A stretch of DNA of 64,000 nucleotides, from NCBI GenBank assembly GCA_017545525.1, contig JAFWMT010000004.1, forward strand, positions 1 through 64,000, in the 5' to 3' direction. Numbering within the stretch: position 1 is the first letter of the stretch; the number at the start of each line of letters is the position of its first letter. Source of the DNA: Candidatus Saccharimonadota bacterium. Its GTDB lineage: Bacteria; Patescibacteriota; Saccharimonadia; Saccharimonadales; Saccharimonadaceae. The notes under the pieces are model-generated. The model ran no database searches and was not told where the DNA came from. It saw only the letters and a program-made list of their open reading frames with translations. The translations under genes and the position numbers were made by a program. Shown here piece by piece: positions 1 to 64,000 of this stretch.

Positions 1-115
1 ATGAGAGTCACCAACACCCGAAGTCCGATTCGTCGGCCTAAGGTGGGGGAGATGATTGGGGTTAAGTCGTAACAAGGCATCCGTACGAGAACGTGTGGAT
101 GGATTACCTCCTTTC
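1..115 (+). rRNA. rrs: 16S rRNA, 3' end (partial)
   Basis: This is the last ~115 nt of small-subunit rRNA. The helix-44/45 region is recognisable (AAGTCGTAACAAGG near 63-77, then GGATTACCTCCTTT at the end). The usual GGATCACCTCC is GGATTACCTCC here, but the anti-Shine-Dalgarno core CCTCC is intact, so SD-dependent initiation is possible. The 5' part lies outside the window. No 23S or 5S rRNA follows, and transcription appears to stop at the hairpin near 281-305. The 3' boundary is set by analogy with E. coli and may be off by a few bases. Confidence 0.95.
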
Positions 116-280
116 TTGAGAAGGAATTATGCGCCTGAAACGGATTTATCTGTCGCAGGTAGCAAGGTCGGTTACGGTTATGATTATGCAAGCTTGAATC
201 ATAACAGCCCTCTTTTAAGAGGCGTAACATTAAGCTTTACACTGAAAGATGAAAATTGCACAACTAAGTTGTTAAACCGA
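116..280 (+). other. 16S 3' trailer, no tRNA or 23S seen
   Basis: This spacer lies between the 16S end and the terminator. It has small inverted repeats (GTTATGATT with AATCATAAC around 175-205, and CCTCTTTTAAGAGG near 209-222). These could take part in trailer processing. I see no tRNA cloverleaf and no 23S 5' end. A continuous reading frame crosses it but runs out of the rRNA and is not a gene. Confidence 0.6.
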
Positions 281-305
281 ATCCGCCCGAAAGGGCGGAT
301 TTTTG
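281..305 (+). terminator. Rho-independent terminator after 16S
   Basis: The stem ATCCGCCC/GGGCGGAT has a short purine loop and is followed by a T run. It ends the rRNA transcript only ~165 nt after the 16S. Confidence 0.85.
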
Positions 306-341
306 TTATAATAATAGGCTGTTTTTTGCTATAATCAAATC

Positions 342-965
342 ATGGACAAGAATGTAATTATAGAACTAGAAAAATACATCTTTGAACATAAGACTAAACC
401 TATTATTGCCTCCCACATGATGGCCGATATTATAGGCGTAATTATAGGAGTAAAGCCAGCTACAATCAGCTCTTTTAATAATGAGGAATTTACAGACGTA
501 AATCCAGATGAATTAATTGAACTCCTAGATCAAGTAGGTCTTAGAATATTATTCTTTAAGCAAATTCATGTCGACAGAGGCGAAATCACTTATATTGAGG
601 ATATTTACATTTCGCGTGACACAAAAACCGCATTCAGGCTACATCAAGCCTTCGAAAAGTTGCATAGTTCAATGGACGATATGGGTCAAATCCTTGATCA
701 AAAACTATGGGAAGAATCATCTAGGGAAATTGGGCATTTACTTGGATATCCAGAAACTGCAGTTGAATATTATATCGTTGAACAGGATGTCGATAACGAA
801 GAGAGGCAACAATTAATGAAACGCTATCAATTTTATGTCCATAGCCCCAAAAACCATGAGCAAGAATACCAGATTTATGACCAGAAAATTTATCAAGCTC
901 TCCGCGATTACGCGCCTAAAACAGCTGAGATACTCATTAATAATAGAAATGCAAAGATGATATAA
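342..965 (+). CDS. Hypothetical protein, 207 aa
   Basis: I do not recognise this family. The protein is soluble, acidic and mostly helical, with no signal peptide or membrane segment. The segment REIGHLLGYPETAVEYYI (about residues 128-145) vaguely recalls the GYP motif of DUF3793-type proteins, but that is a weak resemblance. The start is strongly supported: a TATAAT box lies exactly six bases before the ATG, so the mRNA is probably leaderless. The next gene begins eight bases downstream with its own TATAAT-N6-ATG inside this gene's 3' end, so the two can be transcribed separately. Confidence 0.7.
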   Translation: MDKNVIIELEKYIFEHKTKPIIASHMMADIIGVIIGVKPATISSFNNEEFTDVNPDELIELLDQVGLRILFFKQIHVDRGEITYIEDIYISRDTKTAFRLHQAFEKLHSSMDDMGQILDQKLWEESSREIGHLLGYPETAVEYYIVEQDVDNEERQQLMKRYQFYVHSPKNHEQEYQIYDQKIYQALRDYAPKTAEILINNRNAKMI

Positions 966-972
966 TATAACC

Positions 973-1761
973 ATGGACGAAATGGATATTCTTAAAAAAG
1001 CAGGGCTATCTGAAACGCAAGCCTTAGTTTACAATTGTTTGTTAAAAAACGGCGCTATGACCCCAGCGGAACTTGCCAAAAACACCGATCAGTCTCGTGA
1101 AAACTGCTATATGATAGCAAAGAAGCTCATGGAACTGAACTTAATCGAACAAACCGACAATAAAAAAAGCACCTATCGTGTGCTGAACCCAACTAATTTA
1201 GAAATCCTCGCCGAAAAACGTCGTAAAATCGTCGCTAAAAACGAAAAATTTGTCAAAGACAACCTATCGTCACTACTAGACATCTTTTACGCCAATAATG
1301 AAATGCCTGGAGCTAAGACACTAGAGGGGATAGAAGGAATCAAAGAGGTCTATCTTGATATTCTTAGAACCAAAAAGGATGTTTATTTCTTGCGTACCGA
1401 AGCAGATGAAGAATTATGGGGACATAATAAAGAGTTAGTCGAATTCCTAGATGATTATCGCAAACAAAGAGCAATACTAGGCATGCGTGTATACGCACTT
1501 ACGCCCGCGGCGCCGAACTCAATCAAACACGTTAGAGCTGGCGGTGACAATGCCTGGAATTTTGAACGCGTATGGATGCCACGAGACGCCTATTCTGCAC
1601 CTACTGAAATACAAGTTTATGGTGATAAAGTTGCGCTTATAGCATACGGCGAAACTCAAATGGCAACCATCATCACTAGCCCTGCTATCGCTGAAGCTAT
1701 GCGCCAAATCCTAAAAATTATGATGGAGCATTACAGTAAAAGTTTTAAACAGGAGTACTAA
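973..1761 (+). CDS. TrmB-like transcriptional regulator
   Basis: Residues ~5-70 form a TrmB-type winged helix-turn-helix (an AGLSETQALVYNCLLKNG helix, then AELAKNTDQSRENCY and a wing ending STYRVLNP). A coiled linker (~75-100) follows, then an effector-like domain of about 150 residues. TrmB-family proteins are known as sugar-responsive regulators in archaea, but in CPR genomes they are common and their ligands unknown. The start has TATAAT six bases upstream (box overlapping the previous gene's end), suggesting a leaderless mRNA. The gene abuts the next one with no gap (TAA then ATG), so the two are almost certainly co-transcribed. DNA binding is well supported; the regulated target is unknown. 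Confidence 0.8.
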   Translation: MDEMDILKKAGLSETQALVYNCLLKNGAMTPAELAKNTDQSRENCYMIAKKLMELNLIEQTDNKKSTYRVLNPTNLEILAEKRRKIVAKNEKFVKDNLSSLLDIFYANNEMPGAKTLEGIEGIKEVYLDILRTKKDVYFLRTEADEELWGHNKELVEFLDDYRKQRAILGMRVYALTPAAPNSIKHVRAGGDNAWNFERVWMPRDAYSAPTEIQVYGDKVALIAYGETQMATIITSPAIAEAMRQILKIMMEHYSKSFKQEY

Positions 1762-2856
1762 ATGGAAATTCTTAAATCTACGCCAGAGGTAAGCAGTAAT
1801 AACGCATCGGTTGAAGACGATAATAATAACGAAACCATAAAAGAAACCCATGAGCGCAAAAGAGTATTCTTCGGTAGGACCAAAGATGGGGCCGAAGTAT
1901 ACGATAGACCAGACAGCCATTTTCACAGCGAAGGTGGGCTGACACCAGAGCTATTAAAAGAGGCTTTGAGCACTATTGAAACAAATAGCAGACCATTTAT
2001 TAGAGAATTAGTTCGTTTTGATTATATCATCGGTAGCAAGACCTGCGTCGAAGTGGGGCCAGAAGATGAAGTTGTAATGGTATATCGAAAGGGAAGGAGT
2101 GGGCCAACTCCATTAGTCAAAAATCGTGAAGCTTCTCCATGCGATTCAGTAACAGTCATATTGAGGAAAGATCGTTCTGTTCGCGACAGAGACGTTTACG
2201 AAACTTTAACTAGTTATGTCGGCGAGGGCTCCCCAAGAGAACCATGGGACCCGAATCTAACTTCAGAAGAAGATCGCAAAGAATGTGAAGATTATTGGAA
2301 AACCCACGCTCTGTTATATGACGATGGTTTAATTGACTGGGAAAGGACTAAAGCTTTTGAATTCATGTCCGAGCCTGCCAAAGAGGCAGAACTTATCCGA
2401 CAGAGAACGGTTTTTGCCGGCTTGTTTCTTGATCCGGAAGATTTATATACAAAAAAACCAGCGACTCTAGAGAAAGTCGTTAAACATCCACATGTAACCA
2501 CAGCATTTAAACCTAATTCTGGCCAATTGCATTTAGATCAAATCGGCAGCAACGCGAAAATATACGCTATAGGCTACGGTAATAATGGCGAGAATGAAGG
2601 TTTACTGGTTAAAATCGAGGCAGATAACCCAGAAATTCAAGAAGTTTGCGACGCACTAGAGACCCCCCACATCACCTTATCTACTAGTAGGAAAGGTCAA
2701 GCCAAGAATACAGCTTTTCTTGATTTTACGCCACTTGAAGAACCAATCGAGTTGACCGGGCAATTTGGACTATTCTCTCAAGGCTCCGTCATACAGAATC
2801 AAGAAAAATTACAACAATTAAAAGACAGAATTACAACAAATCTTCAGTCAAAGTAA
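1762..2856 (+). CDS. 2H phosphoesterase-like C-terminal domain protein
   Basis: 364 aa, soluble. The first ~30 residues are low-complexity and acidic. Residues ~55-200 form an unrecognised domain. The C-terminal part carries two H-x-T motifs, HVTT at 243-246 and HITL at 303-306, set in strand-like context (AIGYGNNGENEGLLVKI between them). Paired HxT/S motifs mark the 2H phosphoesterase superfamily, which acts on 2',3'-cyclic or 2'-5' phosphodiester bonds, often in RNA repair. Spacing (60 residues) is slightly short for the family. The gene starts directly at the stop of the TrmB-like regulator, so it is probably its operon partner. The 2H call is motif-based inference; the N-terminal domain is unknown. 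Confidence 0.6.
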   Translation: MEILKSTPEVSSNNASVEDDNNNETIKETHERKRVFFGRTKDGAEVYDRPDSHFHSEGGLTPELLKEALSTIETNSRPFIRELVRFDYIIGSKTCVEVGPEDEVVMVYRKGRSGPTPLVKNREASPCDSVTVILRKDRSVRDRDVYETLTSYVGEGSPREPWDPNLTSEEDRKECEDYWKTHALLYDDGLIDWERTKAFEFMSEPAKEAELIRQRTVFAGLFLDPEDLYTKKPATLEKVVKHPHVTTAFKPNSGQLHLDQIGSNAKIYAIGYGNNGENEGLLVKIEADNPEIQEVCDALETPHITLSTSRKGQAKNTAFLDFTPLEEPIELTGQFGLFSQGSVIQNQEKLQQLKDRITTNLQSK

Positions 2857-2930
2857 CCATTTTGTAAAAATAGATTTTACAATTTTTAATGTTTTCTATC
2901 TCTGTTATTTTCAATATTATTTATAATTTA

Positions 2931-2959
2931 TTTACTTTTTGTCAAGTTTGTTATATAAT
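2931..2959 (+). promoter_or_regulatory. Promoter of structured RNA unit
   Basis: A TTTACT -35 box (2931-2936), a 17-base spacer and a TATAAT -10 box (2954-2959). Predicted transcription starts near 2966 and reads into the hairpin-rich leader of the 102-aa ORF. Confidence 0.75.
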
Positions 2960-2965
2960 GATGAC

Positions 2966-3144
2966 AAGTTCGCAGGAAGTGTGAATTAGCAAATTAAAAA
3001 GTTTGCGTGAATACTCACGCGGGAAGTGATATTTGAAAAGGGCCCTCGGGGTTCCGCCCACCTCCTTAAGATGGGGAGAATGGGTGCCGTAAACATGGAC
3101 TATAAGCCCTTCGGGGTGAAGGTCGCGGCGGGAAGGTCATCAAT
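2966..3144 (+). ncRNA. Structured leader / 5' part of candidate large RNA
   Basis: About 180 nt between the promoter and the small ORF, with clear local hairpins: GCGTGA/TCACGC (3005-3020), CCCACCTCC with GGAGAATGGG (3057-3083) and a UUCG-capped GCCC/GGGG stem near 3105-3117. The motif CGCRGGAAGTG occurs twice (near 2971 and 3018). It ends with a purine-rich GGGAAGG ribosome-binding site ~9 bases before the ATG. I cannot match it to tmRNA, RNase P, SRP RNA, 6S or any riboswitch I know. Confidence 0.5.
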
Positions 3145-3453
3145 ATGACTAACATTCCTTTTCTTTCCCCTAACACAATAGCCTGCATTGCTCGTGGTTC
3201 TGTTTCTCTTGAACAGAACTACTACTACCACTCTCACGGGTGGGGCAATCGCTATTGCGTCAGAGTTGCCTATCCTAACGGATATGGTGCTTCCATCGTC
3301 TTCTCGCCCGAATGGGACGACGAAGAATGTTGGGAGGTCGGCCTTTTAAAGGACGGCAAACTCTGGAGTGATGATGAAAGATACGACTGTGTATGGTCGG
3401 GTCTTGACGAAGTAGGCGTTATTGCAATCTGCGATAAAATCTACTTCATGTAA
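3145..3453 (+). CDS. Small phage/plasmid-like protein, 102 aa
   Basis: The protein is rich in aromatic and acidic residues. Its core RYCVRVAYPNGYGASIVF (~37-54) resembles the PNGYGASV core seen in many short proteins encoded by phages and other mobile elements (recognised from memory, no search run). It is followed by a CWEVGLLKDGKLWSDD stretch. No function is known to me. It sits alone within the hairpin-dense transcript (promoter at 2931, terminator at 3982) and has a GGGAAGG ribosome-binding site. The local DNA is more GC-rich than neighbouring genes, which may reflect transfer. The reading frame is convincing; the role is unknown. Confidence 0.65.
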   Translation: MTNIPFLSPNTIACIARGSVSLEQNYYYHSHGWGNRYCVRVAYPNGYGASIVFSPEWDDEECWEVGLLKDGKLWSDDERYDCVWSGLDEVGVIAICDKIYFM

Positions 3454-3981
3454 TCATCACTAGGGGAGGCGAGTCTTCGGACTCGCCCCGGACGTTGTTT
3501 TGGCCGGCTCCGCCATGAGCCGTTAAGTGCGCAAATGAGCGCACATTGGCCGGCTCCACTCTGAGCCGTTGAGTGTGTCGAAGCCTGTCAGAAAAGGACG
3601 AGGGGCGGGGGGCCGGAGCCTATCCAGAACAAGGGATAGGGACACACATGGTCTACTTTCCGCGGTAGTATCTCATGCGGAAACCTGTATTAAACCAGCG
3701 CATGGTGCGTTGGTACTCGCGGAGCGAAAGAGCCAAGAAGAGATTATCTTGGCGGACGCGTCGAGATAGTTTCTTACTTCTCGGCGGACGCGCTGGGAAG
3801 ATGGCTTATAAGCAGCGAGTGCAGGTTGAGGAAGAGTTTTGCAGATGTTTTCCTGCCTAGGGAGGGGAGTGGAAAAATCTGAGCGAGCGCGACCCTTAGC
3901 GGGGATATGGGGAAGGGAGAAATCCCTCGCGTGAGTCTGGATGGTGTCAATGCCGGCCCATCCTAGTGCCAAATTGATCAT
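3454..3981 (+). ncRNA. Candidate large structured RNA (3' part)
   Basis: About 530 GC-rich bases with no convincing gene but many clean stems: GGCGAGTC-TTCG-GACTCGCC (3468-3487), two tandem copies of a TTGGCCGGCTCC hairpin unit (starting 3500 and 3546, period 46), GTGTGTC...GACACAC enclosing CCTATCC/GGATAGG (~3573-3647), CCAGCGCA/TGCGTTGG (~3697-3715), GCCAAGA/TCTTGGC (~3731-3752), and GGCGGACGCG repeated near 3751 and 3783. A strong terminator follows. Short open frames on both strands are by-products of low stop density. The class is unknown; it could be a novel ncRNA or the catalytic or structural part of a mobile element. Confidence 0.5.
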
Positions 3982-4007
3982 CCCTGGCATTATTGCCAGG
4001 GGTTTTT
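3982..4007 (+). terminator. Terminator of structured RNA unit
   Basis: A perfect stem CCCTGGCA-TTAT-TGCCAGGG followed by GTTTTT. It closes the transcript that starts near 2966. Confidence 0.85.
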
Positions 4008-4071
4008 CATGGTTTTAATAGGCACTTTCAGATAATTTTGTTATAATAAATCCATAAGAGGAGTAAAAATT

Positions 4072-4302
4072 ATGTCAAACAACGGTGAAAAACGATTTAT
4101 GCCAAGTAGTAATCCAGACTGGGATCTTGAACTCCCTGACGGAGACGACAATTCTTTAGTCACAAAGGATGGTAAAAGTTGGGACAACGGTTATAATTTT
4201 GATGAAAAAGACGATGACGAAAAAGATACACCAGAAGAATTCGATCCAGCAGCAGCTCAAAAAGCCAGGGAAGAAGCCATTAAAGAAAAATCGCAAGATT
4301 AA
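4072..4302 (+). CDS. Small acidic hypothetical protein, 76 aa
   Basis: Very acidic and probably disordered, with a DEKDDDEKDTPEEFD stretch in the middle and a lysine/glutamate-rich C terminus. No domain is recognised. It has its own promoter (TTATAAT near 4041-4047) and a GAGGAG ribosome-binding site before the ATG, and it converges with the MazG-like gene two bases downstream. Reading frame and signals support a real gene; function is unknown. Confidence 0.65.
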   Translation: MSNNGEKRFMPSSNPDWDLELPDGDDNSLVTKDGKSWDNGYNFDEKDDDEKDTPEEFDPAAAQKAREEAIKEKSQD

Positions 4303-4303
4303 A

Positions 4304-4645
4304 TTAGCGGTTATCTCCCTCGCCATGCAATTTATTGCGCTTTCTGCGACTTTCTAATTTTTCAATATTACCTTTCGCTATCTCGGATAAATCCGTTTCT
4401 AAATATCGTGCCACATTTGCTATATACCAGAGCACGTCCCCTAATTCTTTAACTATTTCTTCGCGGTCTTCTTCTGAAGCGTAGCCACCTTTATCTCGAA
4501 TAATTTTTTTGACTTTATCCGCTGTTTCACCGGCTTCACCAGCTAATCCCAGTATTTTTTCTAAAAAACCCGGAGACTTTAAATCCACCGTCGTCTCAAA
4601 CAAGTCATATTTCGCCGCCCTTTTCTGATATTTATCTAAATCCAT
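4304..4645 (-). CDS. MazG-like nucleotide pyrophosphohydrolase
   Basis: A 113-aa all-helical NTP-PPase. The two MazG metal-binding motifs are visible: GEAGE at 36-40 (Glu37, Glu40) and EIVKELGD at 63-70 (Glu67, Asp70). The C-terminal KLESRRKRNKLHG end is typical of short single-domain MazG proteins. The family hydrolyses nucleoside triphosphates to monophosphates and pyrophosphate, cleaning up noncanonical nucleotides. A good AGGAGG site precedes the ATG. The exact substrate cannot be told from sequence. Confidence 0.85.
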   Translation of the reverse strand: MDLDKYQKRAAKYDLFETTVDLKSPGFLEKILGLAGEAGETADKVKKIIRDKGGYASEEDREEIVKELGDVLWYIANVARYLETDLSEIAKGNIEKLESRRKRNKLHGEGDNR

Positions 4646-4691
4646 CTTACCTCCTGATTAAAATAATTATATCACATGGTATAATACAGGT

Positions 4692-5213
4692 ATGGAAGAT
4701 ACGCGAAATCTAATCGACGAGTACAAAGGCCTTCCTAATGAACAAGTTTTTGATGAGTTGGAAAAATCCCGCACTCCTCTTGAAATCGCTATCGAAAATC
4801 TCGAACACGATTTTAATATCGGTTCTATCGTCCGTACTGCGAACTCTTTTAACGTTCAAAAAGTTCATATTATTGGCAAGAAAAAATATAATCGTCGTGG
4901 TGCCATGTGCACCGATAAATATCTTGAAATTGTTCACCATGAAACTATCGAGGATTTTCTGAAGACTCAAGAAAACAGGGAACTAGTCGCAATTGAAAAC
5001 AATATAAAAAGAGCTAAGCCCTTGAACGAAAAGCAATTTGTTCAAAATACTACTCTAATTTTTGGCTCTGAGAATAACGGCATCACCCCCGAATTACTAG
5101 AAAAAGCACAGGATGTTAGATTTATTGAGAGCTTCGGCTCAACTCGTTCAGTTAATGTCGGCGTGGCCGCCGGGATAGCGATGTATGGATATATTAGACA
5201 AATTATTCTCTAG
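4692..5213 (+). CDS. TrmH/SpoU family RNA 2'-O-methyltransferase
   Basis: A 173-aa SPOUT enzyme. The three family motifs are present: NIGSIVRTAN at 42-51, FGSENNGI at 124-131, and SVNVGVAAGIAMY at 153-165, which forms the trefoil knot and SAM site. It probably methylates a ribose in tRNA or rRNA; the short length without an N-terminal L30e-like domain favours a tRNA or generic TrmH-type substrate. TATAAT lies six bases before the ATG, so the mRNA is probably leaderless. The 3' end overlaps the next gene by 29 bases, suggesting translational coupling. Confidence 0.9.
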   Translation: MEDTRNLIDEYKGLPNEQVFDELEKSRTPLEIAIENLEHDFNIGSIVRTANSFNVQKVHIIGKKKYNRRGAMCTDKYLEIVHHETIEDFLKTQENRELVAIENNIKRAKPLNEKQFVQNTTLIFGSENNGITPELLEKAQDVRFIESFGSTRSVNVGVAAGIAMYGYIRQIIL

Positions 5214-6144
5214 AGAGTTGAACCGACGGACCGGCGAACGTGCCATTAAGATTGACGCCGATAAAAAGGCATCCCAAAAAAACAGAGCAAAATCTCTTGG
5301 CGAGAATGCCTTAAAAGCCTCTAACGGAAACGTTCAAAAAGAGAAGCCTAAAACTTCGCTTTTGCATCGCCTTGATGTTCGCCTACCCTGGTTAAAAATT
5401 GTTGCAGTCTTTTTTATAGGGCTAGTTGCTATTTTGGACCTTCTAGATTTAACCATCTCTCGTGTCTATGACCCCTATAATAAGATTAGTATCGCCCCAA
5501 TGTCTAAACACGTCCGCATCACCGAACGCAATCTCGAGGGCAAAAAATTGGTCGCCCTCACTTTTGACGATGGTCCTTCCTCAGAAACAACCCCGACTTT
5601 ACTCAAGATTCTTCAGGGTAGAGATGTCCCCGCAACCTTTTTTATGCTAGGGTACATGGCCAGAAACAACCCTGATTTAGTCAAACAGGTTAAAAAAGCG
5701 GGACACGAAATCGCCAGCCATACCATGTATCACCAAAATCTTATTCGTATTTCTGCTGGTGCCGTAGAATCCGATATTAACGAGGCAAGAACAATTCTGA
5801 CGGATATTCTCGGCCAAGCCCCCAGCCTCACTCGTCCACCTTATGGCAATATCAATGATGCCGTCCGCAAAAACGTCGGCACCCCAATTATTCTTTGGTC
5901 GGTCGATACCCTTGATTGGAAGTACAAAAATACCGACTCCATTGTCTCTATCACCATGAGCGAAGTTAGCGACGGTGCAATCATCCTCATGCACGACATC
6001 CACCCTACCTCTGTCGAAGCCGTCCCCGTTCTCATTGACACCTTGAGAGACGCCGGTTATGAGTTCACCACTATCTCTGAGCTTGCCAAAATCCGCCAAA
6101 TTAATCTAACAAACGGCACTACGTACTACAACTTAAAGCCATAG
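5185..6144 (+). CDS. Membrane-anchored polysaccharide deacetylase (NodB)
   Basis: A lysine-rich cytoplasmic N terminus, one membrane segment (~69-91), then an extracytoplasmic NodB domain. Catalytic motifs are visible: TFDDGP at 126-131, SHT around 178-180 with the preceding His174, RPPYG at 217-221, DTLDW at 241-245 and HDIH at 270-273. The family de-N-acetylates peptidoglycan or other GlcNAc polymers, which in epibiotic bacteria may alter self or host-contact surfaces. It begins inside the TrmH-like gene (29-base overlap). Specificity for GlcNAc or MurNAc is not readable. Confidence 0.9.
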   Translation: MDILDKLFSRELNRRTGERAIKIDADKKASQKNRAKSLGENALKASNGNVQKEKPKTSLLHRLDVRLPWLKIVAVFFIGLVAILDLLDLTISRVYDPYNKISIAPMSKHVRITERNLEGKKLVALTFDDGPSSETTPTLLKILQGRDVPATFFMLGYMARNNPDLVKQVKKAGHEIASHTMYHQNLIRISAGAVESDINEARTILTDILGQAPSLTRPPYGNINDAVRKNVGTPIILWSVDTLDWKYKNTDSIVSITMSEVSDGAIILMHDIHPTSVEAVPVLIDTLRDAGYEFTTISELAKIRQINLTNGTTYYNLKP

Positions 6145-6182
6145 CTTTACTTTTTTTAGTTTTTTTGGTATTATATACGCAC

Positions 6183-6259
6183 GGGGTAATAGCTCAGCTG
6201 TTTAGAGCGCCGCCTTTGCAAGGCGGAGGTCCAGGGTTAGAGTCCCTGTTACTCCACCA
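6183..6259 (+). tRNA. tRNA-Ala(UGC) with U19-A56
   Basis: A complete cloverleaf with encoded CCA: acceptor GGGGTAA/TTACTCC, anticodon loop TTTGCAA (UGC), discriminator A. The D-loop reads AGCTGTTTA instead of AGCTGGTTA, and the T-loop TTAGAGT instead of TTCGAGT. The usual G19 and C56 are thus U19 and A56, a matched replacement of the tertiary pair. The other tRNAs in the window keep G19 and C56. A promoter-like TATTATATAC lies just upstream and a terminator follows. Confidence 0.9.
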
Positions 6260-6272
6260 TTACCGGAAATTG

Positions 6273-6296
6273 GACAGTTCTTACTGTCTTTTTTGG
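6273..6296 (+). terminator. Terminator of tRNA-Ala
   Basis: GACAG-TTCTTA-CTGTC followed by a six-T run, 14 bases after the CCA end. Confidence 0.8.
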
Positions 6297-6324
6297 TGTC
6301 TCGACCTCTGTAAATCGGGCGAGA

Positions 6325-6358
6325 TGAAAAAACACCCGTGGACTAAATCTACGGTGCT
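6325..6358 (-). terminator. Terminator of 214-aa membrane protein gene
   Basis: Read on the minus strand, CACCGT pairs with ACGGGTG (one bulge) and is followed by TTTTTT. It lies just beyond the stop of the minus-strand gene ending at 6381. Confidence 0.65.
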
Positions 6359-6380
6359 TTTCTAATTTTTTCGAGTTTTA

Positions 6381-7025
6381 CTAAGAATTTTTATATACGT
6401 TTCCGTCAATATCAATTAAATAAACAGCCGAATCAGCACCACTAATAATTGAAACAATTCTTTCATATCCATCTAAATCCTCAATTGTCCTTGCACTATC
6501 TTCAGACATATTTATGCGAGCCACGTTGCCATCTTTCTTTATTATGTATACATATGGTATGACACCGTTTCCTACAGATGCGAAAGATGCGTTAATTACA
6601 TTATCCATCTCGGCATAAGTAACTCCATAATTCACACTATCAGCTCCAGTTATAGTCAAATGCGCATTATCAATTCTGACTGCAAAACCATACCGTTCGC
6701 AGCCCGAATCGGTCATATGACAATAATTACCAAGTATAGGTATAGGATTTTCTTTAGATAAATTGTTTGCAAAAGTATCGTAAACATCTGTTGTAATTGT
6801 AGGTTCAGGTGAATCGACCATAGATTCTCCAAGATCTTTTATTTGTGTTTCCAAATCAGAAATCTGACTATCTTTTTGTGAGCTTTGAACCATACCGTAG
6901 ATACCAAACCCAATACCGCAAACTGCCACAAAAGACGCAATCACCGTAGCGATTTTTAGTCCATTCCCACTTTTTTGATTACCGCCATCCATTACGGGCA
7001 TTGCGGCAGTTGCATTTTGTTCCAT
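6381..7025 (-). CDS. Single-pass membrane protein, 214 aa, unknown
   Basis: The N terminus is short and cytoplasmic, followed by one membrane helix (~24-46, IATVIASFVAVCGIGFGIYGMV), a short coiled-coil stretch (~50-70, DSQISDLETQIKDL), and an external domain with two cysteines (~101 and 109) that could form a disulfide. I do not recognise the external domain. The start is supported by GGAG in the leader (AAAGGAGACTTAATG). The gene stands alone with its own terminator. A surface role is inferred only from topology. Confidence 0.7.
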   Translation of the reverse strand: MEQNATAAMPVMDGGNQKSGNGLKIATVIASFVAVCGIGFGIYGMVQSSQKDSQISDLETQIKDLGESMVDSPEPTITTDVYDTFANNLSKENPIPILGNYCHMTDSGCERYGFAVRIDNAHLTITGADSVNYGVTYAEMDNVINASFASVGNGVIPYVYIIKKDGNVARINMSEDSARTIEDLDGYERIVSIISGADSAVYLIDIDGNVYKNS

Positions 7026-7084
7026 TAAGTCTCCTTTATTAAAATACTTATTTTTATTATACTACATTTTTTTGCCAAAGCTTT

Positions 7085-7113
7085 CAAAAAAACAGGTTCA
7101 ACTTTTTTGAACC
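7085..7113 (-). terminator. Minus-strand terminator beyond gene remnant
   Basis: On the minus strand GGTTCAA-AAAAG-TTGAACC is followed by TGTTTTTTT. It lies ~125 bases beyond the stop of the remnant frame at 7237-7500 and also upstream of the 214-aa gene. Confidence 0.7.
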
Positions 7114-7236
7114 CCACAACTCCCCAGCTTCATATATCACTTAAAATTCTAATCTCTCTTACGCTCCCATATCTCTAACCTTGATTTCAACTAAAACCAC
7201 CTGTTCCAATCATTTTTCTCCACTAATCCCCCTACT

Positions 7237-7500
7237 CTAAAAGTTAGAACCCGACCAGTTAGTTGAGTAAACATCAGGCTCTCCGACTTTTTGCCATTTC
7301 TTATAATCTACTTCAATAACAGAGAGCCAACGCTCTAATTCTTTTTTAATTATTTTTATTTTCTCCAAATTTAGCGTATCAACTGTATTTACTGTATCTT
7401 TGTTTTGTGATATAATTGAGTTAGTGACTGATTTATTGAGGTCGTCCTCTGAGAGAAGTGTTAAACTTTTCTGAATTAGTCCACCACAGCACTTTATTTT
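7237..7500 (-). pseudogene. 3' remnant of an unknown gene next to tRNA-Ile
   Basis: An 87-codon open frame without any ATG, ending at TAG (7239-7237). Its peptide includes LEKIKIIKKELERWLSVIE and a C terminus ending in TNWSGSNF. Codon use looks coding, and a minus-strand terminator follows. Toward its 5' side the frame runs straight into tRNA-Ile, so the front of the gene is missing. I read it as a decayed gene tail left by a rearrangement at the tRNA cluster. A functional gene starting at a rare codon is possible but less likely. Confidence 0.4.
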
Positions 7501-7506
7501 TTAGAA

Positions 7507-7583
7507 GGGGATATAGCTCAGCTGGTTAGAGCGCGTCACTGATAATGACGAGGTCTGTGGTTCAAGTCCACATATCCCCACCA
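7507..7583 (+). tRNA. tRNA-Ile(GAU)
   Basis: A standard cloverleaf with acceptor GGGGATA/TATCCCC, anticodon loop CTGATAA (GAU), T-loop TTCAAGT and encoded CCA. It is four bases before tRNA-Lys and probably shares its transcript. A possible promoter TATAAT lies near 7410-7416. Confidence 0.95.
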
Positions 7584-7587
7584 TCCT

Positions 7588-7664
7588 GGGTCGGTAGCTC
7601 AGCTGGTTAGAGCACGGGCCTTTTAAGCCCGGTGTCGAGGGTTCGAGCCCCTCCCGACTCACCA
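7588..7664 (+). tRNA. tRNA-Lys(UUU)
   Basis: Acceptor GGGTCGG/CCGACTC, anticodon loop CTTTTAA (UUU), T-loop TTCGAGC, and CCA encoded. The last 14 bases before the A of ACCA recur at 7860-7873. Confidence 0.95.
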
Positions 7665-7677
7665 AGGATACGAATAA

Positions 7678-7704
7678 AAATCCAAAGCTTGCTTTGGATT
7701 TTTT
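7678..7704 (+). terminator. Terminator of tRNA-Ile/tRNA-Lys
   Basis: ATCCAAAGC-TT-GCTTTGGAT followed by TTTTT, 13 bases after the tRNA-Lys end. Confidence 0.85.
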
Positions 7705-7727
7705 GAGTATCCGCAGGTGAGGCAGAT

Positions 7728-7873
7728 TTTTCGCGTAGCGAAAAATCGTACTCACCATCAAATATAAAAATAGACCTTTAGGTCTTTTTTTATATTTGAT
7801 GACGTGTGGGTTCGCCCTATAAGGGTTCGAATGGAGCGAGCGTAGCGAGCGACATCCCCGCCCCTCCCGACTC
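7728..7873. repeat. Palindromes and partial tRNA-Lys tail copy
   Basis: This stretch holds a GATTTTTCGC-GTA-GCGAAAAATC palindrome (7728-7750), a CATCAAATATAAA/TTTATATTTGATG inverted repeat enclosing AGACC-TTTA-GGTCT and a T run (~7757-7801), then a broken copy of the tRNA-Lys T-arm. AGGGTTCGA (7822-7830) is separated by an AGCGAGCGTAGCGAGCG insert from GCCCCTCCCGACTC (7860-7873), which matches the 14 bases at 7647-7660. It looks like a duplicated and interrupted tRNA 3' end. No gene is seen. Confidence 0.6.
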
Positions 7874-9478
7874 CTACGCCGCCAACCCCCTATATTTTTC
7901 CTCCCCCCGCGTCGCTATTGCTAAATAAAGCATCAAGAATATCGCAATAAATACTCCATTCATAATCGCTAGCCCTACTGTCTGACCCGCCATCCATACC
8001 GCCATAAACAGCAGGGAAATAGACACTACCGTCATCCCAAGCCCAAGAAACGAGGAAATCATCACCCCAGGGCTCTGTTTAACTACCTCAGTTTCGCTAT
8101 CAGCATGAAAACGAGCATATTTTAAATCTATTAAAATTCCAATCGACTCCGTCACTAAAGGAATCGCGACTACCCCTATTAATATCAGCAAAATATCTAA
8201 AAACCCGAACCCAAATCTTACCGACATTACTAAACTCCCCAACGCAGTTATTGGAGTAATTAATAACATCGCTGCTAGAATTTTCGTCATGATAACCTTT
8301 AGTCCGCTAATTGGCATCGATTTTAGTGCATTAAACGCCCTCCCTTCTAATGAAATCATCGTTGTCGTAATGAAAGTCATCAGGCTCGTAAAACTTACCA
8401 ACGCGAAAGTAATACTCGGTAAATATGACCGCATTTCATCTATCGTTAGCGGAAACTCCTCGCTTGCCATCGACGCCGCGATATCATCAAACTTAAAACA
8501 TAACGCCCCGACTCCAATTATGAATATCACTAGTCCAAACGCAGTGTTAGCTAATAAAACCGGCGTATTAAAGTATTTCACCAATTCTTTTCTTACCATA
8601 GCGTGTACTTGGCTCCGTCTCTTGAAATTATAGTTCGTATAAGCCTTTTCTTTCCGCTTCACTACATTGATTCTCGTTATGATTTGGAAATAGAATCGCC
8701 CAATTACCGCAACTGTTATTAAAAGCACCGCTAAATTAATCAAAATGAATTGAATTAACTCTAACCAGTTAAACTCCGTTGCTAACCTTACATACGCCCC
8801 TGCCGGATAGTATAATTCCGTCGTTTTTTCTCCTACTGCAATCATAGTATTCCCATCAAAATCAGATGTCATACTCACTGCTAGCACTACTCCTACCAGT
8901 AAGGCTAACGACAGAAACGATAAAAATACCTGCAACGCCGATTTTTGCTTAAATCTCGCCGAAATCGCCGAGGAAATCATCCCTACAATACAAGAAATCG
9001 CTATTGGTATTGCCGGAAGTAACAATATCATCAGTATCGACACTAAAACATAAGATGCCCCAACTTCGGCGTTTAACGCATAAGCTAGTATCGCCGGCAC
9101 CAGAAAAATCGCATTATAAAGCATCTCGAACACATAAAACTTCAAAATTCGTACCAAAACAATCGTAGACTTCTTAATCGGCATCGAAAGCAGTAAATCG
9201 TTATCTTTGCAATTGAACAATAAATCCCCTGACTTATAAACTCCTTCCATAATCGTCAAAATCATTGTCGCCAATACATAAAGTGCTAAAATCATCTTTT
9301 CCATCCCGTCTTCCGCCAACATCAGAGTCGTCCCGTAAGCACTCATAAAAATCATTATGCTGACCAAAATCGCCAGTTCCGTTGGCACTAGTCGTGATTT
9401 TTCTCCCTTGAAACGATAGGGAAGTATCTGCATCCCCTCCGACATCCCTGCTTTAATTAGAGAAAATAACTTACTCAT
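7874..9478 (-). CDS. ABC exporter membrane subunit, 534 aa
   Basis: A polytopic protein with about 12 hydrophobic segments in two halves, resembling large ABC-2 type export permeases of Firmicutes. The N-terminal ~30 residues are cytoplasmic. Its start overlaps the stop of the upstream ATPase gene by four bases, the usual arrangement for coupled ABC subunits. One ATPase plus one two-half permease suggests an exporter working as ATPase dimer with one large permease. Cargo is unknown; peptides, lipids or antimicrobial compounds are possible. No substrate-binding protein is nearby. Confidence 0.8.
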   Translation of the reverse strand: MSKLFSLIKAGMSEGMQILPYRFKGEKSRLVPTELAILVSIMIFMSAYGTTLMLAEDGMEKMILALYVLATMILTIMEGVYKSGDLLFNCKDNDLLLSMPIKKSTIVLVRILKFYVFEMLYNAIFLVPAILAYALNAEVGASYVLVSILMILLLPAIPIAISCIVGMISSAISARFKQKSALQVFLSFLSLALLVGVVLAVSMTSDFDGNTMIAVGEKTTELYYPAGAYVRLATEFNWLELIQFILINLAVLLITVAVIGRFYFQIITRINVVKRKEKAYTNYNFKRRSQVHAMVRKELVKYFNTPVLLANTAFGLVIFIIGVGALCFKFDDIAASMASEEFPLTIDEMRSYLPSITFALVSFTSLMTFITTTMISLEGRAFNALKSMPISGLKVIMTKILAAMLLITPITALGSLVMSVRFGFGFLDILLILIGVVAIPLVTESIGILIDLKYARFHADSETEVVKQSPGVMISSFLGLGMTVVSISLLFMAVWMAGQTVGLAIMNGVFIAIFLMLYLAIATRGEEKYRGLAA

Positions 9479-10182
9479 TTCGCCTCAAGCTCTAGGAACA
9501 CCTTCTCAAGCGACTTATCTCCACGAATCTCTTTCATGTCGCCCACTTTTACGATTTTACCCTGTTTTACAATCGCTACTCTGTCGCACAACTTCTCCGC
9601 CATATCTAGAATATGGGTAGAGAAGAATATCGTTCCACCCTTTTTAATCACATCTCGCATCACCTCTTTCATATCGAAAATCGCCTTCGGATCTAGACCC
9701 ACAAACGGTTCATCCATCACCAGAATCTTCGGTTCATGCGACAGCGCCGCAATCAACGCAATCTTCTGCTTCATTCCGTGCGAAAAAGACTTTATTACGT
9801 TCCCAAGTTCATTTTCCATCCCGAACATCTTCGCAAACCGCTCAATATTCCGCTCTCTTACCTCTATCGGCACATCATACATATCACAAACAAAATTAAT
9901 AAAGGAAATCGCCTTCATATCCTCGTAAAGCTCCGGATCATCAGGGATGTATGCCATCTTCTTTTTACATTCAATCGGCTCAGTTTTAATCGATTTGCCA
10001 TCAATTAATATATCACCAGAGTCAAAGTCCAAAATCCCGCACATCGACTTAATTAAAGTAGTTTTTCCAGCCCCGTTATGCCCGATAAAAGCGAAAATCT
10101 CGCCGCTTTTTACCTCGAAAGACACCTCATCGAGCGCCTTTTTCTCCCCATATTTTTTACTTACACCTTTTATCTTGATCAT
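9475..10182 (-). CDS. ABC transporter ATP-binding protein
   Basis: 235 aa. Walker A GHNGAGKTT (34-42), a signature reading SFSHGMKQK in place of LSGGMKQ, Walker B ILVMDEPFVGLD, and the switch histidine in FFSTHILD. It powers the adjacent 534-aa permease (four-base overlap). TATAAT lies six bases before the ATG, consistent with a leaderless mRNA. A second promoter and a hairpin/terminator leader lie farther upstream (10205-10329), so readthrough could add control. Confidence 0.92.
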   Translation of the reverse strand: MIKIKGVSKKYGEKKALDEVSFEVKSGEIFAFIGHNGAGKTTLIKSMCGILDFDSGDILIDGKSIKTEPIECKKKMAYIPDDPELYEDMKAISFINFVCDMYDVPIEVRERNIERFAKMFGMENELGNVIKSFSHGMKQKIALIAALSHEPKILVMDEPFVGLDPKAIFDMKEVMRDVIKKGGTIFFSTHILDMAEKLCDRVAIVKQGKIVKVGDMKEIRGDKSLEKVFLELEAK

Positions 10183-10204
10183 ATTTTTATTATATCACGT
10201 TCGC

Positions 10205-10296
10205 CAAATAAAAAAGGGGAACCGCTCCGGGTAGAGCGATTCCAAGGTCATACATGTATTTTAAGTAGCCTCGCAGTTTAATCTACTTAAAACTAC
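10205..10296 (-). ncRNA. Candidate small RNA or attenuator leader
   Basis: A predicted minus-strand transcript from the 10301-10329 promoter to the terminator at 10211-10243. It contains a 10-bp stem TTTTAAGTAG/CTACTTAAAA (arms 10259-10268 and 10283-10292). No ORF is seen. It could act as a stand-alone small RNA or as a leader controlling the ABC genes. Confidence 0.45.
10211..10243 (-). terminator. Minus-strand terminator upstream of ABC operon
   Basis: On the minus strand GGAATCGCTC pairs with GGAGCGGTTCC and is followed by CCTTTTTT. It lies between a consensus promoter (10301-10329) and the ABC ATPase start, so it either ends a ~90-nt RNA or attenuates the operon. Confidence 0.75.
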
Positions 10297-10300
10297 CTCT

Positions 10301-10329
10301 ATTTTATATCACAAAATGCATAATGTCAA
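10301..10329 (-). promoter_or_regulatory. Consensus minus-strand promoter
   Basis: TTGACA (10329-10324), a 17-base spacer and TAAAAT (10306-10301) on the minus strand, facing the leader of the ABC operon. Confidence 0.65.
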
Positions 10330-10418
10330 CACCCTTTTTCCACAATTTGTGCAAAAAATCATAAAAAAGTGTTCGGGAAAATTAAAAATATTAAAACATA
10401 TTATTTAGAATTAGCATA

Positions 10419-10447
10419 TTGACAAAACTAAAGCACTATGCTATAAT
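10419..10447 (+). promoter_or_regulatory. Strong sigma-70 type promoter of KGG gene
   Basis: A perfect TTGACA (10419-10424), 17-base spacer and perfect TATAAT (10442-10447). This is the best consensus promoter in the window and implies high expression. The ~80-nt leader has a CTCTATT/AATAGAG hairpin. Confidence 0.9.
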
Positions 10448-10533
10448 TGAATTATTCACTCTATTGAAACAAATAGAGAGGGTGGTGGCGTTTATTAATT
10501 TAAGAATTCGGTGGGCAGAATAGGAGTTCTAGG

Positions 10534-10737
10534 ATGGCTGGAACTAAAGCTGGTGGCATGAAAGCTGCTGCTACTAACAAAGCGAAATACGGTAAAGAAT
10601 TCTATGCCCGTATTGGTAAAAAAGGTGGCCAAAATGGTCACACTGGTGGTTTTGCTGCTAACCCTGCGTTAGCTCGCATCGCTGGTGCTAAAGGCGGTCG
10701 TATCTCTCGTCGTGGCCCTGCGAAAAAAGCTGCTTAA
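10534..10737 (+). CDS. KGG-repeat small basic protein
   Basis: 67 aa, very rich in Lys, Gly and Ala, with KKGGQNGHTGG (~30-40) and AKGGRISRRG (~51-60). These resemble the KGG repeats of stress-induced (YciG/con-10 like) small proteins. The composition suits nucleic-acid binding or a desiccation/stress role, but the molecular function is not established. The consensus promoter, structured leader and GGAG-type site (AGGAGTTCTAGGATG) indicate abundant expression. An unusual histone-like role is possible but unproven. Confidence 0.75.
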   Translation: MAGTKAGGMKAAATNKAKYGKEFYARIGKKGGQNGHTGGFAANPALARIAGAKGGRISRRGPAKKAA

Positions 10738-11202
10738 TTAGCTAAATTCATCGCACCTAGGACAATGGTAGCGGGAATCTGGTGTTTGAAATCGCGTTAG
10801 CCCACATTTCGGGCAACGCGATTTTTGATGTAGCCAATCCCTGTAAGTATCTAATTCGTCCTGGATTAATTCTTCATTTACCTCTATCCCATATTTAGAA
10901 GCTAGCTCTTTTGCCTTCTCCCAGGCTGCATTTTCCATTTTTAGCCTTGTTACGTCCATTCTAAAACCCTTATGCTTTAAAATGGCATGTGACACCTCAT
11001 GTAAGGTTAATAGCCTTGAAAACGCCTCTGGAGGCCCAATTACAATAGTTTTTGGGGGCCGGAACTTAAACTTATCACCCAACAAAAATCTAAACTCCGG
11101 AAAATCTGTCTCTAACCTCTGGAAAAATGCCAAATCTTCTAGATCATAACCATTTTTCAATATTTTTTTCTCTATAAAACCCCTGTTAGAGCGGGGAATC
11201 AC
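10738..11202 (-). CDS. Zinc-ribbon protein with HExxH metalloprotease motif
   Basis: I choose the GTG at 11202: an AAGGAG site sits about five bases before it, and it overlaps the ROK stop in a GTGA arrangement; an upstream ATG would overlap ROK by 37 bases. The 154-aa protein has LHEVSHAILKH (HEVSH near residues 68-72), a zinc-protease type HExxH motif, and a C-terminal CPKCG...CPRC zinc ribbon (~129-150). The layout resembles SprT-like/ImmA-like small metalloproteins. A true protease function is inference. It is translationally coupled to the ROK gene. Confidence 0.65.
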   Translation of the reverse strand: MIPRSNRGFIEKKILKNGYDLEDLAFFQRLETDFPEFRFLLGDKFKFRPPKTIVIGPPEAFSRLLTLHEVSHAILKHKGFRMDVTRLKMENAAWEKAKELASKYGIEVNEELIQDELDTYRDWLHQKSRCPKCGLTRFQTPDSRYHCPRCDEFS

Positions 11203-11969
11203 TCTTTCTCCTTCTGTTTTGCATACAGATAACATCCGTAGGCCACCGACTCATTTGGCCTTTTTGGTCGCCGGTATTTTATCCCTAAATCTGGCAAATA
11301 ATCGACATACAGGCGAAAAATCCTCCCCATTGGACCACCTAAAATAATCGTGTCAGGTTTATATTTCTTCACTATATCTGGTAAACCCAGGGCGATTCGC
11401 TTGGCAATATCTTCCATAATTTCTTTTTTTCTCAAATCTGTCGCCTTATCTACATGATAAAAATTCTCAATCGCACTTGCCGCCGCAATATCTTCCCATT
11501 CATTTATCTTATCTCTGTACTGGTATTTCTTATGCCCAGGTTCAAACTTATTAGATTCCGGCAGTATCCGATTATTTTCTGCGATACCCCCGCCGATTCC
11601 GGTCGAAAAGGTTAAGAAGACCGACCGTCCAGGAATTCGATAAGACTCGTACAAAACCGCCAAATTGGCATCATTTTCAAACCAAATTGGACAGTCGAAC
11701 AACTTTTTTAGCGGATTTAACAGGTCAAAATTCTCCCAATTTCGATTACCAAACTTAATTGAATAATTTTTTTGTACAACGCCAGGAATCGCCACCACTA
11801 CCGCTCGGACCTTCCGTTTTCGGAATATTTCTAGATTCGTTTCGAGTTCTCTCAAGAAAGTCTTCGACCCCTGTGGAGTTCGAAATTTGCGTCGTCGCAC
11901 TATCCGACCTCGTCTTGAGAACAGAGTGATTAAAGTTTTGGTGCCTCCGATGTCAATCCCTAAATACAT
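11199..11969 (-). CDS. ROK family sugar kinase-like protein
   Basis: 256 aa. The phosphate-binding DIGGTK (6-11), ENDAN (~98-102) and STGIGGGI (~125-132) motifs of the ROK/ASKHA fold are present, including the catalytic Asp in ENDAN. The usual ROK zinc motif CxCGxxGC after the EPGH histidine is absent, so it lacks the canonical zinc site. It could phosphorylate glucose, N-acetylglucosamine or a similar hexose. TATAAT lies six bases before the ATG (leaderless). The metalloprotease-like gene is coupled downstream. Confidence 0.8.
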   Translation of the reverse strand: MYLGIDIGGTKTLITLFSRRGRIVRRRKFRTPQGSKTFLRELETNLEIFRKRKVRAVVVAIPGVVQKNYSIKFGNRNWENFDLLNPLKKLFDCPIWFENDANLAVLYESYRIPGRSVFLTFSTGIGGGIAENNRILPESNKFEPGHKKYQYRDKINEWEDIAAASAIENFYHVDKATDLRKKEIMEDIAKRIALGLPDIVKKYKPDTIILGGPMGRIFRLYVDYLPDLGIKYRRPKRPNESVAYGCYLYAKQKEKE

Positions 11970-12057
11970 ATCTTGATTATATCATATAAATTTGCTATAA
12001 TAGTAAAAGTTTTTGAAACCCTTAAGGGATTCAAAAGGGAAGGAAATAATATTAATC

Positions 12058-13128
12058 ATGGCAAAAGCCACAAAATTAACCATGGATGAACTCCTAGAGA
12101 AGAACGAGGAGTCATTCAAGAAAGTTAACACAGGAGATACCGTCAAGGGTACGGTTCTATCTGTTAAAAAACACGAAATTTTAATCGATTTAGGAGCCCA
12201 GGGCGTTGGCCTAGTCCCACGTCGTGAAGCGTCCTTTGCCCGCAATCTTGAGGTCGGCGAAGAGGTTACTACCTCTGTTATCGATTCTGAAATGAAAGAC
12301 GGCTACGTACTTCTTTCACTTCGCAAGGCCGTTAAAGATAAGGGGTGGGATGAAATCCAGGCCAAACTTGATAATGGCGAAATTGTCGAGGTTACTCCAT
12401 CTGACGCTAATAGAGGTGGTTTACTCGTAGAATACGAAGGAATTCGCGGTTTTATGCCGGTTTCTCAACTTTCTGCCGAGCATTATCCTCGCGTCGGTTC
12501 ATCTGACAAAGACGAAATTTTACAGAGACTCAACTCTCTAGTCGGCAAACCAATCAAAGCTCGCATTATCGACGCAAATAAGAAAGAAAATAAGCTTATC
12601 TTCTCAGAGAAAGAAGCGATTAAAGACGGCCTTGCTGAGCGTTTTTCGGAATTAAAGATTGGCGATACAGTTAAAGGCGTTGTCACTGGCGTTGTTGACT
12701 TCGGTGTCTTCGTTAACGTTGACGGAATTGAAGGTTTGGTTCATATTTCCGAAATTTCTTGGGAACGCGTCAATAATCCGTCTGACTACGTTAAAGTTGG
12801 CGATACTATCGAGGCAAAGATCATCGCAATCGACAAAGAGCGTCTCTCGCTCTCGATGAAACAGCTTGTCGAAGATCCATGGATTTCCGAAGTTGAGAAT
12901 TTGAAAAAAGGGTCGAAAGTTGAAGGAACTATTACCAGGATTACTCCTTTCGGCGCCTTTGTCCAAATTTCTCCAGCGGTCGAAGCTCTTGTTCATGTTT
13001 CTGAACTTGGCGAAGGTTCCGACGTTGATCCAGAGAAGATCTTTACCCTAAACGAGCGCAAAGATTTCAAGGTCCTAGACATCGACAAGGAAGGTCGTAA
13101 AATCTCTCTTTCTATTGCTAAAAAGTAA
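12058..13128 (+). CDS. rpsA: 30S ribosomal protein S1 (four S1 domains)
   Basis: I place the start at ATG 12058, preceded by AAGGAAAT, rather than at an upstream TTG. The 356-aa product has four S1 RNA-binding repeats (roughly residues 20-95, 105-180, 195-265, 280-352), visible as GDTVKGTVLSVKKHEILIDLG, GDTVKGVVTGVVDFGVFVN and GSKVEGTITRITPFGAFVQ. S1 helps load mRNA on the 30S subunit. The protein is shorter than the six-domain E. coli S1, as in many Gram-positive and CPR genomes. A promoter TATAAT near 11996 gives a ~50-nt leader. A terminator follows. Confidence 0.92.
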   Translation: MAKATKLTMDELLEKNEESFKKVNTGDTVKGTVLSVKKHEILIDLGAQGVGLVPRREASFARNLEVGEEVTTSVIDSEMKDGYVLLSLRKAVKDKGWDEIQAKLDNGEIVEVTPSDANRGGLLVEYEGIRGFMPVSQLSAEHYPRVGSSDKDEILQRLNSLVGKPIKARIIDANKKENKLIFSEKEAIKDGLAERFSELKIGDTVKGVVTGVVDFGVFVNVDGIEGLVHISEISWERVNNPSDYVKVGDTIEAKIIAIDKERLSLSMKQLVEDPWISEVENLKKGSKVEGTITRITPFGAFVQISPAVEALVHVSELGEGSDVDPEKIFTLNERKDFKVLDIDKEGRKISLSIAKK

Positions 13129-13146
13129 ATTTCTTAGTTATAGATA

Positions 13147-13176
13147 AAAATAGCCGATAATCTCGGCTATTTTTGT
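13147..13176 (+). terminator. Terminator of rpsA
   Basis: AATAGCCGA-TAATC-TCGGCTATT followed by TTTG. Confidence 0.85.
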
Positions 13177-13248
13177 ACTTGATTTATTTCCCAAAAAAGC
13201 TTATCATTATATAAAAGCGCTTAAACTTAAAAGAAAGGTCATTAAGAC

Positions 13249-14742
13249 ATGGAAAAACGTGAAAATTTCGGAAGTCATGGTCCCGAAAATAACGAAGACT
13301 GGGGGAGCTTATCCTATTCAGGCGAAACCAATATTGATAGTGAAACTGGTGAAGAACGCACTTTTACCATAGAAGACAATTATCGCCAAAATCCAGGCGA
13401 ATCTGATGAAGAATATGGGAAAAGAATAGCCGACATAAAAGGGAAAATCGACGAATTTCAATATTCTGAATCCGATTTTGGAGCAAAAGAAGCGCTAGAA
13501 CAATCAAAATTAGCTCGTCTCCGTGCCCTACAAAATAGCAGGCAACATAAATATGGGACTACTGATAATCCGATAGACAAAGATTTGGCAGATAAAATTG
13601 CGCAATCTGAAGCTAGAATCGAGGGTTATCGTCTCGATTACAAAGATAGCCAATCCGTAGGCACGCCCGAAGAGCAAGAAAGGTATTTTGCATGGCAGAA
13701 AAGCGTTGATAAAGCTAATGAGGATAATCTAGTCGGGCGCGAAAATATTGTTCACAGGGAAATTGTAGATGACATCGTTGAAGATGAACCCATGATTTCT
13801 GGGCGTACCGCCGAAGACGACCGCAAAGCCATGATTATCGAAAACGAAGATAATGAGCTAAAGAGATTCCGCACAAAAGAATATGCCGAATCTAAATATG
13901 GGAAAATCGAACAAGAGCTCGAAGCGAAATTTGATAAATTATCAGACAACATAGATGAATTATTCGAAAACGGTTTACTAACTAGAGAAGAACGTAACCA
14001 AAAGCTAGACCAGGCCATGTCTGATTTTCTTGAAAAAGTAGATCTCAATCGTAAGGAGTATGAAAAAAAGAAAAAAGATGAATTGATAGGCAAACTTTCT
14101 GGCATTCTCAATGCTAAAGGCAAAACTCCGGCGAAAGATACAGGCGAAGGAGCTCCTGAAGAAACCCCAGAAGACAAGCTAAAACGCTTAAAAGCCGAGA
14201 GAGAAGATATAGTCAAAGAAATTGAGAAAAGAGGTGGCATTGCGAAAATCAAAGAGAAAATTGGGCTTCTCCGCCAGAAAATCAGCATTATCAATAAGAT
14301 TTTAACTTCGCGCAAAGCCGATGTTGCAAAAGAAGGTCCATTTCTCCACTATGCCAAACACGAGCTCAAACTAGATGAAGAAGACGTTAGTAGCCTCTTG
14401 TACGAAGGTGAGCATAGGGGTGGTGAAGACGATGAATACTTCAAAAAGTGGTGGGATGGTTTAGACGAAACTAAGCAGAAATTATATGACGAGAAACAAG
14501 AAAAACAAGAGGCTCGTTTTGAATCCCATTTAGAAAGCCTTACTGGCGACGAAAAAGCAAAATTCCAAGATATTATTGACCATTATCCTAGGTATAAAGA
14601 AGATCGTTATTTTAACGAACGTTGGGAAGCTCTTTCTAGCCAACAAAAAAGAGAACTTCAAACCATGATGAGTGGCTGGCCCGCATCTGACAAAAGGGGC
14701 CAAGCTCTCCGCAATTGGATGAGAAGCAATCATGTACTCTAG
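13249..14742 (+). CDS. Large charged coiled-coil protein, 497 aa
   Basis: I do not recognise this family. The protein is soluble, strongly charged and mostly helical. Residues ~210-350 have heptad-like Glu/Lys-rich stretches consistent with coiled coil. The C-terminal ~110 residues carry a degenerate duplication: DEYFKKWWDGLDETKQKLYDEK and DRYFNERWEALSSQQKRELQTM share the pattern D-YF-xx-W-x-x-L. There is no signal peptide or membrane helix. An AAGAAAGG site precedes the ATG. A scaffold or cytoskeleton-like role is conceivable but unsupported. Confidence 0.7.
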   Translation: MEKRENFGSHGPENNEDWGSLSYSGETNIDSETGEERTFTIEDNYRQNPGESDEEYGKRIADIKGKIDEFQYSESDFGAKEALEQSKLARLRALQNSRQHKYGTTDNPIDKDLADKIAQSEARIEGYRLDYKDSQSVGTPEEQERYFAWQKSVDKANEDNLVGRENIVHREIVDDIVEDEPMISGRTAEDDRKAMIIENEDNELKRFRTKEYAESKYGKIEQELEAKFDKLSDNIDELFENGLLTREERNQKLDQAMSDFLEKVDLNRKEYEKKKKDELIGKLSGILNAKGKTPAKDTGEGAPEETPEDKLKRLKAEREDIVKEIEKRGGIAKIKEKIGLLRQKISIINKILTSRKADVAKEGPFLHYAKHELKLDEEDVSSLLYEGEHRGGEDDEYFKKWWDGLDETKQKLYDEKQEKQEARFESHLESLTGDEKAKFQDIIDHYPRYKEDRYFNERWEALSSQQKRELQTMMSGWPASDKRGQALRNWMRSNHVL

Positions 14743-14814
14743 CTATATTTCTGAATAGAGTTTTCTAAATGTTTCGCTTATGATATAATAATCATAAATT
14801 AAGGAGTTATTTTC

Positions 14815-16536
14815 GTGAAAAATCATCAAAAAGCGTCCAAAAAGCGTCCTTGGGCGAAATATTACGAGGGAGAAGGTATCCCCGAACATATTGATTACCC
14901 TGACTGTTCAATGGTGGATATGGTTATGCAGTCTGCCGAAAAATGGCCTGACAATATCGCATACATTTATTATGGCCATAAAGTGACCTATAAAAACTTT
15001 GTCAAGAAAATCGAAAAAACTGCCCGTGCCTTAAAAAACTATGGCGTCAAGGAAGGTGATCGTGTTACTATCTGCATGCCGAACACCCCAGAGGGAATCG
15101 CCATGGTTTACGCGGTAAATATGGTTGGCGCTATCTGTAACATGGTCCACCCACTCTCATCTGAGAAAGAACTAGAGTATTACATTAAAGTCGCTGAATC
15201 TAAATATGTTTTAGTTATCGACGCGGTTTTTGATAAAATTTATCGTCTTCGTGATACTGCGCAACTTGAGCGTATCATCGTCGTTCGCCCGTCCGACGGT
15301 CTTGGTTTTCTCAAGAAAAAACTCTATAATACTCTTCATGTTAAAAAAGTTCGCCTTCCTGCAAATGATAATCGCGTCGTTTTATGGGAAGATTTTATTG
15401 CTAACTCCTATTTTTATCAGGGGAACTATCACGAAGAACGTGGTGGCGATGATCTTGCCGTAATCATGTACTCCGGCGGCACCACTGGTGCTCCTAAAGC
15501 TGTCATGCTCTCTAATCTTAATATCAATGCTGAGTCTATCTGTGACGGAGCCATGATTCGCCAAGTCGTCCCAGGTGCTACCGTACTTTCTATTTTGCCC
15601 CTGTTCCATTGCTTTGGGCTGGGGGTTTGCATCCATACCCCTCTCTGTAGAGGCATGGGCTGCATCTTAATCCCAGCTTTCTCTCATAAACAATTTGCCG
15701 ACATTATCAGGAAAAATGAACCCAATTTTATTGTCGGCGTACCTACTCTATTTGAAGCACTTACTAATACGAAATTAAGAGCTAACGATTTAAAGTCGGT
15801 TACCGCTGTAATATGTGGTGGCGACGCCTTAAACCAAACCCTACGAGATAAAGTAAATAATTGCTTGAAAAATCATGGTTCTTCCGCTAAGATTCGAGTC
15901 GGCTATGGTCTTACCGAAGGTTCTGGCGCCGTTTGTCTCTCCCCGGAACATACTTTTGCGGATGGCATTATCGGCGTTCCGCTTCCAGATATGGACTTTA
16001 AAATTATCAGAAGCGACACTTTCAACGAAGTACCTGTTGGTGATGAAGGCGAAATCTGTATCTCTGGACCTCTGGTCATGATGGGCTATCTCGGTGATGA
16101 TGCCGAAACCGCCCAGGCTATCCGTTTGCATGACGATGGCAAACTCTGGCTACACACTGGCGACATTGGCTACATGGGCGAAGACGGATTAATTTATTTC
16201 GCTCAAAGGTTGAAACGTATTATTATTTCTTCTGGTTACAATATTTATCCGACTCATCTTGAATCAGTTATCAACTCCCACGAAGCCGTCTTAACTTCTA
16301 CTGTCATCGGCATCGATCACCATTACAAGGGCCAAGTACCAAAAGCCTTCGTCGTCTTAAAACCAGGTTATAAACCAGGTAAACGCTTAGAACGTGAAAT
16401 CAGGGAATTGTTAGAACGCAACGTTCCAATTTATGCCCTCCCAGTCTCATACGAATTTCGCGAAAAACTTCCTACCACTAAAATCGGTAAAGTCGCCTTC
16501 CGCGAACTCGAAAAAGAAGAAAAAAATAAGAAATAA
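14815..16536 (+). CDS. AMP-forming acyl-CoA synthetase-like ligase
   Basis: 573 aa in the ANL (FadD-like) superfamily. The P-loop YSGGTTGAPKAV lies near residue 220, GYGLTEGSGAVCLSPE near 363, LHTGDIGY near 442 with the hinge region AQRLKRIIISSGYNIYP, and the catalytic lysine region PTTKIGKVAFREL near 560. It probably activates a fatty or other carboxylic acid with ATP and CoA. CPR bacteria lack fatty-acid synthesis, so use of host-derived acyl chains is plausible. The start is GTG 14815 after a good AAGGAG site; TATAAT lies near 14783. The stop codon lies inside the first arm of the 16528-16707 palindrome. Confidence 0.88.
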   Translation: MKNHQKASKKRPWAKYYEGEGIPEHIDYPDCSMVDMVMQSAEKWPDNIAYIYYGHKVTYKNFVKKIEKTARALKNYGVKEGDRVTICMPNTPEGIAMVYAVNMVGAICNMVHPLSSEKELEYYIKVAESKYVLVIDAVFDKIYRLRDTAQLERIIVVRPSDGLGFLKKKLYNTLHVKKVRLPANDNRVVLWEDFIANSYFYQGNYHEERGGDDLAVIMYSGGTTGAPKAVMLSNLNINAESICDGAMIRQVVPGATVLSILPLFHCFGLGVCIHTPLCRGMGCILIPAFSHKQFADIIRKNEPNFIVGVPTLFEALTNTKLRANDLKSVTAVICGGDALNQTLRDKVNNCLKNHGSSAKIRVGYGLTEGSGAVCLSPEHTFADGIIGVPLPDMDFKIIRSDTFNEVPVGDEGEICISGPLVMMGYLGDDAETAQAIRLHDDGKLWLHTGDIGYMGEDGLIYFAQRLKRIIISSGYNIYPTHLESVINSHEAVLTSTVIGIDHHYKGQVPKAFVVLKPGYKPGKRLEREIRELLERNVPIYALPVSYEFREKLPTTKIGKVAFRELEKEEKNKK

Positions 16537-16707
16537 GGTATTCTGATGGCATAATGAGATTTAGACCAGATTTCTAAATTGTAAGTTTTGCAACCCAGCA
16601 ATGAAAAAATGTCCCCAGCCCGAAGGGCGAATAAGGACATTTTTTCTTGCCCTGTGTTGCAAGTTTTACAATTTAGAAGTCCAAGCCATCAGAATACCTT
16701 ATTTCTT
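16528..16707. repeat. 180-bp palindrome between convergent genes
   Basis: Three nested stems: 16528-16550 with 16685-16707 (23 bp, perfect), 16572-16594 with 16656-16678 (20 of 23 paired, the mismatch being GTT opposite GTT), and 16604-16614 with 16635-16645 (AAAAAATGTCC/GGACATTTTTT), capped by GCCC-GAA-GGGC. The inner A/T-flanked stem can act as a terminator in both directions. The stop codons of both convergent genes lie within the outer arms. Confidence 0.9.
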
Positions 16708-17628
16708 ATAATTTATTCTTACTCTTATCTGCAATTTCAACGGTTTTTCACGTAAAAACCGATTTTTTCGCCAATTAGGGAAATATTTTCGAAGCATCTC
16801 TCGTGAGCGTCTAAATCCCGGCTTCCCCTCTGGAAATTTTTGAAAATCTTTCGCCGAATCGATTAATAGATTCCAAATAAAGAACCATTCCAGCTCATCG
16901 TGGTACTTTTTTTCTGTATTCTTATCTTTAAATCTCTGATATAAACCATCAAGAGCGGGGAAGATATCAAAAATATGCGGATTAAACTTTTTTTGATGAA
17001 GTACCGACTCTGGATTCGCATTGTAAAAATATAGGGGTTCATCAACGCTTGCAAATTTATCCGTATAGAGAATTAGAGCTGACATCATTTCCATATCTTC
17101 GTGGATTATTCCTTCTTTAAACCGGAAACCGCACTTCCTGTACCATTCCCGGCGGATTAAAACCTGCCATGGCCCCATTCCGTAACGTATGAATCTACTT
17201 TTATAGTCTTTCTCGTTAGTTTCTATCGCTGAAAGATAAGACATTTCTCCCTGTTCGTTCGTCCTTTTCGCCCCCATCATCACCATGTCCGCCCCCGTTT
17301 CGTCCGCTTTCTTAAGTAGTTTTTTTATTGCGGTTTTATCAATATAATCATCCGCATCAATAAACCAGAGATAACGCCCTCTAGCCTTATCTGTTCCAAA
17401 ATTTCGTACTGCCGCCGCCCCAGGCGTTTGGCATTCTAACACAGTAACGATTTTAGGATTATTTTTCGCGTATTTTTTTAAAATAGACAGGGAATTATCT
17501 GTTGAATTGTTATCTATTGCTAGTATTTCTCCTTTGATACTTTCTAATGATGCCAAAATCGAATCTAAACACCTCTCTAGGTATTTACTAGCATTATAAA
17601 CAGGGATAATAACCGATATCTCAGGCAT
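16699..17628 (-). CDS. Family 2 glycosyltransferase
   Basis: 309 aa with a GT-A fold: N-terminal ISVIIPVYNASKYLERCLDS, then the metal-binding region WFIDADDYID (~91-100) and a conserved IIHEDMEM motif (~170-177) where the base-like ED pair lies. No membrane segments are seen, so it acts at the cytoplasmic face, transferring a sugar from a nucleotide donor to a glycan or lipid-linked acceptor. The ATG overlaps the stop of the upstream ATPase gene (TAATG). The C-terminal codons lie in the palindrome arm. Donor and acceptor are unknown. Confidence 0.9.
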   Translation of the reverse strand: MPEISVIIPVYNASKYLERCLDSILASLESIKGEILAIDNNSTDNSLSILKKYAKNNPKIVTVLECQTPGAAAVRNFGTDKARGRYLWFIDADDYIDKTAIKKLLKKADETGADMVMMGAKRTNEQGEMSYLSAIETNEKDYKSRFIRYGMGPWQVLIRREWYRKCGFRFKEGIIHEDMEMMSALILYTDKFASVDEPLYFYNANPESVLHQKKFNPHIFDIFPALDGLYQRFKDKNTEKKYHDELEWFFIWNLLIDSAKDFQKFPEGKPGFRRSREMLRKYFPNWRKNRFLREKPLKLQIRVRINYKK

Positions 17629-19244
17629 TATTTAAAGATATCCTTTAAGATTTTATCTGTGATTTTACGCCCGATTGCACTCCCTGCGGAACCAATTACA
17701 TTCCCAAGGAATCTATCTGCCTTACTCTTTGTGTTCTTTTTCGCCTTATTAGCCTCTCTTTCAGCCTGTGCGCGTCTTTTTTCCTCTTCTCGCTGTCTTT
17801 GCGCTTCTGCTCTTTCAGCGGCCTTCTCGGCGGCAATACGCTCCTTCTCGGCCAATTTTGCTTGTTCATCAGCCGCTTTTTCCGCTGCTTTATCCGCCAA
17901 AATTCGTTGTTTTTCCGCCGCTTCCGCCTCTATTTTCGCCTGTTTTTCTGCCGCTTCCGTGTCTGCTTTTTGCTGAATTACCTCTGCTGCTGACTCCGGG
18001 TCAATCGCTTCATCATATTTACCGCAGAGAGGACTCATATTTATCACTTTATTCCTAGTTACACCATCAATTGCTCCCATTTTACTCTGTGGCGGCAAAA
18101 TAGTTGCTCTTTCCACTATCTCTGGCGCACCTTTTTCATCCTGGAAGGAAATTAGCGCTTCGCCCGTTCCGAGCTCCAAGATAGCCTTCTCTGTATCAAA
18201 TTTTGAATTTGTCCTAAATGCCTGTGCTGCCGCATGCACTGATTTTTGTTCTGATGGCGTATAGGCGCGTAAACTATGTTGTACTCTGTTACCCAGTTGA
18301 GCCAAAATTTCATCTGGAATATCTGTTGGACTTTGAGAAATAAAATAAAGCCCAATTCCGCGTGAACGGATTAATTTTACAATCTGTACAATGCGTTTTA
18401 ACCGGTAGGTCGGCATCCCGTTAAAGAGAAGATGCGCCTCGTCAAAGAAGAACACCAATTTCGGCTTATCAAGATCTCCTACCTCTGGCGAAGTAGAAAA
18501 GAGCGTAGTCAGCAGCCAGAGTAGAAACGCCGCATACATATCTGGACTTTCAAAAAGCGTAACTGCATGTAAAATATTGATTACCCCTCGTCCGCCCTCT
18601 GTTGCAAAGAAATCGCTCACTTCTAATGCCGGTTGGCCAAAGAAATGGTCCGCTCCCTGGTTTTCTAGCGTTAAGAGTGACCGCTGAATCACCCCTATAC
18701 TTTGAGTAGTAATATTGCCATATTTGGTGGAGTATTTGTCCTTATTTTCCGCCACATACTGCAAAACTGCACGTAAATCTTTCAAATCAATTAAAGCTAG
18801 ATTTTCATCTTTTGCAATCGCAAAAGCAATCGCGAGATTGCCTTCCTGCGCCTCGGATAAGCCTAGCATAATTGAAAGCACTTCCGGACCGACCGCTTCT
18901 ACTGTCGCGCGTACCGGATGCCCTTCTGTTCCATATAAGTCCCAAAATCTAACAGGAAATGATTTGGCCTCAAATTCCTTAATTGCCAACTTATCTAAAC
19001 GTTTTTGGATATTTTCATTTACTTCACCTTCTACTGCTGTTCCGGCGAGATCTCCTTTAACATCCGCCAGAAATACCGGCACTCCCGCATCTGAAAAACT
19101 CTCCGCCATTACCTTCAAGGTAATAGTTTTGCCAGAACCTGACGCCCCTGTAATCAGCCCATGCCGATTCGCCATCTGTGGCAGAATCGCCAGCTCCTTA
19201 CCTTCTTCACTTTTACCTATTAAAAGTCGATTATTTGCTAGCAT
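17628..19244 (-). CDS. HerA/DUF853-type ATPase
   Basis: I place the start at ATG 19244, six bases after a GAGGAG site, giving 538 aa. Walker A GASGSGKT is at 33-40 and Walker B LVFFFDEAHLLF near 265. The protein matches the YjgR/DUF853 branch of HerA-like helicases, which form hexameric ATPases. The last ~110 residues are an Ala/Glu/Lys/Arg-rich coiled coil (EKAAERAEAQRQREEEKRR), ending in a short basic tail. A DNA-translocating function is plausible but unproven for this branch. It is co-transcribed with the glycosyltransferase. Confidence 0.85.
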   Translation of the reverse strand: MLANNRLLIGKSEEGKELAILPQMANRHGLITGASGSGKTITLKVMAESFSDAGVPVFLADVKGDLAGTAVEGEVNENIQKRLDKLAIKEFEAKSFPVRFWDLYGTEGHPVRATVEAVGPEVLSIMLGLSEAQEGNLAIAFAIAKDENLALIDLKDLRAVLQYVAENKDKYSTKYGNITTQSIGVIQRSLLTLENQGADHFFGQPALEVSDFFATEGGRGVINILHAVTLFESPDMYAAFLLWLLTTLFSTSPEVGDLDKPKLVFFFDEAHLLFNGMPTYRLKRIVQIVKLIRSRGIGLYFISQSPTDIPDEILAQLGNRVQHSLRAYTPSEQKSVHAAAQAFRTNSKFDTEKAILELGTGEALISFQDEKGAPEIVERATILPPQSKMGAIDGVTRNKVINMSPLCGKYDEAIDPESAAEVIQQKADTEAAEKQAKIEAEAAEKQRILADKAAEKAADEQAKLAEKERIAAEKAAERAEAQRQREEEKRRAQAEREANKAKKNTKSKADRFLGNVIGSAGSAIGRKITDKILKDIFK

Positions 19245-19526
19245 AGAAACTCCTCTTTTCTCCATTTTATCACGTTTACAGCCATTATATAATTAGAATT
19301 TCAAGGTGGGGGGTTGAAATTTCAAATAATCTGTGCCTATAATGCGTTCGGGTTGATTTTGGAGTTTAATGGGCCAAGAATTACAAGCGCAAGAAAGTAG
19401 TTTGTGTTGTGTGAGGTGACCGTTAAACAATATTCTAGGTATCAGGTTGCCAGGAAGGATGATAAAATGACCATAGAATTTAACCTTCTTCGTATCATTC
19501 TGCGGAAGCGTAATTCCAAACCAAAA
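19245..19526. other. Intergenic region with hairpin and tiny ORFs
   Basis: This region contains an 8-bp inverted repeat AATTTCAA/TTGAAATT (19297-19321) around a G-run, a plus-strand TATAAT (~19341), and two tiny plus-strand frames: 16 codons from ATG 19369 and 22 codons from ATG 19467 after an AGGAAGG site. The second frame's stop falls in the minus-strand terminator stem. Neither is strong enough to call a gene. Confidence 0.4.
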
Positions 19527-19552
19527 AAAGATTAGGCCGTTAAAGCCTAATC
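19523..19552 (-). terminator. Terminator of second ABC operon
   Basis: On the minus strand GATTAGGC-TTTAACG-GCCTAATC is followed by seven T. It lies ~80 bases past the permease stop. Confidence 0.85.
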
Positions 19553-19631
19553 AAACCAACCCATACAGAAGAGCGTTTCCTAGAAGCGCTTTTCTAGTAC
19601 CTTAATTATACCACACTTTAGAAAAACAAGC

Positions 19632-20426
19632 TTAATCTAAATTGATTTTTCTGAATAATCGTTCTGAAATTAGATAATTTACTCCAATCATTATGACATA
19701 AAGCAAAATAGATAAGATGAAAACTGGCTTTAGGACGCTGATATCGGGTATCGCTAGTTCGCTAGAAAGTAAAGGCTCGCCGATCTCTGGGTTTACCCCT
19801 GCCAAAATCAGTATTCCAACTACAATTATCACTTGGGTCATCACATAGCAAATCAAACCAAATAGAACCGACCATCTTACCCGATTTGCCAGCTTTTTGA
19901 AACCCAGAATAATCCCAGTATAACCCGAAAATAACATCGCCATGATTTCTAGTAACACTATAACGACCATTGCTAACACTAATTTTACTGCCGTGCTATC
20001 TAGCATACTTGCCATCGGCGAAAGTAGATTTTTCAGCCCTTCAAAACTTTCTGGTGTTAACCACGCAATTGCCATTACCACTATCACTATCACTGTGCTC
20101 GTGATAAGAGTAATTAGCCCCATCAAAAACTTCGATAAGTACAGATTTCGTCGCGGAACCGGTAGAGTATGCATTAAATATCCTTCATCGCCATACAAAT
20201 TGCTCTTAAAATATACCCATAGACGCATCAAATTATTAATTAAAATATTCGCAATCATTGCAATTGTTGCTCCATTGAAAACGTAAGCCAAGATTATTAA
20301 AAAGAGGGAATCACCAACCGCAAAAAGTATCCTCGTGATTGCTGCAAATATTAACGCCAGTATATAGAAAATCGCTAAAAATTTAAAATTAGCCTTTAAA
20401 TCATATTTCAACAATTTACCTAGCAT
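19632..20426 (-). CDS. ABC transporter permease, 264 aa
   Basis: A hydrophobic protein with six or so membrane helices, beginning MLGKLLKYDLKANFKF, the typical short cytoplasmic start of ABC-2 type permeases. It overlaps the ATPase gene by 11 bases. With that ATPase it forms a second, smaller export-type ABC system in the window. Cargo is unknown. No regulator of the GntR type lies beside it. Confidence 0.8.
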   Translation of the reverse strand: MLGKLLKYDLKANFKFLAIFYILALIFAAITRILFAVGDSLFLIILAYVFNGATIAMIANILINNLMRLWVYFKSNLYGDEGYLMHTLPVPRRNLYLSKFLMGLITLITSTVIVIVVMAIAWLTPESFEGLKNLLSPMASMLDSTAVKLVLAMVVIVLLEIMAMLFSGYTGIILGFKKLANRVRWSVLFGLICYVMTQVIIVVGILILAGVNPEIGEPLLSSELAIPDISVLKPVFILSILLYVIMIGVNYLISERLFRKINLD

Positions 20427-21123
20427 TTTTTAGCTCCTTTCTAAAAATCTCATCAATTGAGGCTTTGTATTTCTTTCGTAAAACATCCGCCTCCTCTTGC
20501 ATTACTACTTGTCCTTTATCAATCAGAATTACCTCATCCAAAATTCGTTCAATATCCGCTACTAAATGCGTCGAAATAATCAAACTCGCTTTCTCGTTGA
20601 TATTCGCCAAAATCGTATCAAGAATATAATCACGTGTTGCCGGGTCAACCCCGCCTAACGGCTCATCCAGAATGTAAAGTTTTGCTCGCCGAGACATTAC
20701 CAGTACAAGCTGTACCTTTTCTTGCATTCCTTTACTTAACGCCGAAATACGTTGTCCCTCGTCTAAGTCTAAATCCTTTAATAATTTTCGCGCTCGCTTG
20801 ATATCGAAATCAGGATAAAAATCCTGGAAAAACTCCAATGTCTTTTTTACGCTCATATTTCGGCTAAAATATGTCCTTTCTGGTAAATAGGAGATTATGC
20901 TTTTACTGCTTACCCCAGGCTTCTTGCCGTTAATCAAAACTTCGCCCGTTGTTGGCGTCAGTAAATCATTTATTAATTTAATTAAAGTTGTTTTGCCAGA
21001 ACCATTTTTTCCCAACAACCCAATAATCTTGCCAGTAGGTATTTTTAAATTTACATCCGTTAATGCCTGTTTCTTACCGAATTTTTTGCTCAATCCTCGG
21101 CATTCCAATAAAACCATTTTCAC
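20416..21123 (-). CDS. ABC transporter ATP-binding protein
   Basis: 235 aa with Walker A GKNGSGKTT (38-46), signature ALSKGMQEK, Walker B LYILDEPLGGVD and the H-loop in IISTHL. It resembles the ATPases of small YtrB/BcrA-like exporters. AGGAG precedes the ATG. It overlaps the 264-aa permease gene, its likely partner. Confidence 0.92.
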   Translation of the reverse strand: MKMVLLECRGLSKKFGKKQALTDVNLKIPTGKIIGLLGKNGSGKTTLIKLINDLLTPTTGEVLINGKKPGVSSKSIISYLPERTYFSRNMSVKKTLEFFQDFYPDFDIKRARKLLKDLDLDEGQRISALSKGMQEKVQLVLVMSRRAKLYILDEPLGGVDPATRDYILDTILANINEKASLIISTHLVADIERILDEVILIDKGQVVMQEEADVLRKKYKASIDEIFRKELKNAR

Positions 21124-21215
21124 TCCTTTTGTTTAATTCTACCCCTAAGCATTAGCAAAGTCAACATAGCTAAAGCACGACGAAGCTCGTCCTAAGCATG
21201 TGCTATAATGATTGT

Positions 21216-21707
21216 ATGTTCTGGAAAATTCTGGTTGTTTTAGTCATTTCCATGATTCCATTAATTGAGCTTCGTGGTGCTATTCCCATCGCTGTTGGTA
21301 TGGATCTTGGTCTTCCTGAATGGCTGGTCCTAATTGTTGCCATCATCGGCAACATTATTCCGGTCCCTATTATTTACTTTTTTGCTCGCAAAATCCTGAC
21401 ATGGGGGAATGAAAAATGCAAATGGAAATCATTTAAAAAATTTTGTAATTTCTGCCTTAAAAAAGGCGAAAAAGGTGGCGAAAAACTTTTGCAGAAAGCA
21501 GGGAAACACGGCACTTATTTCGCACTCTTTCTTTTTGTCGCCATCCCGCTTCCTGGCACAGGCGCTTGGACTGGCACTCTTGCTGCCAGTATTTTAAACC
21601 TGGATTTTAAGAAAACTCTTATTGCCATTATCGCCGGGGTTTTAGTCGCCGGGCTAATCATGCTCGCCGCTTCTCTCGGACTTTTTAAAGTTCTTTTTGG
21701 TGTATAA
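21216..21707 (+). CDS. Small multidrug export family membrane protein
   Basis: I place the start at ATG 21216: the earlier in-frame ATG (21198) lies before the TATAAT box and could not be in the mRNA. TATAAT lies six bases before 21216, so this is a leaderless gene. The 163-aa product has about four helices and the pattern SMIPLIELRGAIPIA near the N terminus and IPLPGTGAWTGTLAA near 110. It matches the COG2426/PF06695 family, named for multidrug export but poorly characterised. Function as a small exporter or channel is uncertain. Confidence 0.85.
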   Translation: MFWKILVVLVISMIPLIELRGAIPIAVGMDLGLPEWLVLIVAIIGNIIPVPIIYFFARKILTWGNEKCKWKSFKKFCNFCLKKGEKGGEKLLQKAGKHGTYFALFLFVAIPLPGTGAWTGTLAASILNLDFKKTLIAIIAGVLVAGLIMLAASLGLFKVLFGV

Positions 21708-21727
21708 TTAACTAAAAGGAGTATATT

Positions 21728-22207
21728 ATGAAAACACTAGTAGTTTATTATTCGGCCACTGGTCACACTAAAAGAGTTGCCGAAGAAATCGCCCAAAATC
21801 TTAATGCCGACCTTTTCGAAATCGTCCCAGCAGCTCCATATTCCGATAAGGATCTTGATTGGACCGATACAGATTCGCGTTGTTCGCGCGAAAACGATAA
21901 CCCGGAGCTTCGTGATATAGAATTAGAAACTACTACCGTCCCAAATTGGGATAGTTATGATCAGGTCATTATCGGCTATCCAATCTGGTGGGGAATTTCC
22001 GCCTGGCCAGTTAATTCTTTTGTTAAAACCCAAGATTTTGCCGACAAAACTGTCATCCCATTCTGTACTTCTCATTCTTCTGGGTTAGATGATAGTGATT
22101 TAAAACTAAAAAATGATGCCAAGGGCGGCAACTGGCAAGAAGGTCATCGCTTTTTCCAAGACGCCCCCGCTTCTGCTATTAAAACTTGGGCCGAAAGCCT
22201 ATCGTAA
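21728..22207 (+). CDS. Flavodoxin-like protein
   Basis: 159 aa. The FMN phosphate loop YYSATGHTKRVAEEIA is at 8-23 and the region YPIWWGISAWPV (~85-96) contributes flavin-stacking aromatics. It matches the flavodoxin_4-like group of reductases rather than a classical electron-carrier flavodoxin. It starts 20 bases after the export-family gene, with AAAAGGAG before the ATG, so the two may form an operon. The redox partner is unknown. Confidence 0.88.
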   Translation: MKTLVVYYSATGHTKRVAEEIAQNLNADLFEIVPAAPYSDKDLDWTDTDSRCSRENDNPELRDIELETTTVPNWDSYDQVIIGYPIWWGISAWPVNSFVKTQDFADKTVIPFCTSHSSGLDDSDLKLKNDAKGGNWQEGHRFFQDAPASAIKTWAESLS

Positions 22208-22328
22208 AAAAAGACCCGCTAGGGTCATATGGCTCCCGGGACTGGACTCGCACCGGAGCGAAGCGGAGGTCCGAGTCCAGTACAAAAAAAGACCCGCTAG
22301 GGTCATATGGCTCCCGGGACTGGACTCG
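22206..22328. repeat. Tandem duplication of tRNA-Asn tail plus terminator
   Basis: A 45-bp perfect direct repeat occupies 22206-22250 and 22284-22328. Read on the minus strand each copy contains CGAGTCCAGTCCCGGGAGCCA-type tRNA 3' sequence followed by a terminator (GACCC-TAGC-GGGTC then T run). Between the copies lies a 33-bp GC-rich segment (22251-22283) whose end pairs with the T-arm. Only the 22284-22382 copy belongs to a full tRNA. Confidence 0.9.
22284..22304 (-). terminator. Terminator of tRNA-Asn (first copy)
   Basis: On the minus strand GACCCTAGCGGGTC is followed by seven T. The same element is repeated at 22206-22226. Confidence 0.85.
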
Positions 22329-22382
22329 AACCAGCAACCTCGAAGTTAACAGCTTCTTGCTCCACCATTGAGCTACCCGGGA
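22308..22382 (-). tRNA. tRNA-Asn(GUU)
   Basis: Acceptor TCCCGGG/CCCGGGA, D-stem GCTC/GAGC, anticodon loop CTGTTAA (GUU), T-loop TTCGAGT, discriminator G and encoded CCA. The anticodon stem has an A27-G43 mismatch. Confidence 0.93.
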
Positions 22383-22476
22383 ACGTGCCTCTATTATAGC
22401 ATATTTTTTTAAAATATGGTAAAATTAAATGAGTTATTTATTTTTTAAGTATTTCGAAAATGCAGAAAGGAAGATC

Positions 22477-24243
22477 ATGGAAGAAAAGACAATCCAAATT
22501 GCTGGTTCTATCACCGTTGACGAGCTATCCAAAGCCCTTGGTCTTTCTGTATCTGAATTAATCGGAACTTTATTTAAAAACGGCATTGTCGCGACTATTA
22601 ATCAGCGCCTCGATTTCGAAACCGCTTCTATTATTATTGACGAACTTGGTCTTAAAAATGTGAAGTTGGAAAAAAAGAATACCTCTACTAAAACTTCCGA
22701 TTTTCATCGTGAGCTTTCCGATAAGGCGGTTACTAGACCTCCGGTTGTCGCAGTTATGGGCCATGTCGATCACGGTAAAACTACTCTTCTCGATACGCTT
22801 TTAAATAAGAAAACCGTCGAAGCCGAAGCTGGCGGCATTACTCAACATATTTCCGCTTATCAGTTAGAGCATGATGGCCGTCTCATTACTTTTCTTGATA
22901 CTCCAGGCCACGAAGCCTTCGCTGCTATTCGTCAGCACGGCGCTATGCTAACCGATATTGTAATTATCGTCGTTGCCGCCGATGATGGTGTTAAGCCTCA
23001 GACAATCGAAGCAATTAATTTTGCTAAATCTGCTAACGCTAAAATTATCGTTGCAATTAATAAAATTGACCGCGAAGGTGCCGACATTCCTCGTACCATG
23101 GCAGATTTGTCCCAAAATGGTCTCCAACCTGAAGAATGGGGCGGCGATATTACAATGGTGCCAATTTCTGCCAAAATGAATCAGAATCTCGATCAACTGC
23201 TCGATATGATACTTTTGACCGCCGATATCGAAGAGCTGAAAGCTGATGTTGACATCCCAGCCGAAGGCCTCGTAATTGAGTCCCACATGGAAACTGGCAA
23301 GGGCTCGGTCGTTAATCTTTTGGTTACTGGCGGGGAATTAAAGACTGGCGAATTTATCGTTGCTGGGAGTACCTACGGGAAAGTTCGCACTATGTTAGAT
23401 TGGCGTGGTAAACCCAAAGGTAAAGCCACTCCTTCTACTCCAGTTACGATTACCGGCTTCAAAGAACTTCCGAATTTCGGCGACCGTTTTATTGAGGCAA
23501 AAGACGAAAAAACTGCGCGCAAAATGGCACTGCTTAACGCTCAAGCCGCCTCGGATGCATCCGCTGATGCAAATGTTACTTCTACCGATCTTCTCCGTAT
23601 GATGAATGTTGCCGATAACACAAAGGTATTTAATGTTATTGTTAAAGGCGACGTGCTCGGTTCGGTTACCTCAGTCGTTGATAGTCTCAAACTCATCGAT
23701 ACCAAAGGCGAAATTACCTTAAATATTGTTTCTACCGGTGTTGGCGATATCAATGAAAACGATGTCTATATGGCTGCTGGCGAAAACACTGTTATTTATG
23801 GTTTTAACGTTTCCGTCCCAATTAACATTTCAAAGATGGCGGCGCGTGACAATGTCCCGATTCGTACCTACAAAGTTATTTATGAACTCTTAGACGACGC
23901 CAAACACGAAATGGAAAATCTCCTCGATGCTGAAATTATTGAAGAAGATAAGGGAGAATTAAAAGTTCTTGGTGTCTTCCGTACTGAAAAAACCAGTATT
24001 ATTGCTGGTGGGGAAGTACTAAATGGCGACGTGAAGCCTAATTATCTCGCTCGTATTATTCGTGATAAAAAATATCTTGGCGAAGCCGAAGTAACCTCTG
24101 TCCAAAAGGAAAAAATGGACGTTAAAGAGCTTGTTGCCGGCGAAACTGGTGGTCTTGCTCTTAAAACTAACTCTAGAATCGACCTCCAAATCGGCGATCG
24201 TCTTAAATTCTTCACCCGCGAGACGAAAAAACGAACTTTGTAA
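22477..24243 (+). CDS. infB: Translation initiation factor IF-2
   Basis: The start is ATG 22477, six bases after an AAAGGAA site; an earlier in-frame ATG has no such support. The 588-aa protein has an IF2_N domain (~5-55, SITVDELSKALGLSVSELIGTLFKNG), then the GTPase domain with GHVDHGKTTLLD (~95), DTPGHEAF, NKID, and the C-terminal beta-barrel and C1/C2 domains. It places initiator tRNA on the 30S subunit. The long N-terminal extension of E. coli IF-2 is missing, as in small genomes. Confidence 0.97.
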   Translation: MEEKTIQIAGSITVDELSKALGLSVSELIGTLFKNGIVATINQRLDFETASIIIDELGLKNVKLEKKNTSTKTSDFHRELSDKAVTRPPVVAVMGHVDHGKTTLLDTLLNKKTVEAEAGGITQHISAYQLEHDGRLITFLDTPGHEAFAAIRQHGAMLTDIVIIVVAADDGVKPQTIEAINFAKSANAKIIVAINKIDREGADIPRTMADLSQNGLQPEEWGGDITMVPISAKMNQNLDQLLDMILLTADIEELKADVDIPAEGLVIESHMETGKGSVVNLLVTGGELKTGEFIVAGSTYGKVRTMLDWRGKPKGKATPSTPVTITGFKELPNFGDRFIEAKDEKTARKMALLNAQAASDASADANVTSTDLLRMMNVADNTKVFNVIVKGDVLGSVTSVVDSLKLIDTKGEITLNIVSTGVGDINENDVYMAAGENTVIYGFNVSVPINISKMAARDNVPIRTYKVIYELLDDAKHEMENLLDAEIIEEDKGELKVLGVFRTEKTSIIAGGEVLNGDVKPNYLARIIRDKKYLGEAEVTSVQKEKMDVKELVAGETGGLALKTNSRIDLQIGDRLKFFTRETKKRTL

Positions 24244-24279
24244 AACTTTATGCTATAATTAAACATAAGGAGAATTATC

Positions 24280-24573
24280 ATGCAATTCGATGAAAAATTT
24301 TTACAAGAAATGGGACTCTCCGCCATGCCGGAAGACCAGAAACAAAAATTTCTTGACTACGTCCAAGAAGAGCTAGAAGTTTGTATTGGCGAGAGAATTA
24401 GTAGAGGTCTTACCGAAGAACAATTGAATGAATTTGATATGATTACCGACCCTGCCGAAGCCGCGAAATGGCTCGAGAAAAATCGCCCTGATTACCGTGA
24501 AATCGTCAATCGTACTATCGAAGAAATGAAAGCCGAAATTCGTGCCAATCGCAATAAACTCGTCGGGGTTTAA
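24280..24573 (+). CDS. Small helical protein, DUF5663-like
   Basis: 97 aa, acidic, helical, starting MQFDEKFLQEMGLSAMPEDQKQKFLDYVQEEL. The pattern (short protein with L-x-MPEDQKQKFL and a C-terminal NPDYREIV-type stretch) resembles the DUF5663 family common in CPR genomes. I recall this from memory and it was not searched. TATAAT near 24252 and AAGGAG give a normal leadered start. The next gene starts two bases downstream. Function is unknown. Confidence 0.7.
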   Translation: MQFDEKFLQEMGLSAMPEDQKQKFLDYVQEELEVCIGERISRGLTEEQLNEFDMITDPAEAAKWLEKNRPDYREIVNRTIEEMKAEIRANRNKLVGV

Positions 24574-24575
24574 AT

Positions 24576-25553
24576 ATGCAATTTAAAGACGTTGAGCTTG
24601 CGCGAAAGAAGTATTACGATAAAGATCAAGAAATCCTAAAAAAATGTAAAAAAATTACTGCTATTGTTTGTGCTATTTTGCTTCTTATTGAAATCCCCAT
24701 ATTCATAGCTATTTTTCAGCAATCCAAGAATATTCTAACTTTAGCCTATCTACCAATAATGATTATAATTGTCATTATTGTTGCTATGACCGAAACATTT
24801 TTTGTCTATTCAATCGTACATTTATTTATGCGCAGAGACAATAAAAACCTCTTTGAACTATACCTAGCCTATAAACGTACCTATAAGGCTTTCTTTGTTC
24901 ATCATCAACTATCACAATTTTTTACTGACCTTGATTATAATCATGACAACAGCCTAGATAAAAAACTGTTAGAAGAAACCGGCCTTATTTACACTGGCGA
25001 TATCTATAAATCTAACGACCTAGTTAAAGGTAAATATAAAAATAACGCTTTTATTCAAGCCGATGTCGAAATTACTGACGTTAGGGAAGAACGCGACAAA
25101 GATGGCCACGTTAATACGAGATATATTACAGTTTTCAAAGGCCGCTATTTAATCTTTGAATTTCCTAAAAAGTTTGATTTCAAGATGATTGTTTCACATC
25201 AGAATGATCTTATTAACTCTATTAAGGCAAAACGTGGGTGGTCAAAAATCGAAACCGAATCCCCAGATTTCAACGCACGTTTCTCGGTTTATGCCGAAGA
25301 CGGGTTTGAAGCTTTCTATATCTTAGACCCAGCCTTCATAGACAATTTAGATAAACTAGGGCAAAAGTATAATAATAAATTATCTCTTTACTTCTTTGGC
25401 AACAAATTATATGTTGGGCTAAATGACAATAACGACGCTTTCGAGCCGCCCGATCCGTCTTCGCCTATTAACGAGCGAAAAGAAGAAGACAAAGTCGCCA
25501 ATGATATGAAATTGATTACTAATTTAGTAGATGAATTAAAGTTAAGTAAATAA
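24576..25553 (+). CDS. DUF3137-like membrane protein
   Basis: 325 aa with two membrane helices (~27-50 and ~57-82), followed by a cytoplasmic domain. The segment GDIYKSNDLVKGKYKNNAFIQADVEI (~140-165) and FKGRYLIFEFPKKFDF (~188-203) match the DUF3137 pattern. The end is Pro/Asp/Glu-rich and probably flexible. Function of the family is unknown. It is two bases after the 97-aa gene, likely the same operon. Confidence 0.75.
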   Translation: MQFKDVELARKKYYDKDQEILKKCKKITAIVCAILLLIEIPIFIAIFQQSKNILTLAYLPIMIIIVIIVAMTETFFVYSIVHLFMRRDNKNLFELYLAYKRTYKAFFVHHQLSQFFTDLDYNHDNSLDKKLLEETGLIYTGDIYKSNDLVKGKYKNNAFIQADVEITDVREERDKDGHVNTRYITVFKGRYLIFEFPKKFDFKMIVSHQNDLINSIKAKRGWSKIETESPDFNARFSVYAEDGFEAFYILDPAFIDNLDKLGQKYNNKLSLYFFGNKLYVGLNDNNDAFEPPDPSSPINERKEEDKVANDMKLITNLVDELKLSK

Positions 25554-25561
25554 AAACTACT

Positions 25562-26005
25562 CTAGCTTATTAGCTTAGATATTAATGCTAAAACTATGTA
25601 GCATAATACTAGAAAAATAGCGTATCCAAAAATAATTCCAGATAATATTTTGTGATTTTTCTTTATTTTATTTATACTTTCTAATTTTACTTTATTTCTT
25701 CGCAAAACAATTAATGTAACTATATACGGAATTATTAAAAAACCGACTGCATTTATTACTACAAACCAGCCCCATCCGCATGATCCCTCCCCAGTACCAC
25801 ATCTACCGACTATAGATACATAGACTAATTCTGCGATTAAAATTTGCACCCATATCCATACCAACGACAAGATAATAGCAAAAACCGCAAAAGTATAAAA
25901 CTTTACATTACAACGTCTCTCAATCTCGACTTTCTCAAAATAACTAGCAACTTTGTATTTATTTTTGAATTTAGCTAGCCATTTCCTTTGTTTCTTTTTT
26001 GCCAT
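25562..26005 (-). CDS. Small polytopic membrane protein, 147 aa
   Basis: A basic N terminus (MAKKKQRKWLAKFKNKYK), then three membrane helices (~36-62, ~80-100, ~120-145) with two cysteines between the first two. No family is recognised. It is convergent with the DUF3137-like gene and lies just downstream of fmt on the same strand. Confidence 0.6.
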   Translation of the reverse strand: MAKKKQRKWLAKFKNKYKVASYFEKVEIERRCNVKFYTFAVFAIILSLVWIWVQILIAELVYVSIVGRCGTGEGSCGWGWFVVINAVGFLIIPYIVTLIVLRRNKVKLESINKIKKNHKILSGIIFGYAIFLVLCYIVLALISKLIS

Positions 26006-26014
26006 ACACCCACA

Positions 26015-26818
26015 TTACATCATTCTTATGAAATCAAAATGCTTATTTTTATATCCATTAACAAAACTTTTCGCGTCCATCGCTTTTCGCCCCTCTGGTT
26101 GTAGCCTGTCAATCGCGAGTATTGCCCCATCAGAGCACGGTAATTCCAAAACCGCTTTCTCACCCGATTTAAGCATATGCGCTGCTAAAATGATGCAAGA
26201 AACGCCGTAGAACGCATATTTTGGTTTAGGATAGCCCTGGAAGGCTACGATCTTTCTTAAAGTTTGTTCCGCCGTATCTGTTTCAGGAGTTAAAATTGAC
26301 ATCGTTTTGTCCATTTTCCCGCAAAAAGTAGCTTTCTTTTCGTCTTGTTCAACAGGTGTAGGCAAGCTAGTCAAATTCTTACAAATCCATTCCGACCCAG
26401 CCTCCGCTAACGCCTGGTAAATTGCCTTTTTTTCCAGAGGCAATCCTTCTAGCGTCGTCTGGTAATAAATCGGTCCCGCATCCATCGCTTTGGCTAATTT
26501 CATTACGGAAACAGAAAAATCCTTATCTCCCGCTATAATTGCCGATTCTATCGGTGACGCTCCTCTATATAAAGGTAACAGGGAAGGATGAACATTTAAA
26601 ATCCCCTCCGGTTCAAATATCTCTAACACCGACTCTGGGATTAAAACTCCAAATGATGCCAAAATCCCATGCGCCTCTGGTATTTCCGCTTTTAACCGGC
26701 AAACTTCCTCTAAGTCTGCTTTCGTCCGTGCATGAAAAATCACCTCGCATTCTTTCTCAATTACTTTTAAAGCATATTCTGCTAAAGGCCCATTTCCGAA
26801 AAAAATCACTTTTTCCAT
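26015..26818 (-). CDS. fmt: Methionyl-tRNA formyltransferase
   Basis: 267 aa. The formyl-transfer motif NVHPSLLPLYRGASPIESAI (~94-113) is intact, with the conserved His and the following Asp in GDKDF. The N-terminal Rossmann part is compact, and the C-terminal tRNA-binding domain appears shortened relative to the usual ~310 aa. It formylates Met-tRNAi. It is six bases downstream of def, the classic def-fmt pair, here in one operon. Confidence 0.93.
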   Translation of the reverse strand: MEKVIFFGNGPLAEYALKVIEKECEVIFHARTKADLEEVCRLKAEIPEAHGILASFGVLIPESVLEIFEPEGILNVHPSLLPLYRGASPIESAIIAGDKDFSVSVMKLAKAMDAGPIYYQTTLEGLPLEKKAIYQALAEAGSEWICKNLTSLPTPVEQDEKKATFCGKMDKTMSILTPETDTAEQTLRKIVAFQGYPKPKYAFYGVSCIILAAHMLKSGEKAVLELPCSDGAILAIDRLQPEGRKAMDAKSFVNGYKNKHFDFIRMM

Positions 26819-26823
26819 TTTAT

Positions 26824-27396
26824 CTATTCCTCACCCCAGAGTTTCTTATTCCCAGCGATTTTACTATCGTAGTCTACCGGTATTAAATCTCCCTTATCGT
26901 CCATCTCGTAAAATGCATCTTTTACGTCTTTTATATGATCAATAAACAAAATTCCATTTAGATGGTCAATTTCATGTAAAAGTGTCCGCGCTAACTCATC
27001 TGTTGCTTTGATTCGTACCTCTGTTCCATCTTCTAATTTTGCCTTAACCCTTACTTTGGTAGCTCTAGGCACCATTCCGTAGATAGATGGGACTGACAAA
27101 CATCCTTCGTAATCTGTTTTAATCTTGCCTTCCGCTCGAATTACTTCCGGGTTAATCAACGCCGTAAACGAGGCATTTTTCTTATCTTCCATATCATCTC
27201 GAATAATAATGATTCGCTTCAGAACACCCATCTGAGGCGCCGCCATCGCCGCTGATAGCTCATAAGGGTGTTCAGCCTCCCAATCTAGCGACAATTTCCG
27301 CATTTTAGCAATCACATCCAAAATCTCGTCGTCAATGACGCGTACTTTCTCGCTTTTCTCCCTTAGCCGCTTATCCGGCGTCGTAATAATTTTCAT
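26824..27396 (-). CDS. def: Peptide deformylase
   Basis: 190 aa with all three active-site motifs: GVL-type MAAPQMGVLKR (~49-60; G-x-G-x-A-A-x-Q degenerate at the front), EGCLSVP (~97-103) and HEIDHLNG (~140-147), which supply the metal ligands Cys, His, His. It removes the formyl group from nascent proteins. TATAAT lies six bases before the ATG, so the operon mRNA is leaderless. Confidence 0.95.
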   Translation of the reverse strand: MKIITTPDKRLREKSEKVRVIDDEILDVIAKMRKLSLDWEAEHPYELSAAMAAPQMGVLKRIIIIRDDMEDKKNASFTALINPEVIRAEGKIKTDYEGCLSVPSIYGMVPRATKVRVKAKLEDGTEVRIKATDELARTLLHEIDHLNGILFIDHIKDVKDAFYEMDDKGDLIPVDYDSKIAGNKKLWGEE

Positions 27397-27457
27397 AAGC
27401 TTATTATACCATAATTCAGAGGTAAAGTGAATACATTAATCTGTTTTCAAACAAATA

Positions 27458-27486
27458 TTGACGGCCCCTGCTACTATTGATACAAT
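27458..27486 (+). promoter_or_regulatory. Promoter overlapped by a 13-bp palindrome
   Basis: TTGACG (27458-27463), 17-base spacer, TACAAT (27481-27486). A perfect 13-bp inverted repeat with a 3-base centre (27467-27479 and 27483-27495) covers the spacer, -10 box and start site, as an operator would. Confidence 0.7.
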
Positions 27487-27492
27487 AGTAGC

Positions 27493-27560
27493 AGGAAGTA
27501 GATCCTAGAAATCTACTTGGTTTGGAGAGATTACCACTCTATACGAATGGTAATCTTTTT
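27493..27560 (+). ncRNA. Candidate ~68-nt small RNA
   Basis: The predicted transcript has a GTAGAT/ATCTAC hairpin (27498-27516) and ends in a terminator GATTACCA/TGGTAATC followed by five T (27529-27560). There is no ORF of use. It is short, promoter- and terminator-bounded, and lies under a palindromic operator. Confidence 0.5.
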
Positions 27561-27923
27561 AGTTTTGGAACCGAATCTGAATACAAAGTTAAACTCTATA
27601 AACATACTCGTTCTCCTCTCATTTTTGTTTTTATTAAAACTAAACTTGGGGAGATAAATCCAGATTATCTAGAATCATCGTGTATAAACCCCCCCTTTCC
27701 GGGGCGAATTCACCGCACCATGCACAGTAATTCGCCCCTTCCGCAGGAGATTTATATTTCTCACAAACTAAATTTTACTCCAACCCGCCGCCATTATATG
27801 CATACTCTGTCTACAAAATCAACCCTCCACCACCAGAAAACTATACGCAAGTTTATCCACCTCTGTAAAATTTTAATTATCGCTTCTGCTTTAATTAACC
27901 ACAAGAATTGATTATGTTGACTA
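27561..27923. other. Intergenic region with GC-rich hairpin
   Basis: No convincing gene: a 129-codon plus-strand frame begins only at TTG and has unnatural composition. A 10-bp inverted repeat GGGGCGAATT/AATTCGCCCC spans ~27702-27741. A minus-strand TATAAT lies near 27796-27801, so a minus-strand RNA is possible. Confidence 0.35.
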
Positions 27924-28871
27924 TTACACCGTAATTAACTCAGAAGAATCAAGATTATAATCTTTCATCGCAACACTCTTAATTGCCGGATCTTCATAAG
28001 TACTGTAGTAGTAAGTCTGGGTCAGGGAAGAATATCCGCCAGTATAAATCGTTTTCTCAAATGCGCCATCCGCCATTGCAGCCCCGCCATCAATCATCGC
28101 CACCCCAGTAAGCGTATGAAATAATCTCGATACGTTCGATGCCTCATCAGATTGTACTGGGTAGTGAGTATTAAGATAGGCTACGCGTACAAAACGATCG
28201 GTCGAATAAAATCCGCCAGGCAGCCCTCGCATCAGGGAACCACTTCCGAATGCTTTCATTGTCACCTTCCCCCATTTTATCTCTTTTGGCATTTGTGGGA
28301 ACAGATTCATGTAATTACGCAAATTTTCCTTATGCCACCCGTATCCAGGTTGATTCGTCAAAATATCTACATCATTCTTGAAGATTTCCATACCATTTTC
28401 AGTATATTCCACTACTATTGATCTCTTTGCGTCCCCAATAATCCAATGCAGTTGCGATACTGGGTACTGGTCATTGATCGGTTTTGCCACAATTACAGCC
28501 TCGCGCAAGGCTTTTTCCGCCTCATCTACAGTGGTAAAATTCAAAGCCACCCAAAGAGGAAATTCATATGCCGCAACGTTGGTTTTTCCATCTATCGGCG
28601 CTTCAGCATATGCCGCATAACCAGGGAAGTTTAACCCCGCAATCGCTAACCCATGTTCGTTTGCACAATCAAAATACAGAGGCGTGTTCTCAGCAATAAT
28701 CCCCATTCCAATCAACGCCGGGGAACTAGCATTTTCACCTAAAAATGCTGTTTTATACTTGTATCCTCTTGGCGTTATCACGACCTTCTGGCCATAAGGG
28801 GTGGACCAGTCTAAATTTCGTCCAAAATACATGTTACCTTTATCATCGCTAAATCTAGCGCCTGTGCACAT
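27924..28871 (-). CDS. Choloylglycine hydrolase family (bile-salt/acyl-amide hydrolase)
   Basis: 315 aa Ntn hydrolase. Met1 would be removed to expose catalytic Cys2. The other family residues are in place: Arg18 and Asp21 in GRNLDW, Asn81 in GLNFP, Asn in LTNQPGY (~173) and Arg in TDRFVR (~224). The family includes bile salt hydrolase, penicillin V acylase and N-acyl-homoserine-lactone acylases. The NEHGLAIAGLNFPGYA stretch looks most like bile salt hydrolases. No signal peptide is visible, so it is cytoplasmic. A strong AAAAGGAGG site precedes the ATG. It suggests life in an animal host. Exact substrate is inferred. Confidence 0.88.
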   Translation of the reverse strand: MCTGARFSDDKGNMYFGRNLDWSTPYGQKVVITPRGYKYKTAFLGENASSPALIGMGIIAENTPLYFDCANEHGLAIAGLNFPGYAAYAEAPIDGKTNVAAYEFPLWVALNFTTVDEAEKALREAVIVAKPINDQYPVSQLHWIIGDAKRSIVVEYTENGMEIFKNDVDILTNQPGYGWHKENLRNYMNLFPQMPKEIKWGKVTMKAFGSGSLMRGLPGGFYSTDRFVRVAYLNTHYPVQSDEASNVSRLFHTLTGVAMIDGGAAMADGAFEKTIYTGGYSSLTQTYYYSTYEDPAIKSVAMKDYNLDSSELITV

Positions 28872-28911
28872 AAAAATCCTCCTTTTAATTTTTATTCTTA
28901 TGCTTATTTTA

Positions 28912-30921
28912 TCATAGCAATCCCGGCGGGTCGAGCGTAATTTTAAAGTTTGGGTCCAACTTATTGCACATTTCAGTTAAAACTTTTCGTGACCGACTCC
29001 TTACGATAATTTGCCAAGTATACCCCTTATTTGTGCGTTCATGAAAGGCCGGCATAGGCGTAGAAACGATTAATCGTTTGTCCTTGGCTAATAATTTCGC
29101 CGCCTCTCGTATTTTTTTCAACACTAAACCCTCTGTTTTTAGTGTAATTTCGAGCTTCGCAATAAAACTAAACGGCGGGAATCCGGCTAATCGCCGTTTC
29201 TTTAATAGATAATCTGCCACTCCGCTATAATCGCTAGAGATGGCATACTTTAGAATCTCATGTTCAGGCTGGAAAGTCTGGATAATTACTTCCGCTTTCT
29301 CGAGATGACCTCGCCCCACTCTCCCAATTACTTGAGTGAGCAGCTGGTATGTTCTCTCTTCTGCCGCAAAATCTGGCAGCGACAACCCTGCGTCAGCTTG
29401 TACTATCCCTACCGTCGCCAACTTCGGCAAATCTAACCCCTTTGCTAGAGTCTGCGTCCCGACCAAAATATCCACCTTCCCATCTTTTACTTCATCATAA
29501 ACCGCCTCTAACCCCTCATCTTTTTTGTTATCAGCATCAAATCTCCGTATTTTTGCTTTCGGAAACAACTTGCACAGCTCATTCTCTAATAATTTCGTCC
29601 CAAAACCCTTATGAAGTATACCCGTCGCCCCACATTTCGGACAATTTGTTGGGACTTTTTCATGATATCCGCAGGTATGGCACACCAATTCGTATTTATC
29701 TGCATGCAAAGTCAGAGGTAGATAACAGTTTGGACAGATTATTTCCTCGCCACAATGCTCGCAAATAGTTAGTGGTGCCGACCCACGTCGGTTATGAAAA
29801 ATCAGCGTCTGATACCCGGCTTCGAGATTCTCTGATATCGACTGAATTAACTGGTTAGAAAAATAGCGATTTTTCGAAAAATCTGACCTCTGCGTTAAAT
29901 CTAAAACTCCGACCTCCGCTCCTTTAGAGGCCAAAGCCTTTTTATCTAGTTTCACCATTGATTGTCTCTGTAACGCTAAGTAATAGTCGCTAATCGTAGG
30001 CGTAGCTGAGCCTAAGATTAGCGAAATCCCCAGTTTTTTCGCTATAAAACTCGCTACCCTAATTGCCGAATACCTTGGCGGATTCTCTTGATAGTAGGTA
30101 CTTTCATGCTCCTCATCTATTATAATTAACCCGATATTATCAAGAGGAGCAAATAATGCCGATCTTGGCCCAATTACAATTTTTGGCACTTCTGTTTCTA
30201 AAAGGGAATTAAAGACAAGATGTCGCTCCGCTTCAGTCTGTTTTGAATGTATCAATACGATATTATCTCCAAAAACTTCTTGAAAAACCCGCACGAGTTG
30301 GCTCGTCAAAGCAATTTCAGGCACTAAAAGGATTGTGGATTTTTGCCGTTTAAACGCATTTAAAGCCATTTTGAGATAGATATTAGTTTTGCCACTACCA
30401 GTAACGCCATAAAGCAGTTTCGTGGCTCCTGGCGCGTTCTGGAGGCCTTTCAGCGCATTTTTTTGGGCCTCATTCAGTGGGATGGGCGGGTCTAAGGATT
30501 TGCGCACCGTGTTTCCTACGGACCTTGAGGACTTGGCCTGAGCGGCCTGGAGCGTGTCCGAAGGACACGCTGTGCGCAAATCCTTAGACTCATCCATTTT
30601 TCCGAACATTTGTTCGGTTTTTCGTCGTTTTTTCTGCACTCCTCGGGGTAAGATTAGAGATACCGCTGTACCAGTCGGCGCGAGGTAATAATCATGGATA
30701 AATTTCATTGTAGCTAAAAGATGCGTTGGCAATGGCTTTGAATACAAAACTTTCAAAATTTCGCGAGTCTTAAAATCCGGTTGCACAACTTTTTTAATCA
30801 CTACGCCCGGCACCACTCGTCGTCCAATCGGTACTAATACAATCTGTCCAGGAGTCAGGGAATCACCAAAATTATAGGTCAATTCCTCCACCTTCCCCTC
30901 TGGCACTACCTCATAAAACAT
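28912..30921 (-). CDS. priA: Primosomal protein N' (replication restart helicase)
   Basis: 669 aa. An N-terminal DNA-binding domain, then helicase motifs GVTGSGKTNIYL (~170-181) and DEEHE (~270), eight cysteines of the zinc-binding insert (CEHCG, CPNC, CHTCG, CPKC; ~390-435), and conserved GTQTLAKGLD. It reloads the replisome at stalled forks. Between the DNA-binding and helicase domains lies a ~33-residue low-complexity stretch (~108-142, including TACPSDTLQAAQAKSS) encoded by a 100-bp palindromic element at 30490-30589. TATAAT lies six bases before the ATG (leaderless). Confidence 0.95.
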   Translation of the reverse strand: MFYEVVPEGKVEELTYNFGDSLTPGQIVLVPIGRRVVPGVVIKKVVQPDFKTREILKVLYSKPLPTHLLATMKFIHDYYLAPTGTAVSLILPRGVQKKRRKTEQMFGKMDESKDLRTACPSDTLQAAQAKSSRSVGNTVRKSLDPPIPLNEAQKNALKGLQNAPGATKLLYGVTGSGKTNIYLKMALNAFKRQKSTILLVPEIALTSQLVRVFQEVFGDNIVLIHSKQTEAERHLVFNSLLETEVPKIVIGPRSALFAPLDNIGLIIIDEEHESTYYQENPPRYSAIRVASFIAKKLGISLILGSATPTISDYYLALQRQSMVKLDKKALASKGAEVGVLDLTQRSDFSKNRYFSNQLIQSISENLEAGYQTLIFHNRRGSAPLTICEHCGEEIICPNCYLPLTLHADKYELVCHTCGYHEKVPTNCPKCGATGILHKGFGTKLLENELCKLFPKAKIRRFDADNKKDEGLEAVYDEVKDGKVDILVGTQTLAKGLDLPKLATVGIVQADAGLSLPDFAAEERTYQLLTQVIGRVGRGHLEKAEVIIQTFQPEHEILKYAISSDYSGVADYLLKKRRLAGFPPFSFIAKLEITLKTEGLVLKKIREAAKLLAKDKRLIVSTPMPAFHERTNKGYTWQIIVRSRSRKVLTEMCNKLDPNFKITLDPPGLL
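30490..30589. repeat. 100-bp palindromic element in frame within priA
   Basis: Outer arms of 18 bp, perfect (30490-30507 and 30572-30589), enclose ~45 bases and an inner hairpin GCGTGTCC-GAA-GGACACGC (30552-30570). The element is more GC-rich than the flanking gene and is read through without a stop. The translated segment falls in an interdomain linker. Confidence 0.85.
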
Positions 30922-31001
30922 ACATCTATTATATCATGCTGAAAATCGTTGTAATTTTTACAAATTTTGTGCTATAATAAGACGAGCTAAAGCGAGGCAA
31001 T

Positions 31002-31292
31002 ATGTTAGAAATATTTGTTACATCTCGGGTGCGTAGAAAAATTCTGGTGGTATTCGCAAAATACCCTGATTTTAAAACCAATGTAAGAGGTCTAGCTAAA
31101 CTGATTAAAGAAGACCCGGGCAACATCCAAAGGGAACTAGAGCGTATGGCGGCCGGTAATTTTCTCATTGTCACGAAAAAAGGTAAGACTAAAATCTATC
31201 AAACCAACAAACAATTCCCAATTTTAAAAGAACTCCAAAGTATTGTCATTAAAACCCAAAGAGGTAATAAACCTAGTAAAACCATAGGCTAA
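31002..31292 (+). CDS. Winged-helix ArsR-like DNA-binding protein
   Basis: 96 aa. A wHTH core: helices SRVRRKILVVFAKYPD and VRGLAKLIKEDPGNIQRELERM, then a wing NFLIVTKKGKTKIYQTN. It resembles the small ArsR-type or nucleotidyltransferase-associated HTH proteins of CPR. There is no metal-binding cysteine motif. The ATG follows TATAAT (~30973) with a ~25-nt leader carrying GCGAGG. recJ starts one base after its stop, so it is probably transcribed with recJ. Confidence 0.72.
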   Translation: MLEIFVTSRVRRKILVVFAKYPDFKTNVRGLAKLIKEDPGNIQRELERMAAGNFLIVTKKGKTKIYQTNKQFPILKELQSIVIKTQRGNKPSKTIG

Positions 31293-31293
31293 A

Positions 31294-32904
31294 ATGAACA
31301 AATTATTTATTCGTCTTCTTGAAGCCAGGCATCTCAACCCCTCTTTTTTGGATCCCAAATACGAGGATTTAACTGACCCATTTCTTCTTGCAGATATGGA
31401 AAAAGCGATTGCTCGTCTCGAACGAGCCATTAAAAACCAAGAAAAAGTTCTTATTTATGGAGATTATGATGTTGATGGCGTCACCGCTAGCACGCTTATG
31501 GAAGAGGCCCTTGTCCTATCTGGAATCAAACCGGAAAATATTGAAATTATGCTCCCGGATCGTTTCGCTGACGGTTATGGTATGAGTCCGAAACTGATTA
31601 AACGCGCCAAAGAACAGGGAATTACGCTTGTTATTACGGTCGACTGCGGTTCTCGTAATCATGAAATTGTCGATGAACTAAATACTCTCAAAATTGATAC
31701 GATTATCACCGATCATCATGAAACCGATGACGAAATGCCTGATGCTATCGCTGTTATTAACCCCCATCGCAAGGATAAACCAACCGAAAACCTCCAGAAT
31801 CTCGCCGGCGTCGGCGTTGCCTTTAAGTTCGCAGAAGCTTTAGTAAAACAGGGTTTTATTAAAAACAGTCAGGAAAAATGGTTGCTTGACCTCGTTTTGC
31901 TTGGTACTATTTGTGACAGCATGTCCTTAACTGGCGAAAATCGCATTTTAGGTTACTTTGGCCTAAAAGTACTCGAAAAAACTCGCCGCCCCGGCCTAAA
32001 AGAACTCATGCAAAGAGCCGGTGTCAAAAAACTCACCTCTGATTCAATCGGTTTTCAGATTGGCCCACGTCTTAACGCCGCCGGTCGTCTTGATTCGGCC
32101 AATCTTTCTTTAAATCTTCTCCGGGCAAAAGACGCTGTCTCGGCTGCTCCACTTGCTGAAAAGCTAGAGCAATTAAATAAACAGCGCAAAATCGAACAAT
32201 CTAGCGCGACCAAAGAAATTGAAACACGGGGAATCAACTCCGATCCAGTCATTATCGAGACTGGCAATTGGCATGAAGGTGTGCTCGGAATCGTAGCTGG
32301 TCATCTCGTTGAAAAATATCATCGACCCGCTTTCGTTCTCACGAAACTAGAAAATGACATTTTAAAAGGTTCTGGCCGTAGTTTTGGTGATTTTAATCTT
32401 TCCGAGGCGCTTCAATTTACTAAAAATAGCATCATTAGCGGCGGTGGCCACGCTGGTGCGGCCGGCGTAAGGCTTGAACAAAAAAATCTCTATGCTTTCC
32501 GCGAGCAAATCAATGAGTATTATCGCTCATTAAAACTAACAAACCAGGAAGATTTTTTAAAACAACACGCTGATCTCGAAATAACTGATTTTTCCGATCT
32601 CACTCTTGACTTTTTGGATGATTTAAAAAAGCTTGAACCTTTCGGTTTCGGTAATGAAGAGCCGATTTTTCGCCTGAAAAATGTTCAAATTATGAATTTA
32701 ACTCTCATGGGTGCCGACCGTAATCATCTCCGCATTGACTTGAAAGACCAAAAAGGGAAGTTTTTAAAACTGGTTGCTTTTTACGCCCCTGAAAAATGGC
32801 TTCATCTCGACCCCGATTACGACCAAATTGAGCCTCTAGTGAAACTTACTGAAAATGATTTCAATGGTGTTAAGTCTCTCGAAGCCAGGATTGTTGATTT
32901 ATGA
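31294..32904 (+). CDS. recJ: Single-strand-specific exonuclease RecJ
   Basis: 536 aa. DHH phosphoesterase motifs: LIYGDYDVDGVTAS (~54-67), DHHE (~148), and the DHHA1 motif GGGHAGAAG (~386-394). A C-terminal OB-like domain follows. RecJ degrades 5' single-stranded DNA in recombination and repair. It is shorter than the Firmicutes form but complete in motifs. It follows the HTH gene by one base. Confidence 0.95.
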   Translation: MNKLFIRLLEARHLNPSFLDPKYEDLTDPFLLADMEKAIARLERAIKNQEKVLIYGDYDVDGVTASTLMEEALVLSGIKPENIEIMLPDRFADGYGMSPKLIKRAKEQGITLVITVDCGSRNHEIVDELNTLKIDTIITDHHETDDEMPDAIAVINPHRKDKPTENLQNLAGVGVAFKFAEALVKQGFIKNSQEKWLLDLVLLGTICDSMSLTGENRILGYFGLKVLEKTRRPGLKELMQRAGVKKLTSDSIGFQIGPRLNAAGRLDSANLSLNLLRAKDAVSAAPLAEKLEQLNKQRKIEQSSATKEIETRGINSDPVIIETGNWHEGVLGIVAGHLVEKYHRPAFVLTKLENDILKGSGRSFGDFNLSEALQFTKNSIISGGGHAGAAGVRLEQKNLYAFREQINEYYRSLKLTNQEDFLKQHADLEITDFSDLTLDFLDDLKKLEPFGFGNEEPIFRLKNVQIMNLTLMGADRNHLRIDLKDQKGKFLKLVAFYAPEKWLHLDPDYDQIEPLVKLTENDFNGVKSLEARIVDL

Positions 32905-32916
32905 TATAATTACCTT

Positions 32917-33447
32917 ATGAAAAAAGTCATTTTGAAGTGTAAACTTAAGAATCGCAGCGAATTTGAAGAAAAACTTTCTGACATCGATTTAGATTTTTCG
33001 CCAATTTACTGGCAACATGACCGCATTTATGTCCCGAAAAATTACCAAAAAAGGTCTAACTACCCCCGTCTTGTCATGCGTACTGAAATGAAATCTGTCG
33101 ATAAACCTGCGAAATATTATTTCATTTTAAAACGCCACATCGAAGACTCCGGCATCGATATTGTTGAAGAAACTCCCGTAGAAGATTACGAAAAATTAGT
33201 TAACATTATTCTCCAACTCGGTTTTAAACCTTCGGCTGAAGTTTCTCGCCGTCGTCAGGAATTAAAAATGGGGGAAGGCACTTTTATCTATCTCGATAAA
33301 ATCGAAAACACATCTGGCTATTATGCTAAAATCGAATCCGAACTTTCGGAAAAAGATTCAGCTACCGAAGCTCGCCTCGACCTCCAAAAAACCTTCAAAA
33401 CTCTCGGCGAATCTGACTTCGTCGATAGCCCCTATTCTGAACTTTAA
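32917..33447 (+). CDS. CYTH domain protein
   Basis: 176 aa. The pattern DRIYVP...RLVMRTE (~35-55), YYFILKR (~67-73), VEETPVEDYEKLVNIILQLGF (~83-103), RRRQEL and YAKIESEL fits the CYTH/triphosphate-tunnel fold, as in class IV adenylyl cyclase and thiamine triphosphatase-like enzymes. It probably acts on a triphosphate substrate or polyphosphate. TATAAT lies six bases before the ATG, within recJ's 3' end, so it can be expressed separately from a leaderless mRNA. The reaction cannot be assigned. Confidence 0.85.
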   Translation: MKKVILKCKLKNRSEFEEKLSDIDLDFSPIYWQHDRIYVPKNYQKRSNYPRLVMRTEMKSVDKPAKYYFILKRHIEDSGIDIVEETPVEDYEKLVNIILQLGFKPSAEVSRRRQELKMGEGTFIYLDKIENTSGYYAKIESELSEKDSATEARLDLQKTFKTLGESDFVDSPYSEL

Positions 33448-33460
33448 CTTAGGATAAAAA

Positions 33461-34156
33461 ATGAAAACCTCGCGAAAAACAAAAAATAAAGAAACCAAAC
33501 TAACTACTACGAATATTGCCGTCATCTTAGCCTGTATTATTGTCCCAGCTATTATCGGTTTTTACAGTGGCGACTTGCTAATCGGCGGCTCTTTATTAGC
33601 TGCTAATTTGCTTGGTAGCTATACCGCCATTATTCAGAAGAGAATAAATTACGTTTTTGACTTTATTAGCGCGTTATTAGTTGCTTTTGTTGGTTATGAA
33701 AACGATTTTTTTGGTTCATTCTTTATGAGCCTTTTCATCTTTGCCCCTATTGAGATTGCCGGATTTTTAGCTTGGGGTCGTCACCTCGACAAAAAGAAAA
33801 AAATCGTTGAAATTCGCAAACTTACACCTAAGAACGCATTCATCGTAACCAGTCTCTGCGTGCTCGGCAGTATTACTTTTGGTTATCTTCTTACTAAAAT
33901 TCCCACTCAACAAATGGCTTTCTTAGATTCTACAATTTGTTGTCTTGATATTTGTGCTCTTATCCTGTTTAGCCTTAGGTACAGAGAATCTTGGTGGCTT
34001 TGGGTCATTAGTGGCGCACTGTCTGTTATTATGTGGTCTATTGCTCTATTCGAAGGCGGAGATAATTCTTTCATGAGACTCCTAACGGCTATCGGATTCC
34101 TAATCTTCGATACTTATGGAGCCATTAATTGGCATCAAAAACTAAAGAAGCCTTAA
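33461..34156 (+). CDS. pnuC: PnuC-like nicotinamide riboside transporter
   Basis: 231 aa with 7-8 membrane helices after a short basic N terminus. The segment IFAPIEIAGFLAWGRHLDKK corresponds to the PnuC QxxGWxxW region, and RYRESWWLWVISGALSVIMW (~176-195) corresponds to the typical W-x-x-W helix. PnuC imports nicotinamide riboside or a related vitamin by facilitated diffusion. CPR bacteria usually cannot make NAD, so import is fitting. It overlaps the convergent DUF4868 gene by four bases. Related vitamin transporters (PnuX, PnuT) are alternatives. Confidence 0.78.
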   Translation: MKTSRKTKNKETKLTTTNIAVILACIIVPAIIGFYSGDLLIGGSLLAANLLGSYTAIIQKRINYVFDFISALLVAFVGYENDFFGSFFMSLFIFAPIEIAGFLAWGRHLDKKKKIVEIRKLTPKNAFIVTSLCVLGSITFGYLLTKIPTQQMAFLDSTICCLDICALILFSLRYRESWWLWVISGALSVIMWSIALFEGGDNSFMRLLTAIGFLIFDTYGAINWHQKLKKP

Positions 34157-35130
34157 CCTCTCGGCGGTTCGCCATCCGGTTCGCCTAATAATTTTTTGGA
34201 CTTAATTTCATATCGCCTACCATTTACTGGCGAAACATAATAATCCTCATTCAAAAGATTCACAAACATCGTTAAGTCTTTATCATCCATAATAATAATC
34301 GAACCATCATCATCCGTCATTAGCTCCAGTTGCATCTCATCCGCATAATCTAACAATTTATCTTGCGGCATTTCCTCTGCAATATCCATCGCCTGCACCT
34401 TTTTCAAAATTGGTTTTTTGTCCGCCAAAAGGGAATCAAGCGTCAAACCTTCCGCAAACGATAACTTATACTTCTCGGTTAATTCTTTTGCTTTCGCCTC
34501 CGCAATCACCTGTGACTTATAATCATACTGGAATAAATTCTCGAACTTCGCCTGGTTAAATACGATAATATTGCCATCCACAATCGCCACTTGATTATCA
34601 TCTGGCATCTTCAACGCAATTTCCGCCGAAAACGGTTCAAAACTCTCGCCATTGATTTCCCACGAAGTCGCGCCCTTTAACGCCGCCGACGCCGGCAAAA
34701 TTTTCGCAATATAAAACGTCTTCATTCCATCTTCGCCAGGATAAGTAAACTTCGCCAAAATCCCCTTAACTTTCTTAAAGTCATACTCATTTTCCGAAAA
34801 ATAATCAATATCTTTGTATTCATTTTCAATCAAATGAATCAAAGTTTCCGCCCGTCCCACCTTAGAAAGAGAAGTCTTATATATTACTTTTTCCTCACCA
34901 TCCGCTCGCTCATACTCGCGACATTCCAGACCTTTATCCGCCTCCTCAATGATGTAATGTACCGCCTCTTGCATGAACATCGATTTTACCGCCCCCGTTA
35001 ATTTATCCGAATACTTAATTTTATACGGCGTATAATTTTTATTAAATAAAAACAGTTCCGCCGAAACGTTATTCTTTACTTCGTCAATCTCATTCGCCCA
35101 GAGAAATACGTCAAACTCATTATTTTCCAT
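34153..35130 (-). CDS. DUF4868 (KwaB-like) protein
   Basis: 325 aa, soluble and acidic. The C-terminal half follows the DUF4868 pattern: DGNIIVFNQAKFENLFQYDYK (~203-223), LDYADEMQLELMTDDDGSIIIMDDKDL (~268-294), and LLNEDYYVSPVNGRRYEIKSKKLL (~300-317). DUF4868 is the domain of KwaB in the two-gene Kiwa anti-phage system. KwaA, a small membrane protein, is not adjacent on the same strand; the neighbouring membrane protein is convergent and looks like PnuC. It may be an orphan KwaB-like protein or belong to another system. GGAG precedes the ATG. The domain call is from memory. Confidence 0.62.
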   Translation of the reverse strand: MENNEFDVFLWANEIDEVKNNVSAELFLFNKNYTPYKIKYSDKLTGAVKSMFMQEAVHYIIEEADKGLECREYERADGEEKVIYKTSLSKVGRAETLIHLIENEYKDIDYFSENEYDFKKVKGILAKFTYPGEDGMKTFYIAKILPASAALKGATSWEINGESFEPFSAEIALKMPDDNQVAIVDGNIIVFNQAKFENLFQYDYKSQVIAEAKAKELTEKYKLSFAEGLTLDSLLADKKPILKKVQAMDIAEEMPQDKLLDYADEMQLELMTDDDGSIIIMDDKDLTMFVNLLNEDYYVSPVNGRRYEIKSKKLLGEPDGEPPRG

Positions 35131-35170
35131 AAATTATCTCCACTTATTTTTCTCAATTATATCACAAAAT

Positions 35171-35197
35171 AAAAAAAGGCCCGCAATCGCAGGCCTT
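35171..35197 (-). terminator. Terminator of GH13 gene
   Basis: On the minus strand AAGGCCTGCGATTGCGGGCCTT is followed by a T run, 15 bases beyond the stop. Confidence 0.85.
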
Positions 35198-35210
35198 GTA
35201 GTTTATCACC

Positions 35211-36428
35211 TCACCCTCTTTTTCTCCAGTATTCACTCCAGTTCTTCGTCATACTCAAATCCGAGTACTCCGATTTTTCCTGGAACTCGTACTGTTCTAC
35301 CGGAATCGGTAAACGCGCGTTAGCACGCGAGAAAGGACGTATCTTGTCCAAATTCTCACCGGCCATAAATCGCATCGCAGTCTGGATATCTAGTTTGAGC
35401 ATATCCAGATCCGTCAGCTCGCGTTTTGTCGGGTTTCGGAGCCCCAGCTCCTGCCCCTGATAGAGGCAAATGCCGGTTGGGTTACTACCAAACAGCATCC
35501 GTACCTCTTCGTAATGAGTCAAAGACTCATCTCGAGACAGGAACCTCGGAGCATCATGCGACTCAAAGTCGAGCATGAACTTCGGGTGCTCCGATTGTTG
35601 CCGAATGAGCTCAATAAAAAGTCCTTTGCCCTTCTTGTTAAACTCATCCTTCAGCAGCATATTGACGACGAAGCCTATCGGAGTACTATCCGTATAGTAT
35701 TCCGTCAGCTCTCCGAATGTCGGGTCGACGCACTCCATCATGAGGAAAAGGTTTTCTCGGCCATTAGTGAAAATCTCATTGATGACTTTTTTCGCCTTTT
35801 CTCCGACCAACAAGTCTTCGAGCGCTAAATTCTCGCTCGAAAAATCCTTATTAATCGCCTGAGGAACATCCAACCTGAACCCGTCGACTCCGTACTTTAC
35901 AGTCCAGAAATCGACAATTCTCCGAAACTCATACACTAGAGCATGGTTAATCAGAGAAATATCGTTCCACGGGAACCAATCTAAGTCCGCCTGTTCCTCA
36001 TGGAACAGATGGAGATAGAAATCTCCGTTTGGCTCGTGATATTGCCATGCCGGCCCTCCGTCAAACAGGTTTTTCCATCCAGGCTTATCACCTTCGCTCC
36101 AACAATAATATGAGGGGCGCTCGGTGAACCAAGGATGTTTGGTTGATGTATGATTCAGCACCATATCCATCAACACGCCAATCCCAAGTTCATGGGCCGT
36201 CTTGACGAACTCGTCGAAGTCCTCCAGCGTTCCGAATCTTGGATCAATCGCCTCGTAATCGGCGATATCATATCCGTGATCAAAACGCGGGGAAGGGTAG
36301 AGCGGGCTCACCCACACATAATCCACCCCAAGTTCCTTGACGATTGACAGGTGCTCTGTCATCGTCTTTATACCACCCATCGCCTCCCAGGCAATAGGCC
36401 ACATCTGATAAACTAATGTTTTTGCCAT
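35211..36428 (-). CDS. GH13 alpha-amylase family glycosidase
   Basis: 405 aa (beta/alpha)8 barrel. Regions are visible: DMVLNHTS (I), GFRLDVP with the nucleophile Asp (II), MMECVD with the acid Glu (III) and ESHDAPR (IV; here Ser-His-Asp rather than Asn-His-Asp). It resembles oligo-1,6-glucosidase or trehalose-type enzymes, but is ~100-150 residues shorter than usual, lacking most of the C-terminal beta domain. No signal peptide, so it acts on internal oligosaccharide. Codon use is more GC-rich than its neighbours, which may mean transfer. GGGGAGG precedes the ATG. Confidence 0.88.
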   Translation of the reverse strand: MAKTLVYQMWPIAWEAMGGIKTMTEHLSIVKELGVDYVWVSPLYPSPRFDHGYDIADYEAIDPRFGTLEDFDEFVKTAHELGIGVLMDMVLNHTSTKHPWFTERPSYYCWSEGDKPGWKNLFDGGPAWQYHEPNGDFYLHLFHEEQADLDWFPWNDISLINHALVYEFRRIVDFWTVKYGVDGFRLDVPQAINKDFSSENLALEDLLVGEKAKKVINEIFTNGRENLFLMMECVDPTFGELTEYYTDSTPIGFVVNMLLKDEFNKKGKGLFIELIRQQSEHPKFMLDFESHDAPRFLSRDESLTHYEEVRMLFGSNPTGICLYQGQELGLRNPTKRELTDLDMLKLDIQTAMRFMAGENLDKIRPFSRANARLPIPVEQYEFQEKSEYSDLSMTKNWSEYWRKRG

Positions 36429-37080
36429 TGATATACCTCCCCATCTGACAAAAATCTAAGACATTAAAATACTAGGTATACCCTAATTATACCACAACCA
36501 TCTTAAAAAGTCAAGAACAGGGAAACTAACAGAGTAGAAAAAGAGAACTAAAACTACATAAAAACCATAAAACAGCGAAAAATCAACTACCGTATGTTCG
36601 GTTTTTCTGGCCTCTGAAAATTCGGTTTGTTCGGTTTTTCGGACGATCAAGTTCGGAAAAATAACAGAGGAGTTTTCCACACCTGCGAAAAACTATAAAA
36701 TTAAAAAAACCTGAAAAAAGCTCTTGCTTTTTTTGGAAAATTATCATACAATAAAAACAGCGAACCAAATAAATAAAAACGCTAAACAAACCGCACCTTA
36801 AAAACAGTTTGAGACCGACCATCTAGGAGCTTCGCGCGCATTAAAATTCAAGCGAGATGCGAAAAAACAATCGTGCGTTCCTTCTTTAACACACCTCCCA
36901 ATAAAACTCTATATGGTCTAAAACCAATACACAATAAGTCTCTCAACGGCTGCGATATATGATTAGCTTCGCGCTGGTAAAATCGTGGTGGATTGTATTG
37001 TGACAAAATAAAAATCAAACAGAAACAAACCCGCTGAAGTTTCTAGTTGAACGGTCTCAAGCGACAAAAAACAGGAAACC
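36429..37080. other. Intergenic region before division cluster
   Basis: No gene is seen. It holds the minus-strand promoter of the GH13 gene (TATAAT complement near 36484), two exact copies of TGTTCGGTTTTT (36595-36606, 36628-36639), and a long-range imperfect inverted repeat: TTTGAGACCG at ~36807 pairs with CGGTCTCAAG near 37053-37062, ~240 bp apart. The repeat encloses smaller inverted repeats around CAATACACAAT / ATTGTATTG. A structured 5' region for the rsmH transcript is possible. Confidence 0.45.
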
Positions 37081-37095
37081 ATGTATAATATATAC

Positions 37096-37971
37096 ATGGA
37101 GAAACTACATATCCCTGTATTATTATCGGAAGTCCTAGCGACTATGGAACCGCATCCCGGAGAAAGTTATTTAGACCTAACTGCCGGCTACGGAGGACAC
37201 GCTAGCAAGATTTTGGATGTAACACAGAATTATAAAGACGCAGTTTTAGTCGATCGTGATGAATTTGCTGTTGAGTACTTAAAACAGCATTTTCCGCCTG
37301 AAACGACGATTAAATCGACAGATTTTTATAATGCTATGCTACAGCTTTTCGAGTGTGGAAAGACTTTCGACCTAATACTAGCGGATTTTGGAGTTTCATC
37401 TCCGCAACTGGACATGGAAGATCGAGGTTTCTCGTTTAAATACGATGCACCTCTAGATATGCGGATGGATAGGAGACAGCAAAAAACGGCGGATGAGGTT
37501 GTCAACAGAGCTAGCGAAAGGGAACTAACGGATATTTTTGTAAAGTATGGTGAAGAATCGAGTGGACGCGCAAAAATGCTAGCTAAAGAAATTGTACACA
37601 ACCGACCAATCAAGAGTACAAAGGAGTTAGCTGAAATCATCAAACACCGATCAAAGTATAGTAAAATCCATCCTGCGACGAGAGTTTTCCAGGCGATTCG
37701 TATCGTAGTAAATGACGAATTAGAACAGATTGAAAAAACTTTACCCCTCCTCCCGAAATTATTAAATCAAAACGGTCGTCTCGGCATCATCACCTTCCAT
37801 AGCCTAGAAGATCGGTTAGTCAAGGACTTTTTCAAAGAGGCCAGCAGCCTTGGCGAAGAATCTCCTCTCGAAATCGTTACTAAAAAACCTATCATTGCGG
37901 AGGATGACGAACTAGTTATCAACCCGCGTGCTCGCAGTGCTAAATTACGCGTCGCGAAGAAGCGGAATTGA
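37096..37971 (+). CDS. rsmH: 16S rRNA m4C1402 methyltransferase RsmH
   Basis: 291 aa. The SAM motif DLTAGYGGHASKIL (~22-35) and LADFGVSSPQLD (~98-109), GFSFKYDAPLDMRM (~113-126), ATRVFQAIRIVVNDELEQIE and ITFHSLEDRLVKDFF are all typical. Start chosen as ATG 37096, six bases after TATAAT; an upstream in-frame ATG precedes the -10 box. It modifies C1402 of 16S rRNA and, as usual, heads the division/cell-wall cluster. No mraZ is found upstream. Confidence 0.95.
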   Translation: MEKLHIPVLLSEVLATMEPHPGESYLDLTAGYGGHASKILDVTQNYKDAVLVDRDEFAVEYLKQHFPPETTIKSTDFYNAMLQLFECGKTFDLILADFGVSSPQLDMEDRGFSFKYDAPLDMRMDRRQQKTADEVVNRASERELTDIFVKYGEESSGRAKMLAKEIVHNRPIKSTKELAEIIKHRSKYSKIHPATRVFQAIRIVVNDELEQIEKTLPLLPKLLNQNGRLGIITFHSLEDRLVKDFFKEASSLGEESPLEIVTKKPIIAEDDELVINPRARSAKLRVAKKRN

Positions 37972-38002
37972 TAAAAATAAAAACATAAAAAAAGGAGGCA
38001 AA

Positions 38003-38068
38003 ATGCCAAAGCAAATTTTAGTTGCGAACAAATCTCGCAAACAAACCATCAAAGTAAATTTTCGTTGA
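38003..38068 (+). CDS. 21-aa basic peptide, strong SD
   Basis: A short frame starting MPKQILVANKSRKQTIK, 21 residues, net positive. It is preceded by AAAGGAGG five bases from the ATG, the strongest SD in this part of the window. It is 31 bases after rsmH and followed by a structured region. It could be a real small protein or a regulatory leader peptide for the division genes. I recognise no homologue. Confidence 0.45.
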   Translation: MPKQILVANKSRKQTIKVNFR

Positions 38069-38074
38069 AACAAA

Positions 38075-38285
38075 AGCTAAATGTTGGCTTCGCGACCATA
38101 TGCGACCAACGGGGAACTTATAGTTAACGGAGCAACATTTAGCGAACCTATACATGGACCTTCGCTGGTCCACCAAAATAGAGTTCACAAGAGAGTGTGA
38201 GTGTATGACCTTCCCGGGTAAAGCTTTTACGAACCACTTATAGCTCTGGTCGTAAAAGCCCCCGGTCTAAGATAAAAAGGTTGTA
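38075..38285 (+). ncRNA. Structured region between sORF and ftsL
   Basis: About 200 bases with nested stems: GCTAAATGTTG/CAACATTTAGC (38077-38087 with ~38131-38141), TGGACC-TTCGCT-GGTCCA (~38154-38171), and GCTTTTACGA/TCGTAAAAGC flanked by CCGGG/CCCGG (~38215-38265). No terminator T run follows, so it likely remains in the mRNA leading to ftsL. A cis-regulatory RNA is possible; it matches no class I know. Confidence 0.45.
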
Positions 38286-38361
38286 AACTGCGAAAACTTT
38301 CAAACTCTAAAACAAACATAAATATCAAACATAAACATTGAAGCGAGGAAAAACAAAAAAA

Positions 38362-38703
38362 ATGCAAGATCAATTCATTACTCGGCGCGCGACTACGACT
38401 ACCTTCGTCCGTAACCGTAATACCGTCCGTCATACTAAAAGGAGCTTAGGCTCGATTTCTCAAATCGTGATTGTCAGCATGCTTACTCTAGTATTTGGAT
38501 TAATCTATGTTGCCGAAGGTTCGAAAGCCACCAGCTTTGATTATGAAATTTCATCCGTTGAGTCTGAAATTTCCGAAATGAATGCGAAAAAAGATGACCT
38601 CGCCGTTGAAAAAGCCCGTCTGAATTCTGTTGCTGCGGCCAAAAATTCTACCGTCGCCACTACTATGGAAGACGCTACGGTAACCGGTTATGTCACGGAA
38701 TAA
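38362..38703 (+). CDS. ftsL: FtsL-like division protein
   Basis: 113 aa from ATG 38362 (a further TTG upstream is possible but less likely; a GCGAGG lies ~15 bases before the ATG). A basic cytoplasmic N terminus, one membrane helix (~33-52, IVIVSMLTLVFGLIYVAEG), then a coiled-coil ectodomain (~55-90). This is the topology and position of FtsL, which links FtsI, FtsW and FtsQ in the divisome. Sequence alone is too variable for certainty; context makes the case. Confidence 0.75.
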   Translation: MQDQFITRRATTTTFVRNRNTVRHTKRSLGSISQIVIVSMLTLVFGLIYVAEGSKATSFDYEISSVESEISEMNAKKDDLAVEKARLNSVAAAKNSTVATTMEDATVTGYVTE

Positions 38704-40474
38704 AAAACCATCCCAGAATTCTTCTTCATCGACTTCTCGCCGAATTAATATTTTAAAAAATCTCGTTTTTTGCTCGCTCGCCATCATTGCGGTGCGACTT
38801 TTTTTCATTCAGATTATTGAACACGACGCTTGGGTTGCTCGTGCAGATAAAGAACACACCCTTCTTGAAACGATTACCGCTAAAAGAGGTGAAATTTATA
38901 TGATGGACTCAAACGAGCCTGTTGCTGTAGTTTTAAATCAGACTACTTACCAAATTATTATCGATCCAGCCATGACCGAAAAAGAGAAAATTAAAGCCGC
39001 TTTGGAAGCTTATGCAAAAGATTATATTAGTATAGATTTAGATGAAATTTATAATCATGAAGGTTTAAGATATGCCATTGTTGCAAAAAATGTTCCGCGT
39101 AGTGCTGCCGAAAAAATTGCGAACGAAGAAATTTCTGCCGTCTGGTTCTCAAAAAATAATCAACGCGTCTATCCAGAAGGGGAATTAGCTTCAGGTTTAC
39201 TCGGTTTCGTCAACGCTGATGGTCTTGGTCAATATGGTGTCGAAGGCTCCCTAAACGCCTTACTTGCCGGCGAAGACGGACTTTTAAAAACTACCGCTGA
39301 TGTTAATAAAGTTGCCCTAAGTATTGGCAAAGATAACATTAAAATCCCTGCTAAAGACGGGGAAAATGTTGTTTTATCGATTGACCGCGGCCTTGAACGT
39401 GGTGTCGAAGAAATAACATCTAAGCATATTAATAATACTGCCGCCACTCACGCTGCTGCCCTAGTAATGAATCCCAACACTGGCGAAGTTATTGCCATGG
39501 CTAGTTTGCCAAATTACGACCCAGGGAATTATGGTCATGTCGAAGACGCCTCTGCTTATATTAACCAAGTTACCGAAGTTCCTTATGAGCCGGCCTCGAC
39601 TTGCAAGAGTTTTGCTTTTTCTGCTGCTATTAATGAGGGTGTGATGAACGCAGATACGACCTATTTTAACCAAGGTTATGAAATTATTGATGATAATAAA
39701 ATTATGAATGCTGAGCAACGTAGCTCTCTCTATGGCACTATCAATATGAAGACCGCGCTTTATTGGTCTCTTAACACTGGTTCAATTTACGCTCTAAAAT
39801 TGCTTGGTGGAAATCCGAGCGAAATCAATGCGACTGGTCGCGAAAAACTCTACGATTATTATTATAATAAGTTCCGATTAGGCCAAGCTACTGGTATTGA
39901 GCTAATCGAAGCTGAAGGTTTCATTTGGGATCCCCATGCCGATATTTACGGTCTTAACGCTGCCTATGCAAACATGACCTTTGGCCAGAACCTTAGTTTA
40001 ACTATGATTCAGACTGCTACCGCTTATTCTGCGGTTGTCAATGGCGGTTATTGGCGCACGCCAACGGTCGTGAAAGGTCTTTTGGCGGACGGGGAAATAG
40101 CGCCTATGAAATCTACCGAAAACAAAATAGAAGATAAAATCCTTTCCGACGAAACTTCTGCTACCATGCGCGACATGTTTATTAATAACCGTAATTATAA
40201 AGCTCGCGCCGGTATTGATCGTGCCGGTTATGATGTCGGCGGGAAATCCGGTACCGCCCAGGTAATTAAAAATGGTGCTTATGATGATACTATGAGCGAA
40301 ACCGTTGGTACCTATATTGGTTTCGTCGCCCCAAGTGGAGGCATGCCAGAATATGTTATTATGGTTAAAATGTTGGGCGATGGCCAGTATCTTGATGGCG
40401 GCATCGCCAGTAACCTCTTTGACGACATTTCAAATTATTTAATAGACTACCTAAAAATTAAACCAGGAGTATAA
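38690..40474 (+). CDS. ftsI: Peptidoglycan transpeptidase FtsI (PBP)
   Basis: 594 aa. A membrane helix (~24-45), PBP dimerisation domain starting at RGEIYMMD, then the transpeptidase with STCK (active-site Ser and Lys, ~304-307), SLN (~362-364) and KSGT (~524-527). It cross-links septal peptidoglycan with FtsW. It overlaps ftsL by 14 bases, supporting translational coupling. No PASTA domains are seen. Confidence 0.93.
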   Translation: MSRNKKPSQNSSSSTSRRINILKNLVFCSLAIIAVRLFFIQIIEHDAWVARADKEHTLLETITAKRGEIYMMDSNEPVAVVLNQTTYQIIIDPAMTEKEKIKAALEAYAKDYISIDLDEIYNHEGLRYAIVAKNVPRSAAEKIANEEISAVWFSKNNQRVYPEGELASGLLGFVNADGLGQYGVEGSLNALLAGEDGLLKTTADVNKVALSIGKDNIKIPAKDGENVVLSIDRGLERGVEEITSKHINNTAATHAAALVMNPNTGEVIAMASLPNYDPGNYGHVEDASAYINQVTEVPYEPASTCKSFAFSAAINEGVMNADTTYFNQGYEIIDDNKIMNAEQRSSLYGTINMKTALYWSLNTGSIYALKLLGGNPSEINATGREKLYDYYYNKFRLGQATGIELIEAEGFIWDPHADIYGLNAAYANMTFGQNLSLTMIQTATAYSAVVNGGYWRTPTVVKGLLADGEIAPMKSTENKIEDKILSDETSATMRDMFINNRNYKARAGIDRAGYDVGGKSGTAQVIKNGAYDDTMSETVGTYIGFVAPSGGMPEYVIMVKMLGDGQYLDGGIASNLFDDISNYLIDYLKIKPGV

Positions 40475-40481
40475 TATAAGT

Positions 40482-41504
40482 ATGAGTATCAATGATGAAA
40501 TATTTTACGGATTATTACTAGCACTCGGCGGCTTCCTCTTTTCAATGGTTTTAACGCCGTTTTATACGCATTTTGCTTATAAATATAAGTTTTGGAAGAA
40601 ACAGAAAAAAACCACCGTTGATGGCAAGGCTCTCCCTGTTATGACGAAATTACATGCTCATAAATTTAAACATGTTTTTCCGACCATGGCTGGACTCATC
40701 GGCGTAGTTGCTGTTACTGCCGTGACCTGGATTTTTAACCTCGATCGTGGTCAAACCTGGCTTCCGTTGGTTGGTTTTCTCGGCGGGGCATTAGTCGGTG
40801 TTATCGATGACGTGATTAATATTTTCGGTACTGGACGCGGTGCGGCCGGGCTACGTGGACCAGTTAAATTTATTCTTATTACTATGGTTGGGCTTGCTCT
40901 CGGCTGGTTCTTCGCCGTCAAACTCGGTTGGACAACCATCCTCGTTCCATTTGTCGGCGATATCGAAGTTGGTATTTTTGGCATGATTCTGATTTTCGCT
41001 TTTGCTATTGTAGCGACTTCAAACGCCGTTAATATCTCCGACGGTCTTGACGGTCTTTCCGGCGGCCTTTCGATGCTAGCTTATGCCGCTTTTGGCATTA
41101 TTGCTCTTTTCCAGGGCAACATTTTACTTTTCGGTTTTTGCATGACCGTTGTAGGCTGGCTACTTTCTTATATTTGGTTTAACGTCCCGCCGGCTCGTTT
41201 TATGATGGGCGATACTGGCTCTTTCGCGCTTGGCGCCGGCCTTGGCGTTGTTGCGATGATGACCAATTCATTTTTACTCTTACCGATCATCGGCCTACCT
41301 TTCGTGATTGAAGCTGGCTCGAGTCTTCTTCAGCTCGCTTCGAAAAAATTCTTCCATCGCAAAATCTTCATCTCCGCCCCCTTACACCATCATCTTGAAG
41401 CCATCGGTTGGGGTGAAGCAAAAATCGTCATGCGCTTTTGGATTATCGCTGGAGTTTGTGCATTTGTTGGCATTTTTATCGCCGCAACTGGGGGAGCGAT
41501 ATGA
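40482..41504 (+). CDS. mraY: Phospho-MurNAc-pentapeptide transferase MraY
   Basis: 340 aa, about ten membrane helices. The family motifs GVIDDVINIF (~103-112), NAVNISDGLDGLSGG (~180-194) and PLHHHLEAIGW (~303-313) are intact. It makes lipid I from UDP-MurNAc-pentapeptide and undecaprenyl phosphate. TATAAT lies six bases before the ATG, right after the ftsI stop, so an internal leaderless promoter is possible. No murD, murE or murF lies beside it. Confidence 0.95.
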   Translation: MSINDEIFYGLLLALGGFLFSMVLTPFYTHFAYKYKFWKKQKKTTVDGKALPVMTKLHAHKFKHVFPTMAGLIGVVAVTAVTWIFNLDRGQTWLPLVGFLGGALVGVIDDVINIFGTGRGAAGLRGPVKFILITMVGLALGWFFAVKLGWTTILVPFVGDIEVGIFGMILIFAFAIVATSNAVNISDGLDGLSGGLSMLAYAAFGIIALFQGNILLFGFCMTVVGWLLSYIWFNVPPARFMMGDTGSFALGAGLGVVAMMTNSFLLLPIIGLPFVIEAGSSLLQLASKKFFHRKIFISAPLHHHLEAIGWGEAKIVMRFWIIAGVCAFVGIFIAATGGAI

Positions 41505-41528
41505 AATCTATACTGACGGGTGGCACGT

Positions 41529-42758
41529 ATGAAGAATCGTAAACATAAATCAGATTTAGCAATTTTATTTTCAACATTAGGCTTAATGGCACTAGGCCTC
41601 ATTATTATTTATGCGATCGGCCCAATGCGCGCGAACGTTTTAAATAATACCTATGGAACAGATTACGATTCGAATTTCTTTTTTCTTGGCCAACTCCGCT
41701 CAGTCGGCCTCTCTTTGGTTGCTTTTTTTCTCGCCTTTAAAGTCATTCCGTACCAATACATTAAAAAATATGCGAAACCCTTAATGATCATCTCTCTTAT
41801 CCTCTCCGCTCTCCTCTGGGTTTTGGCTTTGTCTGGTTCAAGTCTCGCTAAATGTGAACTTGGTGAATGTCGTTGGTATAATCTTGGCCCGGTTAGTTTT
41901 CAGCCCGCCGAGCTTTTAAAACTTTCTCTCGTCATTTATCTCGCTGATTTTCTTGCACGAAAAAGGGAAGAGGGTAATATCGGCAAGTGGCAAGAATTTT
42001 GGTTACCGCTTTTAATCGTCTGCGGAGCTTCGCTTTTTCTCGTCGTTATCGCCCAAGGCGATCTCGGCACCGGTGTTGCCTTAATCGCAATTATTTTCGG
42101 CATGTTATTAGTTTCCGGCGTTCCGACGCGCCAGTATCTTATCATGGTCGCACTCGTACTCGCCATTGCCGTTGGTGCTGTTGTTACTTCGAGCCATCGC
42201 ATGGAGCGCGTTAACGCCTGGCTTGATACTTTAACCGGCCAAGAAAGTTCTGATTCAACCTATCATGTCGAAAACGCTATGCTTGCTATTGGTACTGGCG
42301 GATTAACTGGTGTCGGAATTGGTAACTCCGTTCAAGCCACCGGCTATCTCCCTGAATCTATTAACGATTCCGTTTTTGCTATCATGGGCGAAACCTTCGG
42401 TTTCATCGGCCTATTTCTCGTTTTAGCTGTTTTTGGCGCCATGTTAATACGCATGCTGAAAGTAGCTGAACATACTGCCAATAATAACGACCGTTTATTT
42501 ATCACCGGCGTTTTTGCCTGGACTCTCGCTCAGGTCGTCGTCAACATCGCCGCTATGACGAGTTTAGTCCCAGTCACCGGTATTACTTTGCCGCTCCTCT
42601 CCTATGGCGGCACCAGCATGGTCTTTATTGCTTTTGCTTTAGGCCTCGTTTTGCAACTTTCGTGTTATACTAGTAGGGAAGGGATTAAACATGAAGATAT
42701 TAGTAGTCGGGGGCGGCTCAGGGGGGCACATCACGCCAGCCGTCGCCGTAGTTCGTGA
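41529..42758 (+). CDS. ftsW: SEDS glycosyltransferase FtsW
   Basis: 409 aa from ATG 41529 (an in-frame GTG three codons earlier is possible). About ten membrane helices; the SEDS features FQPAELLKLSLVIYLA (~120-135) and GITLPLLSYGGTSM (~351-364) are present. It polymerises septal peptidoglycan from lipid II. The tail beyond the last helix overlaps murG by 68 bases, so the last ~22 codons are read in two frames. Confidence 0.92.
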   Translation: MKNRKHKSDLAILFSTLGLMALGLIIIYAIGPMRANVLNNTYGTDYDSNFFFLGQLRSVGLSLVAFFLAFKVIPYQYIKKYAKPLMIISLILSALLWVLALSGSSLAKCELGECRWYNLGPVSFQPAELLKLSLVIYLADFLARKREEGNIGKWQEFWLPLLIVCGASLFLVVIAQGDLGTGVALIAIIFGMLLVSGVPTRQYLIMVALVLAIAVGAVVTSSHRMERVNAWLDTLTGQESSDSTYHVENAMLAIGTGGLTGVGIGNSVQATGYLPESINDSVFAIMGETFGFIGLFLVLAVFGAMLIRMLKVAEHTANNNDRLFITGVFAWTLAQVVVNIAAMTSLVPVTGITLPLLSYGGTSMVFIAFALGLVLQLSCYTSREGIKHEDISSRGRLRGAHHASRRRSS

Positions 42759-43917
42759 GATTTTAACTAAAAAACCTCGTGCCGAAGTTGAATTTTGGAC
42801 TGATTTTAAATATTACAAAAACGTTACTAAATTAACTACCGAAATTGGTGTTGCTTGGGGCGAGGAAGTGCGTCATAAAAAAACTCCATACATAAGGGTG
42901 CGCAAAATCCCGGCAGGAAAATTCCATCGTTATTCAAATTGGCATTTTAAGGACTATTTTGTTCATTTTGACATTACCCTAAAAGATTTAATTATCGGTA
43001 ATATACTCGGTTTTTTCGGTTTCTTAGCTGGTCTAGTTACCGCTTTTTGCCGGCTCGTGAAGAAATCCTCTCGCCCAAATGTGATTTTTCTAAAAGGAGG
43101 CTACGTCTGTCTCCCCGTTGGCTTAGTCGCTAGATTATTCAAAATACCTTATATCATTCACGAATCTGATGTTGTCGCCGGTCTTGCGAATCGCTTACTC
43201 ATGAAAAAAGCCTACAAAGTTGCTTTCGGCATGCCTATCCCTGACGAAATCCAAGAGAAACATCCTAACTACGTTTGGACTGGCATCCCGGTCGGACCAG
43301 AATTTAAACCGGTCAGCCCTACCAAACAACTTGCCTTGAAAAAAGCCTTTTCTTTTAATCCAGACAAACCGCTCGTCGTCATTACCGGCGGCTCTCAAGG
43401 TTCAGAAAATTTAAACGAAGCCACTCGCGCGATTTTGCCTGAACTTTTAAAATTCACTTCCGTTGGACTTATTGCTGGACGCAAACATTATGAAGATATG
43501 GTTGATCTAAAAAAATACGAAAACTGGGACAGAGCGAGTCTAGAATCTAATTTCCGCATGTGGGAGTTTAACACTACTATGGACGAATTAATGGGCGCCG
43601 CTGACGTGATAGTTTCGCGTGCCGGTGCGACCACTATTGCTGAAATGGCTGGACTGAGAAAAGCAACTATTTTGGTTCCGTTCGAACGTCTTCCCGGTAG
43701 TCACCAAACTAAGAATGCTGAAAGATTAAAAGATGCCGATGCGGCACTTGTCGTTAGTGATGCCAAAATGGTCGAGAATCCTATGCTTCTTCTCGATGAA
43801 ATTCGTCATCTCGTTAAATCTCCTCGCCTGCGCGCCGACATGGCAGACCGTCTCGCCGAAGAGGCCCGTGCCGATTCTGCGAAACGTCTAGCCGAAATTA
43901 TCCTAGAGGAGGTTTAA
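42691..43917 (+). CDS. murG: Lipid II synthase MurG
   Basis: 408 aa GT-B enzyme: MKILVVGGGSGGH at the N terminus, GGSQGSENLNEATR (~231-244), and the UDP-GlcNAc site SRAGATTIAEM (~308-318). It adds GlcNAc to lipid I at the inner membrane face. It is longer than E. coli MurG (355 aa), with extra residues around 45-100. AAGGGA lies before the ATG, inside the 3' end of ftsW. Confidence 0.95.
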   Translation: MKILVVGGGSGGHITPAVAVVREILTKKPRAEVEFWTDFKYYKNVTKLTTEIGVAWGEEVRHKKTPYIRVRKIPAGKFHRYSNWHFKDYFVHFDITLKDLIIGNILGFFGFLAGLVTAFCRLVKKSSRPNVIFLKGGYVCLPVGLVARLFKIPYIIHESDVVAGLANRLLMKKAYKVAFGMPIPDEIQEKHPNYVWTGIPVGPEFKPVSPTKQLALKKAFSFNPDKPLVVITGGSQGSENLNEATRAILPELLKFTSVGLIAGRKHYEDMVDLKKYENWDRASLESNFRMWEFNTTMDELMGAADVIVSRAGATTIAEMAGLRKATILVPFERLPGSHQTKNAERLKDADAALVVSDAKMVENPMLLLDEIRHLVKSPRLRADMADRLAEEARADSAKRLAEIILEEV

Positions 43918-43922
43918 AAGCC

Positions 43923-44555
43923 ATGTCGAAAAAAACTGAACAAACAAAAACAGAAGAAAAACCCGCGCCCGTTCTCGCCCGTCGTCGTGAGCATCGCAAC
44001 TCAACAATTAAATCTGGCCGCACCATTGGCGAGGCCAGGGAACGACTCGAAACCGCGAATGAACGTGCTTTAGCTCGCAAAAAGGATAAGAAGAAAAAAG
44101 CCCTTCGCATCACTTTTACTACTATAGGTTTTATCGTTTTAGCTGCAGTTTTAATTACTCTTTGTTTTAACTTTTTAAACAGGGAAGAAACCGAGCCAAT
44201 TCATGAAACTACCGAAATCACGATTTATAATCCTACTATTGAAATTATCGATGAAGATGCTTCCGCGACCGGCGGAAAGATTACTAGTCGTATGCGTGAA
44301 TATATCGGCATGGTAGAAGCTGATTTTAAAGATTTAAATTATACTTTAACTAAAGCCGTCCTCCCGACCGGCTCGATTCGCGAAGTTGATTTCTACCTCG
44401 ACGGCTACTCTGGTTTTATTAAAATGACCATTGATCGTGACTCTGGTGTCTCTGTTGAAGATGCCGACCGCATGCTCCGCTACCTCGCTGGACAGGGAAT
44501 CAGTGACTTTTCCTATATTGATGTTCGTATCGATAATAAGGCTTACTGGAAATAG
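43923..44555 (+). CDS. ftsQ: FtsQ/DivIB-like division protein
   Basis: 210 aa. A long basic cytoplasmic N terminus (~1-62), one membrane helix (~63-86), and an external domain ending DADRMLRYLAGQGISDFSYIDVRIDNKAYWK. The final YIDVRIDNKAYW resembles the DivIB/FtsQ beta-domain end. Position after murG in the division cluster agrees. No POTRA consensus is obvious, so the call rests on topology and context. An AGAGGAGG site precedes the ATG. Confidence 0.7.
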   Translation: MSKKTEQTKTEEKPAPVLARRREHRNSTIKSGRTIGEARERLETANERALARKKDKKKKALRITFTTIGFIVLAAVLITLCFNFLNREETEPIHETTEITIYNPTIEIIDEDASATGGKITSRMREYIGMVEADFKDLNYTLTKAVLPTGSIREVDFYLDGYSGFIKMTIDRDSGVSVEDADRMLRYLAGQGISDFSYIDVRIDNKAYWK

Positions 44556-45128
44556 TAGGACAGAAGTACGATTTCGGCACTGTTCGGTTTTTGTTCTATT
44601 CCGTTATGCCCTATTTTTGTTCGGTTTTTGTTCAAAAATTTTCGGTAAATATTTTATCACCAGCAGGAAAATATAAAAAATAACAGGGAAAAACGCAAAA
44701 AAGGGAAATAAAACGGGGAAATGTCAAATTTAAAAAAATCCCCCATAAACCAGGAATTTATACCAAAGAATCTAAATTTTAAGAGGAAATTCAGTAGGAT
44801 GATAAAGACTGACTTTTCTGGATACTAATAATTAGATTTAAATTTTAAAAATGTATATTCCTGACGTCCCCAAGAGGTTCGTCCCGTAGGGACGGTTCTC
44901 TCGGTGGACCAGCGTATGACATTTTTAAAATTTAAGTCGTATTCAGAAAAGTTAGTCTTATCATCCACCTACTAAATATAAGCTTTACCATAATTCCCGC
45001 CTACCATGAGGATTTTATCTAGTGAAGACGGGTGTTTAACCGTCTTAGACCCAAAACCTTAATGTCGTAAAATATGCATTGTGCGACATTAAAACTATCA
45101 CGAAAAGTCGATTCATGTTTTAGCCAAA
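44556..45128. other. Intergenic region with repeats, no gene
   Basis: This ~570-bp region lies between the convergent ftsQ and VirD4-like genes. It has two exact TGTTCGGTTTTT copies (44581-44592, 44618-44629), a ~180-bp imperfect palindrome (44793-44974), and two further hairpins: AAGACGG/CCGTCTT (~45025-45046) and TAATGTCG/CGACATTA (~45060-45092). No open frame of interest is seen. Confidence 0.55.
44793..44974. repeat. 180-bp imperfect palindrome
   Basis: Outer arms share GGATGATA-AGACT-ACTTTTCTG (about 44797-44821 with 44943-44967), middle arms TTTAAATTTTAAAAATGT (44837-44854) with ACATTTTTAAAATTTAA (44919-44935), and the centre is AGAGGTTCGTCCC-GTA-GGGACGGTTCTCT (44873-44901). The central stem again has GTT opposite GTT. 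Size and nesting match the 16528-16707 element. Confidence 0.75.
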
Positions 45129-45166
45129 AAATCCGGCGTTTTTTATAGCCGCCGGATTTTTCATTA
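45129..45166. terminator. Bidirectional terminator
   Basis: AAATCCGGCG / CGCCGGATTT arms with T or A runs on both sides, so it can work for the ftsQ-side transcript and for the minus-strand ATPase gene. Confidence 0.8.
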
Positions 45167-45180
45167 ATTCCCGTTTGTTT

Positions 45181-48153
45181 TTAATGTTTAATCGCTAAAA
45201 ATCCGTCTACTGAATTATCCTTCTCAGCGTGTCGATCAGTTCTTTCAATCGGATTTTGCAAATCTATCTGATTATGTACAGGGGTAATTGTTACGGTCGA
45301 CTTTTCTTGATATTCCACCTCTGGACGAACAGGGGTAGAATTTGTCGTTTTCGGTTCAGGATTAGGTCGATTATCCGCATTAGATTTAACAGAGGGAACT
45401 ACAGGGGTAGAAGAAACCTCTTTCTTCTTTATGTTGGTGTTCTTTTTTAACATCTTATTTCCCTGTTTCTTGTCTCTACGCTTATTATTTTTCTCTTTTA
45501 CTTTATTTATGAAAGTAACTTTTCCCTCTCCATTTTCTTCCACTAATTTCGCTAAATCTTTTAATCCTAATCTTTCTTTACCCTCGGCGGCATTCGGGCT
45601 TACTCCGGATTTTCGGAGTTCAACTACTGGCGAGGTATATTTTAAGTTCGGTTTTTGTTCGGTACGAGTATTAACTACTAATTTCGGTTCGTTTCCCTCT
45701 TGTCTACCCGAATCAGACAACACTTTTTTATACTTTTCTGATTGCTCAATCGTCTCACGAATCTCTCGTTCGACTTCTAAGCGCGGGCGGGCAAAATACT
45801 CACGCGAATGCGCGACAATCGCGTCAAAATTATTTGACGGACTATCTGGGATTGATAAAGTTGTCGCCGAGAACGCCGGCACTTTCTCGCCGCCAATAAT
45901 CATCGAAATGACGAAGTGACGATTATTGAGCTGAATTAAATCAGACTCTTCAAAAGTTGGCTCGAATTGCTTAACTAGTACCGGCGCATCATCCGCTGAA
46001 ACACGGAATGAAATCGTCGTCCCGACGTTACCAAACACCGCATCGCGCACCGAATCGGTCATTTGCGCAACATATTGGTTTGCTACAGTTAAATTCAACC
46101 CATACTTTCGCGCTTCCGAAAGAATCACGGCAAAGGAATCGGTTGCAAAGTTCTGAAATTCGTCTACATATAAATAGAACGGCCGGCGGTCTTCAACTCG
46201 TGGGATATCCGAACGCGACATTGCTGCAAGTTGTACTTTAGTGACTAGGAACGCCCCTAAAATCGAAGCATTATCCTCGCCAATTAAACCTTTAGAAAGA
46301 TTTACCACTAAGATTTTCCCTTCATCCATAATTTTCCGAATATCAAAGGAAGATTTCTCCTGGCCAATAATATTTCGGATGATTGGGTTCGCAGTGAACG
46401 CTCCGACCTTGTTTAAGACCGGTGCGATCGACTCATTTACCTGCTTTTCGTTCCATTGTCCAAACTCATGTTTCCAGAATTGTAAGACCGTTACGTCTTT
46501 ACAATAATCAAGCGTCTCTTTTCGGAATTCTTTATCTGTTAATAATCTAGAGATATCTAGTAGTGTCGTCGATGGCCGATCAAGTAAAGCCAAGAGGGTA
46601 TAACGTAAAATATGCTCCAATCTTGGGCCCCACGAATCACCGAACATTCGTTTTAACACTCCAATTACTTCCGAGCAGATATTCGGCTTGCGCGCTGGAT
46701 CGGTAATTTCAAGCGGATTAAATGCGATCGGGAATGCTGTATCAGCCGGGTTAAAGTAAACTACGTCTCGAATTCGCGATTCCGGAATGAACTTGAGGTT
46801 GTCAATCGCAAAATCTCCATGTGGGTCAATAATACAGTAACCCTGGTTATAAAAAATATCAGACAACGCCAATAATTCCAACATTCCGCTTTTCCCTGCC
46901 CCAGTCTGACCAATAATGTAAACGTGGCGCGAACGGTCACGTCGGAGCAAACCAAATTGATGGTTGATACCTCTAAAATTAGTCAGACCGAATGCCGAAA
47001 CGTTTTCATCATTCGAAATTTCCCCTGTTAACACCGGTAATTTAGCCGGCGGTTCCGCCGTCTTCGACGAAGCCCAAACGATATTTGGCGTTTCAACCGA
47101 AGTATGCGGTAAGTGATAAACCGAAGCTAATTCTGAAATGTTTAGAATAAACCCATGGTTCGAGAATTGGCGCATTTTATAAGCATCAAGATCTCCCGCG
47201 TTAAAGCTACCGCCAAGTTGCTTAAAACCATTCAAATTCGTCGAATTATACTGTTTAAACGTTCCTACTAATGCTTGCATATTTAATTTCGCATCGGTTT
47301 CATTTTGCCCAAGATATGCTAAACGGATTTTTACTTCATATCCGAGCTTAGTCGCTTTCTCTTCGGCCTTTGAAATTTGGGTTTTTGCTCGTTCGGACAA
47401 CTCAACTTTTACTTCAGAATTAGTCCCTCCTGCTGGCGGTCGGAAAAGGGCCGCAAATGCCTCCATTATCCAAACCCAATCAATCCCCGTTCCTCCGAAC
47501 AGCGACTTTTGGCCAGATTTTATCCGTTGGACCCATTTATCTGTAGTACTTTTATGCCAGTCATCCGGTATCGGTCTCGCTAAAATCTGAATCCACATCT
47601 CCTCCGAACGATCCGGGTCCAATTTTGCTAATGTACCCGTAATTCCCGCCAACGGATCAACCTCGAAATTATCAAAAGTTTTAATTGGTAGAGCTTCATT
47701 CTCGATTAAACCAAGCTCTGTCGAATAGGCTACCGGATATTTCGTGCGATCGTCAACATAGTCTTCATTCATCTTATAAATTTGGACGGTTGGATATTGA
47801 GAATAAATTTGTCCTTCGACAAAACTCTGTAAAACTTTCGGTGTCCAAACATAAAAACGAATCTGTCCCGCTGTCGAGACGATTTCAAACGATAAATGTT
47901 CCTGCACTCCGCCAGAATTTTTTAACTCCTGTCTATCTCTTAAAATTCCATGTAGAGAGGCAAATAATTGCTCTGCTGCCAATTCCTTTTTATCATTCGT
48001 GCGCGGAATTTCAAGCATCAAAAGTACTGAATCGATATTCAAAACTTTTAGTTTATTCAGTTTCCGATAATTTCTATAGGTTAAAAATGCCAAAATTCCC
48101 ACCACCGGAATCCAGAATAATGGCATTAAAATAAAATGTATGACTGCTTCCAT
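45181..48153 (-). CDS. VirD4/TraD-like coupling ATPase
   Basis: 990 aa. N-terminal membrane helix (~7-27), a ~350-residue membrane-proximal domain, then an ATPase with Walker A GQTGAGKSG (~418-426) and Walker B PFYLYVDEFQNF (~655-666). This is the family of type IV secretion coupling proteins conserved in CPR, related to HerA/FtsK motors. The last ~170 residues are Lys/Asn/Pro-rich and probably disordered. TAAAAT lies six bases before the ATG. No relaxase or VirB4 is in the window, so DNA transfer is not shown. Confidence 0.85.
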   Translation of the reverse strand: MEAVIHFILMPLFWIPVVGILAFLTYRNYRKLNKLKVLNIDSVLLMLEIPRTNDKKELAAEQLFASLHGILRDRQELKNSGGVQEHLSFEIVSTAGQIRFYVWTPKVLQSFVEGQIYSQYPTVQIYKMNEDYVDDRTKYPVAYSTELGLIENEALPIKTFDNFEVDPLAGITGTLAKLDPDRSEEMWIQILARPIPDDWHKSTTDKWVQRIKSGQKSLFGGTGIDWVWIMEAFAALFRPPAGGTNSEVKVELSERAKTQISKAEEKATKLGYEVKIRLAYLGQNETDAKLNMQALVGTFKQYNSTNLNGFKQLGGSFNAGDLDAYKMRQFSNHGFILNISELASVYHLPHTSVETPNIVWASSKTAEPPAKLPVLTGEISNDENVSAFGLTNFRGINHQFGLLRRDRSRHVYIIGQTGAGKSGMLELLALSDIFYNQGYCIIDPHGDFAIDNLKFIPESRIRDVVYFNPADTAFPIAFNPLEITDPARKPNICSEVIGVLKRMFGDSWGPRLEHILRYTLLALLDRPSTTLLDISRLLTDKEFRKETLDYCKDVTVLQFWKHEFGQWNEKQVNESIAPVLNKVGAFTANPIIRNIIGQEKSSFDIRKIMDEGKILVVNLSKGLIGEDNASILGAFLVTKVQLAAMSRSDIPRVEDRRPFYLYVDEFQNFATDSFAVILSEARKYGLNLTVANQYVAQMTDSVRDAVFGNVGTTISFRVSADDAPVLVKQFEPTFEESDLIQLNNRHFVISMIIGGEKVPAFSATTLSIPDSPSNNFDAIVAHSREYFARPRLEVEREIRETIEQSEKYKKVLSDSGRQEGNEPKLVVNTRTEQKPNLKYTSPVVELRKSGVSPNAAEGKERLGLKDLAKLVEENGEGKVTFINKVKEKNNKRRDKKQGNKMLKKNTNIKKKEVSSTPVVPSVKSNADNRPNPEPKTTNSTPVRPEVEYQEKSTVTITPVHNQIDLQNPIERTDRHAEKDNSVDGFLAIKH

Positions 48154-48174
48154 AAGAATATTTTACCACAAAAC

Positions 48175-49203
48175 TTAAGCTAAAGTGTATAGGTTTTTAT
48201 CAACTTTTTTAAATAAATTCTTATTCTGTAGATTTAATAGAATGGTGGTTTCTTTTACCTTCCTTACTCGAAGAACTTGTTTAACAATTTCTTCACGCGT
48301 CAACGGCTCATTTGACTTCTCTAGAATCGACTTAATTATATCTGAAATAGTTCCCTTCTTATATCCCCACGAAGACAAGGCGTAAATTCCTCGTCCAATC
48401 AAGACAAAGCGATCATCTTTAATTAATTCATTATGAATCGCCTGCACGGTCACATTCTTTCGCTTGAAATTCGATTCACTTATCTCTTTAGCAATATCTG
48501 AAAAATGCATTGGTTCCTTACGAGTCTCCAAAATCACGAAAATCTTATCACGGATGTTCTTTGGGTTGACTGACGGCCACTTTGTTAATCCCCAGACTCC
48601 ATTTAGTGTCGCTAGCAATTTCGAAATTGACGCCACAGCTTTTATATGGTCAGGGTGCTCATAATTTAATTTTTCGTCAAGTTCATCCAAAGTCATCGGC
48701 TTTTTATTATTTTTAATTACGCTAACTATCTCATCTACCCGTTCGCGGATTGTTCTGCTATCTCCATATTCGGCAATTCCTACAGCGGCATTATAACGCT
48801 CATTTTCCTCAACTACCGCTAAGCTTTTCGAGAAAGTTGCAATAAAATAAATACCGGTCTTTTCCGGCGCGGTCGCAGTGTGTTCATAAACTTTATCAGC
48901 TAAATCGGAAATTCTTGCTACTCGCCCCATTTCGGTCAAATTGCGGATTAAAATCTTCTCTGCTGCCGCAAGCTCTGGAATTTGCCCTTCTTCTGCTGCG
49001 ATTTGAAGACGAATCAAAATCGCTTTCTCAAGCTGTCTTACTCTTTCGCGTGTAATCGACAACATTTCACCGATTTGTTCAAGAGTTTCTTTATTCCCTT
49101 TTAGCCCGAAGCGTCGGGAAATAATCTCTTTTTCGCGGTCTTGTTCAATAATTTTTAGGCTTCCAGAAATTGCATTTTTCAGGATTTCCGCATTTTGATT
49201 CAT
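48175..49203 (-). CDS. Sigma-region-4 / HARE-HTH fusion regulator
   Basis: 342 aa. Residues ~20-70 match sigma-70 region 4: REKEIISRRFGL...TLEQIGEMLSITRERVRQLEKAI, the helix-turn-helix that reads -35 boxes. No region 2 is present. The C-terminal half has two HARE-HTH-like winged helices (~205-270, KEPMHFSDIAKEI; ~280-342, NEPLTREEIVKQVL), like the RNA polymerase delta subunit. It probably binds polymerase or promoters as a transcription modulator. TTGACA-17-TATTAT lies upstream on the minus strand (49279-49251), with AAGGAAA before the ATG. Confidence 0.8.
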   Translation of the reverse strand: MNQNAEILKNAISGSLKIIEQDREKEIISRRFGLKGNKETLEQIGEMLSITRERVRQLEKAILIRLQIAAEEGQIPELAAAEKILIRNLTEMGRVARISDLADKVYEHTATAPEKTGIYFIATFSKSLAVVEENERYNAAVGIAEYGDSRTIRERVDEIVSVIKNNKKPMTLDELDEKLNYEHPDHIKAVASISKLLATLNGVWGLTKWPSVNPKNIRDKIFVILETRKEPMHFSDIAKEISESNFKRKNVTVQAIHNELIKDDRFVLIGRGIYALSSWGYKKGTISDIIKSILEKSNEPLTREEIVKQVLRVRKVKETTILLNLQNKNLFKKVDKNLYTLA

Positions 49204-49250
49204 CGATATATTTCCTTATTCCACCCCTAATAATGTTATTAATTTGTACT

Positions 49251-49279
49251 ATAATATCATGAAATTTATCAGTTGTCAA
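49251..49279 (-). promoter_or_regulatory. Promoter of sigma4-HARE gene
   Basis: TTGACA (49279-49274), a 17-base spacer and TATTAT (49256-49251) on the minus strand, giving a ~40-nt leader. Confidence 0.7.
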
Positions 49280-49439
49280 CTATAAAATTCAATCATTCTC
49301 ACTATTATTGTACCACACTTTTTACATTTTTTAAAAAAAATTATAAAAACATAAACATTTCCAGGTTTTTGTGATTTGATTTTAGTAAATTTAGAATATA
49401 AAAATAAATAAGGCAAGCCTAAAAGTTAAAAAAATCTTT

Positions 49440-51728
49440 CTATTTTTTCTTCGTAGTTTTTCGCTTTCCGCGTTTCCCTCGGCGGGTTTTCGAACCAGTG
49501 GTCCTAACTTTTCTGCTGGTTTTCGGTTTATTTTCCAGCATCTCACGCGCCTCAGCTTCGGTAAGCTTCTTCGGGTCTTGCTCTTTTGGGATTTTGACGT
49601 TATTGCGCCTTCCAGGGCCTTTTACGTAGGGTCCATACGCCCCATTAATAATCATAATTTCACCCCAATCCGCAATAATCGAATCAACTTTCCTTTGGTA
49701 AAGCGGCAAAGCTTCTTTTAACGAAACTGTATACGGATCTAAATCTTTCATCGGGATATTATATTTCCCGCCTTTTAGATATGGTCCAAACGGTCCATTT
49801 GCCGCAACTAGCTCTACTCCATCTGGCGCTTTCCCGAGCGTACGCGGTAAATTAGGTAGCGCCAACTGCTTTAAGGCCTGTTCCAAGGTTACCGTTTTGA
49901 CTGATTTTCGTTTCGGTAAAGGCGCAAATTGGGGTTTTTCGCCCGCTTCTTTTTCATTGTCGCCCAACTGAATAAAACTGCCAGTTTTTCCCACCTTCGC
50001 ATAAATCGGCAGTCCATTTTCCGGGTGATGCCCAAGCAAACGCGCATTATTATATCTTTCTACTCCATTTGCTACTAATACCGTATCTCGAAATGGCTTA
50101 TAAAAATCTCGGAGCATCTTTACGCGCTCTAATTTTTTATCCGCGATTAAATCTAGATCTTTTTCAATATTCGCTGTGAATTTATAATCCACAATGTTTT
50201 TGAAATTATCTGTTAAGAATCCTGCTACTAATTCACCAATTGGTGTTGGCATTAGTCGACCCTTGTTGGCGCCATATTTTTCTTCGCTAATCGTGCGCGA
50301 AACCTTGCCATACTTCGCCTTTAATTCAATTATTTCCCTCTTTTCACCCTCGCTTTCGCCTTTTTCGACATAATTTCTCGCTTGAATCGCGGTCATAATT
50401 GTCGCGTATGTCGAAGGTCGCCCAATTCCTAGTTCTTCCAGTTTTTTGACCAATGAACCTTCAGTATAGCGTGCCGGCGGTTTTGCAAAAGTTTGTTTCG
50501 CTGTCAGCTCTTTGCATTCTACAGCATCGCCTTTTTTCAATTTAGGTAGTTCCGTATCTTTGCTTTTACCATAAACCTTTAAAAAGCCGTCGAAAATCAC
50601 TACTTCGCCTTTAGCAGTAAAATCGTGGCTTAATTTAATTGTGGTTTTTGCAACTTTTGCGGCTGCCATCTGCGTCGCTACTGTTCGCGCCCAAATTAAC
50701 TGGTAAAGCCGTTTCTCATACTCATTCTTCCCTGCGCTTTTAGCCGCTACGTTCGTCGGGCGAATTGCCTCATGTGCTTCTTGCGCCGAAGCATCTTTTG
50801 TCTTAAATGAACGTATTTTCAGATAGTTTTTGCCAAATTCCGATTCAATATATTTTGCAATCGCCCCGACCGCTTGTTTACTTAAATTTAGAGAGTCAGT
50901 TCTATGATAAGTGATTAAGCCTGCTTGATATAGCCCTTGCGCCGCACTCATCGTCGTGCGCGCCGAAAAACCGAGTTTCGAGTTCGCCTCAATCTGTAAT
51001 GCTGCCGTAGTAAACGGCGTTGGCGTCGCTTTCGTTCCTTCAGCCTCTTCAACATCCGTCACCTTATAATCAGCTTGGGAAAGTTCAGCTAATAAATCTT
51101 TAATTTTAGCTTCATCTTCTGGTACTTTTCCGTCATAAGTTGCATTAAAATGGTCAAATTCGCCAGTAATCTTAAAAGTAAACTTAGATTCAAATTTCTC
51201 AATCTCTTTTTCGCGCTCTACGATTAATCTTAAGGCCGGCGACTGTACTCGTCCCGCCGAAATCGCCCCCGGCACTTTACGCCTTACCATATCAGAAAGA
51301 TCGTAGCCTACTAGCATATCTAGGGTTTGCCTTGCTTGTTGGGACGAGACCATATTCATATCAACTGTTCGCGGGTGCTTAATCGCCTCATCTAATGCTG
51401 GCTTCGTAATCTCATGAAAAGTAATTCGCGCTGTATTTTTCGGTAAATCCAACACTTCGCAAAGATGCCACGAAATCGATTCTCCTTCGCGGTCTTCATC
51501 GGTTGCGAGCCAAATTTTATCGGCTTTCGCAACTTCTTTTTTTAACTCCGCAATGATTTTTTTATGTCCTTCTTCTATCTCATAAGTCACATCGAAAGTG
51601 TTTTTGTCAACTTTCGTATCCTTTCGTACATGCCCAACCGACGCCAAAACTTTAAAATCCGACCCGAGATATTTCTCGATCGTATGTGCTTTCGCCGGGC
51701 TCTCTACTATCACTAAATTCTTCGCCAT
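49440..51728 (-). CDS. topA: DNA topoisomerase I
   Basis: 762 aa type IA enzyme. TOPRIM motifs VESPAKAHTIEKYLG (~8-22) and LATDEDREGESISWHL (~74-89), then the active-site Tyr in GLITYHRTDS (~272-281). Two C-terminal repeat units (FGPYLKGGKYNIPM, YGPYVKGPGRRNNVKIP) are present in place of Cys4 zinc fingers, then a Lys/Arg-rich tail. It relaxes negative supercoils. A -10-like TATTAT lies seven bases before the ATG, so the mRNA may be leaderless. Confidence 0.97.
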   Translation of the reverse strand: MAKNLVIVESPAKAHTIEKYLGSDFKVLASVGHVRKDTKVDKNTFDVTYEIEEGHKKIIAELKKEVAKADKIWLATDEDREGESISWHLCEVLDLPKNTARITFHEITKPALDEAIKHPRTVDMNMVSSQQARQTLDMLVGYDLSDMVRRKVPGAISAGRVQSPALRLIVEREKEIEKFESKFTFKITGEFDHFNATYDGKVPEDEAKIKDLLAELSQADYKVTDVEEAEGTKATPTPFTTAALQIEANSKLGFSARTTMSAAQGLYQAGLITYHRTDSLNLSKQAVGAIAKYIESEFGKNYLKIRSFKTKDASAQEAHEAIRPTNVAAKSAGKNEYEKRLYQLIWARTVATQMAAAKVAKTTIKLSHDFTAKGEVVIFDGFLKVYGKSKDTELPKLKKGDAVECKELTAKQTFAKPPARYTEGSLVKKLEELGIGRPSTYATIMTAIQARNYVEKGESEGEKREIIELKAKYGKVSRTISEEKYGANKGRLMPTPIGELVAGFLTDNFKNIVDYKFTANIEKDLDLIADKKLERVKMLRDFYKPFRDTVLVANGVERYNNARLLGHHPENGLPIYAKVGKTGSFIQLGDNEKEAGEKPQFAPLPKRKSVKTVTLEQALKQLALPNLPRTLGKAPDGVELVAANGPFGPYLKGGKYNIPMKDLDPYTVSLKEALPLYQRKVDSIIADWGEIMIINGAYGPYVKGPGRRNNVKIPKEQDPKKLTEAEAREMLENKPKTSRKVRTTGSKTRRGKRGKRKTTKKK

Positions 51729-51782
51729 ATAATATATAATATCACATCACGCAAGCATAAGAGCATTAATTATCTTATAGAT

Positions 51783-52109
51783 TCATTTGCTTTTTATTTT
51801 TTTGGTTTTCTTTAAAAAAATTATTAAAACTATGAAGGAAATGACCAAAGGATATAATAGAAAAGCAGCTATTATGCCTCCAGCACAATCTGAACCTTTG
51901 CAACCATAAAGTGCGAATACGCAACCAATAAACACAACTAATGAGAAGATAAAAACAGATAGAGAAATACGAACAATGACACGATAAGTAGACAGTTTCT
52001 TTTTCACCTCTTTACTATTATTTTTCGGATTCTCATTGATGTCATTATTGAATAGTTTTTTCGCTTCCGTCATCTTTTCCTGATTACTTTTCAAAATATC
52101 ATTATCCAT
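51783..52109 (-). CDS. Small two-helix membrane protein, 108 aa
   Basis: Start at ATG 52109, six bases after TATAAT; the earlier in-frame GTG overlaps the -10 box and is unlikely. A charged N terminus (~1-40) precedes two membrane helices (~45-66 and ~75-98) with two cysteines between them, and a basic tail. The family is not recognised. A riboswitch-like RNA with a terminator lies immediately upstream on the same strand. Confidence 0.65.
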   Translation of the reverse strand: MDNDILKSNQEKMTEAKKLFNNDINENPKNNSKEVKKKLSTYRVIVRISLSVFIFSLVVFIGCVFALYGCKGSDCAGGIIAAFLLYPLVISFIVLIIFLKKTKKIKSK

Positions 52110-52129
52110 AAGCTCATTATAGCACAAAA

Positions 52130-52154
52130 AAGCCTCAGGTAAGGGTGGGCATCA
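52130..52154 (-). terminator. Terminator upstream of 108-aa gene
   Basis: AGCCTCAGGT/ACCTGAGGCT stem followed by TTTTTT on the minus strand, ~20 bases before the gene's own -10 box. Confidence 0.85.
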
Positions 52155-52260
52155 CCTGAGGCTATTTTGGCCCTCTAACGCTTCTCTTATTTATACCGGG
52201 GAGACCCCGGAGCGTAACCCACCTCACACAATATTGGGGCCCGCCGGTTAGAGGGATTGC
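52155..52260 (-). ncRNA. Orphan riboswitch-like structured RNA
   Basis: A 9-bp closing stem CCCTCTAAC/GTTAGAGGG (arms near 52172-52180 and 52245-52253) encloses ~65 nt with a CCGGG-GAGA-CCCGG GNRA-capped hairpin (on the plus strand). It is followed on the minus strand by a terminator and then a membrane-protein gene. This aptamer-terminator layout looks like a riboswitch or small RNA, but I match it to no known class. Confidence 0.45.
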
Positions 52261-52465
52261 TAAGCCTTCGAAATAGTCCTTTCAAAAGTGGAGGTAATAC
52301 TTATAACTTTCAAACCATGAAGAAATTTAAAAGCCGAAAGGGTTTCAAAAGCTCGCAATTTCTGCTATACTGGAAGCAGTATAGCTGAAATTATAACTTA
52401 TTTAGGTGCGGTGTGGCACTTTTTTCAAGTACCAACTGTCTTAATTATATCACAGGAGTATAAAT
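52261..52465. other. Intergenic region upstream of dprA
   Basis: No gene is seen. It has an AATTTC-t-GCTATACTG-gaag-CAGTATAGC-t-GAAATT palindrome (~52355-52388) and a small GTGC/GGCAC stem before TTTTTT (~52409-52430). These could form a plus-strand terminator or an operator upstream of dprA. Confidence 0.4.
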
Positions 52466-53446
52466 ATGTCAACACTTTTTTCACACTTTCTTACAAAAAT
52501 CAACCAAATTACGCCCCTAGAACATAATTTTACAGAGGTGTTAGACACTATTGCGGTTAAGCCTAAAACATTGTATTTTTATGGAAAATTACCAGAAAAT
52601 GTGTCAAAAACGGAAGGAGCACAGAATAAAGGAGAACATAAAAATTGTAATAAATCAAGCGAAAAAACCCGAACAGAGCGTCCGAAAACTGTTGCAATTG
52701 TCGGTTCTCGCCATAATACCAGATACGGCGAAGAAATTGCTTATCAACTTGCCTTTACGCTTGCGAAAAAAGGAGTAGTTATCATTTCCGGCCTCGCCTA
52801 CGGTATAGATAGCATTGCTCATGAAGGCTGCCTTGACGCCGATGGGCTTACTGTCGCTGTGCTCGGTACCCCTATTGACGAAATCTATCCTAGGACTCAT
52901 AAGCCTCTCGCCTGTCAGATTATTAAACATAACGGAGCAATCCTCTCCGAATACGCCCCTGGCGCTAAAATTACTCCTAAATGGACCTTTTTAGAACGCA
53001 ACCGCCTTATTTCTGGTCTTTCAGATATTGTTGTCGTAGTTGAGGCGGCCGAAAGATCCGGTTCTCTTAACACCGCTGCCCATGCCCTCGCACAGGGTAA
53101 AGAAGTTTTTGCTGTTCCAGGTAACATTACTAATCCCTATTCTCAAGGCTGCAATAAACTCATCAAACAGGGCGCAAATCCCTATACCGAGCCAGATGAC
53201 ATTTTAAGATTACTCTTCCCTGATGATTATCTAAAAAATCGCCAAAAACCAGATCAGATGTTACTCTTTGGTGATAGCGAAGAAGAAACGAAAATTTTAA
53301 GAGCTATCGCTGATGGCCTACGAAACGGAGAAGATATCGTCGAAAAACTAGGGATATCAATCGGAACCTTTAACGAAACTATTACTATTCTCGAGATAAA
53401 ATCCAGAGTTCGCTCGCTCGGGGCGAATAACTGGGCTCTGGCGTAA
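52466..53446 (+). CDS. dprA: DNA processing protein DprA
   Basis: 326 aa. The Rossmann core is clear: VAIVGSRHNTRYGEE (~74-88), ISGLAYGIDSIAHEGCL (~110-126), LGTPIDEIYP (~135-144), FLERNRLISGLSDIVVVVEA (~171-190), GSLNTAAHALAQGKEVFAVPG (~194-214). The C-terminal winged helix DML1-like part is present. DprA loads RecA on incoming DNA in natural transformation, so this organism may take up DNA. CAGGAG precedes the ATG. Confidence 0.95.
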   Translation: MSTLFSHFLTKINQITPLEHNFTEVLDTIAVKPKTLYFYGKLPENVSKTEGAQNKGEHKNCNKSSEKTRTERPKTVAIVGSRHNTRYGEEIAYQLAFTLAKKGVVIISGLAYGIDSIAHEGCLDADGLTVAVLGTPIDEIYPRTHKPLACQIIKHNGAILSEYAPGAKITPKWTFLERNRLISGLSDIVVVVEAAERSGSLNTAAHALAQGKEVFAVPGNITNPYSQGCNKLIKQGANPYTEPDDILRLLFPDDYLKNRQKPDQMLLFGDSEEETKILRAIADGLRNGEDIVEKLGISIGTFNETITILEIKSRVRSLGANNWALA

Positions 53447-53448
53447 AA

Positions 53449-53967
53449 TTAGATGGTCTCTTCAATTTTTTCGGTAATTTCCGCCAATATCTCGGGTAAT
53501 TTCGCCTTTTCTTCAGGAGTGAATTTCGATAGTACAAAATCTATATCGCCCATCTTCAGCCTCAATTCATCATTCCCTGTCCCTACTCTTATCCGCGGAT
53601 ACTCTGATGTTCCTAACATACTATCAATCGATTTTAACCCGTTATTTCCTCCTGCCGCCCCAGAAGCACGAAACCTAATTTTTCCAAATTCCAAATCAAA
53701 ATTATCACAAATTACTAAAATATCAGAGGCAGGAATCTTGTAATACCTCATAAATTCAGCCACTACTCGCCCTGTATCATTGTAGTATTCTTGCGGCTTA
53801 ATGTAAAAAACGTCATCTTTTCTGCCCCAAATTGCTCCAAATTTCAGTTTTTCGTTCCATTCCAGTTTTTTTACCTTAAAAAAGTAATCCAACGCTAAAA
53901 ACCCGACGTTGTGCCTCGTAAAGTTATATTGATTCCCAGGATTCCCTAATCCTACTATTAATTTCAT
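53449..53967 (-). CDS. pth: Peptidyl-tRNA hydrolase
   Basis: 172 aa from ATG 53967, which follows TATAAT by seven bases; an ATG 15 codons upstream would precede the promoter. Motifs GLGNPGNQYNFTRHNVGF (~6-23, catalytic His20 in RHN), KPQEYYNDTG (~57-66) and FGKIRFRASGAAGGNNGLKS (~92-111) are typical. It recycles peptidyl-tRNA released from stalled ribosomes. Confidence 0.95.
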   Translation of the reverse strand: MKLIVGLGNPGNQYNFTRHNVGFLALDYFFKVKKLEWNEKLKFGAIWGRKDDVFYIKPQEYYNDTGRVVAEFMRYYKIPASDILVICDNFDLEFGKIRFRASGAAGGNNGLKSIDSMLGTSEYPRIRVGTGNDELRLKMGDIDFVLSKFTPEEKAKLPEILAEITEKIEETI

Positions 53968-54023
53968 ATCTGTAATTATACCATAAAAATGCCCCGCATA
54001 AAAGCGGGGCAAAAGGTGGGAGT

Positions 54024-55643
54024 TTACGGCCTACGCCGGTTTTCTTGCTGACGCTTAGCAATCATTTTTACTAACGGATGTCTTACGACCTCTTCATCAG
54101 TAAAACAAACCTGTGCGACCATTGGATCATCATATAGCAATCTCGATGCATACACCAGCCCATTATTCGTTTCGTCTAAATAAGGGGCATGAATCTGATG
54201 AATATCGCCGGTCAGCACGATTTTTCCGTCTAGACCAATACGTTTAATCAGTGTGTCTGCCTGGGAGATGTTTTGATCCTGGAATTCGTCATAAATGGCG
54301 AGTTCATAGGCAAAATCACGTCCACGAGCTTTGTCAATCGGGATACTTGAGAACCAATTGCTCCAGATTAAATTAACTACATCTTTCAGTTTTTCCTTAA
54401 TTGACCGTTTACCATTACACGAATCAGTAATCGGATTGCCCTTAGAATCGTAGGTACATTTGCCGTTGGTTCCATATCTGTGCAAATTCTCTAACTCTTT
54501 CCTGAACGTACAGTCTTCTTGGAGTAGATAATTACGCAGAGCGTTTTTAAGCGGCTGCACATCTGGATCCATTTTTTCGTCCAAATCTCCAGGCAGAGCC
54601 CCGATATCATTACGGGTTTCGCACGGCACCGCCGTCACGCCAATAAATTTGCCTTCCTTACAAGCATTGTAGCCATAGATTGTTGCCATATAGGTTTTAC
54701 CAGAACCAGCCGGACCAGTGCAGATTACCGCCGAAATATCCGGATCCATCAAAGCCTCGGCATAAATTGCTTGCCCAGCAGTCTTAATGCATCCAGGAAA
54801 ATTCGGAGCATATCGTAGTGCTACAATCGCATCTTCATCTCGGTCATAGCGCCCAATATGACAAAATTCCGGATTTTCTAACGGGTTGAATAAGATTGGG
54901 TAGTCCTCTTCTCTCGCCAGGTTCATCACAATGAATTCGTTGGCAGCTAACTCCGGTTCCATCGGCATAAACTCTTTAAAAGTTACGTAATCTAACCGGT
55001 GTTCGTAATAGAACTCGTCAAACAACTTTTTCGGAACAGTAAGGTCTCGTCTGCCGGTGTAAGGCTTGGGATATTTATAGCCGTAACGGCTAGTTTTAAT
55101 CCCCCGTTCTCTTGCCCGGACCGCTAGACCATTATCGTTCGTCAGCAATGTAACATTTCGTGCCTCTTTACTAATAAAGACACCGCCACTTTTGCTCAGA
55201 AATTCATCAATGGTATAACCGCTTTCATGCATCATCACTGTTAGAGTAGCTAAGATAATTTGTCCGTCCATATCATTTTCCGAAGGGCTAAAAGCTAATT
55301 TACTCTTAAAATCTTTATGAACTGGCAAAATCGAAATTAGCTGATCGGTAGATGGAACTTCGACCGACGCTTCTAAATTATAGGTTTGCGTAATTGAATA
55401 AACCTCTCCTTCAACTAACTCCCTTAACCGTCTCAGGATGACTCGTGCCGCTTTACCACGGTCAGATTTCTCCTTTTTGAAGCTTGACAACTCCCTTACG
55501 ACTGCTGTCGGAATCACAAGATGTGCTCCACATAAATCGATGGTTGGTTCTTCTGGTTGCATTACTCCAGTGCCAGGTATGATATCGACATAATCGACCA
55601 ATACATTAGTATCCACTACGAAAATAGGTCGCTTTTCTGGCAT
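54024..55643 (-). CDS. PIN-PhoH fusion ATPase
   Basis: 539 aa from ATG 55643, seven bases after an AAGGAGG site. N-terminal PIN nuclease domain with VVDTNVLVDYVD (~6-17) and further acids (~123-126, NDMD; LLTNDNG ~164-170). C-terminal PhoH ATPase with CTGPAGSGKTYMATI (~312-326) and a DEFQDQN Walker B (~460). PhoH2-type fusions are described as RNA helicase-RNases, in some genomes as toxins with an antitoxin. No antitoxin gene is adjacent, so a general RNA-processing role is more likely. Confidence 0.9.
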   Translation of the reverse strand: MPEKRPIFVVDTNVLVDYVDIIPGTGVMQPEEPTIDLCGAHLVIPTAVVRELSSFKKEKSDRGKAARVILRRLRELVEGEVYSITQTYNLEASVEVPSTDQLISILPVHKDFKSKLAFSPSENDMDGQIILATLTVMMHESGYTIDEFLSKSGGVFISKEARNVTLLTNDNGLAVRARERGIKTSRYGYKYPKPYTGRRDLTVPKKLFDEFYYEHRLDYVTFKEFMPMEPELAANEFIVMNLAREEDYPILFNPLENPEFCHIGRYDRDEDAIVALRYAPNFPGCIKTAGQAIYAEALMDPDISAVICTGPAGSGKTYMATIYGYNACKEGKFIGVTAVPCETRNDIGALPGDLDEKMDPDVQPLKNALRNYLLQEDCTFRKELENLHRYGTNGKCTYDSKGNPITDSCNGKRSIKEKLKDVVNLIWSNWFSSIPIDKARGRDFAYELAIYDEFQDQNISQADTLIKRIGLDGKIVLTGDIHQIHAPYLDETNNGLVYASRLLYDDPMVAQVCFTDEEVVRHPLVKMIAKRQQENRRRP

Positions 55644-55732
55644 CTTCATCCCTCCTTTTTAATGTGCGTAATGTTCTAGCAAAAAGAGCCAGTTAAAAAC
55701 TCGCTCCCACCTTCTTTCCATTTTAGCACAAA

Positions 55733-57097
55733 TTATTGGTTTTTGTCATTTCTAAACGAGAACATAATTGGTGTCCCGACAAACGGGTATTTCTCTCTGA
55801 TTTTTCGTTCCAAAAACCGTTTCCACGACCAATGCAAAAGTTCCATTTCGCGCCCATGTACAACAAGCCAGGGCGGACAAACATCGGTCTGAACAATATA
55901 TTTCGGCTTCGGCCGGGTATTTTTTAATCCCGCCGGCGGATGCGAAACAATTGCCTCATTTAAAATCTTATTTAGTTCTGAAGTTTTAATTTCCAAATGT
56001 CGGTTTTCATTAATTTCCGTTGCTAGCTCAAATAATTTTGTCACATTTTTCCCAGTTTCCGAACTAGTAACTAATACTGGTGCATATGGAATAAAATCAA
56101 AATCTTGTTCAAGGTTATCAAGGATAGCGTCAACATCATCAACTAAATCGATTTTTGTCACTACTACGACAATTCCCTTCCCCGCTTCGACAATTTGCCC
56201 CGCCAGTGATTGGTCTAATTTACTATGCGGTTCGGTCGAATCAACCAAAAGCGCACAAACATCCGCTTCTTCGATCGCTGCCAAACTCCGAATCGCCGAG
56301 AATTTTTCAATCCCCACTTCCCTTTTCCCAGGCTTTCTCAACCCAGCTGTGTCTAAAATTTCAACTTCGTTCCCTTTATATTTTATTCTAACTCGATTTA
56401 CATCCCTAGTCGTCCCCTGTTTCGAACTCACAATCGCCTGTTGCTTTTTTGCCAACGTATTAAACAACGACGATTTCCCAACATTCGGCCGCCCAATCAA
56501 CGCAACTTTAAGAGGAGTTTGGGAATCCTCCTCTCGAGGGCTTACGGAGGTTACGACCGAGTATGAGGGCGCTTCGCCCGTGACGACGGGCCGAAGCGAC
56601 CCGTCCCGAGAGAGGACGGATTCCAACCTCCTTACTAAATTCGCGATGCCTTGTCCGGTAGTCGCCGAAACCCGAAATGTCTCGTTTTCTTTGATACCTA
56701 ATCTTAAAAATTCGTTATTATCTAGAGATTCTCCTAAATCTGTCTTATTTAAGACTAAAAAGACCGGTTTTCGCGACTTTAAGGCTTTTTTCGCAATCTC
56801 TTTATCCCGAAAATCCGGATATTTCGCCGAATCTAATACCACTAAAATCATGTCTGCCGAAGAAATCGCATCCTCAATCTGATTTTGAATCGAAGCCTCG
56901 AAATCATCTGTCGGGTCCTTTAACCCTGCTGTATCAACTAAGATGAACTGATTATCGATCGTCGCTACTACATTATCTCTAGTTGTTCCCTCTTCACGCG
57001 CTACAATCGCAATATTTTTACGCGCCATCCGATTTAAAATGCTTGATTTTCCAGCATTTGTCTGTCCAATTAGAGCTACAATCGGTAAACGTTTCAT
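55733..57097 (-). CDS. der: Ribosome-assembly GTPase Der (EngA)
   Basis: 454 aa with two G domains: GQTNAGKSSIL (~10-20) with DTAGLKD and NKTD, and GRPNVGKSSLF (~203-213) with DTAGLRK and TKID, then a KH-like C terminus. The first P-loop reads GQTNAGKS instead of the usual GRPNVGKS. The interdomain linker (~165-195, including GEAPSYSVVTSVSP) is encoded by a GC-rich 103-bp palindromic insert (56522-56624). Der acts in 50S assembly. TATGAT lies six bases before the ATG. Confidence 0.95.
   Translation of the reverse strand: MKRLPIVALIGQTNAGKSSILNRMARKNIAIVAREEGTTRDNVVATIDNQFILVDTAGLKDPTDDFEASIQNQIEDAISSADMILVVLDSAKYPDFRDKEIAKKALKSRKPVFLVLNKTDLGESLDNNEFLRLGIKENETFRVSATTGQGIANLVRRLESVLSRDGSLRPVVTGEAPSYSVVTSVSPREEDSQTPLKVALIGRPNVGKSSLFNTLAKKQQAIVSSKQGTTRDVNRVRIKYKGNEVEILDTAGLRKPGKREVGIEKFSAIRSLAAIEEADVCALLVDSTEPHSKLDQSLAGQIVEAGKGIVVVVTKIDLVDDVDAILDNLEQDFDFIPYAPVLVTSSETGKNVTKLFELATEINENRHLEIKTSELNKILNEAIVSHPPAGLKNTRPKPKYIVQTDVCPPWLVVHGREMELLHWSWKRFLERKIREKYPFVGTPIMFSFRNDKNQ
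56522..56624. repeat. 103-bp palindromic element in frame within der
   Basis: Outer arms GGAATCC-TCCTCTC (56522-56535) and GAGAGGA-C-GGATTCC (~56610-56624) pair with one bulge. Inside is a long GC-rich hairpin CGCTTCG-CCCGT-GACG-ACGGG-c-CGAAGCG (~56570-56598), next to the right arm. The layout (arms, ~45-base loop, hairpin beside one arm) matches the priA element. Confidence 0.75.
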
Positions 57098-57195
57098 AAA
57101 ATAATCATAACAGAATTGACTTTTTTCGTCAAGTATGGTATAATGATAAGATACGAGTATCTTACTGGCACATTAAAATATAAGGGGGTAAAAGA

Positions 57196-57642
57196 ATGAT
57201 TGACGCATTTGCCGACTGGCTAAAGTCGATATTTGGCCGTCTCAGAGATGAGCAGTCTAAAGAGTTATCTCTCTTGATTCAGTCCTACCGGGCTGAATTA
57301 AGTAGATTCTATGATCTAGAAGATGAGATAGAAGCCTTGCCGAAAGACGAAGCAACTGATAATGCTGTTGCGAGCATCAAATCGATGCTTGCATATACAG
57401 AGAAAACCTTTTTCGAGACTCGGAAAAGGACTGACCTCATTGATGAGAGGCAAGTATTGTATCGCAAAAGTGCGTTTGTGCTTGCCGAAGCCAATAAATT
57501 TCTTGAAAAGGTGATCTTTTTTAAGAATAACGAGATTGGCGTAAGAAAGAAAGAAATTGAAGAAGCTAGCCTGATTGCTAGCAATGCATTATGCACTTCA
57601 GAATTTTCTTTTCAAATCTTATTAGGGAAATATATAAAGTGA
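57196..57642 (+). CDS. Hypothetical helical protein, first of a paralogous pair
   Basis: 148 aa, helical, charged. The part LYRKSAFVLAEANKFLEKVIFFKNNEI...KKEIEEASLIASNALCTSEFS (~95-140) lines up with the next gene's product. I do not recognise the family. The promoter has TATAAT (~57138) and a palindrome AGATAC-GA-GTATCT just downstream of it; AAGGGGG precedes the ATG. The two genes form a 2-gene operon ended by a terminator. Confidence 0.65.
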   Translation: MIDAFADWLKSIFGRLRDEQSKELSLLIQSYRAELSRFYDLEDEIEALPKDEATDNAVASIKSMLAYTEKTFFETRKRTDLIDERQVLYRKSAFVLAEANKFLEKVIFFKNNEIGVRKKEIEEASLIASNALCTSEFSFQILLGKYIK

Positions 57643-57657
57643 TTAGGGAGGGACGTT

Positions 57658-58074
57658 ATGCCGGTATTCAACATTTTCACAAAAGAAAAAAAGAGGCAGC
57701 AAGAAATGTTGTCAATCGCAAAGCTCTCGTATAAAAACGAGCGTCGAAAGTTTTTGGAACTTGAGAAAAAATATCATATTTCAGATTCTGAAAACGACAT
57801 CGTAGGTTGCCTAGTTAGCACCATCAACTTAATGGTTGACGATCTTCGCCTAGCACTTCGAGCTAAATTATCACTCGAAGAAGAGGCGACGTTGTATAGG
57901 AGTAGTGCTTCAACCATATCGAAAGCAAACTCCTTCATGAATAAATTTCTTGTTTTTAAGAAAATCGGAAAACGAGAGTTTGAAGAAGCTAAGGCAATCG
58001 AAGACGCCGCTTTCTATAAAGCGAGCGAGTTTAGCAAGCTCTTTGCCAACGCATCCAGCGTAAAAACTCTATAA
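57658..58074 (+). CDS. Hypothetical helical protein, second of the pair
   Basis: 138 aa. Its C-terminal half (LYRSSASTISKANSFMNKFLVFKK...EFEEAKAIEDAAFYKASEFS) is paralogous to that of the preceding gene, indicating an old tandem duplication. The N-terminal halves are much more divergent. No domain known to me. GGGAGG precedes the ATG; the spacing is 15 bases. Confidence 0.65.
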   Translation: MPVFNIFTKEKKRQQEMLSIAKLSYKNERRKFLELEKKYHISDSENDIVGCLVSTINLMVDDLRLALRAKLSLEEEATLYRSSASTISKANSFMNKFLVFKKIGKREFEEAKAIEDAAFYKASEFSKLFANASSVKTL

Positions 58075-58098
58075 CTGGGCCAAAAGCCCAGTTTTTTC
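58072..58098 (+). terminator. Terminator of paralogous pair
   Basis: AACTGGGC-CAAAA-GCCCAGTT followed by T run, immediately at the stop codon. Confidence 0.88.
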
Positions 58099-58135
58099 AT
58101 ATTTCACCTTGATATTAATAAAATGAAACAAAAAC

Positions 58136-58308
58136 AAGCCATAAATGGCTTCTTTTTATTTCTATGGTTATCTCGGCGGGATAAGACTTTTGCTAAAGCA
58201 AAAGTCTCTCCTTCTGCGTCATTCGGTATTAGAATAATAAATTATTCTAATACCTCATTTCCTTGAAGTAGCGAACCCTCCGGGTTCGTCCCCCGCCAAA
58301 ATATCAGA
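58136..58308. repeat. tRNA-Glu tail copy with palindromes
   Basis: Read on the minus strand, a partial copy of the tRNA-Glu 3' end (58165-58182, 17 of 18 matching 58346-58363) is followed by its own terminator AAGCCATTTATGGCTT and T run (58136-58151). Between the real tRNA and the copy lie palindromes AGACTTTTGCT/AGCAAAAGTCT (58184-58207), GGTATTAGAATAA/TTATTCTAATACC (58225-58254) and GAACCC-TCC-GGGTTC (~58273-58287). No gene is seen. Confidence 0.75.
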
Positions 58309-58345
58309 ATTAAAAATGAATCCTAAAAGGATTCTTTTTTAATTC
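58309..58345 (-). terminator. Terminator of tRNA-Glu
   Basis: GAATCC-TTTTA-GGATTC followed by ATTTTT, within a larger AATTAAAAA/TTTTTAATT repeat, minus strand. Confidence 0.8.
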
Positions 58346-58422
58346 TGGTGATCTCGGCGGGATTCGAACCCGCGATTGCCTGGATGAGAACCAGGAGTCC
58401 TGGACCGCTAGACGACGAGACC
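58346..58422 (-). tRNA. tRNA-Glu(CUC)
   Basis: Acceptor GGTCTCG/CGAGATC, anticodon stem CCTGG/CCAGG with loop TTCTCAT (CUC), T-loop TTCGAAT and encoded CCA. The minus-strand promoter TTGACT-16-TATAAT (58508-58481) overlaps the end of the DUF3048 gene. A GCGGACC/GGTCCGC hairpin lies in the leader. Confidence 0.93.
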
Positions 58423-58497
58423 AGCTACATAAAACTCTATACTAAAGTGCGGACCCAAGGGGGGTTAGGTCCGCATCTTCATTATATCAAATCGGAC

Positions 58498-59763
58498 CTA
58501 AAAGTCAACACTACCGTAATTCGGTATCGCTGAAATAAACGTTTGTCCAGGTATTAGTTCAATTTCCGCACCCGAGTCATCCAAAAACTTAATTTGGTCA
58601 TCTTTGGTGGCTTTATTCCAAGTTCCCTGCGCAACAGTTCCGTTCTGGAATACGTATGCCTTTCCCGAACCAGTTACCGTAATATCCTCATGATAATTAT
58701 CTGACGCTCTGCGTTCCGAAACCACCATCGCTATGACGACTGACGGTGCCATCTGCACTAAATTACAAGTATCTTCCGGATTTTTTTCACCCAAATCATC
58801 CGTCGGACAACTGTAAACTTCATGCGCCGCTCCAGATGCATAACTGCGCAGATAAGTATTAGAACCAGTATCGTAATTATAAGATACATTAAAGTTCGCT
58901 GATCCACCAAATCTGAAATTAATTGCTGAAACGCTAGGATTTATTTCTGAAGTATTACCATTTGCCGGTTTAGTAATTGCTAATTTTTCAGCCGCAGTCT
59001 TGTCCACGCGCTCTTTCTTGGCTTCTTCTGGCGTCATGCGTTTAAAACCATTAATGTTGGAGGCATCATAACCTCTATCAATACTGAATTGTTTTAAGTA
59101 TGCTGAAGTCGTAAATAGATTATTCCATAATCGCCCACTATAAGTCCCACGGTACATGTAGGCGTAACTCTCTGTCAAATCTTTGTATCCGCCTCTCGAC
59201 ACCGCCGCCAATGCATCAGCCGAACCACCTGCATGTACAATCGTGCAATCAAATGGCGTATCCCATTCTAAGTAATAAATTCTCAGCGAACGGATTGGCC
59301 CAATCACTGCCGACGTAGGGTTTTGATAAATTGCTGCAAATCGCGTGATTCCCGCCTCCGCAATCGCTTCAAACACTACTCCTGCTTGGTTTAATCCTGC
59401 CTGCGGACGCGCTCCATCCGTTCCGTTCGGAGTCTGGATGCAAAACGCCGGCGCCGTTTTTAGTGAAGCATCTGCTAAAACTTCACCTGTCAATGAACTG
59501 TAAATTTCTTCTTTAGTTTCTTTAGATGGTATTTTCGGAAAAGTTAGAGCTTCTCTTTCTTCAGTCGGACTGAAAAAACTAAATAACAAACATCCTAACC
59601 CGCCAAGGAAACATATTATTCCAAGAATTAAAAACATTAAATAACTTTTTTTATTCTTCACCTTTTTTGTATTCTTTATGCTAAAATTATCTTCTTTCGA
59701 CGCTTCCGTAAACGCTTTCGCTAAATCTTCGTTAGTAATATCTAATTTATTATTTTCGTTCAT
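58498..59763 (-). CDS. DUF3048 (YerB-like) membrane-anchored protein
   Basis: 421 aa. A cytoplasmic N terminus (~1-42), one membrane helix (~43-65), then a large external DUF3048 domain: the start GTDGARPQAGLNQAGVVFEAIAEAGITRFAAIYQ (~113-146) and VIGPIRSLRIYYLEWD are typical, as is SVVIAMV near 347. YerB family function is unknown; lipid- or wall-related roles are suggested in Bacillus. Here a membrane helix replaces the lipobox. TATAAT near 59790 and GTGGAG before the ATG give a leadered start. Confidence 0.88.
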   Translation of the reverse strand: MNENNKLDITNEDLAKAFTEASKEDNFSIKNTKKVKNKKSYLMFLILGIICFLGGLGCLLFSFFSPTEEREALTFPKIPSKETKEEIYSSLTGEVLADASLKTAPAFCIQTPNGTDGARPQAGLNQAGVVFEAIAEAGITRFAAIYQNPTSAVIGPIRSLRIYYLEWDTPFDCTIVHAGGSADALAAVSRGGYKDLTESYAYMYRGTYSGRLWNNLFTTSAYLKQFSIDRGYDASNINGFKRMTPEEAKKERVDKTAAEKLAITKPANGNTSEINPSVSAINFRFGGSANFNVSYNYDTGSNTYLRSYASGAAHEVYSCPTDDLGEKNPEDTCNLVQMAPSVVIAMVVSERRASDNYHEDITVTGSGKAYVFQNGTVAQGTWNKATKDDQIKFLDDSGAEIELIPGQTFISAIPNYGSVDF

Positions 59764-59833
59764 CTTTTAGCTCCACTTTTATTACATTATAACGAAAAAC
59801 ATAACTTTTTTCCACTTTTTTTGAAAAAAAGTG

Positions 59834-59862
59834 TTTACATATATTTTTTCCCATGCTAAAAT
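59834..59862 (+). promoter_or_regulatory. Promoter of surface protein gene
   Basis: TTTACA (59834-59839), 17-base spacer, TAAAAT (59857-59862); the predicted start is ~18 bases before the ATG. Confidence 0.7.
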
Positions 59863-59886
59863 CATAAGCATAAAGGTCATACAAAC

Positions 59887-60924
59887 ATGAAAGTTTTTCG
59901 GGGCAATACAAAAAGTGATATAAATTCAAAATATCAAAAACACAACCGAAGCTCACAAAAGAGAGCGCCACGGGTTTTTTGTATTATTGCTAGCCTATTA
60001 GCTGTGACGAGCCTATTCGCTCCTGATTTTCATAATGCTGCTGCCGATACAGCTAATACTACCTTTACAGTTAACGTAGTTGAGTCTCTTTCGGTTTCTG
60101 TTACTACTCCTACTACTTGGGCAAGTGGGAACATCGGAGATTTCTTACGTAACCTCATCAATGTTAGCGTAACTACGAACAACCCAAATGGCTTTACCGC
60201 TTCTATGTATTCTCAAAGTTCTACTAGTCTTACTAATACTACGGATAATACGAAGACTTTGCCTACACTTGCCTCTTCGCGCACCTGTACTAACGCTGAT
60301 TGTACTGCTTTCGATGCCAACCGCTGGGGCTATTCCTTAAACGATAGTTCTAACACTGGCACATACTATGCCATGAAGACATCTTCTAGCCCAATTACCT
60401 TAATCACTGGTGCTGCCGGTACTACTTCTGGTTCTCAAGATGTTTATTTCGGGGCTAGAGCCAACATCAACCAAGCTTCAGGTACCTATGTTGGCACAGT
60501 TATTATTAGCGTTGTTACTGGGACAATCAACTCCTCTTCGAATCCTGCTGTCCCGACCAACCCAGATAGTCCAAGCGACGACAACCCGAACGATGGTACC
60601 GCTACTTATACCGGTAGTACTGGTACCGGTGCCACTAAAGGCGTAGGTAACTCTGGCTATACTGGTACAACAGTTTACACTACTACATCTACTAGCAGTG
60701 GTACAACTACCACCACTACGGAAATCGGTGGCGGCGACGTCCGTTCTTCCTATGCTAGTCCAGCTGGCGTGACCGAAAAGACAGTCGCTAATATCAACAA
60801 TAGTTCTTCCCTCGCAACTGGGCTTGCTACGACTGCCACAGTTGCTGCCGCTAGCGGTATCTTCTTCTTCATCGTTGCAAAACGTCGCGAAGACGATGAG
60901 GAAGACGAAGAAGAGGAAGAATAA
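59887..60924 (+). CDS. Secreted Ser/Thr-rich surface protein, C-terminal anchor
   Basis: 345 aa. A long n-region, then a signal-peptide hydrophobic core (~31-45) with likely cleavage near AAADTA (~51-55). The ectodomain (~55-210) has repeated beta-type motifs with one cysteine pair (RTCTNADCTAF), somewhat like WxL-type domains. A Thr/Ser/Gly-rich stalk (~215-290) follows, then a C-terminal membrane helix (~310-332), a KRRED stop-transfer and a poly-acidic tail. This is a sortase-like cell-surface layout without LPXTG. It is probably a stalked surface protein, perhaps for host contact. No homologue is named. Confidence 0.78.
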   Translation: MKVFRGNTKSDINSKYQKHNRSSQKRAPRVFCIIASLLAVTSLFAPDFHNAAADTANTTFTVNVVESLSVSVTTPTTWASGNIGDFLRNLINVSVTTNNPNGFTASMYSQSSTSLTNTTDNTKTLPTLASSRTCTNADCTAFDANRWGYSLNDSSNTGTYYAMKTSSSPITLITGAAGTTSGSQDVYFGARANINQASGTYVGTVIISVVTGTINSSSNPAVPTNPDSPSDDNPNDGTATYTGSTGTGATKGVGNSGYTGTTVYTTTSTSSGTTTTTTEIGGGDVRSSYASPAGVTEKTVANINNSSSLATGLATTATVAAASGIFFFIVAKRREDDEEDEEEEE

Positions 60925-60949
60925 CCCGAAAATATGATATAATATATCT

Positions 60950-62386
60950 ATGGTAATAACTAGATTTGCCCCTAGTCCAACTGGGTATATTCATATCGGT
61001 AACGTTCGTTCCGCAATTTATCCGTACTTATTGGCGCAAAAAAATCACGGAAAAATGATTTTGCGCATCGAGGATACTGATCGTGCTCGTTATGTTGATG
61101 GTGCAACTGAATTAATTGAAGATACATTAGAATGGCTTGGCTTAAATTGGGACGAAGGCCCAATTGTTGGCGGTCCGCATGAGCCTTATTTCCAGAGCGA
61201 ACGCAAGGCAATTTATCATGAATATGCAAGAAAACTAATCGCTTCTGGTCGTGCTTATGCCGATCCGACTCCTCCAGAAAAAATTGATGAATATCGCAAA
61301 AAATGCCAAGACGAGAAAAAACCCTTTTTATATCGTAATTTTCGTCCCAAAAAACCGCCGGAATGGGAACCAGGTATTCCTTTAAGATTTAAAGCTGAGC
61401 CGAAATCTTATGATTGGACTGATGAAGTAATGGGCGAAATGCATGCTGGCCCCGAGACGGAAGACGACATTATTTTAATTAAAAAAGATGGTTTCCCGAC
61501 TTATAATTTCGCGCATATCGTTGATGACGCTGAAATGGGCGTGACTCATGTTATGCGTGGAGTTGAATACTTATCCAGCACACCGAATTATTTATCTCTT
61601 TACGAAGCTTTAAATCTCCCCCGTCCCAAATTAGTTTCCCTCCCACACATTCTAGCTCCTACCGGGAATAAAAAACTCGGTAAACGCGACGGCGCCAAAT
61701 CCGTGACCGAATATCGTGAAGATGGCGTACTCGCCGAAGCCATGCTGAATTATCTCGCTTGTCTTGGTTGGAACGATGGTACTGAACAAGAAATCTACTC
61801 TAAAGAAGAATTAATTGAAAGATTTTCCCTCGACCGCGTTCAGAATTCCGGTGCTCGTTATGATGAAACTAAATTGCTTTGGCTGAATGGACAATGGATT
61901 CGCAAAATTTTTGACGAACAAGGCGTGGAAGCTTTGTATGCTCGTACGGAAAATTTCTGGCCTGAATCGGCGAAAAATTATGATGATAAATATAAGATGA
62001 AAGTCTTATCGATTATCTATGACCGCTTAAAAACTTTATCTGATTTACGTGAAATGACTGATTATTTCTTTAAAGACCCGGAAATTGATCTTGATATGCT
62101 CTTAAAAAATAAGTTTTTGAAAAAGTTTTCCGAATCTGAATTAGAAAATCTATTAAAACAATCGATTAAAAAATTGAGCGATTTGGAAAACTGGGACGTA
62201 GATAGTTTACAAGCCGCATTAAATGAGCTCTTGGTCGAAACTGATAAGAAACCCGCTGAATTATTCAGCCTCATTAGAATTGCGCTCAGTTTCGCTCCAT
62301 TTAGCCCAGCGCTTAATTTGACCATGAACGTAATCGGACGAGATATTTCACTCGCCCGCCTAAACTCAGTTGCTAGATCAATCTAA
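60950..62386 (+). CDS. gltX: Glutamyl-tRNA synthetase
   Basis: 478 aa class I synthetase. The HIGH motif reads HIGNVRSA (~16-23), followed by LRIEDTDRARYV (~39-50); the KMSKS motif reads KKLGKRDG (~243-250). The anticodon-binding domain is present. If no GlnRS exists, it would also charge tRNA-Gln for transamidation, which cannot be judged here. TATAAT lies six bases before the ATG, so the mRNA is leaderless. Confidence 0.96.
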   Translation: MVITRFAPSPTGYIHIGNVRSAIYPYLLAQKNHGKMILRIEDTDRARYVDGATELIEDTLEWLGLNWDEGPIVGGPHEPYFQSERKAIYHEYARKLIASGRAYADPTPPEKIDEYRKKCQDEKKPFLYRNFRPKKPPEWEPGIPLRFKAEPKSYDWTDEVMGEMHAGPETEDDIILIKKDGFPTYNFAHIVDDAEMGVTHVMRGVEYLSSTPNYLSLYEALNLPRPKLVSLPHILAPTGNKKLGKRDGAKSVTEYREDGVLAEAMLNYLACLGWNDGTEQEIYSKEELIERFSLDRVQNSGARYDETKLLWLNGQWIRKIFDEQGVEALYARTENFWPESAKNYDDKYKMKVLSIIYDRLKTLSDLREMTDYFFKDPEIDLDMLLKNKFLKKFSESELENLLKQSIKKLSDLENWDVDSLQAALNELLVETDKKPAELFSLIRIALSFAPFSPALNLTMNVIGRDISLARLNSVARSI

Positions 62387-62387
62387 A

Positions 62388-63257
62388 TTATAACGAAACC
62401 GCAATCGATTTGAGTTGTTTTTTGGTTAAGTTATTGGAACTAGATTTAATCTTAAATACAATTCCTCCGTTTACCCATGCCGCATTACTATCGCTAATAT
62501 ATAAACTCAATCCCTGTTCCTTTATTACTGTGTAGTTATCGCCATATTCCATTTCTACATAGTTGGTCAAGAGCGCATTGGAATCCCATGAAGAATGTTC
62601 TTCAATTAACGAGAAAGAGTCTTCCGCCCCGCCATTTTCAAATCGAAGCGTGATTCGCCCATTTTCGGACGCGATATCGGCTAAATTATACCCTCTTGGT
62701 ACATAATTCGGATAAGACGCCTCAATCCCGGTTTGCATCGCCGCTACTCTTAACGAAATATCCGGCATATTTAAGTTCACAAAATACACAATTGCTAGTA
62801 CAACCACTACTGCACAAGACATCGCTAGCATTACTCTCCCAAAACTAAAGTGTAGCTTTTCGATTCCTCTACCCTTTTTAGTATTTTCGGTTTCCATACC
62901 ATCGGCTTTCATGGTCGAAGCGAGCGCTTTTTGAATTGCTTGATCTTTTATCTCTTTTGCCGTCATCTTTTTCATCGAGTCAGTAGAGGCTCCACTCATC
63001 TTACGTTGTCTAAGTCTAGCATTAGCAGTACTTTGAATCGGATGGGTTTCTACTTTCATCGTTTCATCCATCTGTTTTTCCGTTTTATTCATTGCGACAC
63101 TTGAAGTAAAGCGCTTTATTTTCGGGCTTCGCCTAACCGGGACCATCACATCAGTGCTCTTCATAGGCTTTTTCACATATCTACGATCGAGCGTCGTCGA
63201 AGATTGCACCCTACGATGAGTTGCTTTTACCACCTCTGTTTGTTCTGTTTTCTGCAT
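62388..63257 (-). CDS. Membrane protein with DUF4367-like domain
   Basis: 289 aa from ATG 63257 (GCGAGG six bases before it); the longer frame starting 18 codons upstream lacks support. A very basic, disordered cytoplasmic N-terminal half, one membrane helix (~144-165), and an external domain (~180-289): YPNYVPRGYNLADI...GRITLRFENG...AAWVNGGIVFKIKS follows the DUF4367 pattern, found in anti-sigma-like sporulation proteins and CPR envelope proteins. It is convergent with gltX. Function is unknown. Confidence 0.72.
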   Translation of the reverse strand: MQKTEQTEVVKATHRRVQSSTTLDRRYVKKPMKSTDVMVPVRRSPKIKRFTSSVAMNKTEKQMDETMKVETHPIQSTANARLRQRKMSGASTDSMKKMTAKEIKDQAIQKALASTMKADGMETENTKKGRGIEKLHFSFGRVMLAMSCAVVVVLAIVYFVNLNMPDISLRVAAMQTGIEASYPNYVPRGYNLADIASENGRITLRFENGGAEDSFSLIEEHSSWDSNALLTNYVEMEYGDNYTVIKEQGLSLYISDSNAAWVNGGIVFKIKSSSNNLTKKQLKSIAVSL

Positions 63258-63346
63258 CTTTACCTCGCTTATTCTTATATTTATCATACTACCTTTCATT
63301 TCAAAGCGCAAGAGCTAAATTAATATTTTTATGATAAAATATTAAT

Positions 63347-64000
63347 ATGAGTCCAGAAGAACTCAAAAAACGCCAAAGTATCAAGGTGATTGTCTCGGAA
63401 GCAATTATGGTTTTGACAGTGATTATTACGGTCATTATTTTGGCTTTCATTGTTTCCGGATACTGGATTAATTCTGATTTTGAAGTTGAACGCCAAGGCA
63501 TGCTTCAAATTTCATCTATTCCGACCGGGGCTGATGTGAGCATTGATGGCGAAACTGCTTGGCTGCAGCGTACTAACACCTCAAAAGTTTTACCAGTAGG
63601 CGAGCATACGGTTAAACTAACTAAAGAAAATTATGATTCTTGGTCCAAAACCGTGAATATTACCGAAGGTTTACTGTATAGGATTCATTATCCTCGCCTC
63701 TTTCTAAAGGAACGTGAAAAAGAGAAAGCCTACGATGCTGTTGGCACAACAAAAATTTTTGTATCCGATAATCACGAGGAAATGCTACTTTACTCTGGCA
63801 ATGTTGAGACTTTAGATACGGGCATTTTTGCTAAATCATCAGAATTATTAACTACCGAAGAATTAGACGAAATTATGCCAGAATGGATACTGCTTAATAT
63901 AAATTCCGAAACTATTGCAGGAAAACCCGTCGAACGTCGTAAACTTTATGACTTTTTCAAAAAATCTGAACCTCGAAAAAAAGATTCCTTAAAAGATTTT
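63347..64000 (+). CDS. PEGA-domain membrane protein (3' end cut)
   Basis: The frame is open from ATG 63347 to the window edge, 218 codons without a stop. TAAAAT lies six bases before the ATG. A membrane helix spans ~17-42 (IVSEAIMVLTVIITVIILAF), then a PEGA domain (~54-100: ISSIPTGADVSIDGE...SKVLPVGEHTVKLTKENYDSWSKTVNI), a small beta domain of surface-layer and secreted proteins. The rest is not recognised. It is probably a secreted/envelope protein anchored by its N terminus. Confidence 0.8.
   Translation, partial: MSPEELKKRQSIKVIVSEAIMVLTVIITVIILAFIVSGYWINSDFEVERQGMLQISSIPTGADVSIDGETAWLQRTNTSKVLPVGEHTVKLTKENYDSWSKTVNITEGLLYRIHYPRLFLKEREKEKAYDAVGTTKIFVSDNHEEMLLYSGNVETLDTGIFAKSSELLTTEELDEIMPEWILLNINSETIAGKPVERRKLYDFFKKSEPRKKDSLKDF

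Follow-up and report, generated by a model that had tools for sequence, protein, structure and literature searches.

GORS, the pervasive folding of coding RNA beyond what composition accounts for, is known from persistent RNA viruses and is tied to interaction with innate RNA defences (PMC3950689). Among bacterial RNAs, GOLLD, ROOL and OLE are large and ornate (PMC12286853). Csx3 and DUF1874 proteins are cA4 ring nucleases, and Csx1 and Csm6 are the RNases that they switch off (PMC7371418). Here we analyse a transcription unit at positions 2931-4007 of a 64-kb stretch of DNA (hereafter the window) from the episymbiotic Saccharibacteria. That it is a regulated unit with selected structure we hold to be very probable. 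To the whole statement, a TrmB-linked folded transcription unit with an RNase-protection purpose, we give a probability of about 0.5; hardening against RNases, taken as the purpose by itself, is a tentative proposal.

The unit occupies a chromosomal locus in a 107-kb contig, near the 16S rRNA gene and tRNAs, in a genome assembly of ~0.72 Mb. The window begins (1-340) with the 3′ end of 16S rRNA, followed by a terminator-like hairpin, and the remainder of its 64 kb contains no match to 23S rRNA. All elements that the initial annotation had listed for the unit, i.e. promoter, ORF, GC-rich hairpins and terminator, are present, on the forward strand. The promoter was correctly described as TTTACT (2931-2936), a 17-nt spacer and TATAAT (2954-2959). 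Upstream of it lies a perfect palindrome, TTGTAAA-N7-TTTACAA (2862-2882), the sole full copy in the genome, which is kept in nearly all homologous units. Between this putative operator and the -35 element there is a CTCTGTTATT box (2900-2909), whose spacing is fixed across the aligned homologues. The palindrome, the CYCTGTTA box, TTTACTTTTTGTCAA and TATAAT form a promoter module of ~110 bp common to nearly all units, and a profile search found this module in two to three copies at several loci of relatives (E 1e-7 to 1e-19). A TTCGCA/TGTGAA hairpin (2969-2985) stands at the 5′ end of the transcript, as does one of the same kind in homologues, and the intrinsic terminator at its other end (3982-4007), which had been called perfect, is a perfect 8-bp hairpin, CCCTGGCA/TGCCAGGG (3982-4001), followed by G and T5. 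A 102-aa ORF was found where one had been annotated (3145-3453). The tandem 46-base repeat described downstream of it held in part: two copies of a GGCTCC..GAGCC hairpin (3500-3576; ~3500-3530 and ~3546-3576, of the form TGGCCGGCTCC..GAGCCGTT.AGTG) are indeed there, but each is only ~29 nt long and Tandem Repeats Finder did not report them. The second copy is present in one related genome (G844) and absent from two others (G216 and G314).

Over the unit, GC content rises from ~0.34 to ~0.56. Against dinucleotide shuffles, folding energies gave z of -6.4 for the ORF, -3.3 for 3451-3640, -7.2 for 3641-3950 and -1.4 for the leader alone. The initial annotation could place the RNA in no class, and the Rfam search agreed: at gathering score the window contains nothing besides rRNA and tRNA, 2860-4080 has no match below E=0.39, and tmRNA, RNase P, SRP, 6S, introns, GOLLD, ROOL, OLE and HEARO had no match at gathering score in the unit or in sister clusters. 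Matches that appeared at relaxed thresholds were judged to be chance only.

Two parts of the transcript are real structured RNA families, with strong covariation and no Rfam match. The L-module (3036-3144, forward strand) is a leader that ends at the start codon, and in the cases seen it always lies upstream of an ORF of the phage family phrog_4074. Since the folding energy of the leader by itself is ordinary, the evidence for the structure that the annotation had assigned to it is covariation. Across nine homologues, 8 of 26 pairs have changed on both sides (CGAC/GUCG to UGGU/ACCA, for example), 99.1% of cells are paired, and there are 20 double-changed cells against 6.8 after shuffling; the covariation score was reached in none of 500 shuffles. 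We rejected the leader as a coding N-terminal extension: the frame is open in some homologues, but single-base indels break it in the window and in G826b, a second copy in G826. The T-module (3645-3950, ~310 nt, forward strand) is a closed multi-branched RNA. Its outermost helix closes the whole domain, and at the centre a long stem, CUCGCGGAGCGAAAGAGCC ... GGCUUAUAAGCAGCGAG, bears two hairpins, both tipped by GCGGACGC. In 11 aligned sequences 95.3% of cells are paired and 42 of 92 pairs have changed on both sides, compared with 16.9 in shuffled alignments and 6-11 in slid controls. Covariation of the hairpins, a check suggested at the outset, was thus seen for both modules, with the T-module score likewise reached in 0 of 500 shuffles.

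The position of the L-module would suit classical cis-regulation, with the leader gating translation in response to a ligand or a protein and the 3′ RNA making the mRNA more stable. The module abuts the start codon, its unpaired TATAA and GAA stretches are nearly invariant, and it accompanies phrog_4074-type ORFs even in units that have no T-module (G025, G775, G777 and the second copies G826b and G314b). Such gating, however, leaves the folding of coding sequences for unrelated proteins, described below, unexplained, and we regard it as distinctly unlikely.

The ORF is real and its protein is under selection, as indicated by dN/dS of 0.26-0.41 relative to the diverged homologues in G314, G826 and G807. 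Its likeness to short phage proteins, noted in the initial annotation, was borne out by profile searches, by which it appears to be a distant member of phrog_4074: the window ORF alone matches weakly (0.084), three of four aligned homologues match (best 4.5e-5), and the homologue behind the same leader in G777 reaches 3.4e-17. The window ORF had no match in Pfam or PADLOC, ring nucleases (Csx3, DUF1874) included. AlphaFold2 predicts a compact alpha/beta fold (pLDDT 86.6), for which Foldseek found nothing in the PDB below E 0.7 and VIA-align gave Z of at most 5.9. The best viral structure matches (TM ~0.6, E 0.02) are uncharacterised phage proteins, and no function follows from them. With its covarying hairpins and phage-type ORF, the locus fits the idea of an RNA-plus-small-protein unit outside the known RNA classes.

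The RNA of the ORF is itself folded. With codon-preserving shuffles its z was -6.0, second among the 58 ORFs of at least 85 aa in the window; the ORFs ranked near it are antisense to tRNA genes, antisense to the T-module, a piece of an alpha-amylase gene and a small ORF at 57196. The internal fold is partly conserved (12 of 95 pairs double-changed against 5.4 in shuffled alignments, a value reached in 0 of 500). Folding of this kind could be a by-product of GC content or of recent inverted duplications, arising without selection, and the ORFs of the units are GC-richer than their neighbours and the background z has outliers. Shuffles that preserve codons and dinucleotides, however, hold composition constant, and between roughly one half and four fifths of the pairs in the ORF of the window genome (G000) recur in homologues of 69-79% identity, with compensatory changes, which makes an origin without selection very unlikely.

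Folding of coding RNA is found across the ORFs behind this promoter family. The mean codon-shuffle z of 32 such ORFs was -3.97, against -0.26 for 17 controls taken at those loci and in the window (Mann-Whitney p 1.4e-7, which overstates independence given the manual choice of ORFs and the homology among some of them; several unrelated families are nonetheless folded). Two of the 32 lack folding (an 80-aa ORF at L013, and L110). In phages, members of phrog_4074 and phrog_20678 show no such folding (z -1.1 to +1.1), so that it belongs to these transcripts and not to the protein families. Besides phrog_4074, the regulon includes Csx3 (Pfam 9.6e-8, PADLOC 1.7e-19), STIV_B116/DUF1874 (1.1e-12), phrog_10007, phrog_20678 (upstream of T-modules) and ORFs of no known function; the Csx3, B116 and phrog_10007 units carry no T-module. 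By eye, the 114-aa proteins ('FFGFALADSMF..') encoded behind clade-C operators resemble B116; the family had no Pfam or PADLOC match and was not counted as a ring nuclease. Since unrelated ORFs are folded and the regulon contains anti-signalling gene families, the transcripts might be folded to evade surveillance by base pairing (through crRNAs, Argonaute guides or antisense RNA) rather than to evade RNases. Type III CRISPR Cas10 is absent from the window genome and above cut-off in none of 170 genomes of the genus, which speaks against this explanation, and we consider it improbable.

Folding also occurs where the operator is absent, as two other regions of the window show. One is a second two-ORF unit (57140-58090), encoding proteins of 148 and 138 aa that have no match in Pfam. 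Its promoter (TTGACTTTTTTCGTCAA..TATAAT) is similar, it has a GCACATTAAAA leader and lacks the TTGTAAA palindrome, and the coding RNA of both ORFs (57196-58074) is folded (z -4.5 and -2.6). The other is the middle 306-nt piece of the alpha-amylase gene (35217-36428, reverse strand), with a codon-shuffle z of -5.1, which counsels caution over z values of single genes. Several loci of relatives are recorded here as separate observations. The strongest folding seen (z -11.9) is that of a 210-aa ORF behind a clade-C operator (L124, reverse strand). At L102 (7694-8661), two neighbouring STIV_B116/DUF1874-like genes, the first matching PF08960 at 1.1e-12, occur without CRISPR context. ORF-free RNAs of ~1.1 kb follow the same promoter next to TrmB in G314 and G826 (L097, 12100-13262, and L098, 5843-7069, both on the reverse strand); most of their 260-nt pieces are folded (z to -4.9) and they have no Rfam match. 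A conserved leader RNA (..GGTGGGTGAGCAGGGAAGTA..; ~300 nt after the clade-C promoter) occurs at about seven loci within L115-L127 with differing downstream ORFs, and 10 of its 57 predicted pairs are double-changed.

The proposed cognate regulator is a TrmB-family transcriptional regulator of 262 aa encoded upstream of the unit (973-1761, forward strand; PF01978 9.8e-12, 45 bits against a cut-off of 25.6). Homologues occur in 30 of 170 genomes of the genus, and a TrmB-family gene adjoins most loci with such units. We found 36 operators in 29 TrmB loci and none in 15 shuffled sets; at many loci the operator is within ~60 bp of the divergent TrmB gene, and several relatives have two to three copies of the palindrome within ~10 kb. 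The operator arms change with the divergence of TrmB, from TTGTAAA (at least 65% identity) to TTGTCAA (43-46%) and TTGTCGA or TTGTCAA (32-36%), and the 7-bp spacer and the box are retained. Five of the 29 loci had no recognisable operator (L111, L113, L114, L118 and L126). Regulator and operator have thus co-evolved, and TrmB presumably binds the palindrome. A TrmB-linked regulon is well supported; its purpose, and the direction of regulation by TrmB, we infer. Right after TrmB lies a gene for a 364-aa protein (1762-2856, forward strand; phrog_23674, 1.8e-30) with C-terminal HVTT...HITL motifs, in which the H-x-T-T and H-I-T positions are invariant in five homologues. Read by eye, these motifs look like those of a 2H phosphoesterase, a reading that is unproven because neither Pfam nor profile comparison with 2H structures gave a match for the protein, and its AlphaFold2 model is poor (pLDDT 39.7).

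By blastn, the unit has matches, some of them weak, in 16 of 174 genomes of the genus and in one genome of another genus. Complete units are found in G807, G216, G826 and G314, and also in G828, where the unit is cut by a contig end. The T-module occurs alone or with another ORF in G035, G844 (two copies), G777, G852, G833 and G280 (the other genus), and the L-module, as noted above, also occurs with its ORF alone; the two modules can therefore be joined or apart. The T-module of G035 follows a promoter copy with nothing in between (TTTACTTTTTGTCA|TGGGATAGGG), and this junction, together with the separate modules, is consistent with recombination at shared promoters. In G833, a small ORF of PPPLPPRR repeats (L066, 3769-3960), SH3-ligand-like by eye, directly precedes a divergent T-module. 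Searches of IMG/VR, phage and plasmid collections with the ORF, the L-module and the T-module returned no homologue, the two pattern matches (L019 and L035) turning out to be unrelated on reading or scanning, and a covariance model of the T-module (R1) matched the window alone in a sample of the phylum; such sampled, prefiltered scans are lower bounds, as the 'family' run missed G314, which blastn had found.

The initial annotation had suggested that the unit might be mobile and had asked whether it sits at different loci. The latter was observed for both the unit and its modules, and their patchy occurrence would also fit an autonomous mobile RNA element, for example an intron-like retroelement. 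This origin is nevertheless highly improbable. Neither Pfam nor PHROG identified a mobility gene in the unit, whose sole ORF is the 102-aa one; no integrase, reverse transcriptase, terminal repeats or target duplications were seen; an Rfam intron core is absent; the flanks are common to G000 and G807; and the modules are separable and stand behind other ORFs. We conclude that the unit is most probably not an autonomous mobile element and that its modules probably recombine between loci.

The distribution also bears on the strongest rival explanation, in which the T-module forms a functional RNA class of its own (a ribozyme, scaffold or regulatory RNA) fused downstream of small ORFs, with the ORFs and the leader as mere neighbours. 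In G280, G035, G844 (L061) and G852 (L063/L101) the module has its own promoter and no ORF, in G844 and G777 it follows an ORF of a differing family, phrog_20678, and its fold is closed and covaries. A role of the T-module by itself, however, accounts neither for the folded ORFs nor for the T-module-free units (Csx3, B116, phrog_10007), and the module has no Rfam relative; we think such a role unlikely.

We favour the reading in which the unit is regulated and its transcript is selected for pervasive structure. The TrmB-family protein from the upstream gene would bind TTGTAAA-N7-TTTACAA and control the promoter, as the co-variation of operator and regulator suggests. A single transcript would then carry, in order, the 5′ hairpin, the L-module up to the start codon, the folded phage-type ORF, the T-module and the terminator, and most ORFs behind the promoter family are folded alike, irrespective of the protein they encode. 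Near-complete base pairing may let the transcript resist single-strand-specific RNases, so that the accessory genes would stay expressed during an RNase-type response, set off perhaps by cyclic nucleotides or a toxin. Because unrelated ORFs share only their folding, the function that fits is a property of the RNA, and we prefer RNase resistance because the sister genes are of ring-nuclease types. With Cas10 absent above cut-off, some other system, or toxins, would have to supply the RNase. Put more broadly, and tentatively, episymbiotic Saccharibacteria may possess accessory transcripts under regulator control, some coding and some not, in which selection on synonymous sites, together with dedicated RNA modules, has produced folding over the full length. 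These transcripts would survive and be translated while single-strand RNases of conflicts based on cyclic nucleotides or toxins degrade ordinary mRNA, and would form a bacterial, DNA-encoded parallel to viral GORS.

Bacterial mRNAs are not usually folded so pervasively, and the folding may shield these transcripts against defences that cut RNA. No bacterial regulon whose defining feature is the folding of its coding sequences is known to us, and a limited search of open papers found neither such a regulon nor such units described. The findings tie a bacterial regulator family to promoters whose transcripts, coding parts included, are selected for structure. If folding does protect mRNA from RNase-based immunity, this would be a new principle of counter-defence. 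The operator, the regulator and the modules also provide handles on a little-studied group of symbionts.

The locus touches several known systems. Archaeal TrmB proteins control sugar genes; they have the HTH domain (PF01978) in common with the regulator described here, which is instead tied to folded phage-type units. The phage family phrog_4074 includes the 102-aa ORF and the other ORFs behind L-module homologues, whereas the phage members tested have no recognisable leader and no folded coding RNA. Crn3/Csx3 and Crn2/AcrIII-1 (DUF1874) are encoded by sister units in relatives, not by the unit in the window, and in a genus with no Cas10 above cut-off. HEARO and the omega RNA of IscB likewise combine a structured RNA with an ORF; the unit here, in contrast, has no Rfam match and no nuclease ORF. 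GOLLD, ROOL and OLE resemble it as large, closed, covarying bacterial RNAs whose role is unassigned or partly known, but the RNA described here lacks an Rfam match and comes with small folded ORFs and an operator of TrmB type. The unit works like GORS, in that the coding RNA of the window ORF beats codon- and dinucleotide-preserving shuffles (z -6.0 and -6.4), yet it is not a GORS member: GORS is a feature of RNA virus genomes of vertebrates, whereas the folded RNAs of this regulon are short bacterial chromosomal transcripts that share a promoter.
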